Of a stretch of DNA of 64,000 bases, positions 1-64,000 are shown piece by piece. The notes below the pieces were generated by a model. It did not search any database. It saw only the letters and a program-made list of their open reading frames with translations, and was not told the DNA's origin. Made by a program: the position numbers and the translations under genes. The stretch's first letter is position 1. Every line of letters begins with the position of its first letter. The stretch is taken from assembly GCA_021154885.1 (NCBI GenBank), contig JAJKHS010000144.1:124001-188000 (forward strand). The letters are read 5' to 3'. Source of the DNA: Thermoanaerobaculum sp. (GTDB taxonomy: Bacteria > Acidobacteriota > Thermoanaerobaculia > Multivoradales > UBA5704).

Positions 1-176
1 TGCAATGCATGGAGCTTCCAGCACAATGAGATATAACCACTTCAGCAATGCACAAAGAGTACCATCCATTGCTCGGATCTTCAGAGACATTGAAATCAGC
101 GTTTCAGCCCTTAGAACGCCCCGCAGAGCCCTGAAGCAGCCCGCGTACTACCCAAAAACGGGTCTAATCTTCCCAA
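1..176. other. Left edge, no gene recognised
   Basis: I see no convincing coding region here. The stretch is visibly richer in A and T than the rest of the window, short open frames lack a ribosome binding site, and no protein family is recognisable. It could be the end of a divergent element outside the window. Confidence 0.5.
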
Positions 177-205
177 TTGACATCCGTGTCGACCTAACTT
201 AGAGT
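177..205 (+). promoter_or_regulatory. Strong sigma-70-type promoter
   Basis: A perfect -35 TTGACA (177-182) is followed after exactly 17 bp by TAGAGT (200-205, four of six matches to TATAAT). Transcription would start near 212 and run through the mini-ORF at 329 to the terminator at 456-487, giving a transcript of about 275 nt. Confidence 0.6.
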
Positions 206-328
206 ACGTCTCGACCGGCCAAGATGCAAGAGTAGGAAGGACAGTCGCGAAGTTTGCAGGCACGTGTTCTGCGGGTCTCATACCGAGGCGCGGCTGGAAC
301 GTAGGACTACCAGAAAGGAAGGAAAGTC

Positions 329-423
329 ATGAGAACGTCAACCCGCGGCCGCGGGTGACCCGCCGCAAAAAGCCGGTGGAGACGCCGACTCCTCCGCCGA
401 CTCCGCCTCCTGCCGCCAAGTAA
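329..423 (+). other. Possible small-peptide gene, 9 codons or frameshifted to about 31
   Basis: A purine-rich AGGAAGGAAAG lies just upstream of an ATG at 329, but that frame stops after nine codons (TGA 356-358). The adjacent frame continues without stops from about 337 to a TAA at 421-423 and reads as a basic then proline-rich tail (PRPRVTRRKKPVETPTPPP followed by TPPPAAK). Either a single-base error or indel has split a gene of about 31 codons, or the peptide is really nine residues long, or the transcript is non-coding. The promoter upstream and the hairpin downstream make a real short transcription unit likely. I do not recognise the product. Confidence 0.35.
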
Positions 424-455
424 CGCCAGGCAGCAGGACTTTCACCCTGAAGCAC

Positions 456-487
456 ACCGGGGGGCCGAAGGCCCCCCGGTTTCGTCT
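456..487 (+). terminator. Rho-independent terminator
   Basis: A perfect 11-bp stem (456-466 with 470-480) closes a GAA loop: ACCGGGGGGCC against GGCCCCCCGGT, followed by TTCGTCTT. It ends the short transcript from 212 and abuts the stop of the leftward vapC, so it may act in both directions. Confidence 0.75.
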
Positions 488-906
488 TAAGCGTTGGGCA
501 GGAGTCGGAAGCGCTTGCAGTGTTTCGGCCTCACCGCTCCAAAGTGCCGCCGGTCCAGGGTGATCACAATCTCGGTCTGAAATCGCTCGGCCATCGCAAT
601 GACCGAAGCATCGGTAGCACCAAGAGGGCAATTGGCGTACTGCTCGACCAGTTCGGCCATGCGGGACCAATCCTGGGGGGAGGGAGCCTGAACGTCGAAG
701 GTCTCAAGCCCTCTCAAGAATTGCGCTTCCGTCTGGGCCCCTCGCCGCTGTTGGATCAGGTAGGCAGCCTCGGCTACGCAAAGGACCGGGATGACCAGAC
801 GGAGCCCCGGGGTCTGGAGAGCTGTCAGGCAGGCACGGTGGGCGGGATCCGCCGAGTTCGCCACAGCGACCAGCGGACCGCTATCCACGATCGCGATCGA
901 TGTCAT
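487..906 (-). CDS. vapC: VapC-type PIN-domain toxin
   Basis: This 139-residue protein is a PIN-domain ribonuclease, expected to cleave tRNA or other structured RNA when free of its antitoxin. The acidic active-site residues are recognisable: Asp in VDSGPLVA near the N-terminus, Glu in VAEAAYL, Asp in GATDASV and Asp in TLDRRHF. It lies downstream of the ribbon-helix-helix gene at 881-1132 and overlaps it by 26 bp, the usual antitoxin-first order with translational coupling. Family assignment is firm; the RNA target cannot be read from the sequence. Confidence 0.85.
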   Translation of the reverse strand: MTSIAIVDSGPLVAVANSADPAHRACLTALQTPGLRLVIPVLCVAEAAYLIQQRRGAQTEAQFLRGLETFDVQAPSPQDWSRMAELVEQYANCPLGATDASVIAMAERFQTEIVITLDRRHFGAVRPKHCKRFRLLPNA

Positions 907-1132
907 CAGCCCAGGTCTGCGCGAGAGCTTCGTCCAGGCGTTCGGCAGGCATCATGTCCGGATCGTTGAAGAGGCCCGCCCAAGGGATCTGGCGGGGCTT
1001 CTCCGCAGAGCCCACGAGCCCCTCCTCAATGAACCGGCGGGCAATGTCGGAAACGCTGGTCTGCCGTCGCCGAGCCTCGGAGCCGAGCAACTCTGCGAGA
1101 TCATCGGGGAGCGTGATCGTCGTACGCCGCAT
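881..1132 (-). CDS. vapB: VapB-type ribbon-helix-helix antitoxin
   Basis: An 83-residue protein with an N-terminal CopG/ribbon-helix-helix domain (MRRTTITLPDDLAELL, then a helix with RRRQTSVSDIARRFIEEG). The C-terminal part, rich in acidic and tryptophan residues, would wrap and inhibit the PIN toxin. The ATG is preceded by TAGTAT six nt upstream on the coding strand, so the mRNA is probably leaderless. Three GCATAC repeats overlap the start codon and are a likely autoregulatory operator. It acts as DNA-binding co-repressor together with VapC. Confidence 0.8.
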   Translation of the reverse strand: MRRTTITLPDDLAELLGSEARRRQTSVSDIARRFIEEGLVGSAEKPRQIPWAGLFNDPDMMPAERLDEALAQTWADDIDRDRG

Positions 1133-1150
1133 ACACGCATACTAGCATAC
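1129..1150. promoter_or_regulatory. vapB operator and -10: three direct GCATAC repeats
   Basis: GCATAC occurs at 1129, 1137 and 1145, an exact 8-bp period, with the first copy covering the vapB start codon (CAT at 1130-1132). On the coding strand the same bases include TAGTAT six nt before ATG, with TTGCTC 18 bp further upstream as a -35. Repeats of this spacing are typical of sites bound cooperatively by ribbon-helix-helix dimers. Confidence 0.6.
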
Positions 1151-1312
1151 ACTTGGCAGCGCGAGCAAGTCGATGGGCTTGCATCGTCGGTCCCGCGAGT
1201 CAAACCGGATCGACTAGGCGGGCGGCTATGCCGTCGAAAGGAATGGACTCGCCTTGCGGGTTTTGGATTCGCCCCGGCGGCACCGGGCCGCCGGGGAAAT
1301 CGTCGTGTCGAC

Positions 1313-2857
1313 CTACCGCCGCCCGACGCTCGGCGCCATCGTCTCGCCGGTCTTGGCGAAGCCGGTGACGATGTAGGTGCCGGAGCGCTGGTCCTTCTTC
1401 AGCTTGATGATGTTCTTGCGCTCGGCGTCCTCCAGCAGTTCGGAGAAGGTGCTGTAGCCGTAGTAGCCCTCGTTGAAGGAGGGCTTCTTGCGCTGCATGG
1501 TCTGCTTGATCATCGAGCCCCAGAGCACGTCCTTGTTCTCGCGCACCAGGGCCTGGATGGACTCGATCATCAGGCTGAAGGCCTCGGCCGTCTTCTTGTT
1601 CAGGCCGTCGAGCTTGGGGCCCTTCTGGGAGTCGCGCCAGACGTCCTCGTAGTAGATGAACTCGTCGCAGTTGTCCACCAGCAGGTTGGAGGACGAGTTC
1701 TTGACGCCGATGCCGATGACGTACTTGTTGTTCTCCTTGAGCTTCGACACCAGCGGCGAGAAGTCGCTGTCCCCCGAGAGGATGACGAAGGTGTCGAGGT
1801 GCTCCTTCGAGTAGGAGAGGTCCATCGCGTCGACCACCATCTTGATGTCGGCGCTGTTTTTCCCTGAGTAGAACTTCTGCGGGATGTCGATCAGCTCGAT
1901 GGCGGCCTCGTGGAAGGGGCGCTTGTAGTCGGAGTAGCGCTCCCAGTCGGCGTAGGCCTTCTTGACGATGATCTTGCCCTTCTCCAGCAGGCGCTCGAGG
2001 ATCAGGGTGATCTCGAACTTGCCGATCTCGGAGTCGCGGACGCCGAGAGCGATGTTCTCGAAGTCGCAGAACAGGGCGATCTTGCGCTCGTCGCTCGCCG
2101 ACCGCTGGCGGTCGGGGACGGAGATGACGATCTCGCGCGTCATCGGCTCGAGCTCGCTCGGGTTGATGACGTAGCTGTCGGTGCCGCGCATCCGGTAGCC
2201 CGGCGAGGGGGTGGATGCGGGCGAGTGGGATTGGGCCGGCGCATGGGCCGGCGCATGGGATTGAGCCGGAGCCGGCGCGGAGCGGCGACGGGATGCCGGG
2301 ACCGGAGCGATGACCGGGGCGGGAGCGGGCTCCTCGAACGGAATGGGCTCGTCGTCGTCGTCGTCGGCCGTCTCGCCCGCACCCGGCGCGGCGGCGGGGC
2401 CGTTGCGGCGGCGTCCGCCGCGGCGGCCCCGGGAGCGTCGGCGGCGGCTCTCGGCGGAGCGACTCTCGCCGTCCTTCTCTTCCTGTTCCGTCTCGGTCTC
2501 AGCGGCCGCGAGCCCCTCCGTGTCCTCGTCCTCGTCGTCTTCTTCGTCCTCTTCGTCCCGTTCATCGTCCTCGGCGGCCTCGGCGGGCAGAACCTGGGGA
2601 GCGGCGAGCTCGGTCTCCGCCTCGGCGAAGACGGGCGAGGGAGGCGGAGACGTGGGCTCCGGCTGCCAGAGGGGTTCGGGGGTCCCGAGGTACCGCTCGG
2701 GCGGCGGCTCGGGTGCAGGGGCGGGAGTTGCGAGATCGGCAGCGGGTTCGGCAGGCTTCTCGGCCTCCCGGGGTTCGGGCCGGCTCTCGGGTTTCGGCTT
2801 GTCTCGGTTCTGTTCTTCCAGGCCCTCAGCCGTAGGGCGCATCCACCATGGACTCAA
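1313..2857 (-). CDS. NYN-domain protein with OST-HTH/LOTUS-like C-terminus
   Basis: 514 residues, starting at TTG 2857: AGGAG sits exactly 6 nt upstream, whereas the nearby ATG is out of frame. Residues 1-258 look disordered: proline-rich, then a very acidic stretch (DDERDEEDEEDDEDED), an arginine-rich run (SRRRRSRGRRGGRRRNG) and Ala/Pro/Ser/His repeats. Residues 259-400 form a NYN (PIN-like nuclease) domain with conserved acidic positions in FCDFENIALG, SADIKMVVDAM and LSGDSDFSPLV. Residues of about 420-500 resemble an OST-HTH/LOTUS RNA-binding module (LWGSMIKQTMQRKKPSF). The family suggests RNA binding or cleavage; the target is unknown. Confidence 0.8.
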   Translation of the reverse strand: MSPWWMRPTAEGLEEQNRDKPKPESRPEPREAEKPAEPAADLATPAPAPEPPPERYLGTPEPLWQPEPTSPPPSPVFAEAETELAAPQVLPAEAAEDDERDEEDEEDDEDEDTEGLAAAETETEQEEKDGESRSAESRRRRSRGRRGGRRRNGPAAAPGAGETADDDDDEPIPFEEPAPAPVIAPVPASRRRSAPAPAQSHAPAHAPAQSHSPASTPSPGYRMRGTDSYVINPSELEPMTREIVISVPDRQRSASDERKIALFCDFENIALGVRDSEIGKFEITLILERLLEKGKIIVKKAYADWERYSDYKRPFHEAAIELIDIPQKFYSGKNSADIKMVVDAMDLSYSKEHLDTFVILSGDSDFSPLVSKLKENNKYVIGIGVKNSSSNLLVDNCDEFIYYEDVWRDSQKGPKLDGLNKKTAEAFSLMIESIQALVRENKDVLWGSMIKQTMQRKKPSFNEGYYGYSTFSELLEDAERKNIIKLKKDQRSGTYIVTGFAKTGETMAPSVGRR

Positions 2858-2877
2858 AGTTTGCTCCTTTTGCGCGA

Positions 2878-2893
2878 GCCCCTTCAGAGGGGC
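2878..2893. promoter_or_regulatory. Hairpin in the NYN-gene leader
   Basis: GCCCCT and AGGGGC form a perfect 6-bp stem with a TCAG loop, about 10 bp upstream of the ribosome binding site of the leftward NYN gene. It would fold in the roughly 155-nt leader and could affect translation. No U-tract follows, so it is not an obvious terminator. Confidence 0.35.
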
Positions 2894-3019
2894 CCGTCGG
2901 CGATGGTCGGTCTTGGGTCAAATCGGGGGCAAGCGTTCCAGCTTGCAGGCGAGCGGCAACAGACCGGGGGTTGAAGCTCGGGCCACGGGCGGCGGGGGAG
3001 GACCGAAGGCCGGGAACAG

Positions 3020-3047
3020 ATCCTACCACAGTCCGCGCCGCATACAA
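3020..3047 (-). promoter_or_regulatory. Promoter of the NYN gene
   Basis: Read leftward, TTGTAT (3047-3042) and TAGGAT (3025-3020) are separated by 16 bp. This places transcription start near 3013, upstream of the TTG start at 2857. Confidence 0.4.
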
Positions 3048-3056
3048 ATTTTTGAA

Positions 3057-3368
3057 TCAATCCAGGTCGAACGGCCGGGGGGGCGGCCCCTGATCCGGGT
3101 CCTCCTCGGCCCGCTTCAGGGCTTCGCGGAACTTCTCTTCGAGAATGCGGTCGCGGTCCTTGAGGGCGGCCACCTCGCGCTGGAAGACGTCCTCGGCGTG
3201 GGCCTTCTCGTCGTCGAGCCCCTTCAAGAGGGAGTCGAAGTCCTTGCCGCCGGCGATGGGCTGTTTGGCCTTGCGGTGGGAGAGCACCTGGCCGGTGGCG
3301 GCGTCGATCACCAGCTCGGAATCGCAGTCGGGGCAACGGAGGGTCAGCTTGCGGGTGTCTTCGGCCAT
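3057..3368 (-). CDS. Small zinc-ribbon-like protein with helical C-terminus
   Basis: 103 residues. The N-terminus carries one CPDCDSELVIDAATG motif, resembling half of a zinc ribbon; the rest is a charged, probably coiled helix (FQREVAALKDRDRILEEKFREALKR). No second CxxC is visible, so metal binding would need dimerisation or a partner. On the coding strand TAGAAT lies exactly six nt before ATG, which suggests a leaderless transcript divergent from the HD gene at 3404. I do not know its function. Confidence 0.65.
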   Translation of the reverse strand: MAEDTRKLTLRCPDCDSELVIDAATGQVLSHRKAKQPIAGGKDFDSLLKGLDDEKAHAEDVFQREVAALKDRDRILEEKFREALKRAEEDPDQGPPPRPFDLD

Positions 3369-3403
3369 GGCCCCATTCTAGCCACTTCTGGTAAGTTACG
3401 CCC

Positions 3404-3985
3404 ATGTCCCCCCAGGAAACGAGCGAACGACTCCCCAGCCGCGACGAGGTCTGGAACCTCCTCTGCCAGTACACCGAGAAGGAGGCGCTGCGCAAGCACG
3501 CCCTGTCGGTCGAGGCGGCCATGCGCCACTACGCCCGTCTCTGGGGCGAGGACGAGGAGCTCTGGGGCCTCACCGGCCTGATCCACGATTTCGACTATGA
3601 GCGCTGGCCCGACGCGGAGAACCACCCCTACCGCGGCAACGAGATCCTCACCGCCCAAGGCTATCCCGAGATCCTGCGCACGGCGATCATGGGCCATGCC
3701 CCCTACACCGGCGTGCCGCGGGAGACCCGTCTGGCCAAGGCCCTCTACGCCTGCGACGAGCTCGCCGGCTTCGTGGTGGCCGTGGCCCTGATCAAGCCCA
3801 GCAGGAAGGTGGCGGACGTGGACCTCTCCTCGGTGAAGAAGCGTCTCAAGGAGAAAGCCTTCGCCCGCGGCGTCCACCGTGAGGACGTCTACGCCGGCGC
3901 CGAAGAGATCGGCCTGCCGCTCGACGAGCACATCCAGAACGTCATCCAGGCGTTGCAGACGGCGGCGGAGCCTCTGGGGTTGTAG
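3404..3985 (+). CDS. HD-domain phosphohydrolase
   Basis: 193 residues of the HD/HDIG superfamily, metal-dependent phosphohydrolases acting on nucleotides or other phosphoesters. Metal ligands are visible: His in KHALSVEAAM, the HD pair in GLIHDFDYERWP, His in IMGHAPY and Asp in YACDELAGF. It is compact, with no sensor or cyclic-nucleotide domain attached. It is divergent from the gene ending at 3057, with only 35 bp between starts, and its 3' end overlaps the convergent gene 3942-5570 by 44 bp. Substrate unknown. Confidence 0.8.
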   Translation: MSPQETSERLPSRDEVWNLLCQYTEKEALRKHALSVEAAMRHYARLWGEDEELWGLTGLIHDFDYERWPDAENHPYRGNEILTAQGYPEILRTAIMGHAPYTGVPRETRLAKALYACDELAGFVVAVALIKPSRKVADVDLSSVKKRLKEKAFARGVHREDVYAGAEEIGLPLDEHIQNVIQALQTAAEPLGL

Positions 3986-5570
3986 ACGGGCGGGGGACGC
4001 AGACCGCCACCCCCGCCACCACTCCCAGCGCCGCGATCACCCAGCCCCATACGAACGCCGCCGGCCGGTAGAGCAGGTCCAGGCGGTTCGCTCCCCGCGG
4101 CAGCCGGGCGGCGACGAACGTCTCCGAGTCGAGGACGGTGCGATGCCGGCTGCGGTTGAGCAGGAGGAGCCAGCCGCCGTCCTGGTAGACGCTGGTGCCC
4201 AGCCACTGGCGGCGACGCAGTTGGGAGGCGCCGGAGATCCGGGTGTCCTCGATCGTCTGGGTGAGCACGCCGCCGGCCGGATTCGAGGTGGCGAGGAAGA
4301 GGAGGGGGAGGGCATCGGGCTGCTCCCAGACGGCGGCCGTCCGGTCCGTGAAGATCCGCGCCCAAGGGGCCGGGAGCTGCGCGTTGAGGGGTGTCAGCAA
4401 ATAGCGCACTCCGAGCCGCTGGTAGAGCGGATCGTCCGGCGAGCCGGCGGCGATCGGCTTCGTGAATTCCACGTAGGCCCTCGGGGCCATGGGGTTGTAG
4501 ATCCGGGCGTCGGTCATGTCGTAGAGACCGGCCAGATTCGGCGGCAGGACGTCTCCCAGGGCCGCCATGCGGAAGCCCCGTGGCTCGTGGATGGCCAGAC
4601 CGTACTGCACGGCGAGCAGCGAGTCCGTCTTGGGAAAGGCCAGGCGCAAGGGCTCGGGCGAGGGGAGCATCCATTGCCACGAGCCGAGGCTCCAGGGTGC
4701 CATGGCCTGCGGCATGTAGCGGAGCGCTGGAAGGACCGCGGGGGCCGAGACAGCGGCCGCCACCAGCAAGGCCGCTCCCGCACGGCCCGGCAGTGCCCGC
4801 CGAGCTCCGGCCGGCGGGCGACGAGACCGGTCCAGGATGAAAATCAGGAGGAGCCCCAGAGCGCAGACGACCGCCACAGGATCTCCGCCGAGGAGGAGGC
4901 CAAGAACCGCCAAGGCGAGCAGGAAGGCATCGCGCCCGCTGTCTTTGCTGTCCCTGCAGTCCCTGCCGTCCTTGTCGTCCCTGCTCTCCTCGCAGCGGAT
5001 CACCGCGTAGAGGGCCACAGGAAGAAACGCCGCCACATTGGCAATGGGCCAACCCACCCAGAAGATCAGGAGACCGAGCCCCCAGACGAGCGAGCCGGCC
5101 AGGGCCGGACCGCCGGAAAGCCCCAGCCGGCGGAGCCACAGGAAGGAGAAGGTCAGGGCCACGAGCACCCGCAGCGCCGCCACGAACCCGGCCGCCCGCG
5201 GCAGGGGGAGGGGGAGACCGAGGAGCGTCAGCGGCTGAAGCGCCTGGGACCCGGGATCGGCCAGCAGGGGGACGCCGGCGCCGGCCCGGCGGTTCCAGAG
5301 CGGCCAGCGGCCCTGGTCCAAAGCCTCGCGCACCGCCGCCTGGGAGGGCGCCACGACCCGGATCAGGTCCCGGTGAGCCGGGTCGAGCGGCAGGAGGACC
5401 CTGCCGCCGAAGAGCACCGGAGCGAAAAGCGCCAGGAGGACGGCCACGAAGACGGCGAGAACCCGGCCCGGCACCGGGTCGTACCATCGCCGGAGCGCCG
5501 CGACGAGGAAGGTCCCGAGAAGCCCCAGCCACAGGCCGGGCAGCAGGTCCACCGGGGTCCAGGCGGTCAC
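3942..5570 (-). CDS. YfhO-like multi-pass membrane protein
   Basis: 542 residues with about a dozen hydrophobic segments and the layout of YfhO/GT39-like membrane proteins: a proline-rich first loop with DPAHRDLIRVVAPSQAAVREAL, a long helical core, then a soluble part with LYQRLGVRYLLTP, typical of YfhO homologues. Such proteins are linked to envelope glycosylation; the donor and acceptor here are unknown. GTG start at 5570, six nt after TAGACT, so probably leaderless. A cytoplasmic-looking loop contains the three-residue repeat RDDKDGRDCRDSKDS, encoded by a 9-bp minisatellite at 4939-4989. Divergent from wzm. Confidence 0.6.
   Translation of the reverse strand: MTAWTPVDLLPGLWLGLLGTFLVAALRRWYDPVPGRVLAVFVAVLLALFAPVLFGGRVLLPLDPAHRDLIRVVAPSQAAVREALDQGRWPLWNRRAGAGVPLLADPGSQALQPLTLLGLPLPLPRAAGFVAALRVLVALTFSFLWLRRLGLSGGPALAGSLVWGLGLLIFWVGWPIANVAAFLPVALYAVIRCEESRDDKDGRDCRDSKDSGRDAFLLALAVLGLLLGGDPVAVVCALGLLLIFILDRSRRPPAGARRALPGRAGAALLVAAAVSAPAVLPALRYMPQAMAPWSLGSWQWMLPSPEPLRLAFPKTDSLLAVQYGLAIHEPRGFRMAALGDVLPPNLAGLYDMTDARIYNPMAPRAYVEFTKPIAAGSPDDPLYQRLGVRYLLTPLNAQLPAPWARIFTDRTAAVWEQPDALPLLFLATSNPAGGVLTQTIEDTRISGASQLRRRQWLGTSVYQDGGWLLLLNRSRHRTVLDSETFVAARLPRGANRLDLLYRPAAFVWGWVIAALGVVAGVAVCVPRPSTTPEAPPPSATPG
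4939..4989. repeat. 9-bp minisatellite inside the YfhO-like gene
   Basis: About five tandem units of the form NNGTCCCTG/NNGTCCTTG in the plus orientation. They encode the RDx tripeptide repeats of the leftward gene. The same motif recurs in the intergenic spacer at 61632-61680. Confidence 0.7.
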
Positions 5571-5607
5571 GGGGGGAGTCTAGCAAGGTGATACATTCCA
5601 CCCTTCT

Positions 5608-6411
5608 ATGTTCCGGGTCGCCGTCCAGCTCTTCCGCTATCGCGGGCTCCTCGCGACCCTGACCTCCCGCGAGCTGAAGGCGCGGTACCGGGGCTCGGTG
5701 CTGGGCTTCCTCTGGTCGCTCGCCAATCCGCTGCTGCTGCTGGCGGTCTACACGTTCGTCTTCAGCGTCGTGTTCAAGGCCCGGTCGCAGGGGGCGGACC
5801 CCTATGCCCTGTTCCTGGTCAGCGGTCTGTTCCCCTGGATCTGGACCTCGGCCTCGACTCTCGAGGGGGCGATGTCCCTGGTGGTCAGCTCGGGGCTCAT
5901 CCGCAAGGCGGTCTTTCCGGCCGAGCTGCTCCCCATGGTGTCGGTGCTCGCCAACCTGGTGCACTTCCTCTTTGCGCTGCCCATCGTCGTCACGGCCCTG
6001 GTGGCGGGACGGCTCCTGGGCTATCCCGTGGGCGGAGTCTCGACCCTCGTCCTGCCGGCCATCATCCTCATTCACCTGCCGCTGGTGGCCGGGCTGGCGC
6101 TCGGGTTCTCGGCTCTCACCGTTCACTTCAAAGACGTGCGCGACCTGCTGGCCAATCTCCTGACCCTGATGTTTTTCCTGACGCCGATCCTCTTTCCCCT
6201 CGCCAGCATCCGCCACCTCGCCCCGGTCTGGTGGGCGGTGCGGCTCAACCCGTTCACGCCCTACATCCTGTCCTATCAGGAGGCCCTGTTCTGGGGCCGC
6301 TTCCCGGAGCCCACGCTGTGGCTGCAGATGGGAATCGTCAGCCTGGTGGCGTGGTCGCTGGGGGCGGGGCTCTTCGAGCGTCTGCGGGAGACACTGGTGG
6401 AGGCCGCATGA
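5608..6411 (+). CDS. wzm: Wzm-type ABC-2 permease for polysaccharide export
   Basis: 267 residues with six predicted membrane segments and an N-terminal amphipathic part with the family motif LTSRELKARYRGSVLGFLWSLANPL. It is the membrane half of an ABC-2 transporter that moves undecaprenyl-linked O-antigen or another polysaccharide across the inner membrane. Its stop overlaps the start of the ATPase by 4 bp (ATGA). A TACATT hexamer 10 nt before the ATG is a plausible -10. Confidence 0.85.
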   Translation: MFRVAVQLFRYRGLLATLTSRELKARYRGSVLGFLWSLANPLLLLAVYTFVFSVVFKARSQGADPYALFLVSGLFPWIWTSASTLEGAMSLVVSSGLIRKAVFPAELLPMVSVLANLVHFLFALPIVVTALVAGRLLGYPVGGVSTLVLPAIILIHLPLVAGLALGFSALTVHFKDVRDLLANLLTLMFFLTPILFPLASIRHLAPVWWAVRLNPFTPYILSYQEALFWGRFPEPTLWLQMGIVSLVAWSLGAGLFERLRETLVEAA

Positions 6412-7712
6412 GCGAGCCCGGCGAGCCCGCAACTCCCGCCATCACCGTCGAGGGGGTGACCAAGCTCTACCGCCGCACCCTGCCGGGGGACCGCCTGCGC
6501 ACCCTGAAGAGCGCCCTGGTGGGCCGCAGCCTCACCCGGGGCCTGCGGCCCGAGGAGGCCATCTCCGCCCTGGAGGGGGTGGACTTCACCGTCGGCCGCG
6601 GCGAGGCGTTCGGCCTCATCGGCGGCAACGGCTCGGGGAAGTCGACCCTGCTCAAGCTGGTGGCCGGCATGCTCAAGCCCACCACCGGGCGCATCACCGT
6701 CGCCGGCCGGGTGGCGGCGCTCATCGAGCTGGGAGCCGGCTTCCACCCCGAGATCTCGGGACGGGAGAACGTCTTCATCAACGGCGCGGTGCTGGGGCTC
6801 ACCCGCCGGCAGATCGAAGCGCGGTACGCCGACATCGTGGAGTTCTCCGGCCTGGGGGACTTCATGGAGGAGCCGGTGAAGAACTACTCCTCCGGGATGT
6901 ACGTCCGCCTCGGCTTCGCCGTGGCCGTCCACACCGATCCGGACGTGCTGCTGGTCGACGAGGTGCTGGCCGTGGGCGACGAGGCGTTCGCCCACCGCTG
7001 CCTGCGGCGCATCGAGGAGTTCCTGGCCTCGGGAAGGACCCTGCTGCTGGTGAGCCACAGCCTCGACCTGGTGGAGGGGGTGTGCGACCGTGTCCTCTGG
7101 CTGGAGAACGGTCATCAGCGCCTGGTGGGGGAGCCGCGCCGGGTGATCGACGCCTATCGCCAGGAGGTGGCCGAGAAGGAGGGCGAGGAGCACAAGGCGG
7201 CCAAGGAGCAACGCCAGGAGGAGGCGACGACGGGCGAGGCTTCGGAGCTGCGCTGGGGCTCGCGGGAGGCGGAGATCACCTCGGTCCGCCTGCTGGCCGG
7301 CGGCGAGGAGCGCTATCACCTGGAGAGCGGCGAGCCGGTGGTCTTCGAGATCCGCGCCCGCGCCGCCCGGCCGCTGGACGACTTCGTCTTCGGCGTCGCC
7401 GTCGCGACCCCCCGGAGCATCGAGGTCTGGGGCACCAACACGGACCTCGAAGGCTACGTCCCCGGCACCTTCGACGGCGAAGCCACGGTGCGTCTGACCT
7501 GCCCGGCCCTGCGCCTCGGCCCCGGCGACTACGTGGTCGACGTGGCCGTCCACTCCAAGGACGGCGCCCCCTACGACTACCAGCGCCGGGCCCTCGCCTT
7601 CACCGTCACGGCCCGGGACGGCGGGATCGGGACGTACCTGCCGGAGCATGGCTGGGAGTTTGGGGGTGGAGTGCGGTGGGCGGGGCGGAAGGGGCTCGGC
7701 CCCGGCTCCTGA
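6408..7712 (+). CDS. wzt: Wzt-type ATPase with C-terminal carbohydrate-binding domain
   Basis: 434 residues. Residues of about 10-245 form the ATPase: Walker A GGNGSGKST near residue 75, signature YSSGMYVRLGF in the Wzt style, and Walker B VLLVDEVLAVGD. After a charged linker (about 255-280) comes a beta-sandwich of about 150 residues resembling the Wzt C-terminal domain that recognises the terminally modified glycan before export. With Wzm it forms an O-antigen-type exporter. No glycosyltransferase cluster is adjacent, so the glycan is unknown. Confidence 0.85.
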   Translation: MSEPGEPATPAITVEGVTKLYRRTLPGDRLRTLKSALVGRSLTRGLRPEEAISALEGVDFTVGRGEAFGLIGGNGSGKSTLLKLVAGMLKPTTGRITVAGRVAALIELGAGFHPEISGRENVFINGAVLGLTRRQIEARYADIVEFSGLGDFMEEPVKNYSSGMYVRLGFAVAVHTDPDVLLVDEVLAVGDEAFAHRCLRRIEEFLASGRTLLLVSHSLDLVEGVCDRVLWLENGHQRLVGEPRRVIDAYRQEVAEKEGEEHKAAKEQRQEEATTGEASELRWGSREAEITSVRLLAGGEERYHLESGEPVVFEIRARAARPLDDFVFGVAVATPRSIEVWGTNTDLEGYVPGTFDGEATVRLTCPALRLGPGDYVVDVAVHSKDGAPYDYQRRALAFTVTARDGGIGTYLPEHGWEFGGGVRWAGRKGLGPGS

Positions 7713-7727
7713 GGAAATCCCAACCAC

Positions 7728-7757
7728 TGGACTTATGTGGGCGAGGATAGCTATACT
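7728..7757 (+). promoter_or_regulatory. Promoter and palindrome of the mazEF-type locus
   Basis: TGGACT (7728-7733) and TATACT (7752-7757) are 18 bp apart, and the -10 overlaps the palindrome ATAGCTAT (about 7747-7754). The antitoxin ATG is 7 nt after the -10, implying a leaderless mRNA and repression by occlusion of the -10. Confidence 0.5.
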
Positions 7758-7764
7758 CCTCAAC

Positions 7765-7995
7765 ATGAAGACCGTTCAGATGACCCTCGATGAAGACTTG
7801 GTCAACGCGGTGGACCAGGTAGTCCAGACTCTGGGTACTACGCGGTCCGCTTTCACCCGGGATGCACTGCGGGAGGCTCTGGCGCGCGTGCGGGAACGCG
7901 ACCTGGAGCGCCGTCACCGGGAAGGTTACGAGCGCAAACCCGTAGAGCCCGGGGAATTCGGCGACTGGGACAACGAGCAGGTCTGGGGCGATTGA
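7765..7995 (+). CDS. Ribbon-helix-helix antitoxin of a MazF-type toxin
   Basis: 76 residues. The N-terminal half is a classic ribbon-helix-helix (VQMTLDEDLVNAVDQVVQTL, then TTRSAFTRDALREAL); the acidic C-terminal tail (VEPGEFGDWDNEQVWGD) would bind the toxin. The ATG at 7765 is chosen because the promoter -10 ends 7 nt upstream, so longer in-frame starts would not be transcribed. It overlaps the toxin start by one base and is expected to repress its own promoter. Confidence 0.8.
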   Translation: MKTVQMTLDEDLVNAVDQVVQTLGTTRSAFTRDALREALARVRERDLERRHREGYERKPVEPGEFGDWDNEQVWGD

Positions 7996-8312
7996 TGCGA
8001 CGGGGCGAGATCCGCTGGTATCGGTTCGACAACCCCGACAAGAATCGTCCCGTCCTCCTCCTGACCAGGGATTCGGTCCGCGAATACCTGGGGGAGGTTA
8101 CGATCGCCCCGATTACGACGACCGTTCGCGACATTCCTTCCGAGGTCCTTTTGACTCCTGAGGACGGAATGCCGAAGACCTGCGCGATCAACCTCGATCA
8201 CGTCCAGACCGTGGCGAAGGACAAGCTGGGCTCGCTGATCACAGTTTTGCCGGTCTCGCGAATGACCGAAGTCCGGTCCGCCCTCCTCTTCGCGTTGGGG
8301 TTCAGAGCCTGA
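7995..8312 (+). CDS. mazF: MazF/PemK-family endoribonuclease toxin
   Basis: 105 residues with the MazF fold landmarks: RRGEIRWYRFD at the start, RPVLLLTRDSVREYLGEVTIAPIT and the late strand CAINLDHVQTV. Members are sequence-specific mRNA or rRNA endonucleases blocked by their antitoxin. ATG 7995 gives a TGATG junction with the antitoxin; an in-frame TTG three bases upstream is the alternative start. It is the second of five TA loci or remnants in the first 40 kb. Confidence 0.85.
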   Translation: MRRGEIRWYRFDNPDKNRPVLLLTRDSVREYLGEVTIAPITTTVRDIPSEVLLTPEDGMPKTCAINLDHVQTVAKDKLGSLITVLPVSRMTEVRSALLFALGFRA

Positions 8313-8377
8313 CGATTCAGAGAGTCGTTCTCCCGGGATGGGATAGCATACCGGTGCAGCCAACAAGGAGGACTCTG

Positions 8378-8659
8378 ATGGAAGAGCCCGAAGCAGGCTT
8401 CAACGTGAAGATCACGGACGACGAGCTCAAGGGCCGGTACTCCAACCTGCTCCGCATCACCCATACGCGGGAGGAGTTCATCCTCGACTTCATCAACCTG
8501 GTGCCTCCCCAGGGGATCGTCTCGGCCCGGATCGTCACCAGCCCGGGCCACCTGAAACGGATCATCCGCGCCCTGGCCACCAACCTGGAACGCTACGAGC
8601 AGACCTTCGGCCCGATCCAGGAGGCGCCAGAGCCGAGCGGAGACGACAGCATCCATTAA
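8378..8659 (+). CDS. DUF3467-family small protein
   Basis: 93 residues from ATG 8378, which has AAGGAG seven nt upstream; the longer frame starting at 8354 lacks one. The sequence FNVKITDDELKGRYSNLLRITHTREEFILDFINLVPPQG followed by ARIVTSPGHLKRIIRAL is typical of DUF3467, a widespread small bacterial family without an established role. It is tightly followed by the GWxTD lipoprotein, suggesting co-transcription. Confidence 0.8.
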   Translation: MEEPEAGFNVKITDDELKGRYSNLLRITHTREEFILDFINLVPPQGIVSARIVTSPGHLKRIIRALATNLERYEQTFGPIQEAPEPSGDDSIH

Positions 8660-8698
8660 AGAAGGCGCCGAACCTTCGGAGGAGGCCGCCGAGTCGAA

Positions 8699-9328
8699 AT
8701 GGCTGGAGGCAATCGAGCGCGGAGACGGCTCGCCGCCGTCCCGCTCCTGCTGTTGCTGCTCCTACCGGGTTGCCAGCCCATCCCGCCCCGCACCGGTGGC
8801 GGTCTGGACGAGGGGCCCACCCGCTGGCTCATGCTGCCCGACGAGGTTCGTCAGTATCGACGCATTCACTCAACGCGCGAGACCGTGGACTTCAACGAAG
8901 CCTTCTGGCGCCGGCGCAACCCCGATCCGGCGGCGCACGGCAACGAGTTTGCCAGGACCTTCTACGAGCGGGTGGAGGCCGCCGACCGCCTCTACTCCGA
9001 GGGCGGCGTCCGCGGCAGCCTCACCGACCGCGGCCGGGCCCTGATCCTTCTCGGGCCGCCGCCCGTGCTGCGCTACGGTCAGAAGAAGGTCCCGGCCTGG
9101 GACCCGGGCCACCCCGGATCGCCCTCCAACGTCCACACCCACGGCATCGTCCTCGAGTCCTGGGTCTACCCGCTCACCGAGCTGCCACCCACCCTGGCCG
9201 AGCGCATCCAGGAGGACGAGCCGCGGCCGGAGATCGTCCTGGTCTTCGCGGCCGAGCCCCGTCATACTCATCTCATCGACGGCGAGAAGTACCTCGACAT
9301 GGCGGCGCGCGCGGCCGTCCGGGAGTAG
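8699..9328 (+). CDS. GWxTD-domain lipoprotein
   Basis: 209 residues with an N-terminal signal and lipobox (LLLLLLLPGC, cysteine near residue 25), so probably membrane-anchored. The segment from TRWLMLPDEVRQYRRI through FNEAFWRRRNPDPAAHGNEF and RTFYERVEAADRLY to GSLTDRGRALILLGPP matches the GWxTD domain, found mainly in Acidobacteriota, Bacteroidota and relatives. The function of the domain is unknown. It is in tandem with DUF3467 and the Coa1-like gene. Confidence 0.75.
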   Translation: MAGGNRARRRLAAVPLLLLLLLPGCQPIPPRTGGGLDEGPTRWLMLPDEVRQYRRIHSTRETVDFNEAFWRRRNPDPAAHGNEFARTFYERVEAADRLYSEGGVRGSLTDRGRALILLGPPPVLRYGQKKVPAWDPGHPGSPSNVHTHGIVLESWVYPLTELPPTLAERIQEDEPRPEIVLVFAAEPRHTHLIDGEKYLDMAARAAVRE

Positions 9329-9338
9329 GAGGTTGGGA

Positions 9339-9785
9339 ATGACGAGCTCCGACATCACGGCACCGAGCCGCAACTGGTGGCAGCGCAACTGGAAGTGGTT
9401 CGTGCCCACGGGCTGCGTCGCGATCCTGGCTCTCTTCGCAGCGTTCGTTTTCTCGCTCGTCTTCTTCGTCTTCTCGGTCATTCGCCATACGGACGTCTTC
9501 CGGGACGCCCTGGAGAAGGCCAAGGCGAACCCCCAGGTCCGCGCCGAGTTGGGCGAGCCCATCCGCGAGGGCTGGTGGCTCAGCGGGAGCGTGAACACCT
9601 CGGGAGCGTCCGGCAACGCGGACATCTCCATTCCTCTGAAAGGCTCCAGGAAGGACGGCACTCTCTACGCAGTCGCCCACAAGTCGGCGGGGGAATGGAC
9701 CTACGACCGGCTGGAGGTGGCCGCCGACAGGCGGGCGGGGCGGATCAAGCTGCTGGAGGTGGTGCGGGGAGACGCCGAGCCCTGA
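9339..9785 (+). CDS. Coa1-like single-pass membrane protein
   Basis: 148 residues from ATG 9339, which has AGGAGG six nt upstream; the TTG two codons earlier is less likely. One membrane segment (about residues 22-47) follows a short basic N-terminus; the remainder resembles the Coa1/DUF3592-like fold (RHTDVFRDALEKAKANPQVRAELGEPI, then a beta-rich half). Coa1 assists cytochrome oxidase assembly in mitochondria; bacterial homologues are mostly uncharacterised and no oxidase genes are nearby. Confidence 0.6.
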   Translation: MTSSDITAPSRNWWQRNWKWFVPTGCVAILALFAAFVFSLVFFVFSVIRHTDVFRDALEKAKANPQVRAELGEPIREGWWLSGSVNTSGASGNADISIPLKGSRKDGTLYAVAHKSAGEWTYDRLEVAADRRAGRIKLLEVVRGDAEP

Positions 9786-9820
9786 GCGTTCCGGTCTGAG
9801 CCTCGCGCTACACTCCCCCC

Positions 9821-10888
9821 ATGGATCACCCCCTCGTCCTCGGCATCGAGACCTCCTGCGACGACACCGCCTGCGCCGTGGTGGACGGCGCAGGGCGGGT
9901 GCTGTCGTCCGTGGTCTCCAGCCAGCTCGCCGCCCATCGCCCCTATGGCGGCGTGGTTCCCGAGATCGCCTCCCGCGAGCACCTGTCGAACTGGCCCGCG
10001 GTGAGCCGCGAGGCCCTGGAGCGGGCGGGCGTCGGGCTGCGCGAGGTGGAGGTGGTGGCCGCCACGCGCGGCCCCGGCCTGGTGGGGGCCCTGCTGGTGG
10101 GCCTGTCGCTGGGCAAGGCCATCGCCTTCGCCGAGGGGCGGCCGTTCCACGCCGTCCACCACCTGGAGGGGCATCTCTTCTCGCCCTTCCTCCGCGCCCC
10201 GGGCGACCCGGCCGCGCCCGAGCCGCCGCCCGCCCGGTTCGTGGGCCTGGTGGTCTCGGGCGGGCACACCTCGCTCTTCGCGGTGGAGGACGGCGCGGTC
10301 TCCACCCTGGGGGAGACCCGGGACGACGCCATGGGCGAGGTCTTCGACAAGGTCGGCAAGCGCCTCGGCCTCCCCTATCCCCAGGGGCCGAGGGTGGACG
10401 AGCTCGCCGAGCTGGGGACGCCGGGGGCACGGCCGCTCCCCGTCTCCCGCTTCGGCCGCTTCAGCGATGGCCTCGACTTCTCCTACTCGGGCCTCAAGAG
10501 CCAGACCCTGTTGGAGATCGAGCGCCTGGAGCGGACGCTCGGTGCGATCGATCTCGGCGACGGCTCCAAGCCGCCGCAGCCGGTCCTCGACCTCCTCGCC
10601 GGCTTCCGCGCCGCCGCCGTCGGCCAGGTGCTCGACCGCCTCGACCGCCTCCAGCAGCGCCAGCCCATCGGCACCCTCGCCGTCTCCGGGGGAGTGGCCG
10701 CCAACCGCCTGCTGCGGCGGGAGCTGCCCGCCTGGGCGGAGCGCAACGGCGTGGACCTCCGGCTCGTGCCCCTGGTCTACTCCGGCGACAACGCCGCCAT
10801 GATCGCCCACGCCGCTCTCCTGCGCCACCGCAGGGGAGTAGTGGACGACCTTTTTGCGGCGGAAGCCGAGAGCCGCATCCCGATCTAG
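9821..10888 (+). CDS. tsaD: tRNA N6-threonylcarbamoyladenosine transferase
   Basis: 355 residues, full length for TsaD, which with TsaB and TsaE transfers threonylcarbamoyl from its AMP adduct to A37 of ANN-decoding tRNAs. Hallmarks: LGIETSCDDTACAVVD at the N-terminus, metal-binding HxxxH in AVHHLEGHLF, SGGHTSLF, and SGGVAANRLLR with the late Asp in YSGDNAAMIA. TACACT ends six nt before the ATG, so this essential gene appears to be transcribed leaderless. It is followed by a hairpin at 10918. Confidence 0.95.
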   Translation: MDHPLVLGIETSCDDTACAVVDGAGRVLSSVVSSQLAAHRPYGGVVPEIASREHLSNWPAVSREALERAGVGLREVEVVAATRGPGLVGALLVGLSLGKAIAFAEGRPFHAVHHLEGHLFSPFLRAPGDPAAPEPPPARFVGLVVSGGHTSLFAVEDGAVSTLGETRDDAMGEVFDKVGKRLGLPYPQGPRVDELAELGTPGARPLPVSRFGRFSDGLDFSYSGLKSQTLLEIERLERTLGAIDLGDGSKPPQPVLDLLAGFRAAAVGQVLDRLDRLQQRQPIGTLAVSGGVAANRLLRRELPAWAERNGVDLRLVPLVYSGDNAAMIAHAALLRHRRGVVDDLFAAEAESRIPI

Positions 10889-10917
10889 CGGAAGATCAGC
10901 TCTTTCCAGAAAGATCA

Positions 10918-10943
10918 TTCGGTGAAACTGGAGATTCACCGAA
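10918..10943. promoter_or_regulatory. 9-bp inverted repeat upstream of the Lrp-type gene
   Basis: TTCGGTGAA and TTCACCGAA are perfect complements separated by 8 nt. It may be a regulator site for the Lrp-type gene or a hairpin ending tsaD mRNA; no U-tract follows, which favours an operator. Confidence 0.5.
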
Positions 10944-10964
10944 CGTTGTCTTGCATTTCTCCGC

Positions 10965-11005
10965 CATTCGGGATACGATCTCATTCCTGAGGAGATTCCC
11001 GAATG
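10965..11005 (+). promoter_or_regulatory. Inverted repeat that pairs with the Lrp start codon
   Basis: CATTCGGGA (10965-10973) is perfectly complementary to TCCCGAATG (10997-11005), whose last three bases are the ATG. The ribosome binding site GAGGAG lies in the loop. The left arm shares CATTCGG with the upstream repeat at 10917, so both may be Lrp sites, or the hairpin may limit initiation. Confidence 0.5.
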
Positions 11006-11515
11006 ATCGACGAGACAGACATCAAAATCCTGACGATTCTTCAGCAGAACGCCCGGACCTCCAACGCCGAGATCGCCCGGCAGGTGGAGATGGCTCCGTC
11101 TGCCGTGCTGGAGCGGATCCGGCGTCTGGAAGCGCGGGGAGTGATCCAGGGGTACGAGGCGCGGATCAGCCCCGAGGCCCTGGGGCTCGGCCTGCTGGCC
11201 TTCATCTTCGTAGCTTCGAGCGACATGTCGGCGGAGCTGAAGACGGCGGAGCAGTTGACCCGCATCCCGGAGGTCCAGGAGGTGCACCACGTCGCGGGCG
11301 AGGACTGCTTCGTGCTCAAGGTGCGGGTGCCGGATGCCAGGAGTCTGGGCCGGCTGCTGCGCGAGCGAATCAGCGCCATCCCCACCGTGCGTTCGACGCG
11401 CACGACGGTGGTGCTGGAGACGATCCGTGAGAGCAGCCAGTTCCCCCTGCGCGCGCCAGTGTCAGCCGTGTCGGAATTGCCGGGGTCGATTGCGGAGGAG
11501 GTGTTCCATGACTGA
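11003..11515 (+). CDS. Lrp/AsnC-family transcriptional regulator
   Basis: 170 residues: an N-terminal winged helix-turn-helix (IDETDIKILTILQQNARTSNAEIARQV, recognition helix around MAPSAVLERIRRLEARGVI) and a C-terminal RAM ligand domain (FIFVASSDM, VQEVHHVAGEDCFVLKVRV). Members sense amino acids and often control a neighbouring exporter. Here the EamA gene starts within the last 8 bp, so the pair is an operon and the transporter is the likely target. Palindromes at 10918 and 10965 suggest autoregulation. Confidence 0.9.
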   Translation: MIDETDIKILTILQQNARTSNAEIARQVEMAPSAVLERIRRLEARGVIQGYEARISPEALGLGLLAFIFVASSDMSAELKTAEQLTRIPEVQEVHHVAGEDCFVLKVRVPDARSLGRLLRERISAIPTVRSTRTTVVLETIRESSQFPLRAPVSAVSELPGSIAEEVFHD

Positions 11516-12518
11516 GTCTACGAGCAGGACGCCCCGTGCGTCCAGGCTCCAGGTGGCGGTCGCCCTGGGTGCCGTCTACCTCATCTGGGGGTCGACCTAC
11601 CTGGCGATCCGCTTCTCGATCGAGACGATCCCTCCCTTCCTGATGGCGGGCTGCCGCTACCTGACGGCCGGAGTGGTGCTCTACGGCTGGTCGCGTTTCC
11701 GCGGCGCGCCGCGCCCGACGCGGATCCAGTGGCGCTCGGCGCTGATCCTCGGCGCCTTCCTCCTGCTGATCGGCAACGGCGGCGTGGTGTGGGCGGAGCA
11801 GCGCGTCCACTCCGGCCTTGCGGCGCTGCTGATCTCCACCGAGCCGTTGTGGATCGTGCTCCTGTTCTGGCAGCAGACGGGCCGCAAGCGGCTGGACTGG
11901 CGGGTGATGACCGGTCTCGTCCTCGGCTTCATCGGCTTGGTGCTGCTGGTGCGGCCGGGGTCGGGCGCCGTCAACCCTCTGGGCGCGGTCGCGCTGGGGC
12001 TCGCCTCGCTGAGCTGGGCGTGGGGCTCGCTCTATGGCCAGCGGGCGCCGCTGCCGTCCTCGCCGCTCGCCACCACCGGCATGCAGATGCTGAGCGGCGG
12101 CGCCCTGCTGCTCCTCGCCTCGGCCCTGACCGGCGAGCCGTCCCGCTTCGCCCTGGCGGCGGTGTCGGCGAAGTCGCTCCTGGCGCTGGGCTACCTGATC
12201 GTCTTCGGGGCGATCGTGGCCTTCACCGCCTACGTCTGGCTGCTGCGGGTGGCGTCCCCGGTGCTGGTCTCCACCTACGCCTACGTCAACCCGGTGGTGG
12301 CGGTCCTCCTCGGCTGGCTCTTCGCCGGTGAGCCGCTGACCGGCAAGACCCTGGGAGCGGCGGCGGTGATCCTCACCGGAGTGGCCCTGATCAGCAGCGC
12401 TCAAGGGAGGCGATCGGCGCCGGAGGGGGAGCGGGAACAGATCGAGCGGGTCAGGACGGACCCGGAGCTGGCGGAGGAGCCGGTGGCGATCGAGGTGGAG
12501 GCGTGCGCGGCGCGGTGA
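11508..12518 (+). CDS. EamA/DMT-family transporter
   Basis: 336 residues with ten predicted membrane segments and two EamA repeats, starting AVALGAVYLIWGSTYLAIRF, a signature of YedA/RhaT-like drug/metabolite exporters. It begins at ATG 11508 inside the end of the Lrp gene. The coupling suggests export of an amino acid or related metabolite, which is inference. Its C-terminal 30 residues are hydrophilic, and the stop codon is immediately followed by the repeat array. Confidence 0.85.
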   Translation: MTESTSRTPRASRLQVAVALGAVYLIWGSTYLAIRFSIETIPPFLMAGCRYLTAGVVLYGWSRFRGAPRPTRIQWRSALILGAFLLLIGNGGVVWAEQRVHSGLAALLISTEPLWIVLLFWQQTGRKRLDWRVMTGLVLGFIGLVLLVRPGSGAVNPLGAVALGLASLSWAWGSLYGQRAPLPSSPLATTGMQMLSGGALLLLASALTGEPSRFALAAVSAKSLLALGYLIVFGAIVAFTAYVWLLRVASPVLVSTYAYVNPVVAVLLGWLFAGEPLTGKTLGAAAVILTGVALISSAQGRRSAPEGEREQIERVRTDPELAEEPVAIEVEACAAR

Positions 12519-12985
12519 AAGTTCCCGCGGTTCCGGGAAACTTTTCTGGAACCTGGAAAACCTTCTCGCGCCAACGGGAAGCTTTCCCAGCGGCTGGAGA
12601 ACCTTCTCAGCGGCGCGGAAAACTTTCCCGGAATCTGGAGAACCTTCTCAGCGCCGCGGGAAACTTCCCAGGCTGGCGGAAAGCTTTCTCGGCGGCTGGA
12701 GAACTTTTCCAGTGGCTGGAGAAGTTTCTCAGCGGCGCGGAAAACTTTCCTGAAACCTGGAGAACCTTCTCGGCGCCGCGAGAACCTTCTCGGGCCGGCT
12801 GAAAACTTTCCCAGCGGCCGGAGAACCTTTCCAGCAGTCTGGAGAAGTTTCTCAGCGGCCTGGAAAACTCTTCCAGCCGGCGAGAAAGTTTCCGGCTCAG
12901 CTCGAAACCCTCCGCGGGGCAACAGCGACTCTCCGCAGGCCATTGAAAGCTTCAGAATCATCCCGGAAGGTTCCCGCCAGCTCTG
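12514..12985. repeat. Degenerate tandem array of about 20-21 bp palindrome-like units (array 1)
   Basis: About 18 clear units and several decayed ones, each close to GGARAACYTTYYCAGCGGCN, with an imperfectly palindromic core such as GAAAGCTTTC. Units are 19-21 bp (mean about 20.5). A higher-order period is visible: the unit GGAGAANNTTCTCAGCGGC recurs at 12596, 12718 and 12841, that is 122 and 123 bp apart or six units. Because 20- and 21-bp units alternate, the reading frame shifts along the array, so it is unlikely to code. It begins at the eamA stop codon. Confidence 0.85.
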
Positions 12986-13057
12986 ACGATCTTCCCGATC
13001 CCTGGAGTCCATGGCAGCCGCCTCCGCTCACTCCGCGCCTTCCGCCTCCTGAGGATC

Positions 13058-13084
13058 TGGACACGGTAGACAATCGTCTATACG
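13058..13084 (+). promoter_or_regulatory. Promoter/operator of the antitoxin remnant
   Basis: TGGACA (13058-13063) and TATACG (13079-13084) flank a perfect inverted repeat TAGAC-AATC-GTCTA (13067-13080), the arrangement expected of an autoregulated antitoxin promoter. Confidence 0.45.
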
Positions 13085-13103
13085 CTTAAGAATAATCCAG
13101 AGT

Positions 13104-13427
13104 ATGAAAGAAACCGCCGCTGAACCGTATCGGGACATCGATTTCTCGCAGGCGAAGCGCGGGCCTGTGGTCAAGCCCGAGCCGGGCAAGACCAAGATCT
13201 CCATCCGCTGGACAATTCGGTGATCGACTCCTTCCGTGCCCTCGCCGACCAGGCCGGAGGAGGCAATTACCAGACTCTGATCAACGACGTTGGTCGCGTA
13301 TCTGCACCAACAGACGGTGCTTGACGCCGTTCGACAGGTCGTCCGCGAGGAGCTGAAGGCGGCCCCTCGCCGGGCGCGGTCCCATCAGGCCACTCCGCGC
13401 TCGAAAGCGGCGGCGGCCGGGAGATGA
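13104..13427 (+). pseudogene. Frameshifted BrnA/CopG-like antitoxin
   Basis: ATG 13104 opens a frame reading MKETAAEPYRDIDFSQAKRG and then PGKTKISIRW before a premature stop near 13220. The expected continuation is in other frames: LDNSVIDSFRALADQAGGG with NYQTLIND, then LVAYLHQQTVLDAVRQVVRE to TGA 13427. Two small indels (near 13209 and 13290) would restore one protein of about 107 residues. KISIRLD plus GGGNYQTLIN resembles BrnA-type antitoxins. No BrnT-like toxin lies nearby, so this is an orphan in decay unless the indels are assembly errors. Confidence 0.7.
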
Positions 13428-13438
13428 GGCGAAGAGCT

Positions 13439-13469
13439 GACGGGCTGTCGCGCTTTGCGACAGCCCGTC
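13439..13469. terminator. 13-bp hairpin between convergent genes
   Basis: GACGGGCTGTCGC pairs perfectly with GCGACAGCCCGTC around a GCTTT loop. It lies between the antitoxin remnant (+) and the BNR protein (-). There is no U-tract on either strand, so it may be a rho-assisted or bidirectional transcription barrier. Confidence 0.55.
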
Positions 13470-13485
13470 GGAGCTCTGGTGGCGC

Positions 13486-16400
13486 CTACTCGCCCCCGCC
13501 CCCCTTCTTCACCTCGATCGGCTTCTCCTCCGGCAGCAGCCGGAGCTTGGCGTCGTCCACCTGCTTGCGGAAGGCGGCGACGTCGGTGGCGAAGAATCTG
13601 TTGAAGTCGACGAGGGCGGCGGCCACCGCCGATTCGGCCTGGCGGAGGTACTCCAGGTGTGTCGGGCTCGGCGGGGCCCAGGAGGAGAGGATGTAGCCGA
13701 AGGGGTAGCCGACCTTGCTCAGCACGTCGGTCTCCGGCTGGATGCCCGGGGCGTCGTAGGGGATCCAGAGCCGCCGCTCGAGCTTGGTCAGGTCGGCCTT
13801 GAGCTTGCCGCCCGCTTCGACCAGAGGGTCCGGCTTGGCGTCGGCGGGCGCGCCTTCCTTCTTCGGGACCTTGGCGATGACCGTGTCCACGTCGGAGCGG
13901 GTCTTGCGGATGCGCTCGACAGCATCGGCCAAGGCGTCGTTGAGGGCTCCCACCCGCGCCAGGGCGTCCTCCCGCTGGCGCCAGTCCGCCTCGGTGTTGC
14001 GGGTGCGGGGATCGGCTAGGACGCGGACGGTCCCCTTCGCCTCGTGGCCGCCATACTTCACGGTCACGGTGTAGGTGCCGGGGGTCACCTCCGGACCGGC
14101 GGGGTGCGGGGGCGGCGGCTCCTCCTGGGGGAACCGCTTGAAGCCGTCCCGCCGCAGGTTCCAGGCCACGCGGTTGAGCCCCCGGGTGACGGGAGCGGTG
14201 AAGGTGCGGATCGTCCTGCCTGCGGCGTCCGCGATCCGGATCTCGGCCTCGGGGGGCTTCTCCTCGCCGGCGTTCGGCTTCGCCGCCTCCTCAGGCTTCT
14301 TTTCTCCCGCTTTCTCCTCGGGTTTTCCACCGGGGCCTCCCGGCTGCTCCTGGGGCTTGAGCTCGCGGGCGCTCTTCGGCGGCGGGGCCGAGGGGGTTGT
14401 CTCCTTCTCCTTGCGCTGGGCCGCCCGCTCTTCGATCTTGCGCTGCCTCTCCTTCTCGGAGTCGGGTAGGGGGAGGCCGGGCACGTTCAGAGAGAAGGTG
14501 ATGAGGGCGCCGTAGTCCCGGTTTTGACCCCGGAACTCGGCCGACCCGAGGCCGAAGCCGCCGGGCTCCGGGGCGCTCCAGTGCTGCTGGGCGTCGCCGG
14601 TCTCGTAGAGGTGGAGCGGCTCGGCCATCGTCTTCTCGGTGAGCGTCCGCAGCGGCCGGAGGTCGTCCAGCACATAGAGGGCGCGGCCGTGGGTGCCGAT
14701 GATCAGGTCGTGATCCCGCGGGTGGATGGCGAGGTCCATGACCGAGGTGGTGGGCACGCCGTGCCGCCATTGCAGCCAGCGCCCGCCGCCGTCCTGGGAG
14801 ATCCAGAGGCCGAATTCGGTGCCGAGGAAGAGGAGGTCCTTGTCGACCGGGTCCTGCTCGAGGGCCAGGGCGTAGCCCCGCAGGTCCCGGGTCGCCAGGC
14901 TCTTCCACGTCTTCCCCCAGTCGTTCGTCTGGTAGACGTAGGGCGTGAAGTCCTCCCGCCGGTGGTTGTCGAAGACCACGAAGGCCGAGGCGGTGTCGAA
15001 TTTCGACGGCGTGACCTTGGGGATCCAGGTGTTGGCCGGCACGCCGGGGACGTTCTTCTCCAGGCTCGTCCAGGTCTTGCCGCCGTCGCGGGTGACGTGC
15101 AGCCGGCCGTCGTCCGTCCCCACCCAGATCACCTCCTTCTCCTTCGGGCTCTGGGCGATCGAGAGGATGGTGGTGAAGGTCTCGGCTCTGGAGGCGTCGG
15201 GCGTCAGGCCGCCGCTCTCGTCCAGCTTCTGCCACTCGGGGTTGTTGGTGGTGAGGTCCGGGCTGATGGCGGTCCAGGTCTCGCCGCGGTCGGTGGATTT
15301 GTAGAGGAACTGGGAGCCGGAGTAGATCGTGCCCGCGTCGAAGAGGTCCGTCGCCATGCCGGCGTTCCAGTTGAAACGGTTCTTGCCGCCGGTGGGCGGA
15401 GCGGGCTTGATGTCGCGCCCCTCGCCGGTCCGCAGGTCGAAGCGCCAGAGGCTTCCGCCCTGCCACTCGGAGAAGACGTAGTTGGGATCGAACGGGTCGG
15501 GGCGGACGTCGAAGCCGTCGCCGGTGCCCACGAACTTCCACTCGTAGCTGCGGATTCCGCCGTCCTGCCAGACGGTGTTGGGCCCGCGCCAGGAGCCGTT
15601 GTCCTGCAGGCCGCCGTAGACGTTGTAGGGCGTCTGCAGGTCGACCGCCACGTGGTAGAACTGGGCGAGGGGGAGGGTGGTGACGAAGGTCGCCGTCCGT
15701 CCGCGGTCGCGGCTGACCGCGACGCCGCCGTCGTTGCCCAGGTAAAGGAGGTTGGGATTCCGGGGGGCGATCCACATCGCGTGGTAGTCGCCGTGGATCA
15801 GCGCGCCGGAGATCAGGTCCGAGAAGCTCCTGCCGCCGTCGTTGGACACCCGCACGTTGAAGTCCAGGCTGTAGATACGGTCGGGCAACTCGGGGTCGAC
15901 CCGCAGGTGGGAGAAGTAGAAGGGGCGCGGGTCGGCGTCATAGCGCTCATTGACCTTCTTCCAGGTGCGGCCGCCGTCGTCCGAGCGCACCACGGCGCTC
16001 TTCTCGGCCTCCACCGTGGCGTAGACCACCTCGGGACGGGAGCGGGAGATGGCGAGGCCGATGCGGCCGAGGTCCCCCTTGGGCAGGCCGTCCTCCGGGG
16101 TGATCGGCTTCCAGGTGCGGCCGCCGTCCCAGGTGACGTAGAGCCCGGAGCCCGGGCCGCCGGACTTGAAGAACCACGGCCAGCGCCGGAACTGCCACAT
16201 GCCGGCGAACAGCTTGTTGGGGTTCGACGGGTCGATGACGAGGTCGGAGGCGCCGGTGCGCGGGTCGACGTAGAGCACCTTGCTCCAGGTCCTGCCGCCG
16301 TCCTCGGTCTTGAACACGCCGCGCTCCGGGTTCTCGCCCCACTCCTGCCCCAGGGCCGCGATCCAGGCGACGTCGGGGTTGGTGGGGTGGAGGACGATGG

Positions 16401-16842
16401 TGTCGATGCGCTCCGTCTTCTCCAGTCCCAGGTGGACCCAGGTCCTGCCGCCGTCGAGCGAGCGGTAGACGCCGTTGCCGATCGAGGCGCTGTTGCGCGG
16501 GTTGCCCTCGCCCGTGCCCACCCAGACGACGTCCGGGTTGGCCTGGAAAACGGCGATGGCGCCGATGGACGCCACCGGCTGATCATCGAAGATCGGCGTG
16601 AAGGTGAGGCCGCCGTTGGTCGACTTCCAGACGCCGCCCGCAGCCGCGCCCACGTAGACCACCTCGGGATTGGACTCGACACCGGCGATAGCCGCCACCC
16701 GGCCGCTCATCCCGGCCGGACCGATGGAGCGCGCCCGCATCCCGGCCAGCAGGTCGGGATCGACGGCGGCGGCGAAGGGCGCCACCGGCAATGCCAGGAG
16801 AAGAAGCGAGAATACCAGCAGGGGAAGGGATTTCCGCAGCAT
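13486..16842 (-). CDS. Large secreted BNR/sortilin-type beta-propeller protein
   Basis: 1118 residues from ATG 16842, with GGAGG five nt upstream. An N-terminal signal peptide (LLVFSLLLLALPVAPFAAA) indicates export. Residues of about 35-740 carry many Asp-box/BNR repeats (SLDGGRTW, TEDGGRTW, SDDGGRTW, TRDGGKTW), giving one or two VPS10/sortilin-like propellers. A low-complexity Lys/Glu/Pro linker, a beta-sandwich and a C-terminal helical region follow. Such proteins are abundant in Acidobacteriota and often annotated as glycosyl hydrolases, but no catalytic residues can be assigned here. Binding or processing of extracellular polymers is plausible. Confidence 0.75.
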   Translation of the reverse strand: MLRKSLPLLVFSLLLLALPVAPFAAAVDPDLLAGMRARSIGPAGMSGRVAAIAGVESNPEVVYVGAAAGGVWKSTNGGLTFTPIFDDQPVASIGAIAVFQANPDVVWVGTGEGNPRNSASIGNGVYRSLDGGRTWVHLGLEKTERIDTIVLHPTNPDVAWIAALGQEWGENPERGVFKTEDGGRTWSKVLYVDPRTGASDLVIDPSNPNKLFAGMWQFRRWPWFFKSGGPGSGLYVTWDGGRTWKPITPEDGLPKGDLGRIGLAISRSRPEVVYATVEAEKSAVVRSDDGGRTWKKVNERYDADPRPFYFSHLRVDPELPDRIYSLDFNVRVSNDGGRSFSDLISGALIHGDYHAMWIAPRNPNLLYLGNDGGVAVSRDRGRTATFVTTLPLAQFYHVAVDLQTPYNVYGGLQDNGSWRGPNTVWQDGGIRSYEWKFVGTGDGFDVRPDPFDPNYVFSEWQGGSLWRFDLRTGEGRDIKPAPPTGGKNRFNWNAGMATDLFDAGTIYSGSQFLYKSTDRGETWTAISPDLTTNNPEWQKLDESGGLTPDASRAETFTTILSIAQSPKEKEVIWVGTDDGRLHVTRDGGKTWTSLEKNVPGVPANTWIPKVTPSKFDTASAFVVFDNHRREDFTPYVYQTNDWGKTWKSLATRDLRGYALALEQDPVDKDLLFLGTEFGLWISQDGGGRWLQWRHGVPTTSVMDLAIHPRDHDLIIGTHGRALYVLDDLRPLRTLTEKTMAEPLHLYETGDAQQHWSAPEPGGFGLGSAEFRGQNRDYGALITFSLNVPGLPLPDSEKERQRKIEERAAQRKEKETTPSAPPPKSARELKPQEQPGGPGGKPEEKAGEKKPEEAAKPNAGEEKPPEAEIRIADAAGRTIRTFTAPVTRGLNRVAWNLRRDGFKRFPQEEPPPPHPAGPEVTPGTYTVTVKYGGHEAKGTVRVLADPRTRNTEADWRQREDALARVGALNDALADAVERIRKTRSDVDTVIAKVPKKEGAPADAKPDPLVEAGGKLKADLTKLERRLWIPYDAPGIQPETDVLSKVGYPFGYILSSWAPPSPTHLEYLRQAESAVAAALVDFNRFFATDVAAFRKQVDDAKLRLLPEEKPIEVKKGGGGE

Positions 16843-16968
16843 GCAAACCTCCAGCGGTCGGTGACGGTCGATTCAGTATCCGGGGCAAGCCGGGGCAAGG
16901 CTCCGCCCGGTCAGGTCTCATTGATACGGAGAACTGGTCGGAGATGTTGCGGGGGGAGGCGAGGAAGT

Positions 16969-16981
16969 CAGATACTATCTG
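16969..16981. promoter_or_regulatory. Palindrome CAGATA-C-TATCTG upstream of fic
   Basis: A perfect 6-bp inverted repeat about 30 bp before the Fic start. It overlaps TACTAT, a possible -10. A second short repeat, CTGTC-CTGGC-GACAG, follows directly. Candidate operator. Confidence 0.4.
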
Positions 16982-17012
16982 TCCTGGCGACAGTTGCTAT
17001 CTGGATATCCCC

Positions 17013-18155
17013 ATGTTGTTCCAAGCTCCCGCGCTCGACGAGAAGGAGGAAGAGGTCCTCGAAAAGGTCGAGGAGCTCCGGCGGACCTTGGGGTACGCCT
17101 TCTCCGCCACGCCGCGGCGCTGGTACGGGCTCCTGCGGCGGGTGACCTTCGCCCGTGCCGTCCGGGGCTCCAACAGCATCGAGGGCTACAACGTCACGGT
17201 GGACGACGCCATCGCCGCTGCCGAGGGCGAGGAGCCGTTGGAGGCGCGCTCGGAAGCGTGGGAGGCGGTCAAGGGATACCAGACCGCCATGACCTACGTC
17301 CTCCAACTCGCCACCGACCTTCACTTCGCCTACTCGACGGACCTCCTGCGCAGCCTCCACTTCATGATGACCCAGCACGACCTGAAGCGGAATCCAGGGC
17401 GCTGGCGGCCGGGACCGATCTTCGTCCGCGACGACGAGCGCAACGAGATCGTCTACGAAGGGCCGGACGCCGAGCGGGTGCCCGGCCTGATGGCCGAGCT
17501 GGTGGGCTTCCTCAACGACAGCTCCGACGGGATGCCCGCCACGGTGAAGGCGGCGATGGGCCATCTGAACCTGGTGATGATCCACCCCTTTTCGGACGGC
17601 AACGGGCGCATGGCCCGCGCTCTGCAGACCCTGGTCCTCGCCCGCACGGGCGTCCTGGCGCCGCAGTTCTCCAGCATCGAGGAGTATCTCGGCAGGAACA
17701 CCCAGGCCTACTACGACGTCCTGGCCCGGGTGGGAGGCGGGCGGTGGAGCCCGGAGCGGGAGGTCCGTCCCTGGCTCCGCTTCTGCCTCACGGCCCACTA
17801 CCGGCAGGCCCGGACCCTGGTGCTGCGGACCCGGGAGCTCGAGAAGCTCTGGAACGCCCTGGAGGTCGAGGTGCGCCGGCGCGGGCTGCCGGAGCGCACC
17901 CTCCTCGCCCTGGCGGACGCCGCCTCGGGCTTAAGGGTCCGCAATGCGACCTACCGTCCAATAGCCGACGTCTCCGACCACCTCGCCGGCCGCGATCTCA
18001 AATTGCTGGTGGAGCAGGGTTTCCTGATCGCGAAGGGAGAGCGGCGCGGGCGCCACTACGTCGCCTCCGACGACCTCCTGAAACTCCGGGCGCGAGTGCA
18101 GGAGCCGCGCCGGGTCGAAGACCCCTTCGAGGAAGAGGGTCCGGAGCGGACCTGA
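17013..18155 (+). CDS. fic: Fic-family adenylyltransferase, class II
   Basis: 380 residues. The canonical Fic motif HPFSDGNGRMAR begins at His191, complete for AMP transfer to hydroxyl groups of target proteins. An inhibitory (S/T)xxxE(G/N) motif is present upstream as S53-N-S-I-E57-G, so this is a class II Fic regulated by its own N-terminal helix, not by a separate antitoxin. The last 100 or so residues look like a winged-helix DNA-binding module (LSDHL-like DVSDHLAGRDLKLLVEQGFL), common in solitary Fic proteins. The start at 17013 is the first ATG after the palindrome; longer frames overlap the upstream gene. Target unknown. Confidence 0.85.
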   Translation: MLFQAPALDEKEEEVLEKVEELRRTLGYAFSATPRRWYGLLRRVTFARAVRGSNSIEGYNVTVDDAIAAAEGEEPLEARSEAWEAVKGYQTAMTYVLQLATDLHFAYSTDLLRSLHFMMTQHDLKRNPGRWRPGPIFVRDDERNEIVYEGPDAERVPGLMAELVGFLNDSSDGMPATVKAAMGHLNLVMIHPFSDGNGRMARALQTLVLARTGVLAPQFSSIEEYLGRNTQAYYDVLARVGGGRWSPEREVRPWLRFCLTAHYRQARTLVLRTRELEKLWNALEVEVRRRGLPERTLLALADAASGLRVRNATYRPIADVSDHLAGRDLKLLVEQGFLIAKGERRGRHYVASDDLLKLRARVQEPRRVEDPFEEEGPERT

Positions 18156-18164
18156 GGAGATTTC

Positions 18165-19088
18165 CTACCGGCCCGCCGGCACCACGTCCACCGGCGCGGC
18201 GGCAGTCGGCGGGGCGGGAGGCGCGGGCGGCGGCTCCGCGGCCGGGGTGGCGATGCCCAGCAGGCCGAAGATCCGCTGCACGTACTGCTGGGTCTCGTGG
18301 TAGGGCGGGATGCCGCCGAAGCGATCCACCGCTCCTTCCCCGGCGTTGTAGGCGGCCAGGGTCTTCTGCACGTCCCCCCCGAAGCGCTCGGTCAGCCACT
18401 TGAGGTACTTCACCCCCGCCTCCAGGTTCTTCACCGGGTTGAGCAGGTCCCGCTTGCGGTGGACCCCGAAGCGGCGGGCGGTCTCCGGCAGGAGCTGCAT
18501 GAGGCCGTAGGCCCCCTTGCGGGAGACGGCCCGGGGATTGAAGGCGGATTCGACGTGGATCAGGGCGGCGACGAGTTGGGGATTGATGGAGTGGCGGACG
18601 GCGATGTCGTAGATGATCTGGCCATAGGGTGATCGGGGTGCCCCGAGGGCCGCATTGACCTCGATCAGCATGTCGGCGGCCTTCCGCAACTGCTCGAGCC
18701 TCTCCTGGGCGGAAGGCCCGGCCGGAGCTGCGGGTGCCGGCGCCGGAGCGGCCTGGGGCTTGGGAGCTTCGGCGGCCGGCTTCGTCGTTTCGGCCGGCAC
18801 CGGCCTGGGCTCCTCGGCGACGGCCGGGAAGGGGCTCGCCTTCGCGACCAGAGTGGCCGCCGGGGTGGCCTGAACGGAGAGCGGGGCGGCGACCGGAGCG
18901 GCAGCCTGGAGCGGCGGGCGGACGACGGCCTTCTGCGGTACTGCGATGGGGGCGGAGTCGGCCACGGCCAGAGGGGTCAGGCTGAAGGCGAAAAGACCGA
19001 CACAGAGTGGGCTGGAGCTCCTTCCGAGGCGACGAATACCAGAAACGATGGGGCCGAGGACGGTGGTTCGATCAAGCTTCCTCTGCAC
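18165..19088 (-). CDS. SLT-family lytic transglycosylase
   Basis: 307 residues from GTG 19088, preceded by GGGAGG five nt upstream. An upstream in-frame TTG at 19184 lies before the predicted transcription start and can be excluded. After a basic N-terminus and a hydrophobic export segment comes an Ala/Pro-rich linker, then an SLT domain (about residues 175-280): catalytic Glu in ALIHVESAFNPRAVSRKGAYGLMQL, then LAAYNAGEGAV and YVQRI. It cleaves peptidoglycan between MurNAc and GlcNAc to anhydro-MurNAc. The C-terminal tail is Pro/Ala-rich. Confidence 0.9.
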   Translation of the reverse strand: MQRKLDRTTVLGPIVSGIRRLGRSSSPLCVGLFAFSLTPLAVADSAPIAVPQKAVVRPPLQAAAPVAAPLSVQATPAATLVAKASPFPAVAEEPRPVPAETTKPAAEAPKPQAAPAPAPAAPAGPSAQERLEQLRKAADMLIEVNAALGAPRSPYGQIIYDIAVRHSINPQLVAALIHVESAFNPRAVSRKGAYGLMQLLPETARRFGVHRKRDLLNPVKNLEAGVKYLKWLTERFGGDVQKTLAAYNAGEGAVDRFGGIPPYHETQQYVQRIFGLLGIATPAAEPPPAPPAPPTAAAPVDVVPAGR

Positions 19089-19175
19089 ACGTGCCTCCCG
19101 TCTGGATAGCAATGTCTGGGACGAGCAGGCGACGCTGCTCCTGGCCTTGTACTGCCGGCTTTGGGCGAGGGCATT

Positions 19176-19203
19176 GATATACAACTCCCCCTGGACCTGT
19201 CAA
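19176..19203 (-). promoter_or_regulatory. Promoter of the lytic transglycosylase
   Basis: Read leftward: perfect TTGACA (19203-19198), 16-bp spacer, TATATC (19181-19176). Transcription would start near 19169, giving an 80-nt leader before the GTG at 19088. Confidence 0.65.
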
Positions 19204-19318
19204 CCTTTCGCCTGGATACCGACTCGTAAATGTCACATTCGCATAGCTTTGCCGCCGGCTGTCGTGCTACGTTGAATGAGGGTCGCAGCCCGGAGAGGGC
19301 GCGCATCGAGGTGAGGCG

Positions 19319-20329
19319 ATGAGCTACAAACGGCTACGGAGGTCCAGCTATCCGCGTCCGCGGCGGCGCTCCAGGGGACTCTTCTGGACGCTGCTGAGCC
19401 TGCTGACGATCGGGTTGACGGCGGCCCTGGTCGGCGCCGGTGGACGCCGGCGCGAGATCTTCGCGGACTTCGAGCCCGAGCGGGCGCGGGCGGATGAGCC
19501 GGAGCCCGTGCCGGAGGATGCCACGCCGGAGGTGGAGGGCGAAACGCTCTGGCTCGCCGGTCCGGCCGGCAATCTCTACGTCCGCGACGGCGGCGCCGAG
19601 GAGCACCCCGAGGCGCTTCCCGTCCTCTTCCTTCATAGCCTGGCGGGCAACGGCGGCCAGTGGGCCCTGCAGCTCGACCACGTGCGCCGGCACCGGCGGG
19701 CGATGGCCCTCGACTTCCGCGGCCACGGCGAATCCGATCCGGCCGAGGACGGCGACTACTCCGTCGCGGGTCTCGCGGGCGACGTGGCGGCGGTGGCCGA
19801 CCAGCTCGGCCTGCGCCGTTTCCTCCTCGCCGGCCACAGCCTGGGATCGGCGGTGGCCATCGAGTACGCCGGCCGTCACCCCGAGCGGGTGGCCGGGCTC
19901 CTGCTGGTGGACCCCAACGGCGACGGGAGCCGCGTCCCGGAGGCTGAATTCGCGCCCTTCCTCGAATCCCTGCGCTCCGACCCCCTGGCCGAGCTCGAGT
20001 CCTACTTCCGCCAGCTCGTGGTGGGCGGCGACCCCGACGCCGCCGGCTGGGTGCTCGAGGATCTCCGCCTGACTCACGAGGACGCCGTGGTCAAGGCCGT
20101 CGAAGGGTCGCTGCGTTACCAGCCCCTCCCCGCGCTGGAGCGCTACCAGGGGCCGAAGCTCTCCATCATCAGCGACATGAACCGGCTCCCCTACAGCCTC
20201 CACAACCTCCTGCCGGACCTCCCCGTCCACCTGATGACCGGCACCGGCCACTGGGTGATGATGGATCGCCCCGAGGTCTTCAACCGCCTGCTGGACGAGT
20301 TCGTGGAGGAGGTGGAGGCGCGGGGCTAG
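19319..20329 (+). CDS. Membrane-anchored alpha/beta hydrolase
   Basis: 336 residues. A very basic N-terminus (SYKRLRRSSYPRPRRRSRG) precedes one membrane helix, so the catalytic domain is probably periplasmic. The alpha/beta-hydrolase core shows the oxyanion region FLHSLAGNGGQW, the nucleophile elbow AGHSLGSA and the late His in GTGHWVMMD. Substrate unknown. Its last 35 bp, including the stop, are duplicated at 20860-20894 on the far side of hicBA. Confidence 0.8.
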   Translation: MSYKRLRRSSYPRPRRRSRGLFWTLLSLLTIGLTAALVGAGGRRREIFADFEPERARADEPEPVPEDATPEVEGETLWLAGPAGNLYVRDGGAEEHPEALPVLFLHSLAGNGGQWALQLDHVRRHRRAMALDFRGHGESDPAEDGDYSVAGLAGDVAAVADQLGLRRFLLAGHSLGSAVAIEYAGRHPERVAGLLLVDPNGDGSRVPEAEFAPFLESLRSDPLAELESYFRQLVVGGDPDAAGWVLEDLRLTHEDAVVKAVEGSLRYQPLPALERYQGPKLSIISDMNRLPYSLHNLLPDLPVHLMTGTGHWVMMDRPEVFNRLLDEFVEEVEARG

Positions 20330-20330
20330 G
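20296..20330 (+). repeat. 35-bp direct repeat, copy 1 (end of hydrolase gene)
   Basis: Begins CGAGTTCGTGGAGG and ends GCGGGGCTAGG; it differs from copy 2 at 20860-20894 by a single base (position 24, C versus A). The two copies bracket hicBA. Confidence 0.9.
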
Positions 20331-20341
20331 GGGTCGGTCCT

Positions 20342-20554
20342 TCAAGCGTTCTCGAAGTCGCTCCACTCGACCGCTAATTGGCGGACTGCCGCGCGAACGG
20401 TCCCCAGTTTGAGGTCGCGTCCACCCCAGTCGGGTACTACAGTGACTCGGTTGGTGGCTGGGTTGAACCACTTCCGGTGAGAACCGCCTGTCCGGCGCGG
20501 AAGCTCTTGACAACCAAGCGCGATCAGCTTGCGGCTGACGTGGCGATATTTCAT
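20342..20554 (-). CDS. hicA: HicA-type mRNA interferase toxin
   Basis: 70 residues from ATG 20554, which overlaps the hicB stop by 4 bp (ATGA). The double-stranded-RNA-binding-like HicA fold is recognisable from KLIALGCQE, the catalytic GGSHRKWFNP segment with its His, and PDWGGRDLKLGTVRAAVRQL. HicA cleaves mRNA and is neutralised by HicB. The gene order is hicB-hicA, so the antitoxin is made first. Confidence 0.85.
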   Translation of the reverse strand: MKYRHVSRKLIALGCQELPRRTGGSHRKWFNPATNRVTVVPDWGGRDLKLGTVRAAVRQLAVEWSDFENA

Positions 20555-20796
20555 GGAGCCGTGACCAAGGTCTCCAACCACACGGGACCACTGACATCCG
20601 GAAGCTGTGTGTTTGCAGGCCAAGGCCGGCCCAGGTCGCGATAGGCCTCGACGACGGCGACCAGAGCGTCCTGGACGTTGGCCAGCGCCTCATCGACCGT
20701 GTCCCCCTCGGTCACCAACTCGGGAAGCAACGGTGAGGTCACCGTAAACCCGCCCTCGGGTTGCGGCGAGAGAAGTAGCGGAACTTTGTAGAGCAT
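20551..20796 (-). CDS. hicB: HicB-type antitoxin
   Basis: 81 residues of the degenerate RNase H-like HicB fold: YKVPLLLSPQPEGGFTVTSP, then ELVTEGDTVDEALANVQDAL. AAGGAGG lies just upstream of the ATG. There is no C-terminal helix-turn-helix, so any autoregulation would use the short form. With hicA it forms a 455-bp cassette bracketed by a 35-bp direct repeat. Confidence 0.85.
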   Translation of the reverse strand: MLYKVPLLLSPQPEGGFTVTSPLLPELVTEGDTVDEALANVQDALVAVVEAYRDLGRPWPANTQLPDVSGPVWLETLVTAP

Positions 20797-20859
20797 AGTG
20801 CCCCTCCTTGGGTGGCCGGCAGCAGATCTCGACGCGGCTTCCGGAGCTACCCATTGTAG

Positions 20860-20894
20860 CGAGTTCGTGGAGGAGGTGGAGGAGCGGGGCTAGG
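20860..20894 (+). repeat. 35-bp direct repeat, copy 2
   Basis: 34 of 35 bases match 20296-20330. The CTAG near its end supplies the FkbM stop on the minus strand, just as copy 1 supplies the hydrolase stop on the plus strand. Confidence 0.9.
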
Positions 20895-21807
20895 CCTGCC
20901 GCGCCCCGCGTGGCGAGGGTGAATCCGCCACGCAGATCACGTTGCAGATCTGCCGGGGGACTTGATCGAAGAACGGCCGGTCGTCCACCAGGTGGATGCC
21001 GGGAGCCTCGGCGATCCGGAACCGGCAGGCGCCCAGCGAGCGCAGCAGGCGCACGCACTCGATGGGATCGATGCCGGTGCGCCGGGCCACCTCGGGGTGG
21101 GCCTCGAAGAGGACCACGAACCAGGCCGCCGAGCCGAGCGTCCGGACCGCCCCGCGCAGGACTCCCAGCTCGGCCCCTTCCACGTCGATCTTGAGCAGCA
21201 GGCCGTGGCCGGGGTCGATCTCCAGGTCGTCCACCCGCATCACGGGGATGTCCCCATCCGGGCAGGAGACGATGAAGCGGGCGTGACCGGTGGTGTCCAG
21301 CCGGGGGCTGCGCAGCTCCGCCCTGCCGGAGAAGTCGCTCACCGCGGTCGCGTGGCACTCCCCCGCCGGGGAGAGCCGCTCGATGTTCGCCTTCAGGATC
21401 GGGAACGCCTCGAGGTTGGGCTCGAAGGCGATGACCCGCGTCACGTTCGGGCACCGGTCCAAGAGGAGCGCGGAGACCAGGCCGATGTCCGCTCCGCAGT
21501 CGACGAGCGTGACCGGCGCGGGCCGGCGCCCGATCTCCTCGGCCAGCAGAGCGATGGCCGGCGCCTCGTACTCGCGGGCCTCCCGGTCGCTCATGAAGTT
21601 TTCCGGCCGGTAGAGCGGGACGTCCAACGCCAGCCCCTTACCCAGCGTATAAGGGACGACGACGTTCAGCCAGCCCAGCCGCCGGGCCGTGTCCACGAGG
21701 CGGTAGCCACCCCGGATCTGGCGGCGGATCAGGGTCATCGCCAGCCGGAAGTGCCAGGGGGGACGCTCGGCCCGCCGCGGCAGGGGAGGGGCTTTGGAGA
21801 CGCTCAT
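20890..21807 (-). CDS. FkbM-family methyltransferase
   Basis: 305 residues. The SAM-binding core is visible (VTLVDCGADIGLVSALLLDRC, then VIAFEPNLEAFPILKANI), followed by LLLKIDVEGAELGVLRGA, the hallmark of FkbM O-methyltransferases. Such enzymes commonly methylate sugars or secondary metabolites. ATG 21807 is preferred: a TAGGAT at about 21854-21849 would start transcription near 21844, downstream of the alternative ATG at 21852. Its stop lies inside the 35-bp repeat. Confidence 0.75.
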   Translation of the reverse strand: MSVSKAPPLPRRAERPPWHFRLAMTLIRRQIRGGYRLVDTARRLGWLNVVVPYTLGKGLALDVPLYRPENFMSDREAREYEAPAIALLAEEIGRRPAPVTLVDCGADIGLVSALLLDRCPNVTRVIAFEPNLEAFPILKANIERLSPAGECHATAVSDFSGRAELRSPRLDTTGHARFIVSCPDGDIPVMRVDDLEIDPGHGLLLKIDVEGAELGVLRGAVRTLGSAAWFVVLFEAHPEVARRTGIDPIECVRLLRSLGACRFRIAEAPGIHLVDDRPFFDQVPRQICNVICVADSPSPRGARQA

Positions 21808-21945
21808 TGGAGTCGGCGGGACAGAGGACGACCGCGCCCCGCATTTTTTCATCCTAGCAAAGAATGTCTGGAGCGCTCCGCCTGCGCCCGCCATCAGAGG
21901 CCCAAACAGAGTACCCTGTAAGAAATGACGGGGAGGTGCGTATCC

Positions 21946-22527
21946 ATGGGCGAAGGAGAAAGGAGGGCAGGAGGCGTGCAAGCTGCAGTTTATGAGAGAC
22001 CGCTCACAAGCCCCCCGGACGCCCTGGAAGCGCTGTTCCGGGAGCACCACGGGGCGGTTTATCGCGCCGCATACCGGATTACCGGCAATGCCATGGATGC
22101 GGAGGATGTCCTGCAAACCGTTTTCGCCCGTCTTCTGCGGCGAGAGGAGCAGCCGGACCTCTCGGAGAGCGCGGGGAGCTACCTGCACCGGGCCGCGGTC
22201 AACGCCGCGCTGGACCTGATGCGGCGGCACAAGCGGAGCCGCAAGGTCGATCTGGACGAGGTCGGGGAGTCGCTGGTGGATTCTGCCGATCCGGGTCCAG
22301 AGCGCTTGCGGGGCAGCCGGGAGCTCAAAACCCGGCTGCGAGAGGCGATGTCGCGCCTCTCCCCGCGCCAGGCCGAGATCTTCACTCTGCGCTACCTCGA
22401 GGGGCTGGGAAACCTGGAGATCGCCCATCTGCTGGGCGCCTCCCAGACCTCTATCGCCGTCTTACTGCATCGTGCGCGGCACCGGCTTCAAAAGGAGCTG
22501 GGGTCGCTTGAAGGAGCCACGTCATGA
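21946..22527 (+). CDS. ECF sigma factor
   Basis: 193 residues with sigma region 2 (ALFREHHGAVYRAAYRITGNAMDAEDVLQTVF) and region 4 (SRLSPRQAEIFTLRYLEGLGN, then IAHLLGASQTSIAVLLHRARHRL). Region 3 is absent, as in ECF sigmas. ATG 21946 has GGGAGG nine nt upstream; ATG 21925 is the alternative. Its stop overlaps the start of the anti-sigma-like protein by 4 bp (ATGA), giving 1:1 coupling. Confidence 0.9.
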   Translation: MGEGERRAGGVQAAVYERPLTSPPDALEALFREHHGAVYRAAYRITGNAMDAEDVLQTVFARLLRREEQPDLSESAGSYLHRAAVNAALDLMRRHKRSRKVDLDEVGESLVDSADPGPERLRGSRELKTRLREAMSRLSPRQAEIFTLRYLEGLGNLEIAHLLGASQTSIAVLLHRARHRLQKELGSLEGATS

Positions 22528-25214
22528 GCCTGTTTTCGAAGCACGACGACCTGCTGGACGACGCCGTCGCCCAGGTGGTGAACGACCCGGTCGATCCGCG
22601 CGAGGTCGAGGCGGCCGCCTCCCGGGTCTGGGCGCGACTGTCGCAGGAAGGGGCCCAGGGGGCCTCTCCGAACGCCGCGGCTGAAATGACCGCAATGACC
22701 GCCGCGGCCGCTCCGGTCACCTCGCATGGCCTCCACGGCTGCGAGGACTTCCAGTCCCTGATCCCCGCCTACCTGCGGGGTGAGCTGTCCCCGGCGCGCG
22801 CCCTGCTCGTCGAGGACCACACGCGGAGCTGCGTGCCCTGCCGCCGGGCGCTGCGCGATGCCCGCGACGCCCAGGAGGGCCGCACGGTGGCCGCCGTCAG
22901 GCCCGCCGCTCCAGCGCGGCCCGCCGACCGCCGGGTGTGGCAGGCGCTCGCCGCCGTCCTCCTCCTGGCCCTGGGGTTCGGCGTGATGACGCTGATCCAG
23001 GACCGGCTGGCCGGCGGCGCCCGGATGGCGCGCGTCGAGGCGGTGGAGGGCACCCTCTACCGTGTGGCCGGCGACTCCAGCCGGCCCATCGCCGCCGGCG
23101 CCAATATCGCCGAGGGCGAGGAGGTCCGCACCGCCAAGGGCTCGACCGCCATGCTGCGGCTGGCCGACGGCTCGCGTATCGAGATGAGCGAGCGGGCCGG
23201 CCTGGCGCTCGCCGCGGCCCGCAAGGGCAACACCATCCGGCTCGAGCGCGGCAGGATCATCGTCCAGGCCGCCAAGCAGCGCCCCCGGCACCTCTACGTC
23301 GCCACCCGCGACGCCCTGGTGTCCGTCACCGGCACGATCTTCTCGGTCAACAGCGGCACCAAGGGGTCGCGGGTGTCGGTGGTCGAGGGCGAGGTGCACG
23401 TGGCACAGGGGGCAAAGGACACCGTCCTTCATCCCGGCGGCCAGGTGGCGACCCATGCCAGCGTGCAGTCCGTGCCGGTCAGGGACGAGGTTGCCTGGAG
23501 CCGCAACGCCAAGCAGTACCAGGACCTCCTGGCCGAGCTGACGGCGCTGGGCAAGGACATCGACGCCCGCGTGGAGCGGCCGGGCCTGCGCTACTCGACA
23601 CGCCTGCTCGACCTCGCCCCCGACGGCACGACCATCTTCGTGGCGCTGCCCAACCTTTCGCACAGCCTCACCCAGACGCAGCAGATCCTCGACCAGAAGA
23701 TCGCCGAGAGCCCGTCGCTGGCCCAATGGTGGGCCGGGACCCTCGGCTCGACGCAGAACGAGACGAAGTTCCACGACATGATCCAGCGCCTCGGCGACCT
23801 CGGCAAGTTCCTCGGCGACGAGGTGGCCATCGCCATGAACGCCGGCGACGGCGACAAGGGCCAGGCGGTGCTGCTGGCCGAGGTGACCAACGAGGCCTCC
23901 TTCCGCTCCACCCTGGAGACCGAGATCGCCCGCCTCAACGGCAGTGAAGGCAAGACCGCGTTGCAGATCATCGACGACCCGGCCACGGCTCCGGCGACCG
24001 GTCAGGCCATGCTGCTGTGGGTCCACAACGGCCTGTTCGTGGCCTCGCCCAGCGGTGCACAGATCGCCAAGATCGCAGCCCTGTCGGCTGGCGGCAACAA
24101 CCCGTTCACCAGCGCGAGCTTCCACCAGCGCATCGCTCAGGACTACCGGGACGGCGCCGGCTGGCTGTTCGCGGCCGACCTCGGCACCCTGGTGAAGGGT
24201 CATGCCAGGCAGAGTGACGAGGCGCACCAGAAGGCCGAGCAGCTCGGCATCCTGGACCTCGACCATTTCATCGTCGACCGCCGGGAGATCGACGGCCGGG
24301 CCGAGACCCGCGCCGCCCTGACCTTCAGCCAGGCCCGGCGGGGCGTTGCCGCCTGGCTGGCGGCGCCGGCGCCGATGGGGAGTCTCTCTTTCTTCTCGCC
24401 GGACGCAAACATGGCGGCGGCTTTCGCCGTAAAGAGCCCTGTGAGCATCCTCGACGAGCTGCTGAGCGTGAACCCCAAGCTGGCCCAGCACCTGGCGGAC
24501 GCCCAGGCCAAGCACGGCTTCGACGTGCGCAACGACCTGGTGGCCCCGATGGGCGCCGAATTCGCCGTCGGCCTCGACGGCCCCGTCCTCCCCTCGCCTT
24601 CCTGGAAGCTGGTGGCCGAGGTCTACGACCCGGCGCGCCTGCAGCAGACCTTCGAGAAGGCCGTGGCCCAGTGCGACGCCGAGCTGCGCGCCCACGGCAA
24701 AGGCGGCCTCCAGATCACCCATGAATCGGCCGGCGGCCGCACGTACTACACCATCCAGTCGACGGAGCCGAAGGTCGAGATCCACTACCTGTTCGAGGAC
24801 GGCTACCTGTTGGCCGGTCCGAGCCGGGCGCTGCTCGAGCGGACGCTCCAGCAGCGGGATTCGGGCGTGACGCTGGCCACCGCCCCCAAGCTCCGCAACC
24901 TGCTGGGTCCGGACGGCCAGGTCAACGTCTCCGCCCTGGTCTACCAGAACCTGGCGCCGCTGGCCCAGGCGGCCGGCAAGATCCTGCCCGACGGCACCGC
25001 CAAGAACCACACCGACGGGCCGGCGAAGCTCGGCAAGCTGCTCGCCGCGCAGGGCCCGACCCTCTACTACGCCTATGCGGAGACGGACCGCATCGTCTTC
25101 GCCGGCAGCAACCAGAACCCCCTGGGTCTGAACCTCGGCACGCTGGCCAGCATGGGCAGCCTCGCCGGGATGATGAACCAGGCGCAGAACCAGGCCAACG
25201 AGGAGGTCCGGTAG
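22524..25214 (+). CDS. Anti-sigma-like protein fused to FecR and DUF3352-like domains
   Basis: 896 residues. Residues of about 70-115 carry a zinc anti-sigma motif, H-x3-C-x2-C, in [18 protein letters not shown]. One membrane helix follows ([20 protein letters not shown], about 138-157). A FecR-like domain comes next ([11 protein letters not shown] to [13 protein letters not shown] and [13 protein letters not shown]). The remaining 570 residues resemble DUF3352 ([41 protein letters not shown]) and would be extracytoplasmic. Layout and coupling suggest it restrains the ECF sigma and senses an envelope signal; the fusion length is unusual for an anti-sigma factor. Confidence 0.7.
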
Positions 25215-25247
25215 GACTTTCACCTCCCGGCCCAGGAGAGAACGACC

Positions 25248-26201
25248 GTGTCGAACACATTGCAACCCGTCGTCGAGCTCCAGGGCCTGGAGGTCAAGTT
25301 CGGGGGGCGTCCGATCCTCAAGGGGTTGAACGCCTCCCTCACCGGCCGCTGCATCGGCCTGCTGGGTCCCAACGGCGCCGGCAAGACCACCCTGCTCCAC
25401 ACCCTGCTCGGGTTCCACCCGCCGTCCGCCGGGAAAGCCCGCATCTTCGGCAAGGACATCCAGACCGAGGCACGGGAGATCCGCGGCCTGATGGGCTACA
25501 TGCCCGAGAACGACGCCTTCATCGCCGGCATGTCCGGCATCCGCTTCGTCCGCCTCATGGGCGAGCTGTCGGGGTTGCCGCCGGAGCAGTCCCTGGAGCG
25601 CTCCCACGAGGCGCTCTTCTACGTCGGGCTGGGCGAGGCGCGCTACCGCAAGGTGGACAGCTACTCGCTGGGCATGAAGCAGATGGCCAAGCTCGCCCAG
25701 GCCCTCGTCCACGGCCCGCGGCTGATCTTCCTCGACGAGCCCACCAACGGCCTCGACCCCGCGGCCCGGGAGCGCATGCTCAAGCTGGTGCGCGACATCC
25801 GGGACGAGGGGAAGGTGAACATCATCCTCTCCTCCCATCTCCTGCGCGACGTCGAGGAGTGCTGCGAGGAGGTGCTGGTGCTCAAGGACGGCCGGGTGGC
25901 CACCTACTGCAACCTCGAAGCCGAGCGGGAGGCCAACCGCAAGTTCCTGCAGCTCGAGGTGCGGGGGGGCGACGAGGCCGCCTTCGCCGCCGCCGTCGAG
26001 GCGCTGGGCTGCGAGATGGCCGTCGACGGCAAGCAGCGCTTCAAGCTCGTGCTGCCCGAAGGGGTGGAGATCCGCGAGCTCTATCGTGTCGCCGCCGAGC
26101 GGCAGGTGCAGATCCGCCGCCTCGACTCCAAGCGAGACTCCCTTCAGGACATCTTCCTGAAGGCCATGGAGACGGAGGTCGCCGGCCATGGCCGTGTATG
26201 A
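25248..26201 (+). CDS. ABC transporter ATPase
   Basis: 317 residues, GTG start at 25248 with AGGAGAG upstream. Walker [10 protein letters not shown], Walker [14 protein letters not shown] and switch His in ILSSHLL are intact; the signature is SYSLGMKQ rather than LSGGQ. About 80 extra C-terminal residues resemble the regulatory domain of DrrA-like ATPases. It overlaps the next permease by 14 bp and sits 33 bp after the anti-sigma gene, so is likely in the sigma operon. Confidence 0.85.
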
Positions 26202-27075
26202 CCGCAACTTCGGGATCTACCAGGGGGAGCGGACGCCGACCTGGTCGCGCTTCCTGATCATCCCCCGCTACGCCTACCAGGAGGTCTTCCAGAGCCGTCT
26301 GTTCGTGGCCTTCCTGGGCTTCTGCTTCCTGGTGCCGTTCGCCGGGCTGCTGGTCATCTACCTGCACCACAACCTGGCGGCGCTGAGCTTCATCAACCTC
26401 CCCCTCGACCGCCTGCAGGAGGCGCTGCCGATCAACGCCAAGTTCTTCCGCTGGGGGCTCGAATTCCAGGGTTTCCTGTGCTACGTGCTCGCCCTGCTGG
26501 TGGGGCCGGCCCTGATCTCGCCGGACCTGCGCAACAACGGCCTGCCGCTCTACCTCTCGCGGCCGTTCTCGCGCGCCGAGTACGTGCTGGGCAAGACCGC
26601 GGTGCTGGCCATCCTGATGTCGGCCATCACCTGGATCCCGGGGCTGCTCCTGTTCTTCTTCCAGAGCTACCTGGACGGCGCCTCCTGGATGGGGAACAAC
26701 CTGTCGATCGCCTTCGCCATCTTCTTCGGGAGCTGGATCTGGATCGCGGTGCTCTCGTTGCTCTCGCTCGCCGTCTCGGCCTGGGTGAAGTGGAAGCCGG
26801 TGGCCCGCATCTCGCTGCTCATCCTCTACTACGTCCCGTGGGGCTTCGCCAAGGTGATGAACGCCACCCAGGACACCTGGTGGGGGTTCCTGGTGGCCCT
26901 GTGGCCGACCATGACCACGGTGTGGACGCGCCTCTTCGGCCTGCCGCTGGAGCCCGGCGACTACAACGGCAATCCCATGCCGCTGGCGGCGGCCTGGCTC
27001 GCCCTGGTGGCCTGCTGCCTGATCTCGCTCGCTCTCCTCTCCCGGCGCATCCGCGCCTACGAGGTGGTGCGATGA
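26188..27075 (+). CDS. ABC-2 permease
   Basis: 295 residues with about six membrane segments and ABC-2 features ([25 protein letters not shown], the cytoplasmic coupling region). It pairs with the ATPase at 25248. The substrate is unknown; the family exports lipids, antibiotics or peptides, or remodels the membrane. Confidence 0.8.
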
Positions 27076-28034
27076 GCGCGACTGTCACCGAAAAGCAGCG
27101 GGTGATCTTCGAGAACGTCTCCAAGTTCTACGGCGAGGTCCTGGGCGTCAACCGGGTGAGCCTCTCCATCCCACCGGGGATCACCGGCCTGGTGGGGCCC
27201 AACGGTTCGGGCAAGACGACCCTGATGAACCTCATGGTGGGGCTGCTGCGCCCCTCGCGGGGGAGGATCTCGGTGCTCGGCATGGACTCGCAGCGGCCGG
27301 AGGAGTTCTTCCGCCACGTCGGCTACTCGACGCAGTACGACGCCTTCCCGCCGGGTCTTAACGGTTCTCAGTTCATCCGCTCCTACCTGCGGGTGCACGG
27401 CTTCGGGGCTGCCGAGGCCGAGGCCATGACCTGGAAGGCGCTGGAGCGGGTGGGACTCACCGAGGCCGCCGGCCGCAAGGTGGCGGGCTACAGCAAGGGG
27501 ATGCGGCAGCGGGTCAAGCTGGCGCAGGCCATCTGTCATCAGCCGTCGGTGCTGGTGCTCGACGAGCCGCTCAACGGCCTCGATCCCATGGCCCGGGCCG
27601 AGGTCATCTCCCTGTTCCGCGAGCTGGCCGACGGCGGCCTGCACGTCATCGTCTCCAGCCACATCCTGCACGAGGTGGACCTGATCTCGGACCAGGTGGT
27701 GCTCATTCATGGCGGCTACGTGGTGGCGGAGGGGGACATCGCCAACGTCCGCGACGAGATGGAGGAGGAGCACCCGGCGCAGGTGTCCATCCGCTGCGAC
27801 CGTCCGGCGCTGCTCGCCTCACGGGTCTTCGCCCAGGACTCGGTGATGGAGGCCCGCATCGACGACGACGGCAAGGGCGTGCTGGTGCGCACCCGCGACG
27901 CCGACCGCTTCCACCTGCTGCTCAATCAGGTCGTGCTGGAGAACGGGCTGACCATCGAGGCGGTGGCCCCGGCCGACGCCGACGTCAACGCCGTCTATCA
28001 GTACCTGATCGGCTCGAACGGAGAAAAGTCATGA
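27072..28034 (+). CDS. ABC transporter ATPase
   Basis: 320 residues, ATG 27072 overlapping the previous stop by 4 bp. Walker [10 protein letters not shown], signature [12 protein letters not shown], Walker [14 protein letters not shown], switch His in VSSHIL. It is a paralogue of the ATPase at 25248 and pairs with the permease that follows, so the operon encodes two related exporters. Confidence 0.85.
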
Positions 28035-28900
28035 GCGAGACCGCCGCCTCCCTGGCCTCTCCCACGCCGGCGGCACCGGCGGGCCTGCCCTGGCGCCGCT
28101 GGGCGTCCCAGGCCGGCGCCGTGATGCGCCTCGACCTGCGCAAGGGCTTCCGCCGTCCCGTGGGGCTGTTGCTGCTCGCCGCGGCGCCGATCGCCATCGC
28201 CCTCATCCGGGTCGTCTTCTCCGCCCACGCCGTGCACGAACGCGCCGACGTCGCCGAGGGCACCAACTTCTACGCCTGGATGTACCAGATCCTGATCCTC
28301 CGGCTGGAGCTGTTCCTCGCCGGCGTGGCCGTCTTCGGCAACCTCATCCGCCGCGAGGTCCTCGACCGCACACTCCATTACTACTTTCTCTCTCCCATCC
28401 GGCGGGAGCTGCTGGTGGCCGCCAAGTACCTGACGGGGGTGCTCGTCACCTTCACCCTGTTCGGGATCTCGACGGTCATCTCCTTCGTGCTCGCCTACCT
28501 GCCGCACGACTGGACGGCCGTCAGCCCCTTCCTCTTCCATGGACCCGGCCTGCGCCAGTTGGGCTCGTACCTGTTGGTGACCTTCCTCGCCTGCGTCGGC
28601 TACGGCGCCGTCTTCCTCGCCTTGGGCTTCTTTTTCAAGAGCCCGGCCGTGCCGGCGCTCGGGATGTTCGGCTGGGAGTCGATCCACTTCCTGCTGCCGC
28701 CGCTGCTCAAGCAGGCGAGCGTCATCCACTACCTCCAGTCGCTCTGCCCGGTGCCCATCCCCGAGGGGCCGCTGGCGGTGCTCTCCGACGCGCCGTCCCC
28801 CTGGGTCTCGGTGGTGGGCCTCCTCGTGCTGGCCGTGATCCTGGTGGCGGTCTCGGGGTGGCGGATCCGCAGGATGGAGATCAGCTACGACGAGTCGTAG
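28031..28900 (+). CDS. ABC-2 permease
   Basis: 289 residues with six membrane segments; [30 protein letters not shown] is the ABC-2 coupling region. Start overlaps the ATPase stop by 4 bp. It is the last gene of the presumed sigma/anti-sigma/exporter operon (21946-28900) and ends 14 bp from the convergent YagU-like gene. Confidence 0.8.
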
Positions 28901-28914
28901 GCCGGCAGGAACTA

Positions 28915-29469
28915 CTAGAGGACGCGCCGCACCAGCCGCCGCGCCGTCTCCAGGGCCAGGCCGTAGACCAGGTGGGCGGCCAGGGCTCGGGCATGCACCG
29001 CCGGCGGGTGCGAGAGCGGCGGCCCCGAGAGCCGGAACGCCGGCACGGCGATCTCGTCCGCGCCCAGCCAGACCGCCGAACCGAAAGGCAGCCCGGCGCC
29101 GCGGGTGACCGCCGGCGCCACCTCGGCCAGGGCGCCGTACGCTCCACCCGTGAGGGTGCCGAAGCCGTAGTGCACGGCCGGACCCGCGACCTTCTTCTCC
29201 TCGCGGGTGAGCTCGTGGTGGAAGAGGCCGTGCGAGATCGCCTCCGCCGTCTTCACCGTCGCGTCCTCCTCCTGCTGTCCGTCGCGCTGCCCGCCCTCCT
29301 CCTTGCCGCGGTCGGCGGCATGTTGGGGATTCTGGGGCTCGTCCTCCTCCAGCGCCTTCGCCAGCTTCCCCGAAAGATTCTGGAACTGGGTCATTACGTA
29401 GGTGGCCGCAAGGCCGGCGGCGAGCCCCGCCACCGCGCCCTTCCACAGTTCGCCATCGTGGTTCTGCAT
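28915..29469 (-). CDS. YagU/DUF1440-like membrane protein
   Basis: 184 residues from ATG 29469, which has GGAGG 8 nt upstream. Short hydrophobic segments (WKGAVAGLAAGLAATYVMTQF; HYGFGTLTGGAYGALAEV) and a charged insertion rich in Glu, Gln and Asp (residues of about 40-75) match the YagU/DUF1440 family of inner-membrane proteins. E. coli YagU is linked to acid resistance, but a role here is unproven. Confidence 0.65.
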   Translation of the reverse strand: MQNHDGELWKGAVAGLAAGLAATYVMTQFQNLSGKLAKALEEDEPQNPQHAADRGKEEGGQRDGQQEEDATVKTAEAISHGLFHHELTREEKKVAGPAVHYGFGTLTGGAYGALAEVAPAVTRGAGLPFGSAVWLGADEIAVPAFRLSGPPLSHPPAVHARALAAHLVYGLALETARRLVRRVL

Positions 29470-29617
29470 GGGAACGCCCTCCTTCCAGCCTGGAGAGCAG
29501 CAAGCGCCGTGCCTCTTTTTTGGCGCGGACCCCGAAACCTTTTCCCGTCTCGCGCGCTCTAACAGTAAGGGCCGCCCTTGGATGGCCGGGCCGGGCCGGC
29601 CGTATACAGAGGTAGAC

Positions 29618-29635
29618 GCTCCGGATTTCCGGAGC
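29618..29635. promoter_or_regulatory. Inverted repeat GCTCCGGA-TT-TCCGGAGC
   Basis: Perfect 8-bp arms, immediately upstream of the ribosome binding site of the small gene at 29650 and 17 bp after CGTATACAGAGGT (29601-29613). Candidate operator or leader hairpin. Confidence 0.4.
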
Positions 29636-29649
29636 CAGGAGAGCTGCAC

Positions 29650-29910
29650 ATGTTTGAGCGACCCGTCAAGCCCCCGACGCCGAGGCACGTCGATCCTGGC
29701 GCCCCCCATCGCCGGACTGCCGTGGACCTGGTCGTCGAGTACCTGCAGGACGTCCGCCACGGGGCCGACCTGCGCCCCGACGCCGAGATCTTCGGCCGCC
29801 GCCAGCGTCTGCACAGCCAGCCGTGGCGTCGCCCCCGCCGAGTCGCCGCCGAAACGTCGTCGACCATGGCGCTGATCCGGCGCTACGAAGCCCGATTCCA
29901 TCCCCACTGA
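29650..29910 (+). CDS. Hypothetical 86-residue protein
   Basis: ATG 29650 follows AGGAGAG with good spacing. The product is basic, arginine- and histidine-rich, with one plausible helix (RRTAVDLVVEYLQDVRHG), and is followed by ALIRRYEARFHPH. I recognise no family. A TATACA hexamer and a perfect inverted repeat upstream argue that it is expressed. Confidence 0.45.
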   Translation: MFERPVKPPTPRHVDPGAPHRRTAVDLVVEYLQDVRHGADLRPDAEIFGRRQRLHSQPWRRPRRVAAETSSTMALIRRYEARFHPH

Positions 29911-29964
29911 GGCGCGTTGGCGGCAGGATGCGCGGGCGGGCCGCCTGTGTCAAGATCCCCGGCC

Positions 29965-30591
29965 ATGGAAGCCACTCCCTTTCCGGTTCGTTTCGAGCTC
30001 GAAGGCTGGGACCTGTTCTGGGTTCGTGTGGAGTCCGTCCCCGGCCAGGAGGAGGCCCTGGCGGCACTGCGCCGGACGACGAGCGAACGGGCCCGCTCCC
30101 GTTTCGAGCCCGAGAGCCTCTCGTCCCATCCTACGGTGGCGGCGGTGCGCGGCCTGTTCCGGGCCGCCGGGTGCGATCCCACGCGGTATCGTCCCTCGTC
30201 CGAGGCCCTGCTGCGGCGGGTGCTCAAGGGGGAGGACCTGCCGGCGATCCATCCTTTGGTGGACCTCAACAATTGCCTGTCGGTGGAGCTCGCCGTCCCC
30301 TCCTGTGTGGCGGGGGAGGGGACCTTCACGCCGCCCTTGGTGCTGCGGGCTGGCCGGGCCGGCGAGAGCTACGAGTCGCTGCGCGGCCCCTTCAACCTGG
30401 AGGGCAAGCCGCTGCTGGCGGATGCGCAGGGGCCGTTCAGCACCCCGATCACGGACAGTCAGCGGGTCAAGGTGCAGGAGGGTATGGGCAGCGCCTGGAT
30501 GGTGGCCTACCTGCCGCGCGGCAGGGTGCCCCCCGAGGCCGTTTGTAGCACCCTGGACGGCCTGCTGGCGGAGATCGGAGCCTCGCGATGA
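29965..30591 (+). CDS. B3/4-domain protein
   Basis: 208 residues resembling the B3/B4 domain of phenylalanyl-tRNA synthetase beta as a free-standing protein: ALRRTTSERARSRF, then RRVLKGEDLPAIHPLVDLNN with CLSVELAVP. Free-standing B3/4 proteins are proposed to edit mischarged tRNA; this is family inference. ATG 29965 is chosen over the upstream TTG. It overlaps the HAD gene by 4 bp. Confidence 0.7.
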   Translation: MEATPFPVRFELEGWDLFWVRVESVPGQEEALAALRRTTSERARSRFEPESLSSHPTVAAVRGLFRAAGCDPTRYRPSSEALLRRVLKGEDLPAIHPLVDLNNCLSVELAVPSCVAGEGTFTPPLVLRAGRAGESYESLRGPFNLEGKPLLADAQGPFSTPITDSQRVKVQEGMGSAWMVAYLPRGRVPPEAVCSTLDGLLAEIGASR

Positions 30592-31220
30592 GTGACATCA
30601 CTCACCTGTTCACCGATCTGGGGGGCGTGCTGCTGACCAACGGCTGGGACCGCGGGCTGCGCAAGCTCGTGGCCTCCCACTTCGGCATCGATCCCGCGGA
30701 GATGGACGAGCGCCACCACCTCACCTACGACACCTACGAGGCCGGCAAGATCAGCCTCGAGGAGTATCTGCGGCGGGTCGTCTTCTGGGAGCCGCGAGGC
30801 TTCAACGAGCAGCAGGTGGTGGATTTCATGCTGGAGCAGGCCCGCTGCTTCCCGGACATGATCGAGATGTACAAGCAGGTCAAGGAGAAGAATGGCCTGC
30901 GGGTGGTGGTGGTGAGCAACGAAGGGCGGGAGCTGACAGAGGACCGCATCCGGCGGTTCAAGCTCAAGGAATTCGTCGACATCTTCGTCGTCTCGAGCTA
31001 CGTGCACTTCCGCAAGCCGGACGAGGACATCTTCCACCTCGCCCTCGACGTCGCCCAGGCCGAGCCGGGCAAGGTGGTCTACGTGGACGACCGGCACATG
31101 TTCGCCGAGGTGGCCTGTAGCTTGGGGATGCGCGAGATCTGGCACCGCGACTATGCCTCGACCCGGGCGGCGCTGACCGGGTTGGGGCTCGACGTCGGGG
31201 GCGGGGAGGAGAAGCCGTGA
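30588..31220 (+). CDS. HAD-family hydrolase
   Basis: 210 residues with HAD motif I as [13 protein letters not shown] (nucleophile Asp; second position Gly, as in YihX-like members), motif [12 protein letters not shown], motif III Lys in [11 protein letters not shown] and motif [12 protein letters not shown] phosphatase of unknown substrate, possibly sugar phosphates given its coupling to zwf (4-bp overlap). Confidence 0.85.
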
Positions 31221-32734
31221 CCGTAAAGAGCCCGACGGCGTTCGTGATCTTTGGCGGCGGCGGCGACCTGACCTGGCGCAAGCTGATCCCCGCCCTCTAC
31301 AACCTCTGGCTGGACAAGACCCTGGGCGACTCGTTCAAGGTCATCGCCTTGGACCTCAAGGAGATGGACCCGGCCGTCTACGTGCAGCATCTGCGCGAGG
31401 GGGTCGACCAGTTCAGCCGTCGGGGCAAAGCGGAGGACGAGCCCTGGGGGCGCTTCGCCGCCCACCTGACCTACGACAAAGCGGACTTCGCCGACGCCGC
31501 GGCGTTCTCCCGGCTGGCCGGGGAGCTGGACGCTCTGGACCACGAGTGGGGCAAGCCGGCCACCCGCGTCTTCTACCTCGCGACGCCGCCCTCGGTGATG
31601 CAGCTCATCGCCCGGCAGCTCCACGAAGTCAAGCTCGTCACCGACGCCGGGCGGGCTCGGGTGGTGTTCGAGAAGCCTTTCGGACACGACCTGGACAGTG
31701 CCCGGGAGCTCGACGGCTTCCTCGGCGGCCTGGTCGACGAGAGCCAGATCTACCGCATCGACCACTACCTGGGCAAGGAGCCGGTGCAGAACATCCTGGC
31801 CTTCCGCTTCGCCAACACGGTCCACGAGCCGCTGTGGAACCGCCGCTACATCGACTCGGTGCAGATCACCGTCGCCGAACAGGAGGGGGTGGGCACGCGC
31901 GGCGGCTACTACGAGCACGCCGGGGCGCTGCGCGACATGGTGCAGAACCACCTCCTCCAGGTGCTCTGCCTGGTGGCCATGGAGCCGCCGGTCACCTTCG
32001 AGGCGGACGAGCTGCGCAACAAGAAGCTGGACGTGCTGCGGGCCATCCGCCGCCTGACCCCGGGGACGGTGCACGAGCTCGTCGAGCGCGGCCAGTACGG
32101 GCCGGGCCTGGTGGCTGGCGAAAAGGTGACGGGGTACCGCAGCGAGCCGGGGGTCGATCCCCACTCGACGACCGAGACGTTCGTCGCCCTCAAGCTGTTC
32201 GTCGACAACTGGCGCTGGCAGGACGTCCCCTTCTACCTGCGCACGGGCAAGCGGCTGCCGGTGCACGCCTCGGAGGTCTGTATCCAGTTCCGGCCGGTGC
32301 CGCACCAGGCCTTCCCCCCCTCGGCCATCGGCGAAATGGAGCCCAACCGGCTACTGCTGCGCCTGCAGCCGCGGGAGGGGATCGTCATGCGCTTCCAGGC
32401 CAAGCGGCCGGGGTCGAACATGCGCCTCGCCCGGGTGGAGACGCGCTTCACCTACAAGGAGGCCTTCAATACCTCCGAGCCCGAGGCCTACGAAACCCTG
32501 CTGCTGGACGTCATCGTGGGCGATCAGACGCAGTTCATGCGCCGCGACCAGGTGGAGGAGGCATGGAAGATCGTCATGCCAATCCTCGACTACTGGGAGG
32601 ACCAGGGGCACTCCGACCTGCCGTTCTACCCCGCCGGCACCTGGGGGCCGGAGGTGTCCCATTTCCTCATCGCCCGCGACGGCCGCATCTGGGTGGAGCC
32701 GGACGGGGCTGACGAGGACGAGGACAAGGGGTAG
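31217..32734 (+). CDS. zwf: Glucose-6-phosphate dehydrogenase
   Basis: 505 residues, full length. Oxidises glucose 6-phosphate to 6-phosphogluconolactone, feeding NADPH and pentose phosphates. The coenzyme site is [17 protein letters not shown], the substrate/catalytic motif is [14 protein letters not shown], with [20 protein letters not shown] and [16 protein letters not shown] further on. GTG start at 31217 overlaps the HAD stop. No pgl or gnd follows. Confidence 0.95.
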
Positions 32735-32759
32735 GAGCGGAGGCGATCCCCGCCCCGCC

Positions 32760-33758
32760 CTACCGGTTGACCGACGCCATCATCGCTTCCGGATAGCGCA
32801 GCCCGGCGGCGACGCCCCTGGGGGCGATCTCGTCAATGCGCCGCAGGTCGTCCGCCGTCAGCTCGACGTTCAGGGCGCCGACGTTCTCCTCCAGGTACTT
32901 GCGGCGCTTGGTGCCCGGGATCGGCACGACGTCCTCCCCCTGCGCCAACACCCAGGCGAGGGCGAGCTGGGCCGGCGTGCACCGCTTGGCTGCGGCGATC
33001 TCCCCGATGCGCTTCACCAGATCGAGGTTCTTCTGGAAGTTCTCACCCTGGAAGCGGGGAGAGAAGCGGCGGTAGTCGTCCGGCTCCAGGTCCTCGAAGC
33101 GCTGGATCTGGCCGGTGAGGAAGCCGCGGCCGAGCGGGCTGTAGGGCACGAAGCCGGTGCCGAGCTCGCGGCAGGCGGCGAGGACGCCGTCCTCGGGGTC
33201 CCGGCTCCACAGCGAGTACTCGCTCTGCACGGCGGCGATGGGGTGAACGCCGCAGGCCCGGCGCAAGGTCTCCGGGCTCACTTCCGAGAGGCCCAGGTGG
33301 CGGACCTTCCCCTCTTGGACGAGCTGGGCCATGGCCCCCACCGTCTCCTCGATCGGAGTGTCGGGGTCCACCCGGTGGAGATAGTAAAGGTCGATCGTCT
33401 CCACCCCGAGGCGGCCGAGGCTCCCCTCGCAGGCCCGGCGGACGTACTCCGGCCGGCCGTTGACGCCGCGGACCTGGGGGTTGGCGGGGTCGCGGACGAT
33501 GCCGAACTTGGTGGCCACCACCACCCGCTCCCGCCGGCCCCGCTCACTGCGCAGGAAGCGCCCCACCAGCTCCTCGTTGGTGTGGGGGCCGTACATGTCG
33601 GCCGTATCGAAAAAGGTGATCCCCAGCTCCAGGGCCCGCTCCAGAGTGGCGAGCGATTCCTGGTCGTCCCTTCCGGCGTAGAAGTCGGACATCCCCATGC
33701 AGCCGAGGCCCAGCGCCGAGACGGTGGGCCCGGTTTTTCCCAGCCGGCGTGTCTTCAT
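32760..33758 (-). CDS. Aldo/keto reductase
   Basis: 332 residues of the AKR superfamily, NADPH-dependent carbonyl reductases. Catalytic tetrad positions are visible: Asp and Tyr in [18 protein letters not shown], Lys in VVATKFG and His in LYYLHRVDP; the C-terminal coenzyme site is [15 protein letters not shown]. It is translationally coupled to the upstream M28 peptidase by a 4-bp overlap. Substrate unknown. Confidence 0.9.
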
Positions 33759-35392
33759 GGTGTGCTCTCCTCCTCTCCAGCCTTTCCAGCCTTCTTCTTG
33801 GGCGGCGGCGGCGCCTGCGGCACCGGCTTGCGCGGCAGGGGCTCCGGCCTCATCGCGGCATTGTAGAGGAAGCTCGCCATCACCACCGACGCCTGCATGA
33901 GGTCGTCGCGCCGGAGGTGGTCGTAGGTGTCGAGGTTGGTGTGGTGGGTGCGGGTGTCGTAGTCCATCTGGTCCTGGATGAACTGGAAGCCCGGCAGGCC
34001 CACGCGGTCGAAGGACATGTGGTCGGTGCCGCCGGTGGGCAGCGGCGTGATGGTGGTGACGCCGAGGTCGTTGAACGGCGCGATCCAGGCCTCGAAGATG
34101 GGGCGGACGGCGGCGTTCTCCTCGAGGTAGATGCCGCGCACCTTGCCGGTGCCGTTGTCGAGGTTGAAGTAGGCCGCGACCTTGGCGTGCTCGGGCTTGA
34201 GCTGGAGCGGCCAGGTGTCGGTCCGGAGGAACCAGGGTATGTCCTTCTGCTTCGGGTCCTGGTTCTCGGGGCGGGTGGCGAAGTGCTGCTGCACATACAT
34301 CCGGGAGCCGATCAGCCCCTGCTCCTCGCCGGTCCACAACGCGAAACGGATGGTGCGCCGGGGCTTGACCCCCAACGCCTTGAGGATGCGCGCTGCTTCC
34401 ATCACCACCATGCAGCCGGCGCCGTTGTCGGTGGCGCCGGTGCCGGCGTGCCAGGAGTCGAGATGAGCGCCGGCCATGACGATCTCGTCCTTCTTGTCGG
34501 TGCCCGGGATCTCGGCGACCGTGTTGTAGGCCTGGGGGTCGTCGTCGTGGTAGCGGGCGGCGACGTCGAGCTCGAGCTGCACCTTCTCGTCGTTCTCCAG
34601 CAGGCGGACGAGCTCGTTGTAGTGCTCGGCGGCCATCACCACGGCCGGGACTCCCACGCTCTCGCCCGAGACGTAGGAGCCGCCGCTCATGATTCGGATG
34701 ATGCCGTTGGTCAGGCCGCTCGGCTCGACGGTGGCCGCGACCTTCTCCTTCTCCAGGAATGCGTTGAGGGCCTTGCGGAACTGCGTGCGCTCGATCGCCC
34801 GTTTCCGCCGGTCCGTGCGCCCATCGTCGTTCGGGACCTTGTAAGCTCCGAGCTTGTCCAAGTCCGCGACCGAGAAGCGTCGGAAGGCCGGAGTGTCCGG
34901 CTCCTCGAACTTGCCGGGATCGTCGACCAGCAGGACCTTGCCGGCGAGCTTGCCGCGGTAACGGTCGAAGTCCTTCTCGGACTTGAGGTCCACCCGCTGG
35001 GCCTCGCCGTGCACGGGGCCGTTGGTGCCCGGCGACCAAGCCTTGGGCAGGGCGAGGAGGGGGACGGTCCTGGGCGCGAGCATCCGCACCTGGATGGCGC
35101 TGTAGCTCCAGCCGCGGCCGAACGGATAGCTTTCGAGATGGGCGTTGACCAGGCCCCACGCCTCGAACTGCTGCCGGGTCCAGTCGTTCGCCGCCTTGAG
35201 CTGCGGCGAGCCGGTGAGCCGGGGCCCGAGGACCTCGGTGAGGTGGAACGCGGTGTCCATGACCTGGGAGCGGTGGAAGCCCTCTTCCCGGATGCGGTTG
35301 ACCATGCCGAGGTCGACCGCCTCCTCCGCCCACACGGGGAGAAGGGAAAGGACGAGAAGCAGGATGATGGAAAGGGCAAGCTTGCGCTTCAT
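33755..35392 (-). CDS. Secreted M28-family metallopeptidase
   Basis: 545 residues with a signal peptide ([20 protein letters not shown]) and AAGGAG before the ATG. A protease-associated-like insert ([24 protein letters not shown]) precedes the M28 core with two-zinc ligands: [42 protein letters not shown] and the late His in TGGTDHMSF. It is an aminopeptidase or carboxypeptidase Q-like enzyme for peptide uptake. Divergent from the S9 peptidase at 35510. Confidence 0.85.
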
Positions 35393-35509
35393 GCGATCTC
35401 CTTCCGTCCGAGACGGATTCGAATGGCTGAGCGTCCGGTACTTTAACCGAAACGCGGGAGAGGTCGAGCCGGACCTGCTAGGATTACCTTCTTTCTACGA
35501 GGTCAACCC

Positions 35510-37561
<2,052 letters not shown>

Positions 37562-37638
37562 GGAGGGAGGGGTACAGACGCCGGACCCCCGTCCTGACGT
37601 ATACAGAGGTGAGGAATTCGGCTTCCGGGCGCGCCGGT

Positions 37639-37656
37639 TCTGGATCTTGATCCAGA
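37639..37656. promoter_or_regulatory. Inverted repeat TCTGGATC-TT-GATCCAGA
   Basis: Perfect 8-bp arms, about 35 bp before the exeA-like start. CGTATACAGAGGT, also present upstream of the gene at 29650, lies at 37598-37610. Candidate operator. Confidence 0.4.
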
Positions 37657-37690
37657 CCTGCCGCCCGCTCTATGAGAAAGTTCCCCTGAG

Positions 37691-38500
37691 ATGTACGACC
37701 AGTTCTACGGCTTCCGCGAGGCGCCGTTCAATATCACGCCGGACCCACGGTTCCTGTTCTTCAGCGACCGCCACCGCGAGGCGTTCAATCACATCCTGTT
37801 CGGCATCCGGGAGCGCAAGGGCTTCATCCAGGTGACCGGCGAGGTGGGGGCCGGCAAGACGACCCTCTGCCGGGCGATCCTCGACGAGCTGGGGCCGGGC
37901 TACGTCACGGCGCTGATCCTCAACCCGTGCATGACCAGCTCCCAGCTCCTGCGGACCATCCTCACCGAGCTCGGTATCGAGCCCCGGGCCGACCGGGTGG
38001 AGTGCCTGGAGGCGCTCAACCGGTTCCTCCTCGACCAGCTCTCCGCGGGCAAGGACGTGGTCCTGTTCATCGACGAGGCCCAGGACCTGGGCGCCGAGCT
38101 GCTGGAGGAGATCCGGCTGCTCTCGAACCTGGAGACCGACCAGCGCAAGCTGTTGCAGATCGTCCTCCTCGGCCAGCCGGAGCTGCGCGACAAGCTGAAC
38201 GATCGCGCCTTGAGGCAGCTCCGCCAGCGCATCACCGTCCGCTATCACCTGACGCCGCTGTCACGCCACGAGGTGGGCCACTACATCCAGCATCGCCTGC
38301 AGGTGGTGGGGGCCAACGGCCGGCCTGCTTTCACGCCCTGGGCGATCCGCTCGGTCTTCCGCTACTCGGGCGGTATCCCGCGTCTGGTCAACGCCGTCTG
38401 CGACAAGGCGCTGCTGGCCGGCTTCGTGGACGGCACGGATCTGCTGACCTGGCGGCAGGTGCGGCGGGCCATCCGCGAGCTGGAGGGGGACTTCACATGA
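37691..38500 (+). CDS. exeA: ExeA/GspA-type AAA ATPase
   Basis: 269 residues: YGFREAPFNITPDPRFLFFS is the family N-terminus, Walker A is TGEVGAGKTTLC, Walker B VVLFIDEAQDL, with arginine-rich sensor regions later. ExeA works with ExeB to insert the type II secretion secretin through the cell wall. The usual C-terminal peptidoglycan-binding part is absent at this length. It overlaps the GspB-like gene by 4 bp. Confidence 0.85.
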   Translation: MYDQFYGFREAPFNITPDPRFLFFSDRHREAFNHILFGIRERKGFIQVTGEVGAGKTTLCRAILDELGPGYVTALILNPCMTSSQLLRTILTELGIEPRADRVECLEALNRFLLDQLSAGKDVVLFIDEAQDLGAELLEEIRLLSNLETDQRKLLQIVLLGQPELRDKLNDRALRQLRQRITVRYHLTPLSRHEVGHYIQHRLQVVGANGRPAFTPWAIRSVFRYSGGIPRLVNAVCDKALLAGFVDGTDLLTWRQVRRAIRELEGDFT

Positions 38501-39309
38501 GCCTGATCAGCGACGCCCTGAAGAAGGCCCGGCAGGAGGCCGCACGGCAGGACTCCCTGCGTCCGAGCCTTCCCTACGCCGTCGGGACGGCGGACCCGCC
38601 GGAGCGACGGAACCTCGCCATGCCGCTCCTGGCCGGGCTCGGCGCCGGCTGCGTCCTCGCCGCGGTGGTGTTCGGGATCATCTACCTTGGCGGCTGGGGT
38701 CCCTTCGCCCGATCGTCGAAGCAGGCCGTCCAGGTCGCCGAGACCCCATCGCCGGCCGCCACGGCGGCTCCGGCCCCGGTCACGGCGGCTCCCGCGCTCC
38801 CGGTCATCGAAGAGAAGAGCAAGCCCGTTCCCCCCGAGCCGGCTCCGACCCCTGCGCCGCCCGCCGCGAAGGCTCCCGAGATCCAGCTCAGGCCAGCTCC
38901 GGTCAAGCCCGCGCCGCCTGTGGTGGAGACGCCCGCCGTGCGTCCCGAGCCCCGCCCTGCTCCCCCCGTTCCGGCCGAGGAGGCGGCGCGCCTGGCCCCG
39001 CCGCCGGTTCCAATTCCAGCTCCAGTGCCGACCGTCGCGGCACCCATCGGTGCGCCGGCCCCTCCTGCCGCCGTCGATTCCGGGGGCCTGACGGAGGGCA
39101 AGTCCTATGTCGGTGAGGTTCCCGTCCCCGGTGGTGGAGTGGTGAAGCTCAACGGCATCGCCTACTCGCCGGAACACCCCATCGCCGTCCTCGACGGCCG
39201 CGTCGTGGCGCCCGGCGAAACGGTCCAGGGCTTTACTGTTGTCGAGATCCTGGCCGACCACGTGACGCTCCAGGGGCATGGAGCGAAGGTTTCGGTGTCG
39301 CTGAAGTGA
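38497..39309 (+). CDS. gspB: GspB/ExeB-like general secretion protein
   Basis: 270 residues: MSLISDALKKARQEAARQ is the typical cytoplasmic start, one membrane helix follows (about residues 44-66), then a long Pro/Ala-rich periplasmic linker and a small C-terminal domain (VVKLNGIAYSPEHPIAVLDG, VQGFTVVEILADHVTLQ) matching GspB. With ExeA it probably assists secretin assembly; other type II genes are not in this window. Confidence 0.8.
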   Translation: MSLISDALKKARQEAARQDSLRPSLPYAVGTADPPERRNLAMPLLAGLGAGCVLAAVVFGIIYLGGWGPFARSSKQAVQVAETPSPAATAAPAPVTAAPALPVIEEKSKPVPPEPAPTPAPPAAKAPEIQLRPAPVKPAPPVVETPAVRPEPRPAPPVPAEEAARLAPPPVPIPAPVPTVAAPIGAPAPPAAVDSGGLTEGKSYVGEVPVPGGGVVKLNGIAYSPEHPIAVLDGRVVAPGETVQGFTVVEILADHVTLQGHGAKVSVSLK

Positions 39310-39320
39310 GCCGGGAATCC

Positions 39321-39647
39321 TCAGCGCTTATAGGCTGAGTCGTGGTCTGGATGTAGAGACATGAATCGAAGGAAGTCCCCATCGCGGTAGGCCAGCGCCC
39401 TGATCTTTTGGCTCAGGCGAAGCGAATATGCCTTCGATCCATTGGGGGCTTTGAAGATGGTCACTGCCTCCCAGTTGAAGCCGCTGTGGGTGTAGACGGT
39501 GTTCCAGTCCATGCTGCGCAAACGGTTGAGCGTTGCCACCACCTGTTTCAACTCCGCAGTTTCGAGCGCGAGGAAGGTATTTTGAAACTCCTCACTGTTG
39601 AGGTCGAGAAGGACGCGATTATCGCGAGCCGGCACGGGAGCGTTCAC
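39321..39647 (-). CDS. RelE-like toxin
   Basis: 108 residues. The C-terminal half fits RelE/ParE-superfamily toxins: MDWNTVYTHSGFNWEAVTIF, SLRLSQKIRALAYRDGDFLRFMSLHPDHDSAY. It overlaps the upstream antitoxin gene by 29 bp. Such toxins cleave mRNA at the ribosome or inhibit gyrase; the subtype cannot be decided. Confidence 0.7.
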   Translation of the reverse strand: MNAPVPARDNRVLLDLNSEEFQNTFLALETAELKQVVATLNRLRSMDWNTVYTHSGFNWEAVTIFKAPNGSKAYSLRLSQKIRALAYRDGDFLRFMSLHPDHDSAYKR

Positions 39648-39927
39648 CCTTCCGTTTTTTCATAGCCCGCTCCACCAATTCGTCCAGATCCGTCTCTGCG
39701 GGCGGAGTCTCTGCGGCCCAGGCCAGTCCCCTGGCAATGGCGGACCGATGCGGCTCCTCCAGCATCCAGAGCTGGCTTTCGGGAACGAGTGCGACTGCGG
39801 TCAAGGTGATGCTGCCGTCAGCTCGGCGTTGCAGGCTCAGAGTCTTACCTGCATAGCTCTTGCCGAGTGAAATCTGGCCACTCTTGCCGACAGTTTTGAT
39901 CTCGCTGCTGATGATCTCCGAGCTCAT
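39619..39927 (-). CDS. AbrB-like antitoxin of the RelE-like pair
   Basis: 102 residues. The first part resembles a SpoVT/AbrB swapped-hairpin domain (KTVGKSGQISLGKSYAGKTL, LSLQRRADGSITLTAVALVP); the C-terminus is basic. AGGAGGTGCC precedes the ATG. It is transcribed from TTGCAA-17-TACACT, divergently from argR. The assignment as antitoxin rests mainly on its position before the RelE-like gene. Confidence 0.65.
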   Translation of the reverse strand: MSSEIISSEIKTVGKSGQISLGKSYAGKTLSLQRRADGSITLTAVALVPESQLWMLEEPHRSAIARGLAWAAETPPAETDLDELVERAMKKRKGERSRAGSR

Positions 39928-39959
39928 TAGGCACCTCCTGCCTTCATGCCATCATGCGG

Positions 39960-39988
39960 AGTGTATCGCACGCGGTTCAAGGTTGCAA
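39960..39988 (-). promoter_or_regulatory. Promoter of the RelE-like TA operon
   Basis: Leftward TTGCAA (39988-39983), 17-bp spacer, TACACT (39965-39960); start near 39953, leader about 26 nt. Confidence 0.5.
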
Positions 39989-40006
39989 AAGATTATTGGC
40001 CGGCTC

Positions 40007-40044
40007 TTGACTAACCATGCTGGTCATGCGCTATCATGCGCATG
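40007..40044 (+). promoter_or_regulatory. argR promoter with overlapping palindromic operator
   Basis: TTGACT (40007-40012) and TATCAT (40032-40037) are 19 bp apart. The perfect palindrome CATGCGCATG (40035-40044) overlaps the -10, and CATGC is repeated at 40016 and 40025. Placement suits autoregulation by ArgR, although the sequence is not a canonical ARG box. Confidence 0.45.
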
Positions 40045-40064
40045 GATTTGCTGAGCGCGCAACC

Positions 40065-40520
40065 ATGCCCCACGATCACGAACATCGCGAAAGCCGCCAA
40101 CAGGAGATCCTCGCGATCCTGGACAACCACCGGGTGAGGAGCCAGGGAGAGCTGGTGGAGCTGCTGCGCGAGCGGGGGATCGCGGTGACCCAGTCGAGCG
40201 TCAGCCGCGACCTGCGGGACCTCGGGGTGGCGTGGATGGGCGGCCGCTATGCCCGGCCGGCGGAGCACGACGAGCGCGATCCCGGAGTGGCCGAGGTCTC
40301 CCACTTCCTGCGCGGCGTCAAGCCCTCGGGCCCCTATCTCACCGTCCTCTTCACCATGGCCGGAGCGGCGCAGGCCGTGGGCATCGCCCTGGACCGGGCC
40401 GGCTGGCCGGAGCTGGTGGGGACCATGGCCGGCGACGACACCGTCTTCGCGGCCACGGCCTCCGCCCGCGATCAGCGACGCCTCCTGCAGCGGCTGGAAG
40501 GCTTCCTCAAAGAGGAGTAG
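40065..40520 (+). CDS. argR: Arginine repressor
   Basis: 151 residues, normal length. N-terminal winged helix with RVRSQGELVELLRERGIAVTQSSVSRDL; C-terminal hexamerisation and arginine-binding domain with VGTMAGDDTVFAATAS, the GTxAGDDT motif. ATG 40065 is used because earlier in-frame ATGs lie in or before the promoter. First gene of the arginine cluster, which runs to 49474. Confidence 0.9.
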   Translation: MPHDHEHRESRQQEILAILDNHRVRSQGELVELLRERGIAVTQSSVSRDLRDLGVAWMGGRYARPAEHDERDPGVAEVSHFLRGVKPSGPYLTVLFTMAGAAQAVGIALDRAGWPELVGTMAGDDTVFAATASARDQRRLLQRLEGFLKEE

Positions 40521-40524
40521 ACCC

Positions 40525-41763
40525 ATGTCCGATCCCATCGTTCTCGCCTTCTCGGGCGGGCTGGACACGTCTTTCTGCATCCCGTGGCTCGCCGAGACCT
40601 ACGGCCGGCCCGTGGTGACCGTGACGGTGAACACGGGCGGCATCGATGCCGCGGCGGCGGAGTCGCTCGCCGCGCGGTCGCGCGCCCTGGGAGCGGCGGA
40701 CCACCTCCTGGTGGATGCCCTGGAGGCCTACTTTCAGCAGGTGCTGCGCTTCCTGATCATGGGCAACGTCCGCCGTGGCCAGGTCTACCCGCTCTGCGTG
40801 GGGGCCGAGCGGGTGCTCCAGGCACAGGAGGTGGCGAAGGCGGCGGAGCGGCTCGGCACCCTCACGGTGGCCCACGGCTCCACGGCCGCCGGCAACGATC
40901 AGGTGCGCTTCGAGGTGGCCCTGCGGACGCTGCGGCCCGGGCTCGAGATCCTGGCGCCGGTGCGGGACACGCCCCGGCCGCGGCCGGAGCAGGTGGCCTA
41001 TCTGGAGGAGCGGAACCTCCCCGTCCCCTCCTTCGGCGCCGCCTACTCCACCAACCGCGGCCTCTGGGGGGTGACCATCGGCGGCCAGGAGACGCTGGAC
41101 ACCGTGGCCTCGATCCCCGAGTCCGCCTGGGTCCTCACCCGCGGCGCCTTCGACGAGTCAACTGCGCCGGTCGCGCCGTCGCGCCATACGCTCGCCTTCA
41201 GGCAGGGACTACCCGTGGCGCTGGACGGCGAGGCTCTGGCGCCCGTCGCGCTCATCGAGAAGGTGGAGGCGCTCGCCGCCGGCTATGGCATCGGCCGTGG
41301 GATCCACCTGGGGGAGACGATCCTCGGCATCAAGGGGCGGGTGGCCTTCGAGGCTCCGGCCGCCGAGGTGCTCCTCACGGCCCACCGGGAGCTGGAGAAG
41401 CTCACCTCGACGGGCCGGCAGCTCCGGGTGAAGGAGACGGTCGCCGCCGTCTACGGCGACCTCGTCCACGAGGGGCAGCACCTCGACCCGGTCTGCCGCG
41501 ACATCGAGGCCCTGCTCCTCTCCTCGCAGGAGCGGGTCACGGGCGAGGTCCGCCTCCTGCTGCGGCCCGGGCAGGTGTTCGTCGAGGGGGTCTCATCCCC
41601 CTTCTCGCTGCGGGATGCCTCCCGCGGCGTCTACGGCGAGGCCGCCGGCGAGTGGACGGCGGCCGACGCGCGGGGCTTCTCGCGGATCGTCTCCCTGCCG
41701 GGCGAGTTGTACGCCAGAATCGCCCGGACACCGCGGATGCCCGGGGCGGGAGGCGTGCCGTGA
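40525..41763 (+). CDS. argG: Argininosuccinate synthase
   Basis: 412 residues. ATP-dependent ligation of citrulline and aspartate. P-loop motif LAFSGGLDTSF at the N-terminus, AHGSTAAGNDQVRFE for citrulline/aspartate binding and YSTNRGLWGVTIGG, of the type seen in Bacteroidota-like ArgG. Only 4 bp follow the argR stop. It overlaps the next gene by 4 bp (GTGA). Confidence 0.9.
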   Translation: MSDPIVLAFSGGLDTSFCIPWLAETYGRPVVTVTVNTGGIDAAAAESLAARSRALGAADHLLVDALEAYFQQVLRFLIMGNVRRGQVYPLCVGAERVLQAQEVAKAAERLGTLTVAHGSTAAGNDQVRFEVALRTLRPGLEILAPVRDTPRPRPEQVAYLEERNLPVPSFGAAYSTNRGLWGVTIGGQETLDTVASIPESAWVLTRGAFDESTAPVAPSRHTLAFRQGLPVALDGEALAPVALIEKVEALAAGYGIGRGIHLGETILGIKGRVAFEAPAAEVLLTAHRELEKLTSTGRQLRVKETVAAVYGDLVHEGQHLDPVCRDIEALLLSSQERVTGEVRLLLRPGQVFVEGVSSPFSLRDASRGVYGEAAGEWTAADARGFSRIVSLPGELYARIARTPRMPGAGGVP

Positions 41764-42836
41764 AGACCGTGCTGCTGGACAAGATCGCCTCCGTCACCCG
41801 CGCCTGCCAGCTCAAGCGGGAGGTGCGGGTGAGCGCGGACATCCCCTGCGAGGAGGGGGTGGTGGTGGCCGTGCGGGTGAAGAACGACAAGACGACCTAC
41901 AGCCAGCTCGAGCTGCCCAGCGGCCGCATGGCGCAGGTGAAGAAGGGCGACGTCGTGGCCGGGGCCCTCGGCCACCGCCACGCCCTGTTCGGCTACTCCG
42001 GCCACCTGCCCAGGCGGCTGGCGCCGGGGGACACGATCCACCTGCTCAACATGGGGGGCGTGCTGGGGATCTGCGACTCGGTGAATCCGGACCTGGGACA
42101 GCCCTTCGAGTGCGAGGTGCTGGGGGCGGTGCTCCACTTCCCCTATCTGGGGGAGCGGATCGGCATCGCCGCCCGCATCGGCGACCAGACGCTGAACCTC
42201 GCCGCGCCCCTCGATGCGGCGGGCGTGCCGGTGGTAGCCCTGGTCGGCTCGTGCATGAACTGCGGCAAGACGGCCGCCGCCTGCACCCTGGTGCGGCATC
42301 TCAGCCATGGCGGCTTCACGGTGGACGGCCTCAAGGCCACCGGCGTCTCCCTGCGTCGGGACACGCTGGCCATGGAGGACGCCGGCGCCCGCACGACCGG
42401 CCTCTTCACCGACCTGGGGGTGGTCTCCACGACGCCGGCGAACGCCCCGGCCGTGACCCGCACCCTGCTGACGCATCTCGCGGCCGCGCGGCCGGACGTC
42501 ATCGTGGCCGAGCTGGGGGACGGTCTGCTGGGAGCCTACGGGGTCGCGGCCATCCTGGAGGACGCAGAGATCCGCGCCGCCTTCACCGCCGTGGTGCTCG
42601 CGGCCAACGATCCGGTGGCGGCGTGGGGTGGGGTGCGCATGCTGCGCGAACGGTTCGGCATCGAGCCGGCGGCGGTCACCGGTCCGGCCACGGACAACCT
42701 GGCCGGCACGGCGATCATCGAGGAGGCGCTGGGGGTGTCCGCCATCAACGCCCGCACGAACGGCGAGAGACTGGCCGCCCGGGTGCGGGAGGCGCTGGGT
42801 CTGGACGTGCCGGCCGCCGAGGTGGTGGCGCGGTGA
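41760..42836 (+). CDS. P-loop NTPase-like protein of unknown function in the arginine operon
   Basis: 358 residues, GTG start overlapping argG. Residues 1-150 look like a beta-rich domain (SQLELPSGRMAQVKKGDVVA, ALGHRHALFGYSGHLPRRL, GDTIHLLNMGGVLGICDSV). Residues 157-358 are a P-loop domain with Walker A G163-SCMNC-GKT, then LKATGVSLRRDTLAMEDAGA and DVIVAELGDGLLGAYGV. It faintly recalls DUF1611/DgcN proteins, from memory only. It overlaps both argG and argC, so it is certainly co-translated with arginine genes. It could supply the missing glutamate N-acylation step or regulate the pathway; both are hypotheses. Confidence 0.7.
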   Translation: MKTVLLDKIASVTRACQLKREVRVSADIPCEEGVVVAVRVKNDKTTYSQLELPSGRMAQVKKGDVVAGALGHRHALFGYSGHLPRRLAPGDTIHLLNMGGVLGICDSVNPDLGQPFECEVLGAVLHFPYLGERIGIAARIGDQTLNLAAPLDAAGVPVVALVGSCMNCGKTAAACTLVRHLSHGGFTVDGLKATGVSLRRDTLAMEDAGARTTGLFTDLGVVSTTPANAPAVTRTLLTHLAAARPDVIVAELGDGLLGAYGVAAILEDAEIRAAFTAVVLAANDPVAAWGGVRMLRERFGIEPAAVTGPATDNLAGTAIIEEALGVSAINARTNGERLAARVREALGLDVPAAEVVAR

Positions 42837-43906
42837 GCGAAGCTGTCCCCGAAACCATCCCCACGCTGGTCCTCGGCGGGTCCGGATACGTGGCCGGCGA
42901 GCTGCTGCGGCTCCTGGCCGGCCACCCGCACCTGCGGCCTTTCGCCGCGCTTTCGGAGAGCCAGGCGGGGGGCGCGGTGGAGGCCGCCTTCCCGCACCTC
43001 GCGGGGTGCTTTCCGGAGCTGAATTTTTCGGATCGGAAGGAGTTGCCGCGCCTGGTCGACGGGCATGGGACACTCGCCGTGCTTTGCGCCGCCCCCCACG
43101 GCGCCGCCGCGCCGCTCCTCGACGAGCTGCTGACGATCGCCGGGCTGGCGGGGACGGCGGTCAAGGTGGTGGATATTTCCGCCGATTTCCGGTTCTCGCT
43201 TGCGTCGGACTACGAAAAAACCTACGGCCGCGCCCACGGCGCGCCGAATCGGCTCCCCCAGTTCCACTGCGCCCTGCCCGAGCACCTGGCCGAGACGCCG
43301 GAAGGACACGTGGGACACCCCGGCTGCTTCGTGACGGCGACGTTGCTGGCCATCGTCCCCCTGCTGAAGCTGGGGCTGGTGGAACCACGCCTCTCCGTGG
43401 TCGCCATCACCGGCAGCACCGGAGCGGGGAGGACGCCCACGGCCTCCGCCCACCACCCGGCGCGGCGCAGCAACGTCTTCGCCTACAGCCCGCTCAAGCA
43501 CCGCCACGAGCCCGAGATGCGCGCCCTGGCCACGGTGGCCTCAGGAGTCGACGCCGAGATCCACTTCGTCCCCCAGTCCGGGCCGTTCGCCCGCGGGATC
43601 TATGCCACGATCCAGGCCCGTCTCGCCCGGCCCGCGACGGCGGAGGAGGTGCGGCACTCCCTGGCCGACTTCTATGCCGCCTCGCCCTTCGTGGACGTCC
43701 TCGCCGAGCCGCCCCGCCTCCAGGACGTGGTGGGGACGAACCGCGCCCGCCTCTCCGTGGCGGTGGACGGCGATCACCTGGTGGTGTTTTCGACTCTGGA
43801 CAACCTGGTGAAGGGCGCGGCCGGCGGCGCGATCCAATGGATGAACCGCCTGCTGGGATTCCCCGAGACGGCGGGATTGCAGGTGCCCGGATTGGGGTGG
43901 GTATGA
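42833..43906 (+). CDS. argC: N-acyl-gamma-glutamyl-phosphate reductase
   Basis: 357 residues, GTG start at 42833 overlapping the previous stop. NADPH-dependent reduction of N-acylglutamyl phosphate to the semialdehyde. Rossmann start LVLGGSGYVAGELLRLL; catalytic Cys in GHPGCFVTATLLAI; GSTGAGRTPTASAHHP and the late His in SPLKHRHEPEM. Last gene before a 150-bp gap containing two hairpins. Confidence 0.95.
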   Translation: MSEAVPETIPTLVLGGSGYVAGELLRLLAGHPHLRPFAALSESQAGGAVEAAFPHLAGCFPELNFSDRKELPRLVDGHGTLAVLCAAPHGAAAPLLDELLTIAGLAGTAVKVVDISADFRFSLASDYEKTYGRAHGAPNRLPQFHCALPEHLAETPEGHVGHPGCFVTATLLAIVPLLKLGLVEPRLSVVAITGSTGAGRTPTASAHHPARRSNVFAYSPLKHRHEPEMRALATVASGVDAEIHFVPQSGPFARGIYATIQARLARPATAEEVRHSLADFYAASPFVDVLAEPPRLQDVVGTNRARLSVAVDGDHLVVFSTLDNLVKGAAGGAIQWMNRLLGFPETAGLQVPGLGWV

Positions 43907-43927
43907 AGACCCTCATCACCCCGGCCC

Positions 43928-44026
43928 TCTTCTCCCGCCCCCTCCCACCCCCCTCACCGGGAGAAGAGGGAGAAAAGCAAGAACGCCCCAACCGGGACCC
44001 CTGGGAGCGCCGGCGTCCCGCCGGCA
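43928..44026. repeat. Two inverted repeats between argC and argD, possible dispersed element
   Basis: CTCTTCTCCCG (43928-43938) pairs perfectly with CGGGAGAAGAG (43959-43969) around a C-rich 20-nt loop. It is followed by GCCGGC-GTCCC-GCCGGC (44010-44026). The sequence resembles REP-like intergenic palindromes, and its composition differs from the surrounding coding sequence. It may partially terminate or stabilise the arginine mRNA. Confidence 0.55.
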
Positions 44027-44055
44027 ACTAACTCCGCTTTTTGTTGGAGATGACG

Positions 44056-45234
44056 ATGACCGACACCGCCGTGGCCCCCACCCCTCAGGCCGATCTGGAC
44101 GAGGCCCGCTGGCTGCTGCCCGTCTACGCGCACACCCCGGTCGAGCCGGTCTGGGGCGAGGGGGTCACCGTCCACACCCGCGACGGCCGTGCGCTGCTCG
44201 ACTTCTACGGCGGCCACGCCGTGGCCCTGCTGGGCTATCGGCATCCACGGCTGCTGGCGGCCCTGGGCGGCCAGGCGGAGGAGCTCTTCTTCCAGAGCAA
44301 CTCGGTGCCCCTGGCCGTGCGCGCCCGCGCGGCCGAGCGGCTGGTGCGCTTCGGCCCGGCGGGGCTCTCCCGGGCCTTCCTCGTCAACAGCGGCGCCGAA
44401 GCGAACGAGAACGCCTTGCGCCTTGCCTTCCGGCACACCCATCGCAGCCGGGTCATCGCGCTGGAAGGGTCGTTCCACGGCCGCACCGCCGGCGCGGCGG
44501 CCGTCACCTGGAAGTCGCAGGGCTGGTACGGCTTTCCCCGCACTCCCTTCGATGTCACCTTCGCGCCCCGCAAGGATTTGCAGGCCCTCCGCGCCGCCCT
44601 GGGTCCGGACGTGGCCGCCGTCATCGTCGAACCCGTCCAGGGCATGGCTGGCGCGATCGATCTGGGAGCGGAGTACCTCGCCGCCGCGCGGGAGCTCACC
44701 CGCGAGGCGGGGGCGCTGCTGATCTTCGACGAGGTGCAGTGCGGCATGGGGCGGACCGGTCATCCGTTCGCGGCTCAGGCCTACGGCGTGACGCCGGACC
44801 TCCTCACGACGGCCAAAGGGATCGCCGGCGGCTTCCCCGCCGGCGCCCTGTTGGTGACCGATGAGGTGGGGCAAGGGCTCAAAACGGGCGACCTGGGGAC
44901 CACCTTCGGCGGCGGTCCCCTGGCCTGCGCTCTGATCGAGGCCGTGATCGACGCCATTGAGGAAGACGGTCTCCTCCCCCGCGTGCGGCAGCTCTCCCGG
45001 CTCATCCGCGAGACCTGCCAGGTGGGGCCGGTGGCAGGTATCCAGGGCGAGGGTTTCCTCCTTGGCCTGCGGACCACACGGCCGGCGCGGGCGATCGTCG
45101 ACGAGCTGCTGACCAAGGGGATCCTGGCGGGGACGAGCGGCGATCCCAACGTCGTCCGTCTCCTGCCCCCGTTGGTGCTGGAGGAGGCCCACGTCGCGGC
45201 ACTGGCCCGGGCGCTCTCCGAGGTCCGGCCTTGA
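44056..45234 (+). CDS. argD: N-acylornithine aminotransferase
   Basis: 392 residues of class III PLP aminotransferases; converts N-acylglutamate semialdehyde to N-acylornithine. VNSGAEANENALRLAFRHT, GSFHGRTAGA, LIFDEVQCGMGRTG with the PLP-contacting Asp, and the Schiff-base Lys in TTAKGIAGGFP are all present. ATG 44056 has GGAG six nt upstream, better placed than ATG 44050 or TTG 44041. Overlaps argF' by 4 bp. Confidence 0.9.
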   Translation: MTDTAVAPTPQADLDEARWLLPVYAHTPVEPVWGEGVTVHTRDGRALLDFYGGHAVALLGYRHPRLLAALGGQAEELFFQSNSVPLAVRARAAERLVRFGPAGLSRAFLVNSGAEANENALRLAFRHTHRSRVIALEGSFHGRTAGAAAVTWKSQGWYGFPRTPFDVTFAPRKDLQALRAALGPDVAAVIVEPVQGMAGAIDLGAEYLAAARELTREAGALLIFDEVQCGMGRTGHPFAAQAYGVTPDLLTTAKGIAGGFPAGALLVTDEVGQGLKTGDLGTTFGGGPLACALIEAVIDAIEEDGLLPRVRQLSRLIRETCQVGPVAGIQGEGFLLGLRTTRPARAIVDELLTKGILAGTSGDPNVVRLLPPLVLEEAHVAALARALSEVRP

Positions 45235-46247
45235 AGAGCTTCCTCGATCTCGCGGCTTTGGGCCCGGAGGAGGTGGCGGACCTCCTCTCCCTGGCCGTGC
45301 GCCTGGAGCGATCCCCGGAGCCGGAGGCCCTGAAGGGGAAGATCCTCGCGCTCCTCTTCTTCAACCCGTCGTTGCGCACTCTCGCCTCGTTCCAGGCGGG
45401 GATGGCACGGCTGGGGGGGAGCGCGTTCGTCATCTCCCCGGGGCAGGGGACGTGGATCCTGGAGACCCGGGACGGCGTGGTGATGGACGGCACCGCTGCC
45501 GAGCACGTGCGTGAGGCCATCCCCGTGCTGGCGTCCTACGCCGACGCCCTGGGGATCCGCTCCTTCGCCGGCGGCGCGGACCTGGCGGCGGACCTCGCGG
45601 ACTCGACCTTCCTGAGCATGGCCAAGGTCTGCCCCGTGCCGCTGATCAACCTGGAGTCGGCCGTCGATCACCCCTGCCAGGCCCTGGGGGATTGGAAGAC
45701 GATGGACGATCTCGGCGTCCCGGCTCGGGGCGGCCGGTTCGTCCTCTCCTGGGCGTGGCACCCGAAGCCGCTCCCTCTCGCGGTGCCGGCGGCGGTCGTC
45801 CACATGGCGGCGCAGCGGGGGATGGACGTCACCCTGCTCCGCCCCGAGGGGTTCGGCCTACCGGAGCCGATCCTGGCGCGAGCCCGGCGGGCGGCGGAGA
45901 CCTCCGGCGGCTCGCTACGGGAGACGGCGGACCGCCGCGAGGCCCTGGAAGGGGCGCACGTGATCTACGCCAAGTCGTGGGCCTCGCCCGTTCACTACGG
46001 CAATGCCGAAGCCGAGGCGGCCTTCCGGGCCAGCCTGCGGGACTGGTGCGTGGGCGAGGACTGGTTCGCCACCACGGCGCCGGACTGCCGCTTCATGCAC
46101 TGCCTGCCGGTGCGGCGCAACGTCGTGGTGAAGGATGCGGTGCTCGATGGACCGCGCAGCGTCGTGGTCCACGAGGCGCGCAACCGCATGTGGGCCCAGA
46201 TGGCGGTGCTCCACCGCCTGCTCCGGAAGCAAGGAGAAGAACGATGA
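45231..46247 (+). CDS. argF': N-acylornithine carbamoyltransferase, succinyl type suspected
   Basis: 338 residues, TTG start at 45231 overlapping argD. Motifs are of the acylornithine group, not ornithine carbamoyltransferase: FFNPSLRT, HPCQALGD, WAWHPKPLPLAVP and HCLPVRRN. In the acyl-specificity loop (VMDGTAAEHVREAIPV) the residue aligned from memory with Glu92 of the Xanthomonas acetyl enzyme and Pro90 of the Bacteroides succinyl enzyme is Ala. Loss of that Glu favours succinylornithine, and other segments (EAIPV, PLPxAVP) also resemble the succinyl type. Confidence 0.8.
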   Translation: MKSFLDLAALGPEEVADLLSLAVRLERSPEPEALKGKILALLFFNPSLRTLASFQAGMARLGGSAFVISPGQGTWILETRDGVVMDGTAAEHVREAIPVLASYADALGIRSFAGGADLAADLADSTFLSMAKVCPVPLINLESAVDHPCQALGDWKTMDDLGVPARGGRFVLSWAWHPKPLPLAVPAAVVHMAAQRGMDVTLLRPEGFGLPEPILARARRAAETSGGSLRETADRREALEGAHVIYAKSWASPVHYGNAEAEAAFRASLRDWCVGEDWFATTAPDCRFMHCLPVRRNVVVKDAVLDGPRSVVVHEARNRMWAQMAVLHRLLRKQGEER

Positions 46248-47203
46248 AAGACGTCGGTCAGCGGACGGCCGAAGCCACGGCCCTGAAGCACGCGGTGCCG
46301 TACATCCGGATCTTCAAGGGCAAGACCTTCGTCCTCAAGGCCGGGGGTGGAGCCCTGGAGCGCGAGGCCACCGCCCGCGCCCTGGTCGAGCAGGTGGACG
46401 TGCTCCACCAAGTGGGCATCCGCGTCGTCCTGGTGCACGGCGGCGGCACCCAGTCCACCGGCCTGGCCCAGGCCCTGGGCGCCGAGGCCCGCTTCGTCGA
46501 GGGGCGGCGGGTGACGGACGAGAAGGCCCTGGAGGTGGCTGCCATGGTGCTCAACGGCGCGGTCAACACCCAGCTCCTCGCCGTCTGCCGCCGGCTGGGG
46601 CTGCCGGCCGTGGGGGTCTCGGGCGTGGACGCCGGGCTCATCCAGGCCAGGAAGCGCCCACCGGTGCGGGTGGGGGACGAGCTGGTGGATTACGGCTTCG
46701 TGGGCGACGTCGCCGCCGTCGATCCCAAAGTCCTGATCTCGCTCCTGGACGCGGGCTACGTGCCGGTGGTGAGCCCGCTCTCAGCCGCGGACGACGGTAC
46801 GCTGCTCAACATCAACGCCGACACGGTGGCCTCGGCCCTGGCCGTGGCCTTGAAGGCCGAGAAGCTCCTCTTCCTCACCGGGGCGGCGGGCATCCTGGAG
46901 CGGCCTGACGACCCCGGCTCCCTGGTCTCCTACACCGACCTCGCCGGCTTGCGCAGGTTGCGGGACGAGGGCGGACTGGTGAAGGGGATGCTGCCCAAGA
47001 CCTCGGCCATCGAGGCGGCCATCCACGGCGGTGTGCGGCGCGTGCACATCCTCTCCCACGACCTGCCGGACGGCCTGCTGGCCGAGGTGTTCACTAACGA
47101 GGGGGTGGGAACCCTGGTGGTCGAGGACGTCGATGCCCTCTCCCCGGCGGAGCAGGCGGCGGGGCACCCGGTTGCACCCGCGTTCGCAGGCGGAGCTTCC
47201 TGA
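46244..47203 (+). CDS. argB: N-acylglutamate kinase
   Basis: 319 residues of the amino-acid kinase family; phosphorylates N-acylglutamate. FVLKAGGGALE is the phosphate loop, VVLVHGGGTQSTGLAQ the second glycine loop, with NINADTVASALAVALKAEKLLFLT and LVKGMLPKTSAIEAAIHGGV binding nucleotide. There is no C-terminal GNAT domain, so it is not a bifunctional synthase/kinase. Overlaps argF' by 4 bp. Confidence 0.9.
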   Translation: MKDVGQRTAEATALKHAVPYIRIFKGKTFVLKAGGGALEREATARALVEQVDVLHQVGIRVVLVHGGGTQSTGLAQALGAEARFVEGRRVTDEKALEVAAMVLNGAVNTQLLAVCRRLGLPAVGVSGVDAGLIQARKRPPVRVGDELVDYGFVGDVAAVDPKVLISLLDAGYVPVVSPLSAADDGTLLNINADTVASALAVALKAEKLLFLTGAAGILERPDDPGSLVSYTDLAGLRRLRDEGGLVKGMLPKTSAIEAAIHGGVRRVHILSHDLPDGLLAEVFTNEGVGTLVVEDVDALSPAEQAAGHPVAPAFAGGAS

Positions 47204-47204
47204 G

Positions 47205-48293
47205 ATGCTCCCCGAGCGCGAGATCCTCGCCCTGCACCGGGCCATCACGGCCATCCGCTCGGTCTCCGGCGAGGAGGCCGGACTGGCCGATTTCCTGGCC
47301 GACCTGCTGGGGCGCAACGGCATCGCCGCGGCGCGGATCGGCAACAGCCTCCTCGCCACCCTCGGCCGCGGCCCCCTGCTGCTCCTGGACACCCACCTGG
47401 ATACCGTGCCGCCGGCCCCCGGCTGGACGCGGGAGCCCTGGGACGTGCAGTCCGTCGACGGCCGGGTTTACGGCCTGGGCGCCAACGACGCCAAGGCCGC
47501 GGTGACGGCGATGACGGTCGCCTTCCTCGCCTTCCGCGAGGCGGACCTGCCGTTCACCCTGGCCCTGGCCCTGGTGGAGGGGGAGGAGACGCGGGGCACC
47601 GGCACCGAGGCCGTGCTCGCCGAGCTGGCCCGCCGCGGCACGCCCCCGCACGCCGCCATGGTGGGGGAGCCCACGGGGCTCGACGTCGCGGTGGCCCAGA
47701 AGGGGCTCATGGTCCTGGAGCTGATCACCCACGGCGACGCCTGCCACGCCGCCCACGCCACCGCCCTGGGAGCCAAGAACGCCGCCCGCCGCCTGGCCCA
47801 CGACCTCGTGGCCCTGGAGCGGGTGGACTTCGGCCCGCCCCACCCCCGGCTCGGCTCCATCACCCTGGAGCCCACGCAGCTCCGGGCCGGCACGGCCCGC
47901 AACGTGGTGCCGGGGGAGGCCGTGGCGCTGCTCGACGTCCGCACCACCCCGGCCCTCGGCCGCCGGGAGGTGGTGGAACGGATCGAGCGGGCGGTCATGG
48001 GCGAGGTGCGGGTGCTCTCCGATCGCCTGCTGCCGCGGGAGACCGCCGAGAGCGAGCCGCTGGTGGCTGCCGCCCTCCGCGCTCGCCCCGAGGCGCGACT
48101 CTTCGGCTCGGCCACCCTCTCGGACCTGGTCTTCATGGCGGGCATTCCCGCCCTCAAGTGCGGCCCGGGACAGACGGAACGCTCCCACACGCCGGACGAA
48201 TTCGTCCTGGAGAGTGAGATTCTGGAGGGCGCCCGCTTCTATACTCGGTTCGTGCGGGCCTATGCCGAGATGCGGGAAGAGGAGGCGGCGTGA
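47205..48293 (+). CDS. argE': N-acylcitrulline deacylase, M20 family
   Basis: 362 residues. M20 metallohydrolase with zinc ligands in LLDTHLDTVPP, GANDAKAAV, the EE pair in VEGEETRGTGTEA, and the terminal His in RSHTPDEFV. In pathways with an acylornithine carbamoyltransferase this enzyme removes the acyl group from acylcitrulline to give citrulline for ArgG; it could also act on acylornithine. One base separates it from argB. Confidence 0.85.
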   Translation: MLPEREILALHRAITAIRSVSGEEAGLADFLADLLGRNGIAAARIGNSLLATLGRGPLLLLDTHLDTVPPAPGWTREPWDVQSVDGRVYGLGANDAKAAVTAMTVAFLAFREADLPFTLALALVEGEETRGTGTEAVLAELARRGTPPHAAMVGEPTGLDVAVAQKGLMVLELITHGDACHAAHATALGAKNAARRLAHDLVALERVDFGPPHPRLGSITLEPTQLRAGTARNVVPGEAVALLDVRTTPALGRREVVERIERAVMGEVRVLSDRLLPRETAESEPLVAAALRARPEARLFGSATLSDLVFMAGIPALKCGPGQTERSHTPDEFVLESEILEGARFYTRFVRAYAEMREEEAA

Positions 48294-49474
48294 GCCGTCT
48301 TTGGGACAAGGGCGAGCCCCTCGACGGCCGCGTCCTGCGCTACACCGCGGGCGAGGACCACCGCCTCGACGCTCGCCTCGTCCCCTACGACGTCCGCGCC
48401 TCAATCGCCCACGCCGAGATGCTCCACGAGGTCGGGCTCCTGGCGGCGGGAGACCTGGCGGCCATCCGCTCAGGGCTGGAGGAGCTGGAGGAGGAGCACG
48501 CCGAGGGCGTCTGGGAGATCGCGCTGGAGGATGAGGACGTCCACACCGCTCTGGAGATCCGCCTGACGGCGCGGATCGGCGAAGCCGGCGCCCGCGTCCA
48601 CCTCGGCCGCTCGCGCAACGACCAGATTTTGGCCGCCCTCCGCCTGTACCTGCGGGATGCCGTCGCGGCTCTGGCGACCGGAACCCAGGAGGTGGCAGCC
48701 GCTCTGGACGGGCTTGGAGAACGGGAGTCCGGGACGGTCCTCCCCGGCTACACCCACCTTCAGCAGGCGATGCCCAGCTCCGTCCTCCTTTGGGCTTCGG
48801 GCTTCGCCGCCGAGCTGCGGGACGACGCCCTGGGCATCGAGGCCTGCTCGCGTCGCATCGAGAAGAACCCCCTCGGCTCCGCGGCGGGCTACGGCGTTCC
48901 CCGCTTGCCGCTGGATCGGGAGACGACCCGCCGCAAGCTGGGCTTCGCCGAGGTCCAGGAGCCGGTGACCGCCGTCCAGCTCTCGCGCGGCAAGGCGGAG
49001 GGCCAGGTCCTCTTCGAATTGACCCTGCTGATGCAGGACCTGGGGCGCCTCGCCGCGGACCTCGTCCTCTTCGCCACCGCCGAATTCGCCTTCGTGAGCC
49101 TCCCGTCCTCCATGACGACCGGCTCCTCGATCATGCCCCAGAAGCGGAATCCGGATGTTCTCGAGCTGGTCCGCGGTCGGACTGCCACGGCTCAAGGCTG
49201 CCTCTTCGAGGCGCTGAGCATCACCGCCAAGCTCCCCTCGGGCTATCACCGGGACCTCCAGCTTCTCAAAGCCCCCCTTTTCCGGGGGATCGACCTCGCC
49301 ACGGAGACCCTCGCCATCCTCACCGCCGCCCTCCCCGAGCTGCGCTTCCACCCCGAGCGGATCCGCCTGGAGCCCGGTGTCTACGCCGCCGAGGAGGCGT
49401 ACCGGCTGGTGTTGGAGGAGAGGATTCCATTCCGGGAGGCGTACCGGCGGGTGGGGAAGAAATTCAAGGAGTAG
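48290..49474 (+). CDS. argH: Argininosuccinate lyase
   Basis: 394 residues, somewhat short of the usual 450-460. Releases arginine and fumarate. Family motifs: [35 protein letters not shown] and the catalytic Ser loop [18 protein letters not shown] start overlaps argE' by 4 bp. Last gene of the arginine operon; the reduced length reflects a shorter C-terminus. Confidence 0.95.
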
Positions 49475-49538
49475 AGCCGCAGCGGCTCCTCCGGCGGGCG
49501 GCCTGCGACGGAGGCTGAACCGGCATAGAATCGGTTCC

Positions 49539-51137
49539 ATGCTCGCCGACCTGGGGTTGGCCGAAGCCGATCGCCGCCGTCGTGCCCAGGCCCTGGATGC
49601 CTTGTTGCCCACGCTGGCCGAGGCGCTGGACGTGCGCGAGGTCTTTCAGCGGGTCTCCGCTCTGGCGCGGGAAGTCATCCCCTTCGATCTCCTGGAGCTG
49701 GGCATCCTCAACGAGGACCGGACTCACGCCCGGGTCTACGCCGCTTCGGATGGCTGTGAGACGACCGAGCCGGAGTTCCGCCTCCCTGAAGTCATTCGCA
49801 GCTCGGTGATGGAAGACTTCACCATCGCCAGCTATGCCGAGATCGACGCCGCCACGGGCCGCGCCCGGATCATCCTCCACTCCGCGGAGTCTCCCGAGGA
49901 GAAGCAGGTGGAGCTGGTGCTGCCGCTGGAGCGTATTCAGAAGCACCTTGCCCTCGGCATCCGCTCCCTCCTGCGCGTGCCGGTCCGCCTCAAGGGGGAG
50001 ACCATCGGCGCGTTGCTCTTCTTCTCCCGCGAGCTGCGGCGCTTCACTGCCGTGGAGGCCGACTCGGCCCGCCGGATCGCCGACCACATCGCCTTGGCCC
50101 TGGCTCACCAGCGCCTGGCCGAGGAGCAGCGCCGCGCCGCCCATCTTGAGGAGCGTGTGGTGGCTCTCACTCGGGAGCTGGAGATCAAGGGTGGGAGCCA
50201 TCAGCCGGTCGGCGTGTCGAAGCCGTGGAAAGAGACCCTGGCACTCGCCGGCAAGGTCGCGGGCACGGAGACGACGGTGCTCCTGACCGGTGAATCGGGC
50301 ACAGGCAAAGAGGTCGTGGCCCGCTTTCTCCACCGCGCCTCCCGCCGCGCTCCGGGTCCGTTCGTGGCCCTCAACTGTGCCGCGCTGCCGGAGCAGCTTC
50401 TGGAGTCCGAGCTGTTCGGCTCCGAAAAGGGGGCGTTCACCGGCGCGGTGGCCACCCGTCCGGGGCGGATCGAGCAGGCGGCCAGTGGCGTCCTCTTCCT
50501 CGACGAGGTGGGGGAGATGAGCCGCACCGTCCAGGCCAAGTTCCTCCGCGTCCTCCAGGAACGGGAGTTTCAGCGCCTGGGCGGCAGCCGCGTCCTCAAG
50601 GCCGACGTGCGGGTCATCGCCGCCACCAACCGCGACCTCGCCGCGGCCCTGGCCCGGGGGGATTTCCGGGAGGACCTCTACTACCGGCTCCACGTCTTCG
50701 AGATCCGCCTGCCGCCGCTGCGCGAGCGGCCGGAGGACATTCCGGCCCTGCTCGAGCTCTTCCTCCAGGAGATCGGCGAGCAGGTGGGGCGACCGGCCGC
50801 CGGCGTCTCCCGGGAGGCCCGTGACAAGCTCCTCGCCTACGCCTGGCCGGGCAACGTCCGTGAGCTGCGCAACGCCGTCGAGCGCGCCGTCATCCTCTCC
50901 GAGGGCGGGCTCATCACCAGTAATCACCTCCCCATGTCGCTGGGGCGGGCGCCCGTCGCCGCCGCCGCTCCGGCGGCTGGAGAGATCCCTTCCGGCGGCA
51001 TCGACCTCGAAGCGATCGAGCGCTCCTGGGTCGAGCAGGCCCTCAAGCAGGCCGGCCACAACAAGTCGAAGGCCGCCCGCCTCCTCGGGCTGACCCGGGC
51101 GCAGCTCTACAGCCGGATCGAGAAGTACGGGCTGTAA
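49539..51137 (+). CDS. Sigma-54-dependent transcriptional activator with GAF domain
   Basis: 532 residues. Residues of about 15-180 resemble a GAF sensor ([46 protein letters not shown]). The central AAA+ domain has Walker A GESGTGKE near residue 250, the sigma-54 contact loop GAFTGA near 300 and Walker [12 protein letters not shown]. The C-terminus is a Fis-type helix-turn-helix ([21 protein letters not shown]). TAGAAT ends seven nt before the ATG, so it is probably leaderless. An inverted repeat and a -24/-12 candidate follow directly, making the downstream exporter operon the likely target. Confidence 0.9.
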
Positions 51138-51138
51138 C

Positions 51139-51154
51139 TGTCGATAAATCGACA
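51139..51154. promoter_or_regulatory. Putative enhancer site TGTCGAT-AA-ATCGACA
   Basis: A perfect 7-bp inverted repeat immediately after the activator stop codon, about 100 bp upstream of the -24 element at 51252. That is the usual distance and symmetry for an activator binding site of a sigma-54 promoter. Confidence 0.6.
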
Positions 51155-51251
51155 CCCTGTAGATTTCCCCGCAAAGCGCCGCACGCTACGGAGCTGCGCC
51201 CAAATCCCTGAACCCCTAATTTTTCAGCAGCTTGCCGCCCCTCTCCGCCGC

Positions 51252-51267
51252 TGGCACGGTCTGTGGA
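51252..51267 (+). promoter_or_regulatory. Candidate sigma-54 (-24/-12) promoter
   Basis: TGGCAC-GGTCT-GTGGA matches TGGCAC-N5-TTGCA at nine of eleven positions, with the -24 block perfect. The -12 GC reads GG, a mismatch at a usually strict position, so it may be weak. Start would be near 51278, ahead of the GGAGGTG ribosome binding site of the gene at 51295. Confidence 0.5.
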
Positions 51268-51294
51268 CTCCACGACCACCGGAGGTGAAGCCCC

Positions 51295-51543
51295 ATGTCG
51301 CAGAAGAGCGTGGAAGCCCTGCTCGGCAAACTGGTGACGGACGAGGAGCTGCGACAACGGTTCCGGCGCGATCCGGCGGACGTCCTCCAGTCGTTCCGAC
51401 AGACGGGGTGGGATCTGTCGACCGTGGAGGCCGAGGCGATCCGCTCGCTCGATCCGGCGGCTTTGGAGCGGTTGGCCGACGCGCTCGATCCACGGCTGCA
51501 GAAGGCTTCTCTCCACGAGTCTCCCAGGAGGTCCAGACCATGA
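51295..51543 (+). CDS. Os1348/NHLP-like small protein
   Basis: 82 residues: SVEALLGKLVTDEELRQRFRRDPADVLQSFR followed by WDLSTVEAEAIRSLDPAALERLADALDPRL. The helical pattern, with DEEFR-like and LDPAALERxAxALDPRLQ elements, matches my memory of Os1348-family members of the NHLP clan, which includes leader regions of ribosomal peptide precursors. No double-glycine cleavage site or evident core peptide follows. It is the first gene of the predicted sigma-54 operon, overlaps hlyD by 4 bp, and may be a substrate, a chaperone or a regulator of the exporter. Confidence 0.6.
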   Translation: MSQKSVEALLGKLVTDEELRQRFRRDPADVLQSFRQTGWDLSTVEAEAIRSLDPAALERLADALDPRLQKASLHESPRRSRP

Positions 51544-52532
51544 CCCGCACCACTCTGCTCACTGCCGCACTGGCCGTGATGGTGGTCCCAGTCGCGTGCC
51601 GCAGTGATGCGAAGGACCCCAACCTCCTCACGGCCTCAGGCCATGTGGAGGCCACCGACGTCCGCATCTCCACCAAGGTCGCCGGCCGGCTGCAGGACTT
51701 TGGTCTGCAGGAGGGGGATGCGGTGAAGAGCGGACAGGTGCTGGCCCGCATCGATACGACGGACGTCGCTCTGACCCTGGAGCAGGCCCGCGCCGAGCGG
51801 CAGCAGTCCGCGGCGGACCTCCAGCTCCGGCGTGCCGGCTCGCGCCAGGAGGACATTGCCGCCGGCGCCGCCCAGGTGGCCCAGGCCGAAGCCGAGCTCG
51901 ACGGCGCCCAGAAGGACCTCGACCGCATGCAGGGGCTCCTCGACCGCGGCTCGGGCACGCCCAAGTCCCGCGACGACGCCCGCACCCGGCGCGACATGGC
52001 CGCCGCACGCCTCAAGGCGGCGCGGGAGACCCTGGCTCGCCTGAAGAACGGCAGCCGGCCGGAGGAGATCGAGTCCGCCCGCGCCCGCGTCGGAGTCTCC
52101 GACGCCCGCATCGCCCAGCTCGACCAGCAGATCCGGGACGCCACCGTCGTCAGCCCCACCCAGGGCGTGGTGACGGAGAAGATCGCCCAGGCCGGCGAGC
52201 TCCTCCAGGCGGGTTCCCCCCTGTGTGTGATCACGGATCTGGCCGACGCCTGGCTCACCGTCTACGTGGGCGAGCCGGACCTCGGCCGCATCCGCATCGG
52301 CCAGGAGGCGGACGTGGTCACCGACGACGGCCAGCGCCGCAAGGGGCGGATCACCTTCGTGGCCGCGCAGGCGGAGTTCACCCCCAAGAACGTGCAGACC
52401 CGCGACGAGCGCGTGAAGCTCGTCTACAAGGTCAAGGTCGGCCTCGACAATAAAGATGGCCTGTTCAAGCCCGGCATGCCCGCCGAGGCCCGGTTTCACG
52501 TGGCAAGCCCCGCCGGAAAGGCTCAGCGATGA
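51540..52532 (+). CDS. HlyD/YbhG-type periplasmic adaptor
   Basis: 330 residues with an N-terminal export signal ending VVPVACRSD, probably a lipoprotein. Lipoyl-like halves (VSTKVAGRLQ-like VRISTKVAGRLQDFGLQEGD; VVSPTQGVVTEKIAQAGELL) flank a long coiled coil (residues of about 75-185), followed by a beta-barrel. It bridges the inner-membrane ABC complex and TolC. Overlaps both neighbours by 4 bp. Confidence 0.85.
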   Translation: MTRTTLLTAALAVMVVPVACRSDAKDPNLLTASGHVEATDVRISTKVAGRLQDFGLQEGDAVKSGQVLARIDTTDVALTLEQARAERQQSAADLQLRRAGSRQEDIAAGAAQVAQAEAELDGAQKDLDRMQGLLDRGSGTPKSRDDARTRRDMAAARLKAARETLARLKNGSRPEEIESARARVGVSDARIAQLDQQIRDATVVSPTQGVVTEKIAQAGELLQAGSPLCVITDLADAWLTVYVGEPDLGRIRIGQEADVVTDDGQRRKGRITFVAAQAEFTPKNVQTRDERVKLVYKVKVGLDNKDGLFKPGMPAEARFHVASPAGKAQR

Positions 52533-53518
52533 CCGCCCCGGCTGCATTGCCGGAGTCGGACGGATCAGTCGGATCGGACGGATCGGTCGAATCGATGGTG
52601 GACGTCCAGGGGATGACCCGCCGCTACGGCGCGATCGTGGCCGCCGAGGACGTGACGTTCGACGTCCGCCGGGGCGAGATGTTCGGCCTCATCGGGCCGG
52701 ACGGCGCCGGCAAGACGACGACGCTGCGGGTGGTCCTCGGACTGCTGGCCCCCAACGCCGGCACGGTCCGCACCTGCGGCCTGGAGCCGGTGAAGCAGGG
52801 GTCCCTGCTGTCGCGGAAGATCGGCTACCTCTCCCAGCGCTTCTCCCTCTACGGCGACCTGACGGTGGACGAGAACATCGCCTTCTTCGCCTCCATCCAC
52901 GGGGTGAAGGGGTGGAAACCGCGCCGCGACGAGTTGCTCGACCTGCTGCGCATGACCCCGTTCCGCGGCCGGCTGGCGGACCGCCTGTCGGGCGGCATGA
53001 AGCAGAAGCTGGCCCTGGCCTGCACCCTGATCCATACGCCGGAGCTGCTGGTGCTGGACGAGCCCACGACCGGCGTCGATCCCGTCTCCCGCCGCGACTT
53101 CTGGAAGATCCTCGCCCATCTCCAGCGGGACGGGCTGACGCTGCTCGCCACCACCCCCTACCTGGACGAAGCCGAGCGCTGCCAGCGCATCGCCCTCATG
53201 GACCGCGGCCGGCTGCTGACGGTGGACGCCCCGGCCCATCTCAAGCAGGAGTCCGGGGAGACGATCGTCGAGATCCTGGCCCGGCCCAAGCGCGAGGCCT
53301 CGGAGCGCCTGCGGGAGCGCCCCGAGGTGGCCGACGTCCAGTCCTTCGGCGAGCGGCTGCACGCCACGCTCAAAGGGGTCGACTCGGCTGGCGCCGAGGC
53401 CGCGGCTTCGCGCCTCGCGGCCGATCTCGCGGCCCACGGCATCGAGGTCGAGTCCGTCCGCCCGGTGCTGCCGACGCTGGAAGACGTCTTCATCGCGCGC
53501 ATCGAGGGGGCTTTATGA
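52529..53518 (+). CDS. ABC transporter ATPase (YbhF-like, first half)
   Basis: 329 residues. Walker A GPDGAGKTT, signature RLSGGMKQKLALACTL, Walker B LLVLDEPTTGVDP. The first 20 residues contain a short DGSVGSDGSVES repeat encoded by 9-bp units. In E. coli YbhF two such ATPases are fused; here they are separate genes flanking tolC. Confidence 0.85.
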   Translation: MTAPAALPESDGSVGSDGSVESMVDVQGMTRRYGAIVAAEDVTFDVRRGEMFGLIGPDGAGKTTTLRVVLGLLAPNAGTVRTCGLEPVKQGSLLSRKIGYLSQRFSLYGDLTVDENIAFFASIHGVKGWKPRRDELLDLLRMTPFRGRLADRLSGGMKQKLALACTLIHTPELLVLDEPTTGVDPVSRRDFWKILAHLQRDGLTLLATTPYLDEAERCQRIALMDRGRLLTVDAPAHLKQESGETIVEILARPKREASERLRERPEVADVQSFGERLHATLKGVDSAGAEAAASRLAADLAAHGIEVESVRPVLPTLEDVFIARIEGAL

Positions 53519-54843
53519 ATGCCAGGATTCGTTGCCTCGTCCTGTTTGCCCTCTTGGGCCTGATTTCCGGGTTCGCGGCTGCCCAGACGGTCCGCCTCAC
53601 CTTACCCGACGCCCTCGACCGCGCCCGGACGAATTCGCCGCGCCTGGAGTCGCTCGCCGCCCTGGAGGCCGCGGCCGAGGCGGCCCGGCGCGGCGCCCTG
53701 GCGGAGCGGCTTCCCCTGGTGGATCTCTCCGGGGGCTACACCCGCAACTCCAACGTGGAGGAGTTCAATCTCACCCTCCCCGGATTGGGGACGCGCACGC
53801 TCTTCCCCAACATCCCGAACAACTACCGGCTGCACGCCGGCGCCGCCCTTCCTCTCTATACCGGCGGGCGGATCGAGAGCGCCATCGCCGCCGCCGACCG
53901 GCAGCGGGAGGCCGCGGCCCAGGACCGCTCCGGCGCCGTCAACGACCTCCTGCTGGAGACCCGGACGGCCTACTGGGGTCTGGTCACCGCCCGCGAGAGC
54001 GCGCGGGTGCTCGCCGAGGCCGAGGCCACCTATGAGGCCCATCTCAAGGATGCGAGGAACCGTTACGAGGTGGGCATCGCGGCGTCCAACGAAGTGCTGG
54101 CCGTGCAGGTGGAGCGGGACCGCGCCGAGCTGGCCCGCCTCCAGGCGGAAAACTCCGCCGCGGTGGTCAACGAGAACCTGATCCGCCTCGTGGGCCTCCC
54201 TCCCGGCTCCCGGGTGGAGCCGACCGAAGCTCTGACCGCACCACCCGTCTCCCCGGCCGATCCCGAGGCCCTGGTGACGGCGGCCCTGGCGGCCCGGCCC
54301 GAGATCCTCGCCCTCCAGGCCCGAGCCAAGGCCGCCCGCGCGTCGGTCGAGATCCAGAAATCGATCTCCCGTCCCCAGGCGAGCCTTTCCCTCGGCTACG
54401 ACTACGCCGATCCCAACCCCCGCATCGTCCCGCCCCGGGACCGGTTCGAGAGCACCTGGAGCGCCGGCGTGACGGTGGCCCTGCGGGCCTTCGACGGCGG
54501 CCGTGCCGCGGCGGCGGCGGCCCAGGCCTCCGCCCAGGCCGACGCCCTCGACCGCCAGCTCGAAGACTTGAAGGCCCGGCTGCGCCTGGAGGTCACCTCG
54601 CGGCTGCTCGACCTCTCCTCCGCCCGGGCGGCCCTGGTGGTGGCTGCCCGCAACCTCGACGCGGCCAAGGAGAACGTGCGGGTGGCCCGCGACCGTTATC
54701 AGGAGGGGGTCGTCCCCTCCACCGAGCTGCTCGACGCCGAGACGGCCCTGCTGCGCGCCAGCCTCGACCAGACCTCGGCGGCCACCCAGGTGCGGGTCGC
54801 CCTCGCCAACCTCGACCGGGCCGTGGGAAGGTCCGGGCAGTAG
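53515..54843 (+). CDS. TolC-family outer membrane efflux protein
   Basis: 442 residues with a signal peptide (CLVLFALLGLISGFAAA) and two repeated helical halves typical of outer membrane efflux proteins (LTLPDALDRARTNSPRLESL; ALEDLKARLRLEV-like stretches; RDRYQEGVVPSTELLDAETALLRA). It completes an envelope-spanning channel with the HlyD adaptor. Overlaps the ATPase by 4 bp. Confidence 0.9.
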   Translation: MNARIRCLVLFALLGLISGFAAAQTVRLTLPDALDRARTNSPRLESLAALEAAAEAARRGALAERLPLVDLSGGYTRNSNVEEFNLTLPGLGTRTLFPNIPNNYRLHAGAALPLYTGGRIESAIAAADRQREAAAQDRSGAVNDLLLETRTAYWGLVTARESARVLAEAEATYEAHLKDARNRYEVGIAASNEVLAVQVERDRAELARLQAENSAAVVNENLIRLVGLPPGSRVEPTEALTAPPVSPADPEALVTAALAARPEILALQARAKAARASVEIQKSISRPQASLSLGYDYADPNPRIVPPRDRFESTWSAGVTVALRAFDGGRAAAAAAQASAQADALDRQLEDLKARLRLEVTSRLLDLSSARAALVVAARNLDAAKENVRVARDRYQEGVVPSTELLDAETALLRASLDQTSAATQVRVALANLDRAVGRSGQ

Positions 54844-54845
54844 CC

Positions 54846-55784
54846 ATGGCCGCTCCCGCCCTGGAGGCCGTCCACCTGACGAAGCGCTTCGGCGATTTCG
54901 TGGCCGTGGACGACGTCTCTTTCGACGTCCACGAGGGGGAGGTCTTCGGTCTGCTGGGGAGCAACGGCGCGGGGAAATCGACCGTCATCCGCCTCTTCTG
55001 CGGCCTGCTGACCCCCACCTCCGGCTCCGGCCGGGTGCTGGGGATCGACATCGCCCAGGATCCCGAGGGAGTGCGGCGCCGCATCGGCTACATGACCCAG
55101 CGGTTCAGCCTCTACGACGAGCTGACGGTGCGCCAGAACCTCAATTTCTTCGCCGGCGTGTACGGTCTGCGTGGACGCGCCAAGGCCGAGCGCCTCGACT
55201 GGGCCATCCGGATGGGGGACCTCGGAGGCAAGGAGGACCTCGTCACCCGCTCGCTGCCCGGGGGCTGGAAGCAGCGCCTGGCCCTGGCCTGCGCCCTCCT
55301 GCACCAGCCGCGGCTGGTGTTCCTCGACGAGCCCACGGGCGGCGTTGATCCCATCTCCCGGCGCCGCTTCTGGGGGCTGATCGACTCCCTCTCGGCCGAC
55401 GGCGTGACGATCATCGTCACCACGCATTATCTGGACGAGGCGGAGCGCTGCGACCGCATCGCCCTGCTGGACCAGGGGCGGCTGGTGGCTCTGGGGTCCG
55501 TCGCCGAGCTCAAGGAGGTCTTCGCCGGCCGCGCCGTGCTGGAGGTCACCTGCCCCCGCTATCTCGAAGCCCAGGAACGGCTGGAGAAGGAGGACTGGGT
55601 GCGCGAGGCCTCCCTCTTCGGCGACCGCCTGCACGTGGTGGTGGACGATCCGGAGGAGGGCCGGCGGCGCATCCTCGCCCTGCTGGAGAGGGACGGGAAC
55701 ACTCCGGCCACGGCGCAGCGCATCATCCCCTCGCTGGAGGACGTCTTCATCCACTCCATCGAGGCCCGGGGAGCGACGCCGTGA
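54846..55784 (+). CDS. ABC transporter ATPase (YbhF-like, second half)
   Basis: 312 residues. Walker A GSNGAGKST, signature LPGGWKQRLALACALL (Pro-Gly-Gly instead of Ser-Gly-Gly), Walker B LVFLDEPTGGVDP, switch His in VTTHYLDEAERC. Two bases after tolC. With the ATPase at 52529 it probably forms the heterodimeric motor of the exporter. Confidence 0.85.
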   Translation: MAAPALEAVHLTKRFGDFVAVDDVSFDVHEGEVFGLLGSNGAGKSTVIRLFCGLLTPTSGSGRVLGIDIAQDPEGVRRRIGYMTQRFSLYDELTVRQNLNFFAGVYGLRGRAKAERLDWAIRMGDLGGKEDLVTRSLPGGWKQRLALACALLHQPRLVFLDEPTGGVDPISRRRFWGLIDSLSADGVTIIVTTHYLDEAERCDRIALLDQGRLVALGSVAELKEVFAGRAVLEVTCPRYLEAQERLEKEDWVREASLFGDRLHVVVDDPEEGRRRILALLERDGNTPATAQRIIPSLEDVFIHSIEARGATP

Positions 55785-56902
55785 ATCCCAGGAAGGTGGG
55801 GTCCGTGGCCTGGAAGGAGCTGCTCCAGTCCTCCCGCGATCCCCTGAGCCTGGGGATGCTCCTGGGCGTCCCCTGCATGATGCTCCTGCTCTACGGCTAC
55901 GCCGTGAACTTCGACGTCCGCCACGTCGCCCTCGCCGTGGAGGACGACGACAAGAGCGCGGCGAGCCGTGAGCTCGTCGCCTCCTTCGTCAACTCCACCT
56001 ACTTCGATGACGTGGCGGACCTGGGCGCCGGAGCGGACCTGCGCCGGCTCACCGAGCGACGGAAGGCGCGGGCCGTCCTGATCATCCCCGAGGGTGCGGG
56101 GCGCGACCTCGCCGCCGGGAGGACCGTGCCGCTCCAGCTCCTCCTCGACGGCGTCGACGCCAACACCGCCACCACCGCCCTCGGCTACGCCTCGGCCCTG
56201 GTCGCCGCCGCCAACGTCCAGAAGCTGGCCGCGGCCGGCGGCCGGGTACAACTGGCCCCGATCGATTTCCAACCGCGCGTCTGGTACAACCCGGAGCTCA
56301 AGTCCACCCGTTTCCTCGTTCCCGGTCTCATCGGTTTCATCCTGATGTTGACCGCCGTGCTCTCGACCGCGATCTCGGTGGTGCGGGAGAAAGAGCGGGG
56401 GACCATGGAGCAGCTCCGGGTGACCTCCCTGAAGCCCGGCGAGCTGATCCTGGGCAAGACCCTGCCCTACCTCGGGATCTCCCTCACCGCCACGGCGCTG
56501 ATCCTGGCCGCGGCTCGCTTCCTCTTCGGCATCGCGGTCGCCGGCCCCTACCTTCACCTTTTCGCGGCGGCCCTGGTCTACCTGATCGGTGCCCTGGGCC
56601 TGGGTCTCCTCGTCTCCTCGATCTCGGACACTCAGGCCGTGGCCTTCCAGGTGGGAGCCCTCGTCTCCATGCTGCCCGCGATCTTCCTCTCCGGCTTCAT
56701 CTTCCCCATCCGCTCCATGCCGCGGGCGCTCCAGATCGTCACCTATGCCGTGCCGGCCCGCTACTTCAACGTCGTGCTGCGGGGGGTGATCCTCAAGGGG
56801 GCGGGGCTCGAGTCCTATCCGCGGGACATGGCCTTCCTCGTCCTCTACGCGCTGGCCGTGATGGGCCTGGCCTACGTCCGCCTGGCGCGGAAGGAGGTGT
56901 GA
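55781..56902 (+). CDS. ABC-2 permease (YbhS/YbhR-like)
   Basis: 373 residues: one N-terminal membrane helix, a large periplasmic domain with LAVEDDDKSAASRELVASF and DGVDANTATTALGYA, then five helices with VREKERGTMEQLRVTSLKPGELILGKTLPY. This is the YhiH/YbhS-type ABC-2 permease layout. GTG start overlaps the ATPase stop by 4 bp. Confidence 0.85.
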   Translation: MNPRKVGSVAWKELLQSSRDPLSLGMLLGVPCMMLLLYGYAVNFDVRHVALAVEDDDKSAASRELVASFVNSTYFDDVADLGAGADLRRLTERRKARAVLIIPEGAGRDLAAGRTVPLQLLLDGVDANTATTALGYASALVAAANVQKLAAAGGRVQLAPIDFQPRVWYNPELKSTRFLVPGLIGFILMLTAVLSTAISVVREKERGTMEQLRVTSLKPGELILGKTLPYLGISLTATALILAAARFLFGIAVAGPYLHLFAAALVYLIGALGLGLLVSSISDTQAVAFQVGALVSMLPAIFLSGFIFPIRSMPRALQIVTYAVPARYFNVVLRGVILKGAGLESYPRDMAFLVLYALAVMGLAYVRLARKEV

Positions 56903-56903
56903 C

Positions 56904-58040
56904 GTGCACGAGCTGCTGGCGGTGATCGTGAAGGAGTTCCTGCAGCTCCGGCAGGACAGGAAGATGATCCCGGCCATGGTGGTCGGCCCCATCATCCAGC
57001 TCCTGGCCCTCGGCTACGCCGCCAACCTGGACGTGGCCCACGTGCCCATGGTGCTGGTGGACCAGGACCGCTCGCCGGCCAGCCGCGCCCTGGTCGAGCG
57101 CTTCACCGGCGCCGGCACCTTCGACCTCGTGGGCGCCGAGGACGGCCCGGCGGCCATCGACCCCTGGCTGGTGGAGGGGCGGGCGCAGATCGCCCTGGTG
57201 ATCGCCGACGGCTACGGCGAGGCCGTGGCGGAAGCATCGGCAGGACACCCGCCGAGAGTGCAGGTGATCGCCGACGGCACGGACGCCAACTCCTCGGGGC
57301 TGGGCCTCGGTTACGCCTCCCAGATTCTCGCCGGCGCCGGCGCGGAGATGGTGGCCGCGCGCCGCGTTCCGGGGGGCGCCAGGATGGCGTCGGGCCGCTA
57401 CGAGCTGGTTCCCCGGGTCTGGTACAACCCGGACCTCAAGAGCCGCTGGTTCTACGTCCCGGCGGTGATCGCCATGGTGCTGATGCTGGTAACCATGATC
57501 CTGCCGTCCATGGCGGTGGTGCGGGAGAAGGAGATCGGCACCCTGGAGCAGCTCAGCGTCACGCCCCTGCGCTCCTGGCAGCTCGTCCTCGGCAAGCTGA
57601 TTCCGTTCCTGATCCTTGGGATGCTGGACATGCTGCTGGTCACCGGCCTGGTGACGGGCCTTTTTCACGTCCCTCTGCGGGGCTCGCTCCTCGTCCTCGC
57701 GTTTCTCACCTTCCTCTTCCTGCTGACGACGCTGGGGCTGGGTCTGCTGGTCTCGACCCTGGTGCGAACGATGCAGCAGGCCATGGGGCTCTGCGTCTTC
57801 GTCCTCATGGTCCCGATGATCTACCTCTCGGGGCTGATCTTCCCGGTGGAGAACATGCCCCGCGGATTCCAGATCGCGAGCTACGCCATCCCCGTGAAAT
57901 ACTATGCGAACGTCCTGCGCGGCGTCTTCCTCAAAGGCTCGGGGCTCGGCGTCCTGTGGCCCGAAGCGCTCTCCCTGCTGGGGATCGGGCTGACGGTGCT
58001 GACGCTGGCTTCGCTGCGGTTCAGGAAGAGTTTAGAGTAG
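56904..58040 (+). CDS. ABC-2 permease (YbhS/YbhR-like)
   Basis: 378 residues, paralogous to the preceding permease (VLVDQDRSPASRALVERF, DGTDANSSGLGLGYA, VREKEIGTLEQLSVTPLRSWQLVLGKLIPF). The pair makes a heterodimeric channel. GTG start one base after the previous stop. The stop codon is followed at once by repeat array 2, and no terminator hairpin with U-tract is visible. Confidence 0.85.
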   Translation: MHELLAVIVKEFLQLRQDRKMIPAMVVGPIIQLLALGYAANLDVAHVPMVLVDQDRSPASRALVERFTGAGTFDLVGAEDGPAAIDPWLVEGRAQIALVIADGYGEAVAEASAGHPPRVQVIADGTDANSSGLGLGYASQILAGAGAEMVAARRVPGGARMASGRYELVPRVWYNPDLKSRWFYVPAVIAMVLMLVTMILPSMAVVREKEIGTLEQLSVTPLRSWQLVLGKLIPFLILGMLDMLLVTGLVTGLFHVPLRGSLLVLAFLTFLFLLTTLGLGLLVSTLVRTMQQAMGLCVFVLMVPMIYLSGLIFPVENMPRGFQIASYAIPVKYYANVLRGVFLKGSGLGVLWPEALSLLGIGLTVLTLASLRFRKSLE

Positions 58041-58590
58041 CGGACGACGGGCTGTTGGATCGATGCGATGCGCCGCCGTATCGATCCAACGGCTTGCCGA
58101 CGCTTACAACGCGCCGTCGTATCCTTGCAACGGCCGTCGTCTGGATACGACGGGCCGTTGGATGCTTACGATGGTCAGTCGTATCGATACAACGACCGTC
58201 GTATCGATACGATGGGTCGTCCGATGCTTACGACGAGGCGCCGTATCCTTGCAACGGCCATTGTCTGGATACGACGGGCCGTCGGATGCTTACAACGCGG
58301 CGTCGTATCGATGCAACGGCCGTCGTAACGATACGACGAGCCGTCCGATGCTTACGATGAGGCGTCGTATCCTTGCAACGGTCGTTGTCTGGATACGACG
58401 GGCCGTCGGATGCTTACAACGCGGCGCCGGATGCTTACTACAGGCTGTCGTATCCTTGAAACGGCCGTTGTCTGGATACGACGGGCCGTTGGATGCTTAC
58501 GACGGGCCGTCGCATCGATGCAACCAGCCGTTGTACAGATACGACGGACCATCGCATGCGGCGACGGGGTGTCGTACCGGTACACTGGCC
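58041..58590. repeat. Tandem array of 20-21 bp palindrome-like units with 124-bp higher-order repeat (array 2)
   Basis: About 26 units related to GTCGTATCGATGCAACGGCC; several cores are perfect palindromes (GTATCGATAC, GCATCGATGC, GTACCGGTAC). Unit subtypes recur in order: ATCCTTGCAA at 58121, 58245 and 58369, with a variant at 58452 (spacing 124, 124, 83), and CTGGATACGACGGGCC at 58141, 58265, 58389 and 58472 with identical spacing. That is a six-unit higher-order repeat with one four-unit copy. Mixed 20- and 21-bp units argue against coding. Confidence 0.95.
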
Positions 58591-58598
58591 GCCTTCCC

Positions 58599-58627
58599 TC
58601 GACCGACGACCAAATCTCTGCTAAGAT
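58599..58627 (+). promoter_or_regulatory. Promoter of the Uma2 gene
   Basis: TCGACC (58599-58604), 17-bp spacer, TAAGAT (58622-58627). The -10 ends seven nt before ATG 58635, so the mRNA is probably leaderless. Confidence 0.45.
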
Positions 58628-58634
58628 GTCGAAG

Positions 58635-59519
58635 ATGGACGAAAAACACTCAGACTACAGCCTCAAGGCGCCGGGTTCCTCCGGCGCTCCTCGTCACTTG
58701 CCGGGCCGTGGCTCCTTCCCGCGGGTCGACGATCATCTGGTCCAGCCGGAGGTCACGCGGGACGAGATCATCGAGGGCCGCCGGGTGGTGGCCTTCCCGG
58801 CGGAGTCTCCCCACGCCACCCAGCATGGCGACCTTCACTACGTCCTGCGGGCTCACGTGGCCTCCGGGTACCTTGGGGCCGTGGACCTGCTGACCCGGCA
58901 GGGGAAGAAGTCGGACTTTGCCAGCGACGCCTGTGTCTACAGGGAAGGCGTCGATCAGTCGACCGGCGCGCGCTACCTGGAGGAGATCGCATTCGAGGTG
59001 GTCTCCGAGCAGAGCGATCGGGAGGTGACGGAGAAGGCCGCGGCGATGCACCGGCGTGGAGTCCGCCGGATCTTTGCCGCCTTCGTCAAGGGCCCGCGGC
59101 TGTGCGAGTGGTCCCCCGAGAGCCAGAGCTGGCGCTCGCTGGCCGCTGGCTCCCGGATCGAGGATCGCTGCCTGGCAGTGGCACTGCCCGTTGCGGCCCT
59201 GCTCGATGCCGCCCTGGCTGACAACGCCGTGGCGGAGGCCCTGATCGCCAAGGGCAACCCGATGATCCTGAACCTGGAAGCCGCGGCGAAGGCCACAGGC
59301 TGGGCTGAAGGGAACGCAGCGGGCCAAGTCGAGGGTAAAGCGGAGGGCCGGGCCAGGATTGCCAAGTCCATTCTGAAGATCCTGGAAGCGCGAGGTGTCG
59401 CCGTAGATGCGGCGCAGCGAGAGGAGATCTTGCGCTGTTCTGACTTCGATCGATTGGACCAGTGGTTGCTTGAGGCCGCCTTGGCCTCCTCTGCGGACGA
59501 GCTTACGTCGGAGTCCTGA
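58635..59519 (+). CDS. Uma2-family putative PD-(D/E)XK nuclease
   Basis: 294 residues. The Uma2 (DUF820) core is visible: FPAESPHATQHGDLHYVLRAHV, then SDFASDACVYREG with the acidic residue, and EIAFEVVSEQSDREVTEKAAAMHRRGVRRIFA, the expected ExV...K layout. A low-complexity Ala/Gly/Glu helix (GWAEGNAAGQVEGKAEGRA) precedes the C-terminus. ATG 58635 is preferred over ATG 58626, which lies inside the -10. Function in cells is unknown; related proteins are often linked to mobile DNA. Confidence 0.75.
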   Translation: MDEKHSDYSLKAPGSSGAPRHLPGRGSFPRVDDHLVQPEVTRDEIIEGRRVVAFPAESPHATQHGDLHYVLRAHVASGYLGAVDLLTRQGKKSDFASDACVYREGVDQSTGARYLEEIAFEVVSEQSDREVTEKAAAMHRRGVRRIFAAFVKGPRLCEWSPESQSWRSLAAGSRIEDRCLAVALPVAALLDAALADNAVAEALIAKGNPMILNLEAAAKATGWAEGNAAGQVEGKAEGRARIAKSILKILEARGVAVDAAQREEILRCSDFDRLDQWLLEAALASSADELTSES

Positions 59520-59541
59520 AGTCCCCGCCTATAATCCCGGC

Positions 59542-59814
59542 GTGCCGTACGTCTACATCCTCCGCTGCGGCGACGGCTCGCTCTACACGGGAGTTGCCAA
59601 GGACCTGAATCGGCGACTCGCCCTGCACTGGGCCGGCCGGGCCTCCCGGTATACCCGCTCCCATGCGCCGGTGACGCTGGTATGGTCCCGGGAGGTCTCC
59701 TCCTGGAGCGTGGCCCTGCGGGAGGAGCGGCGGATCAAGGGCCTGTCACGCGTGCAGAAGGAGGAGATGTTGTTGCTGGAGCCTCTTGGATCATGCCCCC
59801 CACCCTCCTCCTGA
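59542..59814 (+). CDS. GIY-YIG nuclease-domain protein (UPF0213/YhbQ-like)
   Basis: 90 residues, GTG start. PYVYILRCGDGSLYTGVAKDLNRRLALHW is the GIY-YIG motif (here VYI and LYTG), with conserved Arg and His; SREVSSWSVALREERRIKGLSR matches the small stand-alone family. A perfect TATAAT (59530-59535) ends six nt before GTG, so the mRNA should be leaderless. Overlaps the ABC-F gene by 22 bp. Confidence 0.85.
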   Translation: MPYVYILRCGDGSLYTGVAKDLNRRLALHWAGRASRYTRSHAPVTLVWSREVSSWSVALREERRIKGLSRVQKEEMLLLEPLGSCPPPSS

Positions 59815-61604
59815 GCGTCGACGCCGTCACCAAGGGCTACGGCGCCCGCCCCCTCTTCGAGCAGCTCTCGTTTGGCATCTTCGAAGGGGACCGGGCGGGG
59901 CTCATCGGTCCCAACGGGTCGGGGAAGACCACTCTGCTGCGCATCCTGGCCGGATTGGAGGAGCCGGATGGCGGTATCCGGTCGTTGCGCCGTGGCATCC
60001 GCATGGGCTACGTCCCCCAGGACCCTTCCTTCCCGCCGGGAGCGAGCGTTGAGGAGGTCCTCGTCCAGGCCCTGGCGGACGATCCGGCCGAGGAGTTCGA
60101 GAAGCTCGCGCGGGTGGCCGTCACCCTCGGCAAGGCGGGGTTCGAGGACCCGGCCCAGCCGGTCGAGATCCTCTCCGGCGGCTGGCGCAAACGCCTCGCC
60201 ATCGCCCGCGAGCTGGCCCGGGAGCCGGACGTCCTGCTCATGGACGAGCCCACCAACCACCTGGACGTGGAGGGCATCCTCTGGCTGGAGGACCTGCTGC
60301 AGAGCGAGCCTCTGGCCTACCTGGTGGTCAGCCACGACCGCTGGTTCCTGGAGAACGTCGCCGGCCGCATGCTGGAGCTCGACCCGCGCTATCCCGACGG
60401 CCTCCTCCAGGCGACGGGCACGTACACCGATTTCCTGGAGAAGCGCGACGAGGTGCTGCGCAACCAGGCCGAGTACCAGACCTCGCTCGCCAACAAGGTC
60501 CGTCGCGAGGTGGAGTGGCTGCGCCGGGGAGCCAAAGCTCGCACCACCAAGGCCAAGGGGCGCATCCAGGAGGCCAACCGCCTCATCGCCGAGCTGACGG
60601 AGCTGCGCGAGCGCACCGGCGCCGCCGCCGAGGCCCGCGCCGGCATCGACTTCAACGCCTCGGACCGCAAGACCAAGAAGCTCCTGGTGGCCGAGGGGCT
60701 CGCCAAGTCGTTCGGCGAGCGCCGGATCGTCCAGGGGCTCGACCTCAAGCTCACGCCGGGCACCCGCCTCGGCCTCATCGGGCCCAACGGCAGCGGCAAA
60801 ACGACCCTCCTCTCGCTGCTCGACGGCACCCTGCAGCCGGACGCCGGCACCATCCAGCGGGCGGACTGGCTGAAGACCGTCCGCTTCGAGCAGAACCGCG
60901 ACACCCTCGACCGCTCGGCCACCCTGCGCCGGGCCCTGGCGCCGGACGGGGATACGGTGCTCTATCAGGATCGACCCATTCACGTCGCCGCCTGGGCCAA
61001 GCGCTTCCTCTTCCACACCGAGCAGCTCGACACGCCCGTCTCGCGTCTCTCGGGCGGCGAGCAGGCCCGCATCCTCATCGCCCGCCTCATGCTCCAGCCG
61101 GCGGACCTCCTGATCCTCGACGAGCCCACGAACGACCTCGACATCCCGACGCTGGAGGTGCTGGAGGAGAGCCTCATGGAATTCCCCGGCGCCCTGGTGC
61201 TGGTCACCCACGACCGTTTCCTGCTGGAGAGCGTGTCGAGTGTCGTCCTCGCGCTCGACGGCCGCGGCGGTGCCACCTTCTTCGCCGACTACACGCAGTG
61301 GGAGGCCGCGCGCGCCTTCACTCCCCCCGCGCCCAAGCCCGCGGCCAGGACGGTCACGCCATCCAAGCCGGCGAAGGACCCGAAGCGGCTGACGTATCGG
61401 GAGAAGCAGGAGTGGGAGCAGATGGAGAGGATGATCCTGGAGGCCGAGGATCGCCTCGCCGTCTCCCAGGCCGCCGTCGAGGACCCGGTCGTGGCCACCG
61501 ATCCCAAGGCCCTCCAGGAGCGTTGCGAAGCCCTGGAGACGGCCCGTCAGGAGGTGGAGCGCCTCTACGCGCGATGGGCGGAGCTGGAGGAGAAGCAGAA
61601 GTAG
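59793..61604 (+). CDS. uup: Uup-like ABC-F ATPase
   Basis: 603 residues with two ATPase domains (Walker [10 protein letters not shown] twice; signatures LSGGWRKRLAIA and LSGGEQARILIA; Walker B LLMDEPTNHLDV and LILDEPTNDLDI) joined by a charged linker, and no membrane segments. A C-terminal coiled coil (EWEQMERMILEAEDRLAVSQ to EVERLYARWAELEEKQK) is typical of Uup. ABC-F proteins act on ribosomes; Uup also affects DNA transposon excision. Confidence 0.9.
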   Translation: MPPTLLLSVDAVTKGYGARPLFEQLSFGIFEGDRAGLIGPNGSGKTTLLRILAGLEEPDGGIRSLRRGIRMGYVPQDPSFPPGASVEEVLVQALADDPAEEFEKLARVAVTLGKAGFEDPAQPVEILSGGWRKRLAIARELAREPDVLLMDEPTNHLDVEGILWLEDLLQSEPLAYLVVSHDRWFLENVAGRMLELDPRYPDGLLQATGTYTDFLEKRDEVLRNQAEYQTSLANKVRREVEWLRRGAKARTTKAKGRIQEANRLIAELTELRERTGAAAEARAGIDFNASDRKTKKLLVAEGLAKSFGERRIVQGLDLKLTPGTRLGLIGPNGSGKTTLLSLLDGTLQPDAGTIQRADWLKTVRFEQNRDTLDRSATLRRALAPDGDTVLYQDRPIHVAAWAKRFLFHTEQLDTPVSRLSGGEQARILIARLMLQPADLLILDEPTNDLDIPTLEVLEESLMEFPGALVLVTHDRFLLESVSSVVLALDGRGGATFFADYTQWEAARAFTPPAPKPAARTVTPSKPAKDPKRLTYREKQEWEQMERMILEAEDRLAVSQAAVEDPVVATDPKALQERCEALETARQEVERLYARWAELEEKQK

Positions 61605-61631
61605 CCCGACGAAGGTCCGGTCCCGCGGCTT

Positions 61632-61680
61632 CTTGTCCCTGATGTCCTTGATGTCCCTGCCGTCCCTGTCGTCCTTTGCT
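61632..61680. repeat. Intergenic 9-bp minisatellite
   Basis: About five tandem units of NNGTCCCTG or NNGTCCTTG, the same motif and orientation as at 4939-4989. It lies in the spacer between the ABC-F and S9 genes. Confidence 0.7.
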
Positions 61681-61745
61681 TTTCCAGCGCGCTACACTAA
61701 GCCGCCGGCCGACGCTTCGCCGGTCCAGAAAGGAAGGACACCCAA

Positions 61746-63650
61746 GTGACGCTCCATTCCGGCAGGATCTTCCTGGCCTGCCTGTTGCCGCTCTTCGTGG
61801 CCGCGGCGTCGCCCGCGGCGCCGGCCCCCGATCCCCTGCCGGCGCTTCTGGCGCAGGGCGTGGCCGGCCTCGCCTTCTCGTCCGACGGCTCGAAGGTCCT
61901 GGTGTCGATGAACCCCGGCGGCGTGTACAACGCCTTCGCCGTCTCCGTAGCGGGGGGCACGCCGGTCCAGCTCACGCGCTCGACGAAGTACCCGGTCTTC
62001 ATCGCGTCCTATTTCCCCCACGACGACCGCTTCGTCTTCCACAGTCACAAGGCGGAGGGCGAGCCCGAGCACGTCTACGTCCGGGAGCTCGACGGCACGG
62101 AGACCGACCTCTCCCCCGGCAAGGGCTCCCGCTTCAAGGGCTGGAGCCCGGATGGCGGCTCGTTCCTCCTCGACGAGGACCAGCGCGGCTCGGGAGTCGA
62201 CAACGTCTACGAGGTCTCCACCCAGCCCGGCTACGCGCGCAAGGTGATCTATCAGAACACCCCGAAGACCCCGCTCGCCTTCGCCTCGCCGGACCGCCGC
62301 CACCTGGTCCTGACCCGGTGGCCGTACGACCTCTGCCGTGAGATCCACGTCCTCGACCTGAAGACGAACCAGATCCACTCCATGATCTCGGGCGAGGGGG
62401 CGATGGTCCACCTGCCGGTGGCTTTCACTCCCGACGGCGACAACCTGCTCATCCTGTACGACGGCGGCAAGGAGTTCCTCTACCTGGCCCGGGCCAACGT
62501 CGCCACGGGCGTGGTCAAGACCCTGGTGCGCAAGGACTGGGACATCCTCGCCGGCGTCGGGTCGCCCGACGGCAAGCTCCTCGCCCTGACCGTGGGGGGC
62601 GACACGAGCTCGCACCTGGAGCTCTACGACGCCTCCACCTTCAAGCCGGCTCCCGTCTCCCTGCCTCCCGGAATTCCGCTCGACGGCGTGGTGAGCGCTG
62701 TGGCCTTCTCCCCCGATTCCAGGACCCTGGCCTTCATCCACGCCACCAGCGGCTCTCCCCCCGAGGTCTGGGCCCTCGACCTGGCGAAACCCGGTCCCCC
62801 CCGCAAGCTGATCCAGGGCGGCCGGCCCGAGCTCCCCGCCGGCTCGCTGGTGGCCGGCAAGGTGGTGCGGTTCCCCTCGTTCGACGGGCTGCAGGTGCCG
62901 GGCATCCTCTTCCAGCCGCCCGGCGCGGGGCCGGACCACAAGGTGCCGGCGGTGATCTGGGTCCACGACGGCCCCAGCCGGCAGACGCGGCTGGACTACG
63001 AGCCGTTCCTCCAGTACCTCGTCTCGCGCGGCTATGCCGTCTTCGCCGTCAATCACCGGGGGAGCTCCGGCTACGGCAAGACCTTCCAGGGGATGGACGA
63101 CACCCGGCACGGCGACGTCGACCTGCGGGACTGCCTGGCCGCCAAGACCCTGCTCCAGGGCACGGGCTGGATCGATCCGGAGCGCATCGCCATCGCGGGC
63201 GAGGGGCACGGCGGCTTCCTGGCCCTCGACGGCCTCGCGCTCCATCCCAAGGAGCTCGCCGCCGGGGTGAGCTTCTTCGGCCCGTTGGACTGGGGGCGCT
63301 TCTTCGGCGCCCTGCGGCCGTACGATCCCATGCGCGAATTCTACACGCAGGAAATGGGGTCGCTGTCCGAGGCGCCCTGGAAGCGCTTCTCGCCCATCTT
63401 CCACGCCGGCGAGGTCGTCCGCCCCGTGCTGGTGGTCCAGGGCGAGAACGACACCGTGACCCTGCCGCAGGAGGCGCAGGCCTTCGTGACGGCGGTGAAG
63501 GCGAAGGGGGTGCCGGCGGAAGAGGTGGTCCTCCCCGGCGAAGGGCACGGCTTCTCCATGACGGAGGCCCAAGAGACGGCCTATCGGGCGGCGGCCGACT
63601 TCCTCGACCGCCACCTCAAGGCCGCGGCGAAAACCGTGAAAAAGAAGTGA
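61746..63650 (+). CDS. Secreted S9-family homologue lacking the catalytic serine
   Basis: 634 residues, GTG start with AGGAAGGA upstream and a signal peptide (IFLACLLPLFVAAASPAAPA). A propeller (about residues 30-380) precedes an alpha/beta-hydrolase domain. The nucleophile elbow reads IAIAGEGHGGFLAL: Gly487 occupies the position of the GxSxG serine (codon GGG, 63204-63206). Asp in QGENDTVTLP and His in GEGHGFSM remain. It is probably not a peptidase and may bind peptides. Its 3' end overlaps the convergent deacetylase by 35 bp. Confidence 0.8.
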   Translation: MTLHSGRIFLACLLPLFVAAASPAAPAPDPLPALLAQGVAGLAFSSDGSKVLVSMNPGGVYNAFAVSVAGGTPVQLTRSTKYPVFIASYFPHDDRFVFHSHKAEGEPEHVYVRELDGTETDLSPGKGSRFKGWSPDGGSFLLDEDQRGSGVDNVYEVSTQPGYARKVIYQNTPKTPLAFASPDRRHLVLTRWPYDLCREIHVLDLKTNQIHSMISGEGAMVHLPVAFTPDGDNLLILYDGGKEFLYLARANVATGVVKTLVRKDWDILAGVGSPDGKLLALTVGGDTSSHLELYDASTFKPAPVSLPPGIPLDGVVSAVAFSPDSRTLAFIHATSGSPPEVWALDLAKPGPPRKLIQGGRPELPAGSLVAGKVVRFPSFDGLQVPGILFQPPGAGPDHKVPAVIWVHDGPSRQTRLDYEPFLQYLVSRGYAVFAVNHRGSSGYGKTFQGMDDTRHGDVDLRDCLAAKTLLQGTGWIDPERIAIAGEGHGGFLALDGLALHPKELAAGVSFFGPLDWGRFFGALRPYDPMREFYTQEMGSLSEAPWKRFSPIFHAGEVVRPVLVVQGENDTVTLPQEAQAFVTAVKAKGVPAEEVVLPGEGHGFSMTEAQETAYRAAADFLDRHLKAAAKTVKKK

Positions 63651-64000
63651 GCGCGATCCCCCGGGCGCGGAGGAGGTCCGGGAGACGGGGATCGCACAGC
63701 GCCGCCGTCTCCCCCTCCCAGCCGTAGCCCCAGGGGTAGGCCGCGGCGAGGGCATCGTCGCCGATTCCGGGGTGGCAGACCAGCTCGGAGACGCCCTTGA
63801 TATCTGTAAGGGCGTCTGCGAGCCGCTCGAAGGTCAGCCGCCCCGCATCCAACACCCCCACCGTGCGGTCCGTGGTCCGCAATTCCTCCTGCGCCAGCAG
63901 CCGTCGGCGGGCGCCGCGCCCCACCCTGTTCAACACGGCGATCTCGATCGAACGCCTGGAGAATCGACGGGCCGTGGCCGGTTCGCAGGGAATGCGGACG
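63616..64000 (-). CDS. YdjC/HpnK-family carbohydrate deacetylase, 5' end cut by window
   Basis: The open frame continues to the right edge, so about 128 C-terminal residues are visible. VRIPCEPATARRFSRRSIEI at the edge and GVSELVCHPGIGDDALAAAY, then EGETAALCDPRLPDLLRARGIAL match the C-terminal half of YdjC/HpnK/ChbG deacetylases, including the metal-site His in CHPG. These remove N-acetyl groups from sugars or glycolipids. The internal GTG at 63936 is not the start. Confidence 0.7.
   Translation of the reverse strand, partial: VRIPCEPATARRFSRRSIEIAVLNRVGRGARRRLLAQEELRTTDRTVGVLDAGRLTFERLADALTDIKGVSELVCHPGIGDDALAAAYPWGYGWEGETAALCDPRLPDLLRARGIALTSFSRFSPRP

Follow-up and report, generated by a model that had tools for sequence, protein, structure and literature searches.

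A P-loop protein encoded in an acidobacterial arginine operon as a predicted N-acyl-L-glutamate synthase, probably of the succinyl type

We propose that a gene of the arginine operon of Thermoanaerobaculum sp., here called X, encodes the entry enzyme of the arginine pathway, an N-acyl-L-glutamate synthase that most likely forms the N-succinyl intermediate. We would put the probability of this reading, acyl group included, at roughly two in three (0.65); N-acylation of glutamate, whatever the acyl group, is a prediction that we hold with good confidence. X lies on the forward strand at 41760–42836 of the window, by which we mean the whole stretch of 64,000 nucleotides that was analysed. The proposal draws on the constant association of X with genes for acylglutamate metabolism, on its absence from genomes that carry known suppliers of acylglutamate, on its predicted fold and on the residues of the carbamoyltransferase encoded beside it.

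The gene and its neighbourhood

The reading frame of X is open across exactly these coordinates and encodes 358 residues from a GTG start. It begins within the stop of argG (overlap of 4 bp, 41760–41763) and ends within the GTG start of argC (4 bp, 42833–42836), just as the initial annotation had described it. Orthologues at 59–86% identity share the same start residue and substitutions are mostly synonymous (dN/dS of about 0.27 and about 0.17 against two relatives); the gene is under purifying selection and is more than a chance reading frame.

The operon, all on the forward strand, reads argR (arginine repressor, 40017–40520; PF01316 and PF02863), argG (argininosuccinate synthase, 40525–41763), X, argC (N-acyl-gamma-glutamyl-phosphate reductase, 42833–43906; TIGR01850 above its cut-off), argD (acylornithine aminotransferase, 44041–45234), argF' (knotted acylornithine carbamoyltransferase, 45231–46247), argB (acylglutamate kinase, 46244–47203), a gene for an argE-like M20 deacylase, predicted to act on acylcitrulline (47205–48293), and argH (argininosuccinate lyase, 48290–49474). 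These assignments rest on profile matches; the starts of argG, argB and the argE-like gene are inferred, and those of argG and argB (40525 and 46244) slightly amend the initial annotation. Its central claim stands: every step from acylglutamate to arginine is encoded here, no GNAT synthase is present in the operon, and ArgB consists of the AA_kinase domain with no GNAT domain attached. The absence of ArgJ holds for the whole of the organism's own genome, where PF01960 finds no match. That genome encodes 32 GNAT proteins (PF00583) with no assigned role, none of them inside this operon. A scan for promoters and terminators returned nothing exceeding chance.

The company that X keeps is constant. 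All 13 orthologues found among 59 relatives adjoin argC, in two operon layouts, the rearranged one being argR-argG-argD-argB-X-argC-argH, and the same is true of 80 of 80 among the best 80 of 361 named relatives. These named loci are mostly gammaproteobacterial (Steroidobacteraceae, Woeseiaceae, Chromatiales, Lysobacterales), and the usual layout in the best 80 is argR-argG-X-argC-argD-argF'-argB-argH. In distant acidobacterial lineages X stands beside argC at each of the 15 non-paralogue loci inspected, and in three of these lineages the cluster is X-argC-argD-argB alone, that is, X together with the enzymes leading from acylglutamate to acylornithine. X is thus linked to the acylglutamate pathway as would be expected of an N-acylglutamate synthase, and the neighbourhood survey that the initial annotation had suggested finds it constantly with argC, including in clusters that lack a carbamoyltransferase gene. 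We considered whether X might be a partner of the carbamoyltransferase and rejected the idea, because X keeps with argC in the minimal clusters, where no carbamoyltransferase is near.

Several further features of these loci were recorded. The minimal clusters (L200:6042-10108, L201:5940-10063, L202:6314-10383) have no argF, argG or argH nearby. The argE-like gene occurs in just 3 of the best 80 named loci (L099:8151-16487 is an example without it), and in the gammaproteobacterial operons that lack it deacylation must therefore depend on a gene elsewhere or on a different protein. In three relatives without X (G023, G057, G047) argC sits in clusters without argG or argH which, judged from gene content, look like LysW-type lysine clusters.

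Fold, family and a possible reaction

The initial annotation had noted a faint resemblance of X to DUF1611/DgcN, and the fold of one of its two domains bears this out. An AlphaFold2 model built with 63 sequences (pLDDT 89.7, pTM 0.87) shows an N-terminal domain of about residues 1–152 (41760–42215), predicted to be beta-rich, and a P-loop domain of about residues 153–358 (42216–42833). The latter has the P-loop fold of DUF1611/DgcN in the predicted structure, matching 2g0t (DUF1611; Z 17.6, 2.8 Å over 183 residues), 2obn (DUF1611; Z 17.2, 2.8 Å over 188) and 7xrj (DgcN; Z 16.2, 2.9 Å over 186), and when the profile of X is compared by hhalign with 18 genuine DUF1611 proteins it is the P-loop domain alone that aligns, as a weak match (90% probability, pairwise E of 1.5e-6). 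CTP synthase ties with the DUF1611 structures, however (Z 17.0), and dethiobiotin synthetase and HypB come close (Z of about 16). On the model, then, the domain belongs in the dethiobiotin-synthetase-like group of P-loop proteins; the match to DUF1611 is strong, not exclusive, and the fold therefore does not point to acyl transfer specifically. Compared alone with known folds, the N-terminal domain gives a best Z of 3.5, no convincing match.

Family membership is another matter. PF07755 (DUF1611) gives no match to the X of the window at E ≤ 1 and its gathering score is not reached; among the relatives of X, 39 of 63 give weak matches, the best at 0.0017. The DgcN equivalog NF041892, which gives true DUF1611 proteins 122–136 bits, is absent from the families matched by the 63 members of X, and the DUF1611-type N-terminal domain has no Pfam match in any of them. 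The Walker A motif GTDxxxGKRTT is invariant in the 18 DUF1611 proteins, whereas X has G[ST]CMxxGKTxA. Seven genomes (G066, G108, G120, G160, G214, G221, G266) carry a genuine DUF1611 gene in addition to an arg-linked X, and the two are therefore separate genes. We reject X as a member of DUF1611/DgcN, since it falls below every curated cut-off and its N-terminal domain does not align; it is a distant relative. Membership of MobB was rejected as well: matches are below threshold (PF03205, 18.9 of 26.6 bits; TIGR00176, 14.3 of 76.2 bits; weak matches in 47 of 63 relatives), and the operon is without molybdenum genes. The profile searches against DUF1611 and MobB-like families that had been suggested for X thus yield weak matches to the P-loop below every curated cut-off, and what survives of the earlier likeness to DgcN is the fold of the P-loop domain. 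No GNAT family is among the Pfam or NCBIfam matches of X, the ArgJ model PF01960 does not match it, and a search of PDB sequences with X or its profile returned nothing significant.

The conserved residues of X cluster around the P-loop. The Walker A motif GSCMNCGKT, already noticed in the initial annotation, occupies residues 163–171 (42246–42272). Cys165, Gly169, Lys170 and Thr171 of this motif are invariant in 13 diverse arg-linked X proteins, as are Lys192 (42333–42335), in a KxTG motif which follows the domain's second strand, Asp201, Glu251, Gly253, Asp254, Gly255 and Asp284. The ELGDG motif of residues 251–255 (42510–42524), a Walker-B-like acidic loop, is invariant across the 12 and the 63 closest orthologues. 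Cys165 is replaced by Ser in all seven distant paralogues aligned.

Distant paralogues occur in varied surroundings. Two adjoin genes for M20 deacylases of the ArgE/DapE type, once with a flavin reductase (L026:1067-3933, L029:8681-11111), and others, from several phyla, adjoin ABC exporter genes (L207:7749-10640, L028:8089-10742, L291:4842-7612, L293:4848-7486); the exporter-linked group includes Rhodobacterales plasmids (Sulfitobacter, Paracoccus), where the NCBI name is DUF1611. A plasmid of Priestia megaterium (NZ_CP085446.1, L292:1730-10418) carries one within a presumed cluster for a phosphonate natural product, whose other genes encode a PEP mutase, TPP enzymes, two ATP-grasp enzymes, an M20 peptidase, a luciferase-like oxidoreductase and an ornithine carbamoyltransferase, which might be a self-resistance copy. 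One paralogue lacks the lysine and threonine of Walker A, with GRA in place of GKT (L027:8323-9450). The contexts are compatible with a chemistry of N-acylated amino acids and are no proof of it.

The reaction that we infer for X would be transfer of an acyl group, most likely succinyl, onto the amino group of L-glutamate, in place of ArgA, ArgJ or the fusion of N-acetylglutamate synthase and kinase (NAGS-kinase fusion). The product would pass through ArgB, ArgC and ArgD to an ArgF' of the succinylornithine type, and from there through the deacylase to ArgG and ArgH. Within X, the P-loop GxCMxxGKT, Lys192 and the acidic ELGDG loop would bind the activating group by its phosphates. On the model of DgcN that group would be acyl-CoA, with the phosphates of CoA bound by the P-loop; on that of dethiobiotin synthetase and CTP synthase it could be ATP, used to form an acyl phosphate. 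The canonical GKT of X favours use of a nucleotide while its kinship with DgcN favours CoA, and the presence of GKT where DUF1611 has GKRTT makes the CoA analogy uncertain. We lean slightly to the CoA-dependent reading. It is conceivable, if on balance unlikely, that X is instead an ATP-dependent ligase joining free succinate to L-glutamate by way of succinyl phosphate, with no part for CoA; were this true, X would differ from all known synthases in its fold, its chemistry and the source of its energy.

The acyl group and the known synthases

The initial annotation had recorded argF' without considering its specificity, which can be read from three positions. Acetylornithine carbamoyltransferases (AOTCase) have Glu92, Asn185 and Lys302, where succinylornithine carbamoyltransferases (SOTCase) have A/S/P/V/Q, P and V/I/E (PMC4581275). 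The ArgF' of the window has A, P and V at these positions (A90, P182 and V299 in its own numbering), which are residues of the SOTCase type. In X operons Glu never occurs at position 92, which is occupied by A, S, T, P or I, and every operon in which position 185 was read has P there. At position 302, 41 of the named and mostly gammaproteobacterial X operons have A and 25 have V; the acidobacterial ones have V, I, E or, in a single case (A-P-K), K. The published SOTCase list does not include Thr or Ile at position 92, nor Ala at position 302. Operons with the NAGS-kinase fusion, by contrast, have the acetylornithine signature E-N-K in four of four cases. Since the succinyl type goes with X and the acetyl type with the fusion, X most likely makes N-succinylglutamate, and from these residues we consider succinyl the probable acyl group, if by no great measure. 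NCBIfam names the ArgF' of the window an N-acetylornithine carbamoyltransferase, over its cut-off; the residues suggest that this name is wrong here, and it may be wrong for the whole group of carbamoyltransferases in X operons. That NCBIfam name, and the label of N-acetyltransferase given to the fold relative DgcN, would suit an X that fills the same place in the pathway as an N-acetyl-L-glutamate synthase, with acetyl intermediates throughout. We regard this as improbable, given that X operons carry succinyl-type residues and that acetyl-type residues appear only in fusion operons, which lack X.

If X replaces the known synthases, it should be missing where they are present, and in the genomes tested it is. 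Among 396 genomes of the phylum, X (counted as close X, E < 1e-50) occurs in 99 and ArgJ in 144, with no genome holding both, where 36 would be expected were the two independent. Five of the ArgJ genomes carry distant paralogues of X only, and no arg genes lie near those distant paralogues whose surroundings were read. A sample of 137 genomes from one gammaproteobacterial order gives the same picture, with X in 100, plain ArgB in 101 and 99 shared, and with neither ArgJ nor a long ArgA over cut-off in any of the 137. We do not count as exceptions the two genomes with plain ArgB and no X (G586, G563), since their operons are cut by contig ends. The remaining four argB genomes of the order have a different operon, with a NAGS-kinase fusion and no X; the fusion is confirmed by Pfam in one (L226; AA_kinase and NAT, 2.2e-44), and in the other three it was recognised by eye, since length and C-terminal sequence agree. 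Neither X nor argB was found in 31 of the 137. Forty named X genomes likewise contain no long ArgA over cut-off, with sporadic weak matches to the GNAT part. The overlap with ArgJ is thus 0 of 99 and the fusion appears only where X is absent, although the lineages carrying X are related and these counts are not phylogenetically independent.

The pattern fits a substitute enzyme better than a helper, and it bears on the alternative of a nucleotide-dependent regulator, already raised in the initial annotation. On this reading X would regulate or chaperone arginine enzymes such as ArgC, while an unlinked GNAT makes the acylglutamate. The fold class does hold maturation factors (HypB and MobB-like proteins), and any of the 32 GNATs of the organism's own genome could in principle act on glutamate. 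A helper, however, would not be expected to vanish from all genomes with ArgJ or the NAGS-kinase fusion, and a genome of 1.6 Mb (which may be incomplete) has X and, by the PF00583 model, a single GNAT, which is RimI; we therefore think the regulator quite unlikely. A GNAT synthase that always accompanies X, which the initial annotation had named as the finding that would overturn its proposal, did not turn up in the genomes examined, and single unlinked GNATs could still act in individual cases. A new N-acylglutamate synthase, as first proposed there, is thus well supported by the neighbourhood and by the mutual exclusion with ArgJ and the NAGS-kinase fusion, and the reaction would be as set out above. 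Least probable by far is that X acts on another substrate, for example D-glutamate as in its distant fold relative DgcN, with its place in the arg operon incidental or catabolic, given that X is constantly linked to argC and argB across two phyla, frequently in an operon led by ArgR, and that it fails to reach the curated DgcN and DUF1611 models.

Relation to known pathways and implications

X can be set beside several known systems. DUF1611/DgcN (PF07755; 2g0t, 2obn, 7xrj) shares its P-loop fold and, DgcN being labelled a D-glutamate N-acetyltransferase, has an isomer of glutamate as reported substrate, but it has its own N-terminal domain and GKRTT in place of GKT. Dethiobiotin synthetase, CTP synthase, MobB and HypB (SIMIBI) share the P-loop fold too, and the Walker A motif of dethiobiotin synthetase, GTDTEVGKT, resembles that of X; they differ in N-terminal domain and genome context and give no significant sequence match (E of 1.1). 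ArgJ (PF01960), the alternative supplier of acylglutamate, is an unrelated family never found with an arg-linked X in one genome.

The GNAT synthases (ArgA, the NAGS-kinase fusion and the ArgA of Bacteroidetes and Caldithrix) share with X the predicted step and the kind of operon, and exclude it where this was tested, but they carry a GNAT domain where X has the fold of a P-loop NTPase. BT3761 and Cabys_1732 we take to be GNAT proteins as well. In Caldithrix, Cabys_1732 precedes argG, while X lies here between argG and argC. The specificity residues of the carbamoyltransferase in X operons match the SOTCase of the succinylated Bacteroidetes pathway, in which intermediates are reported to be succinylated and the first enzyme to be a different one, BT3761, related to Cabys_1732 (PMC7311316).

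In the part of the literature that we covered, we found no proposal of this role for X. A survey reports that Holophagaceae, with the exception of Acidiparvus, are without N-acetylglutamate synthase (PMC11561045), a gap of the kind that X would fill; the pathway of Acidiparvus is complete by the annotation method of that survey (PMC11561045), which counts against our reading. The gene dgcN has been reported in Woeseiales (PMC12363236), and we suspect, as a suspicion only, that some of these genes are X.

If the proposal is true, X would close a gap that annotation leaves in the arginine pathway of the Acidobacteriota and of a large gammaproteobacterial order, and predictions of auxotrophy that are wrong on this account would be corrected. 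Succinylated arginine synthesis would reach beyond the Bacteroidetes, succinylornithine would be the substrate of many enzymes now named N-acetylornithine carbamoyltransferase, and a P-loop family that is without a Pfam entry of its own would gain a first function.
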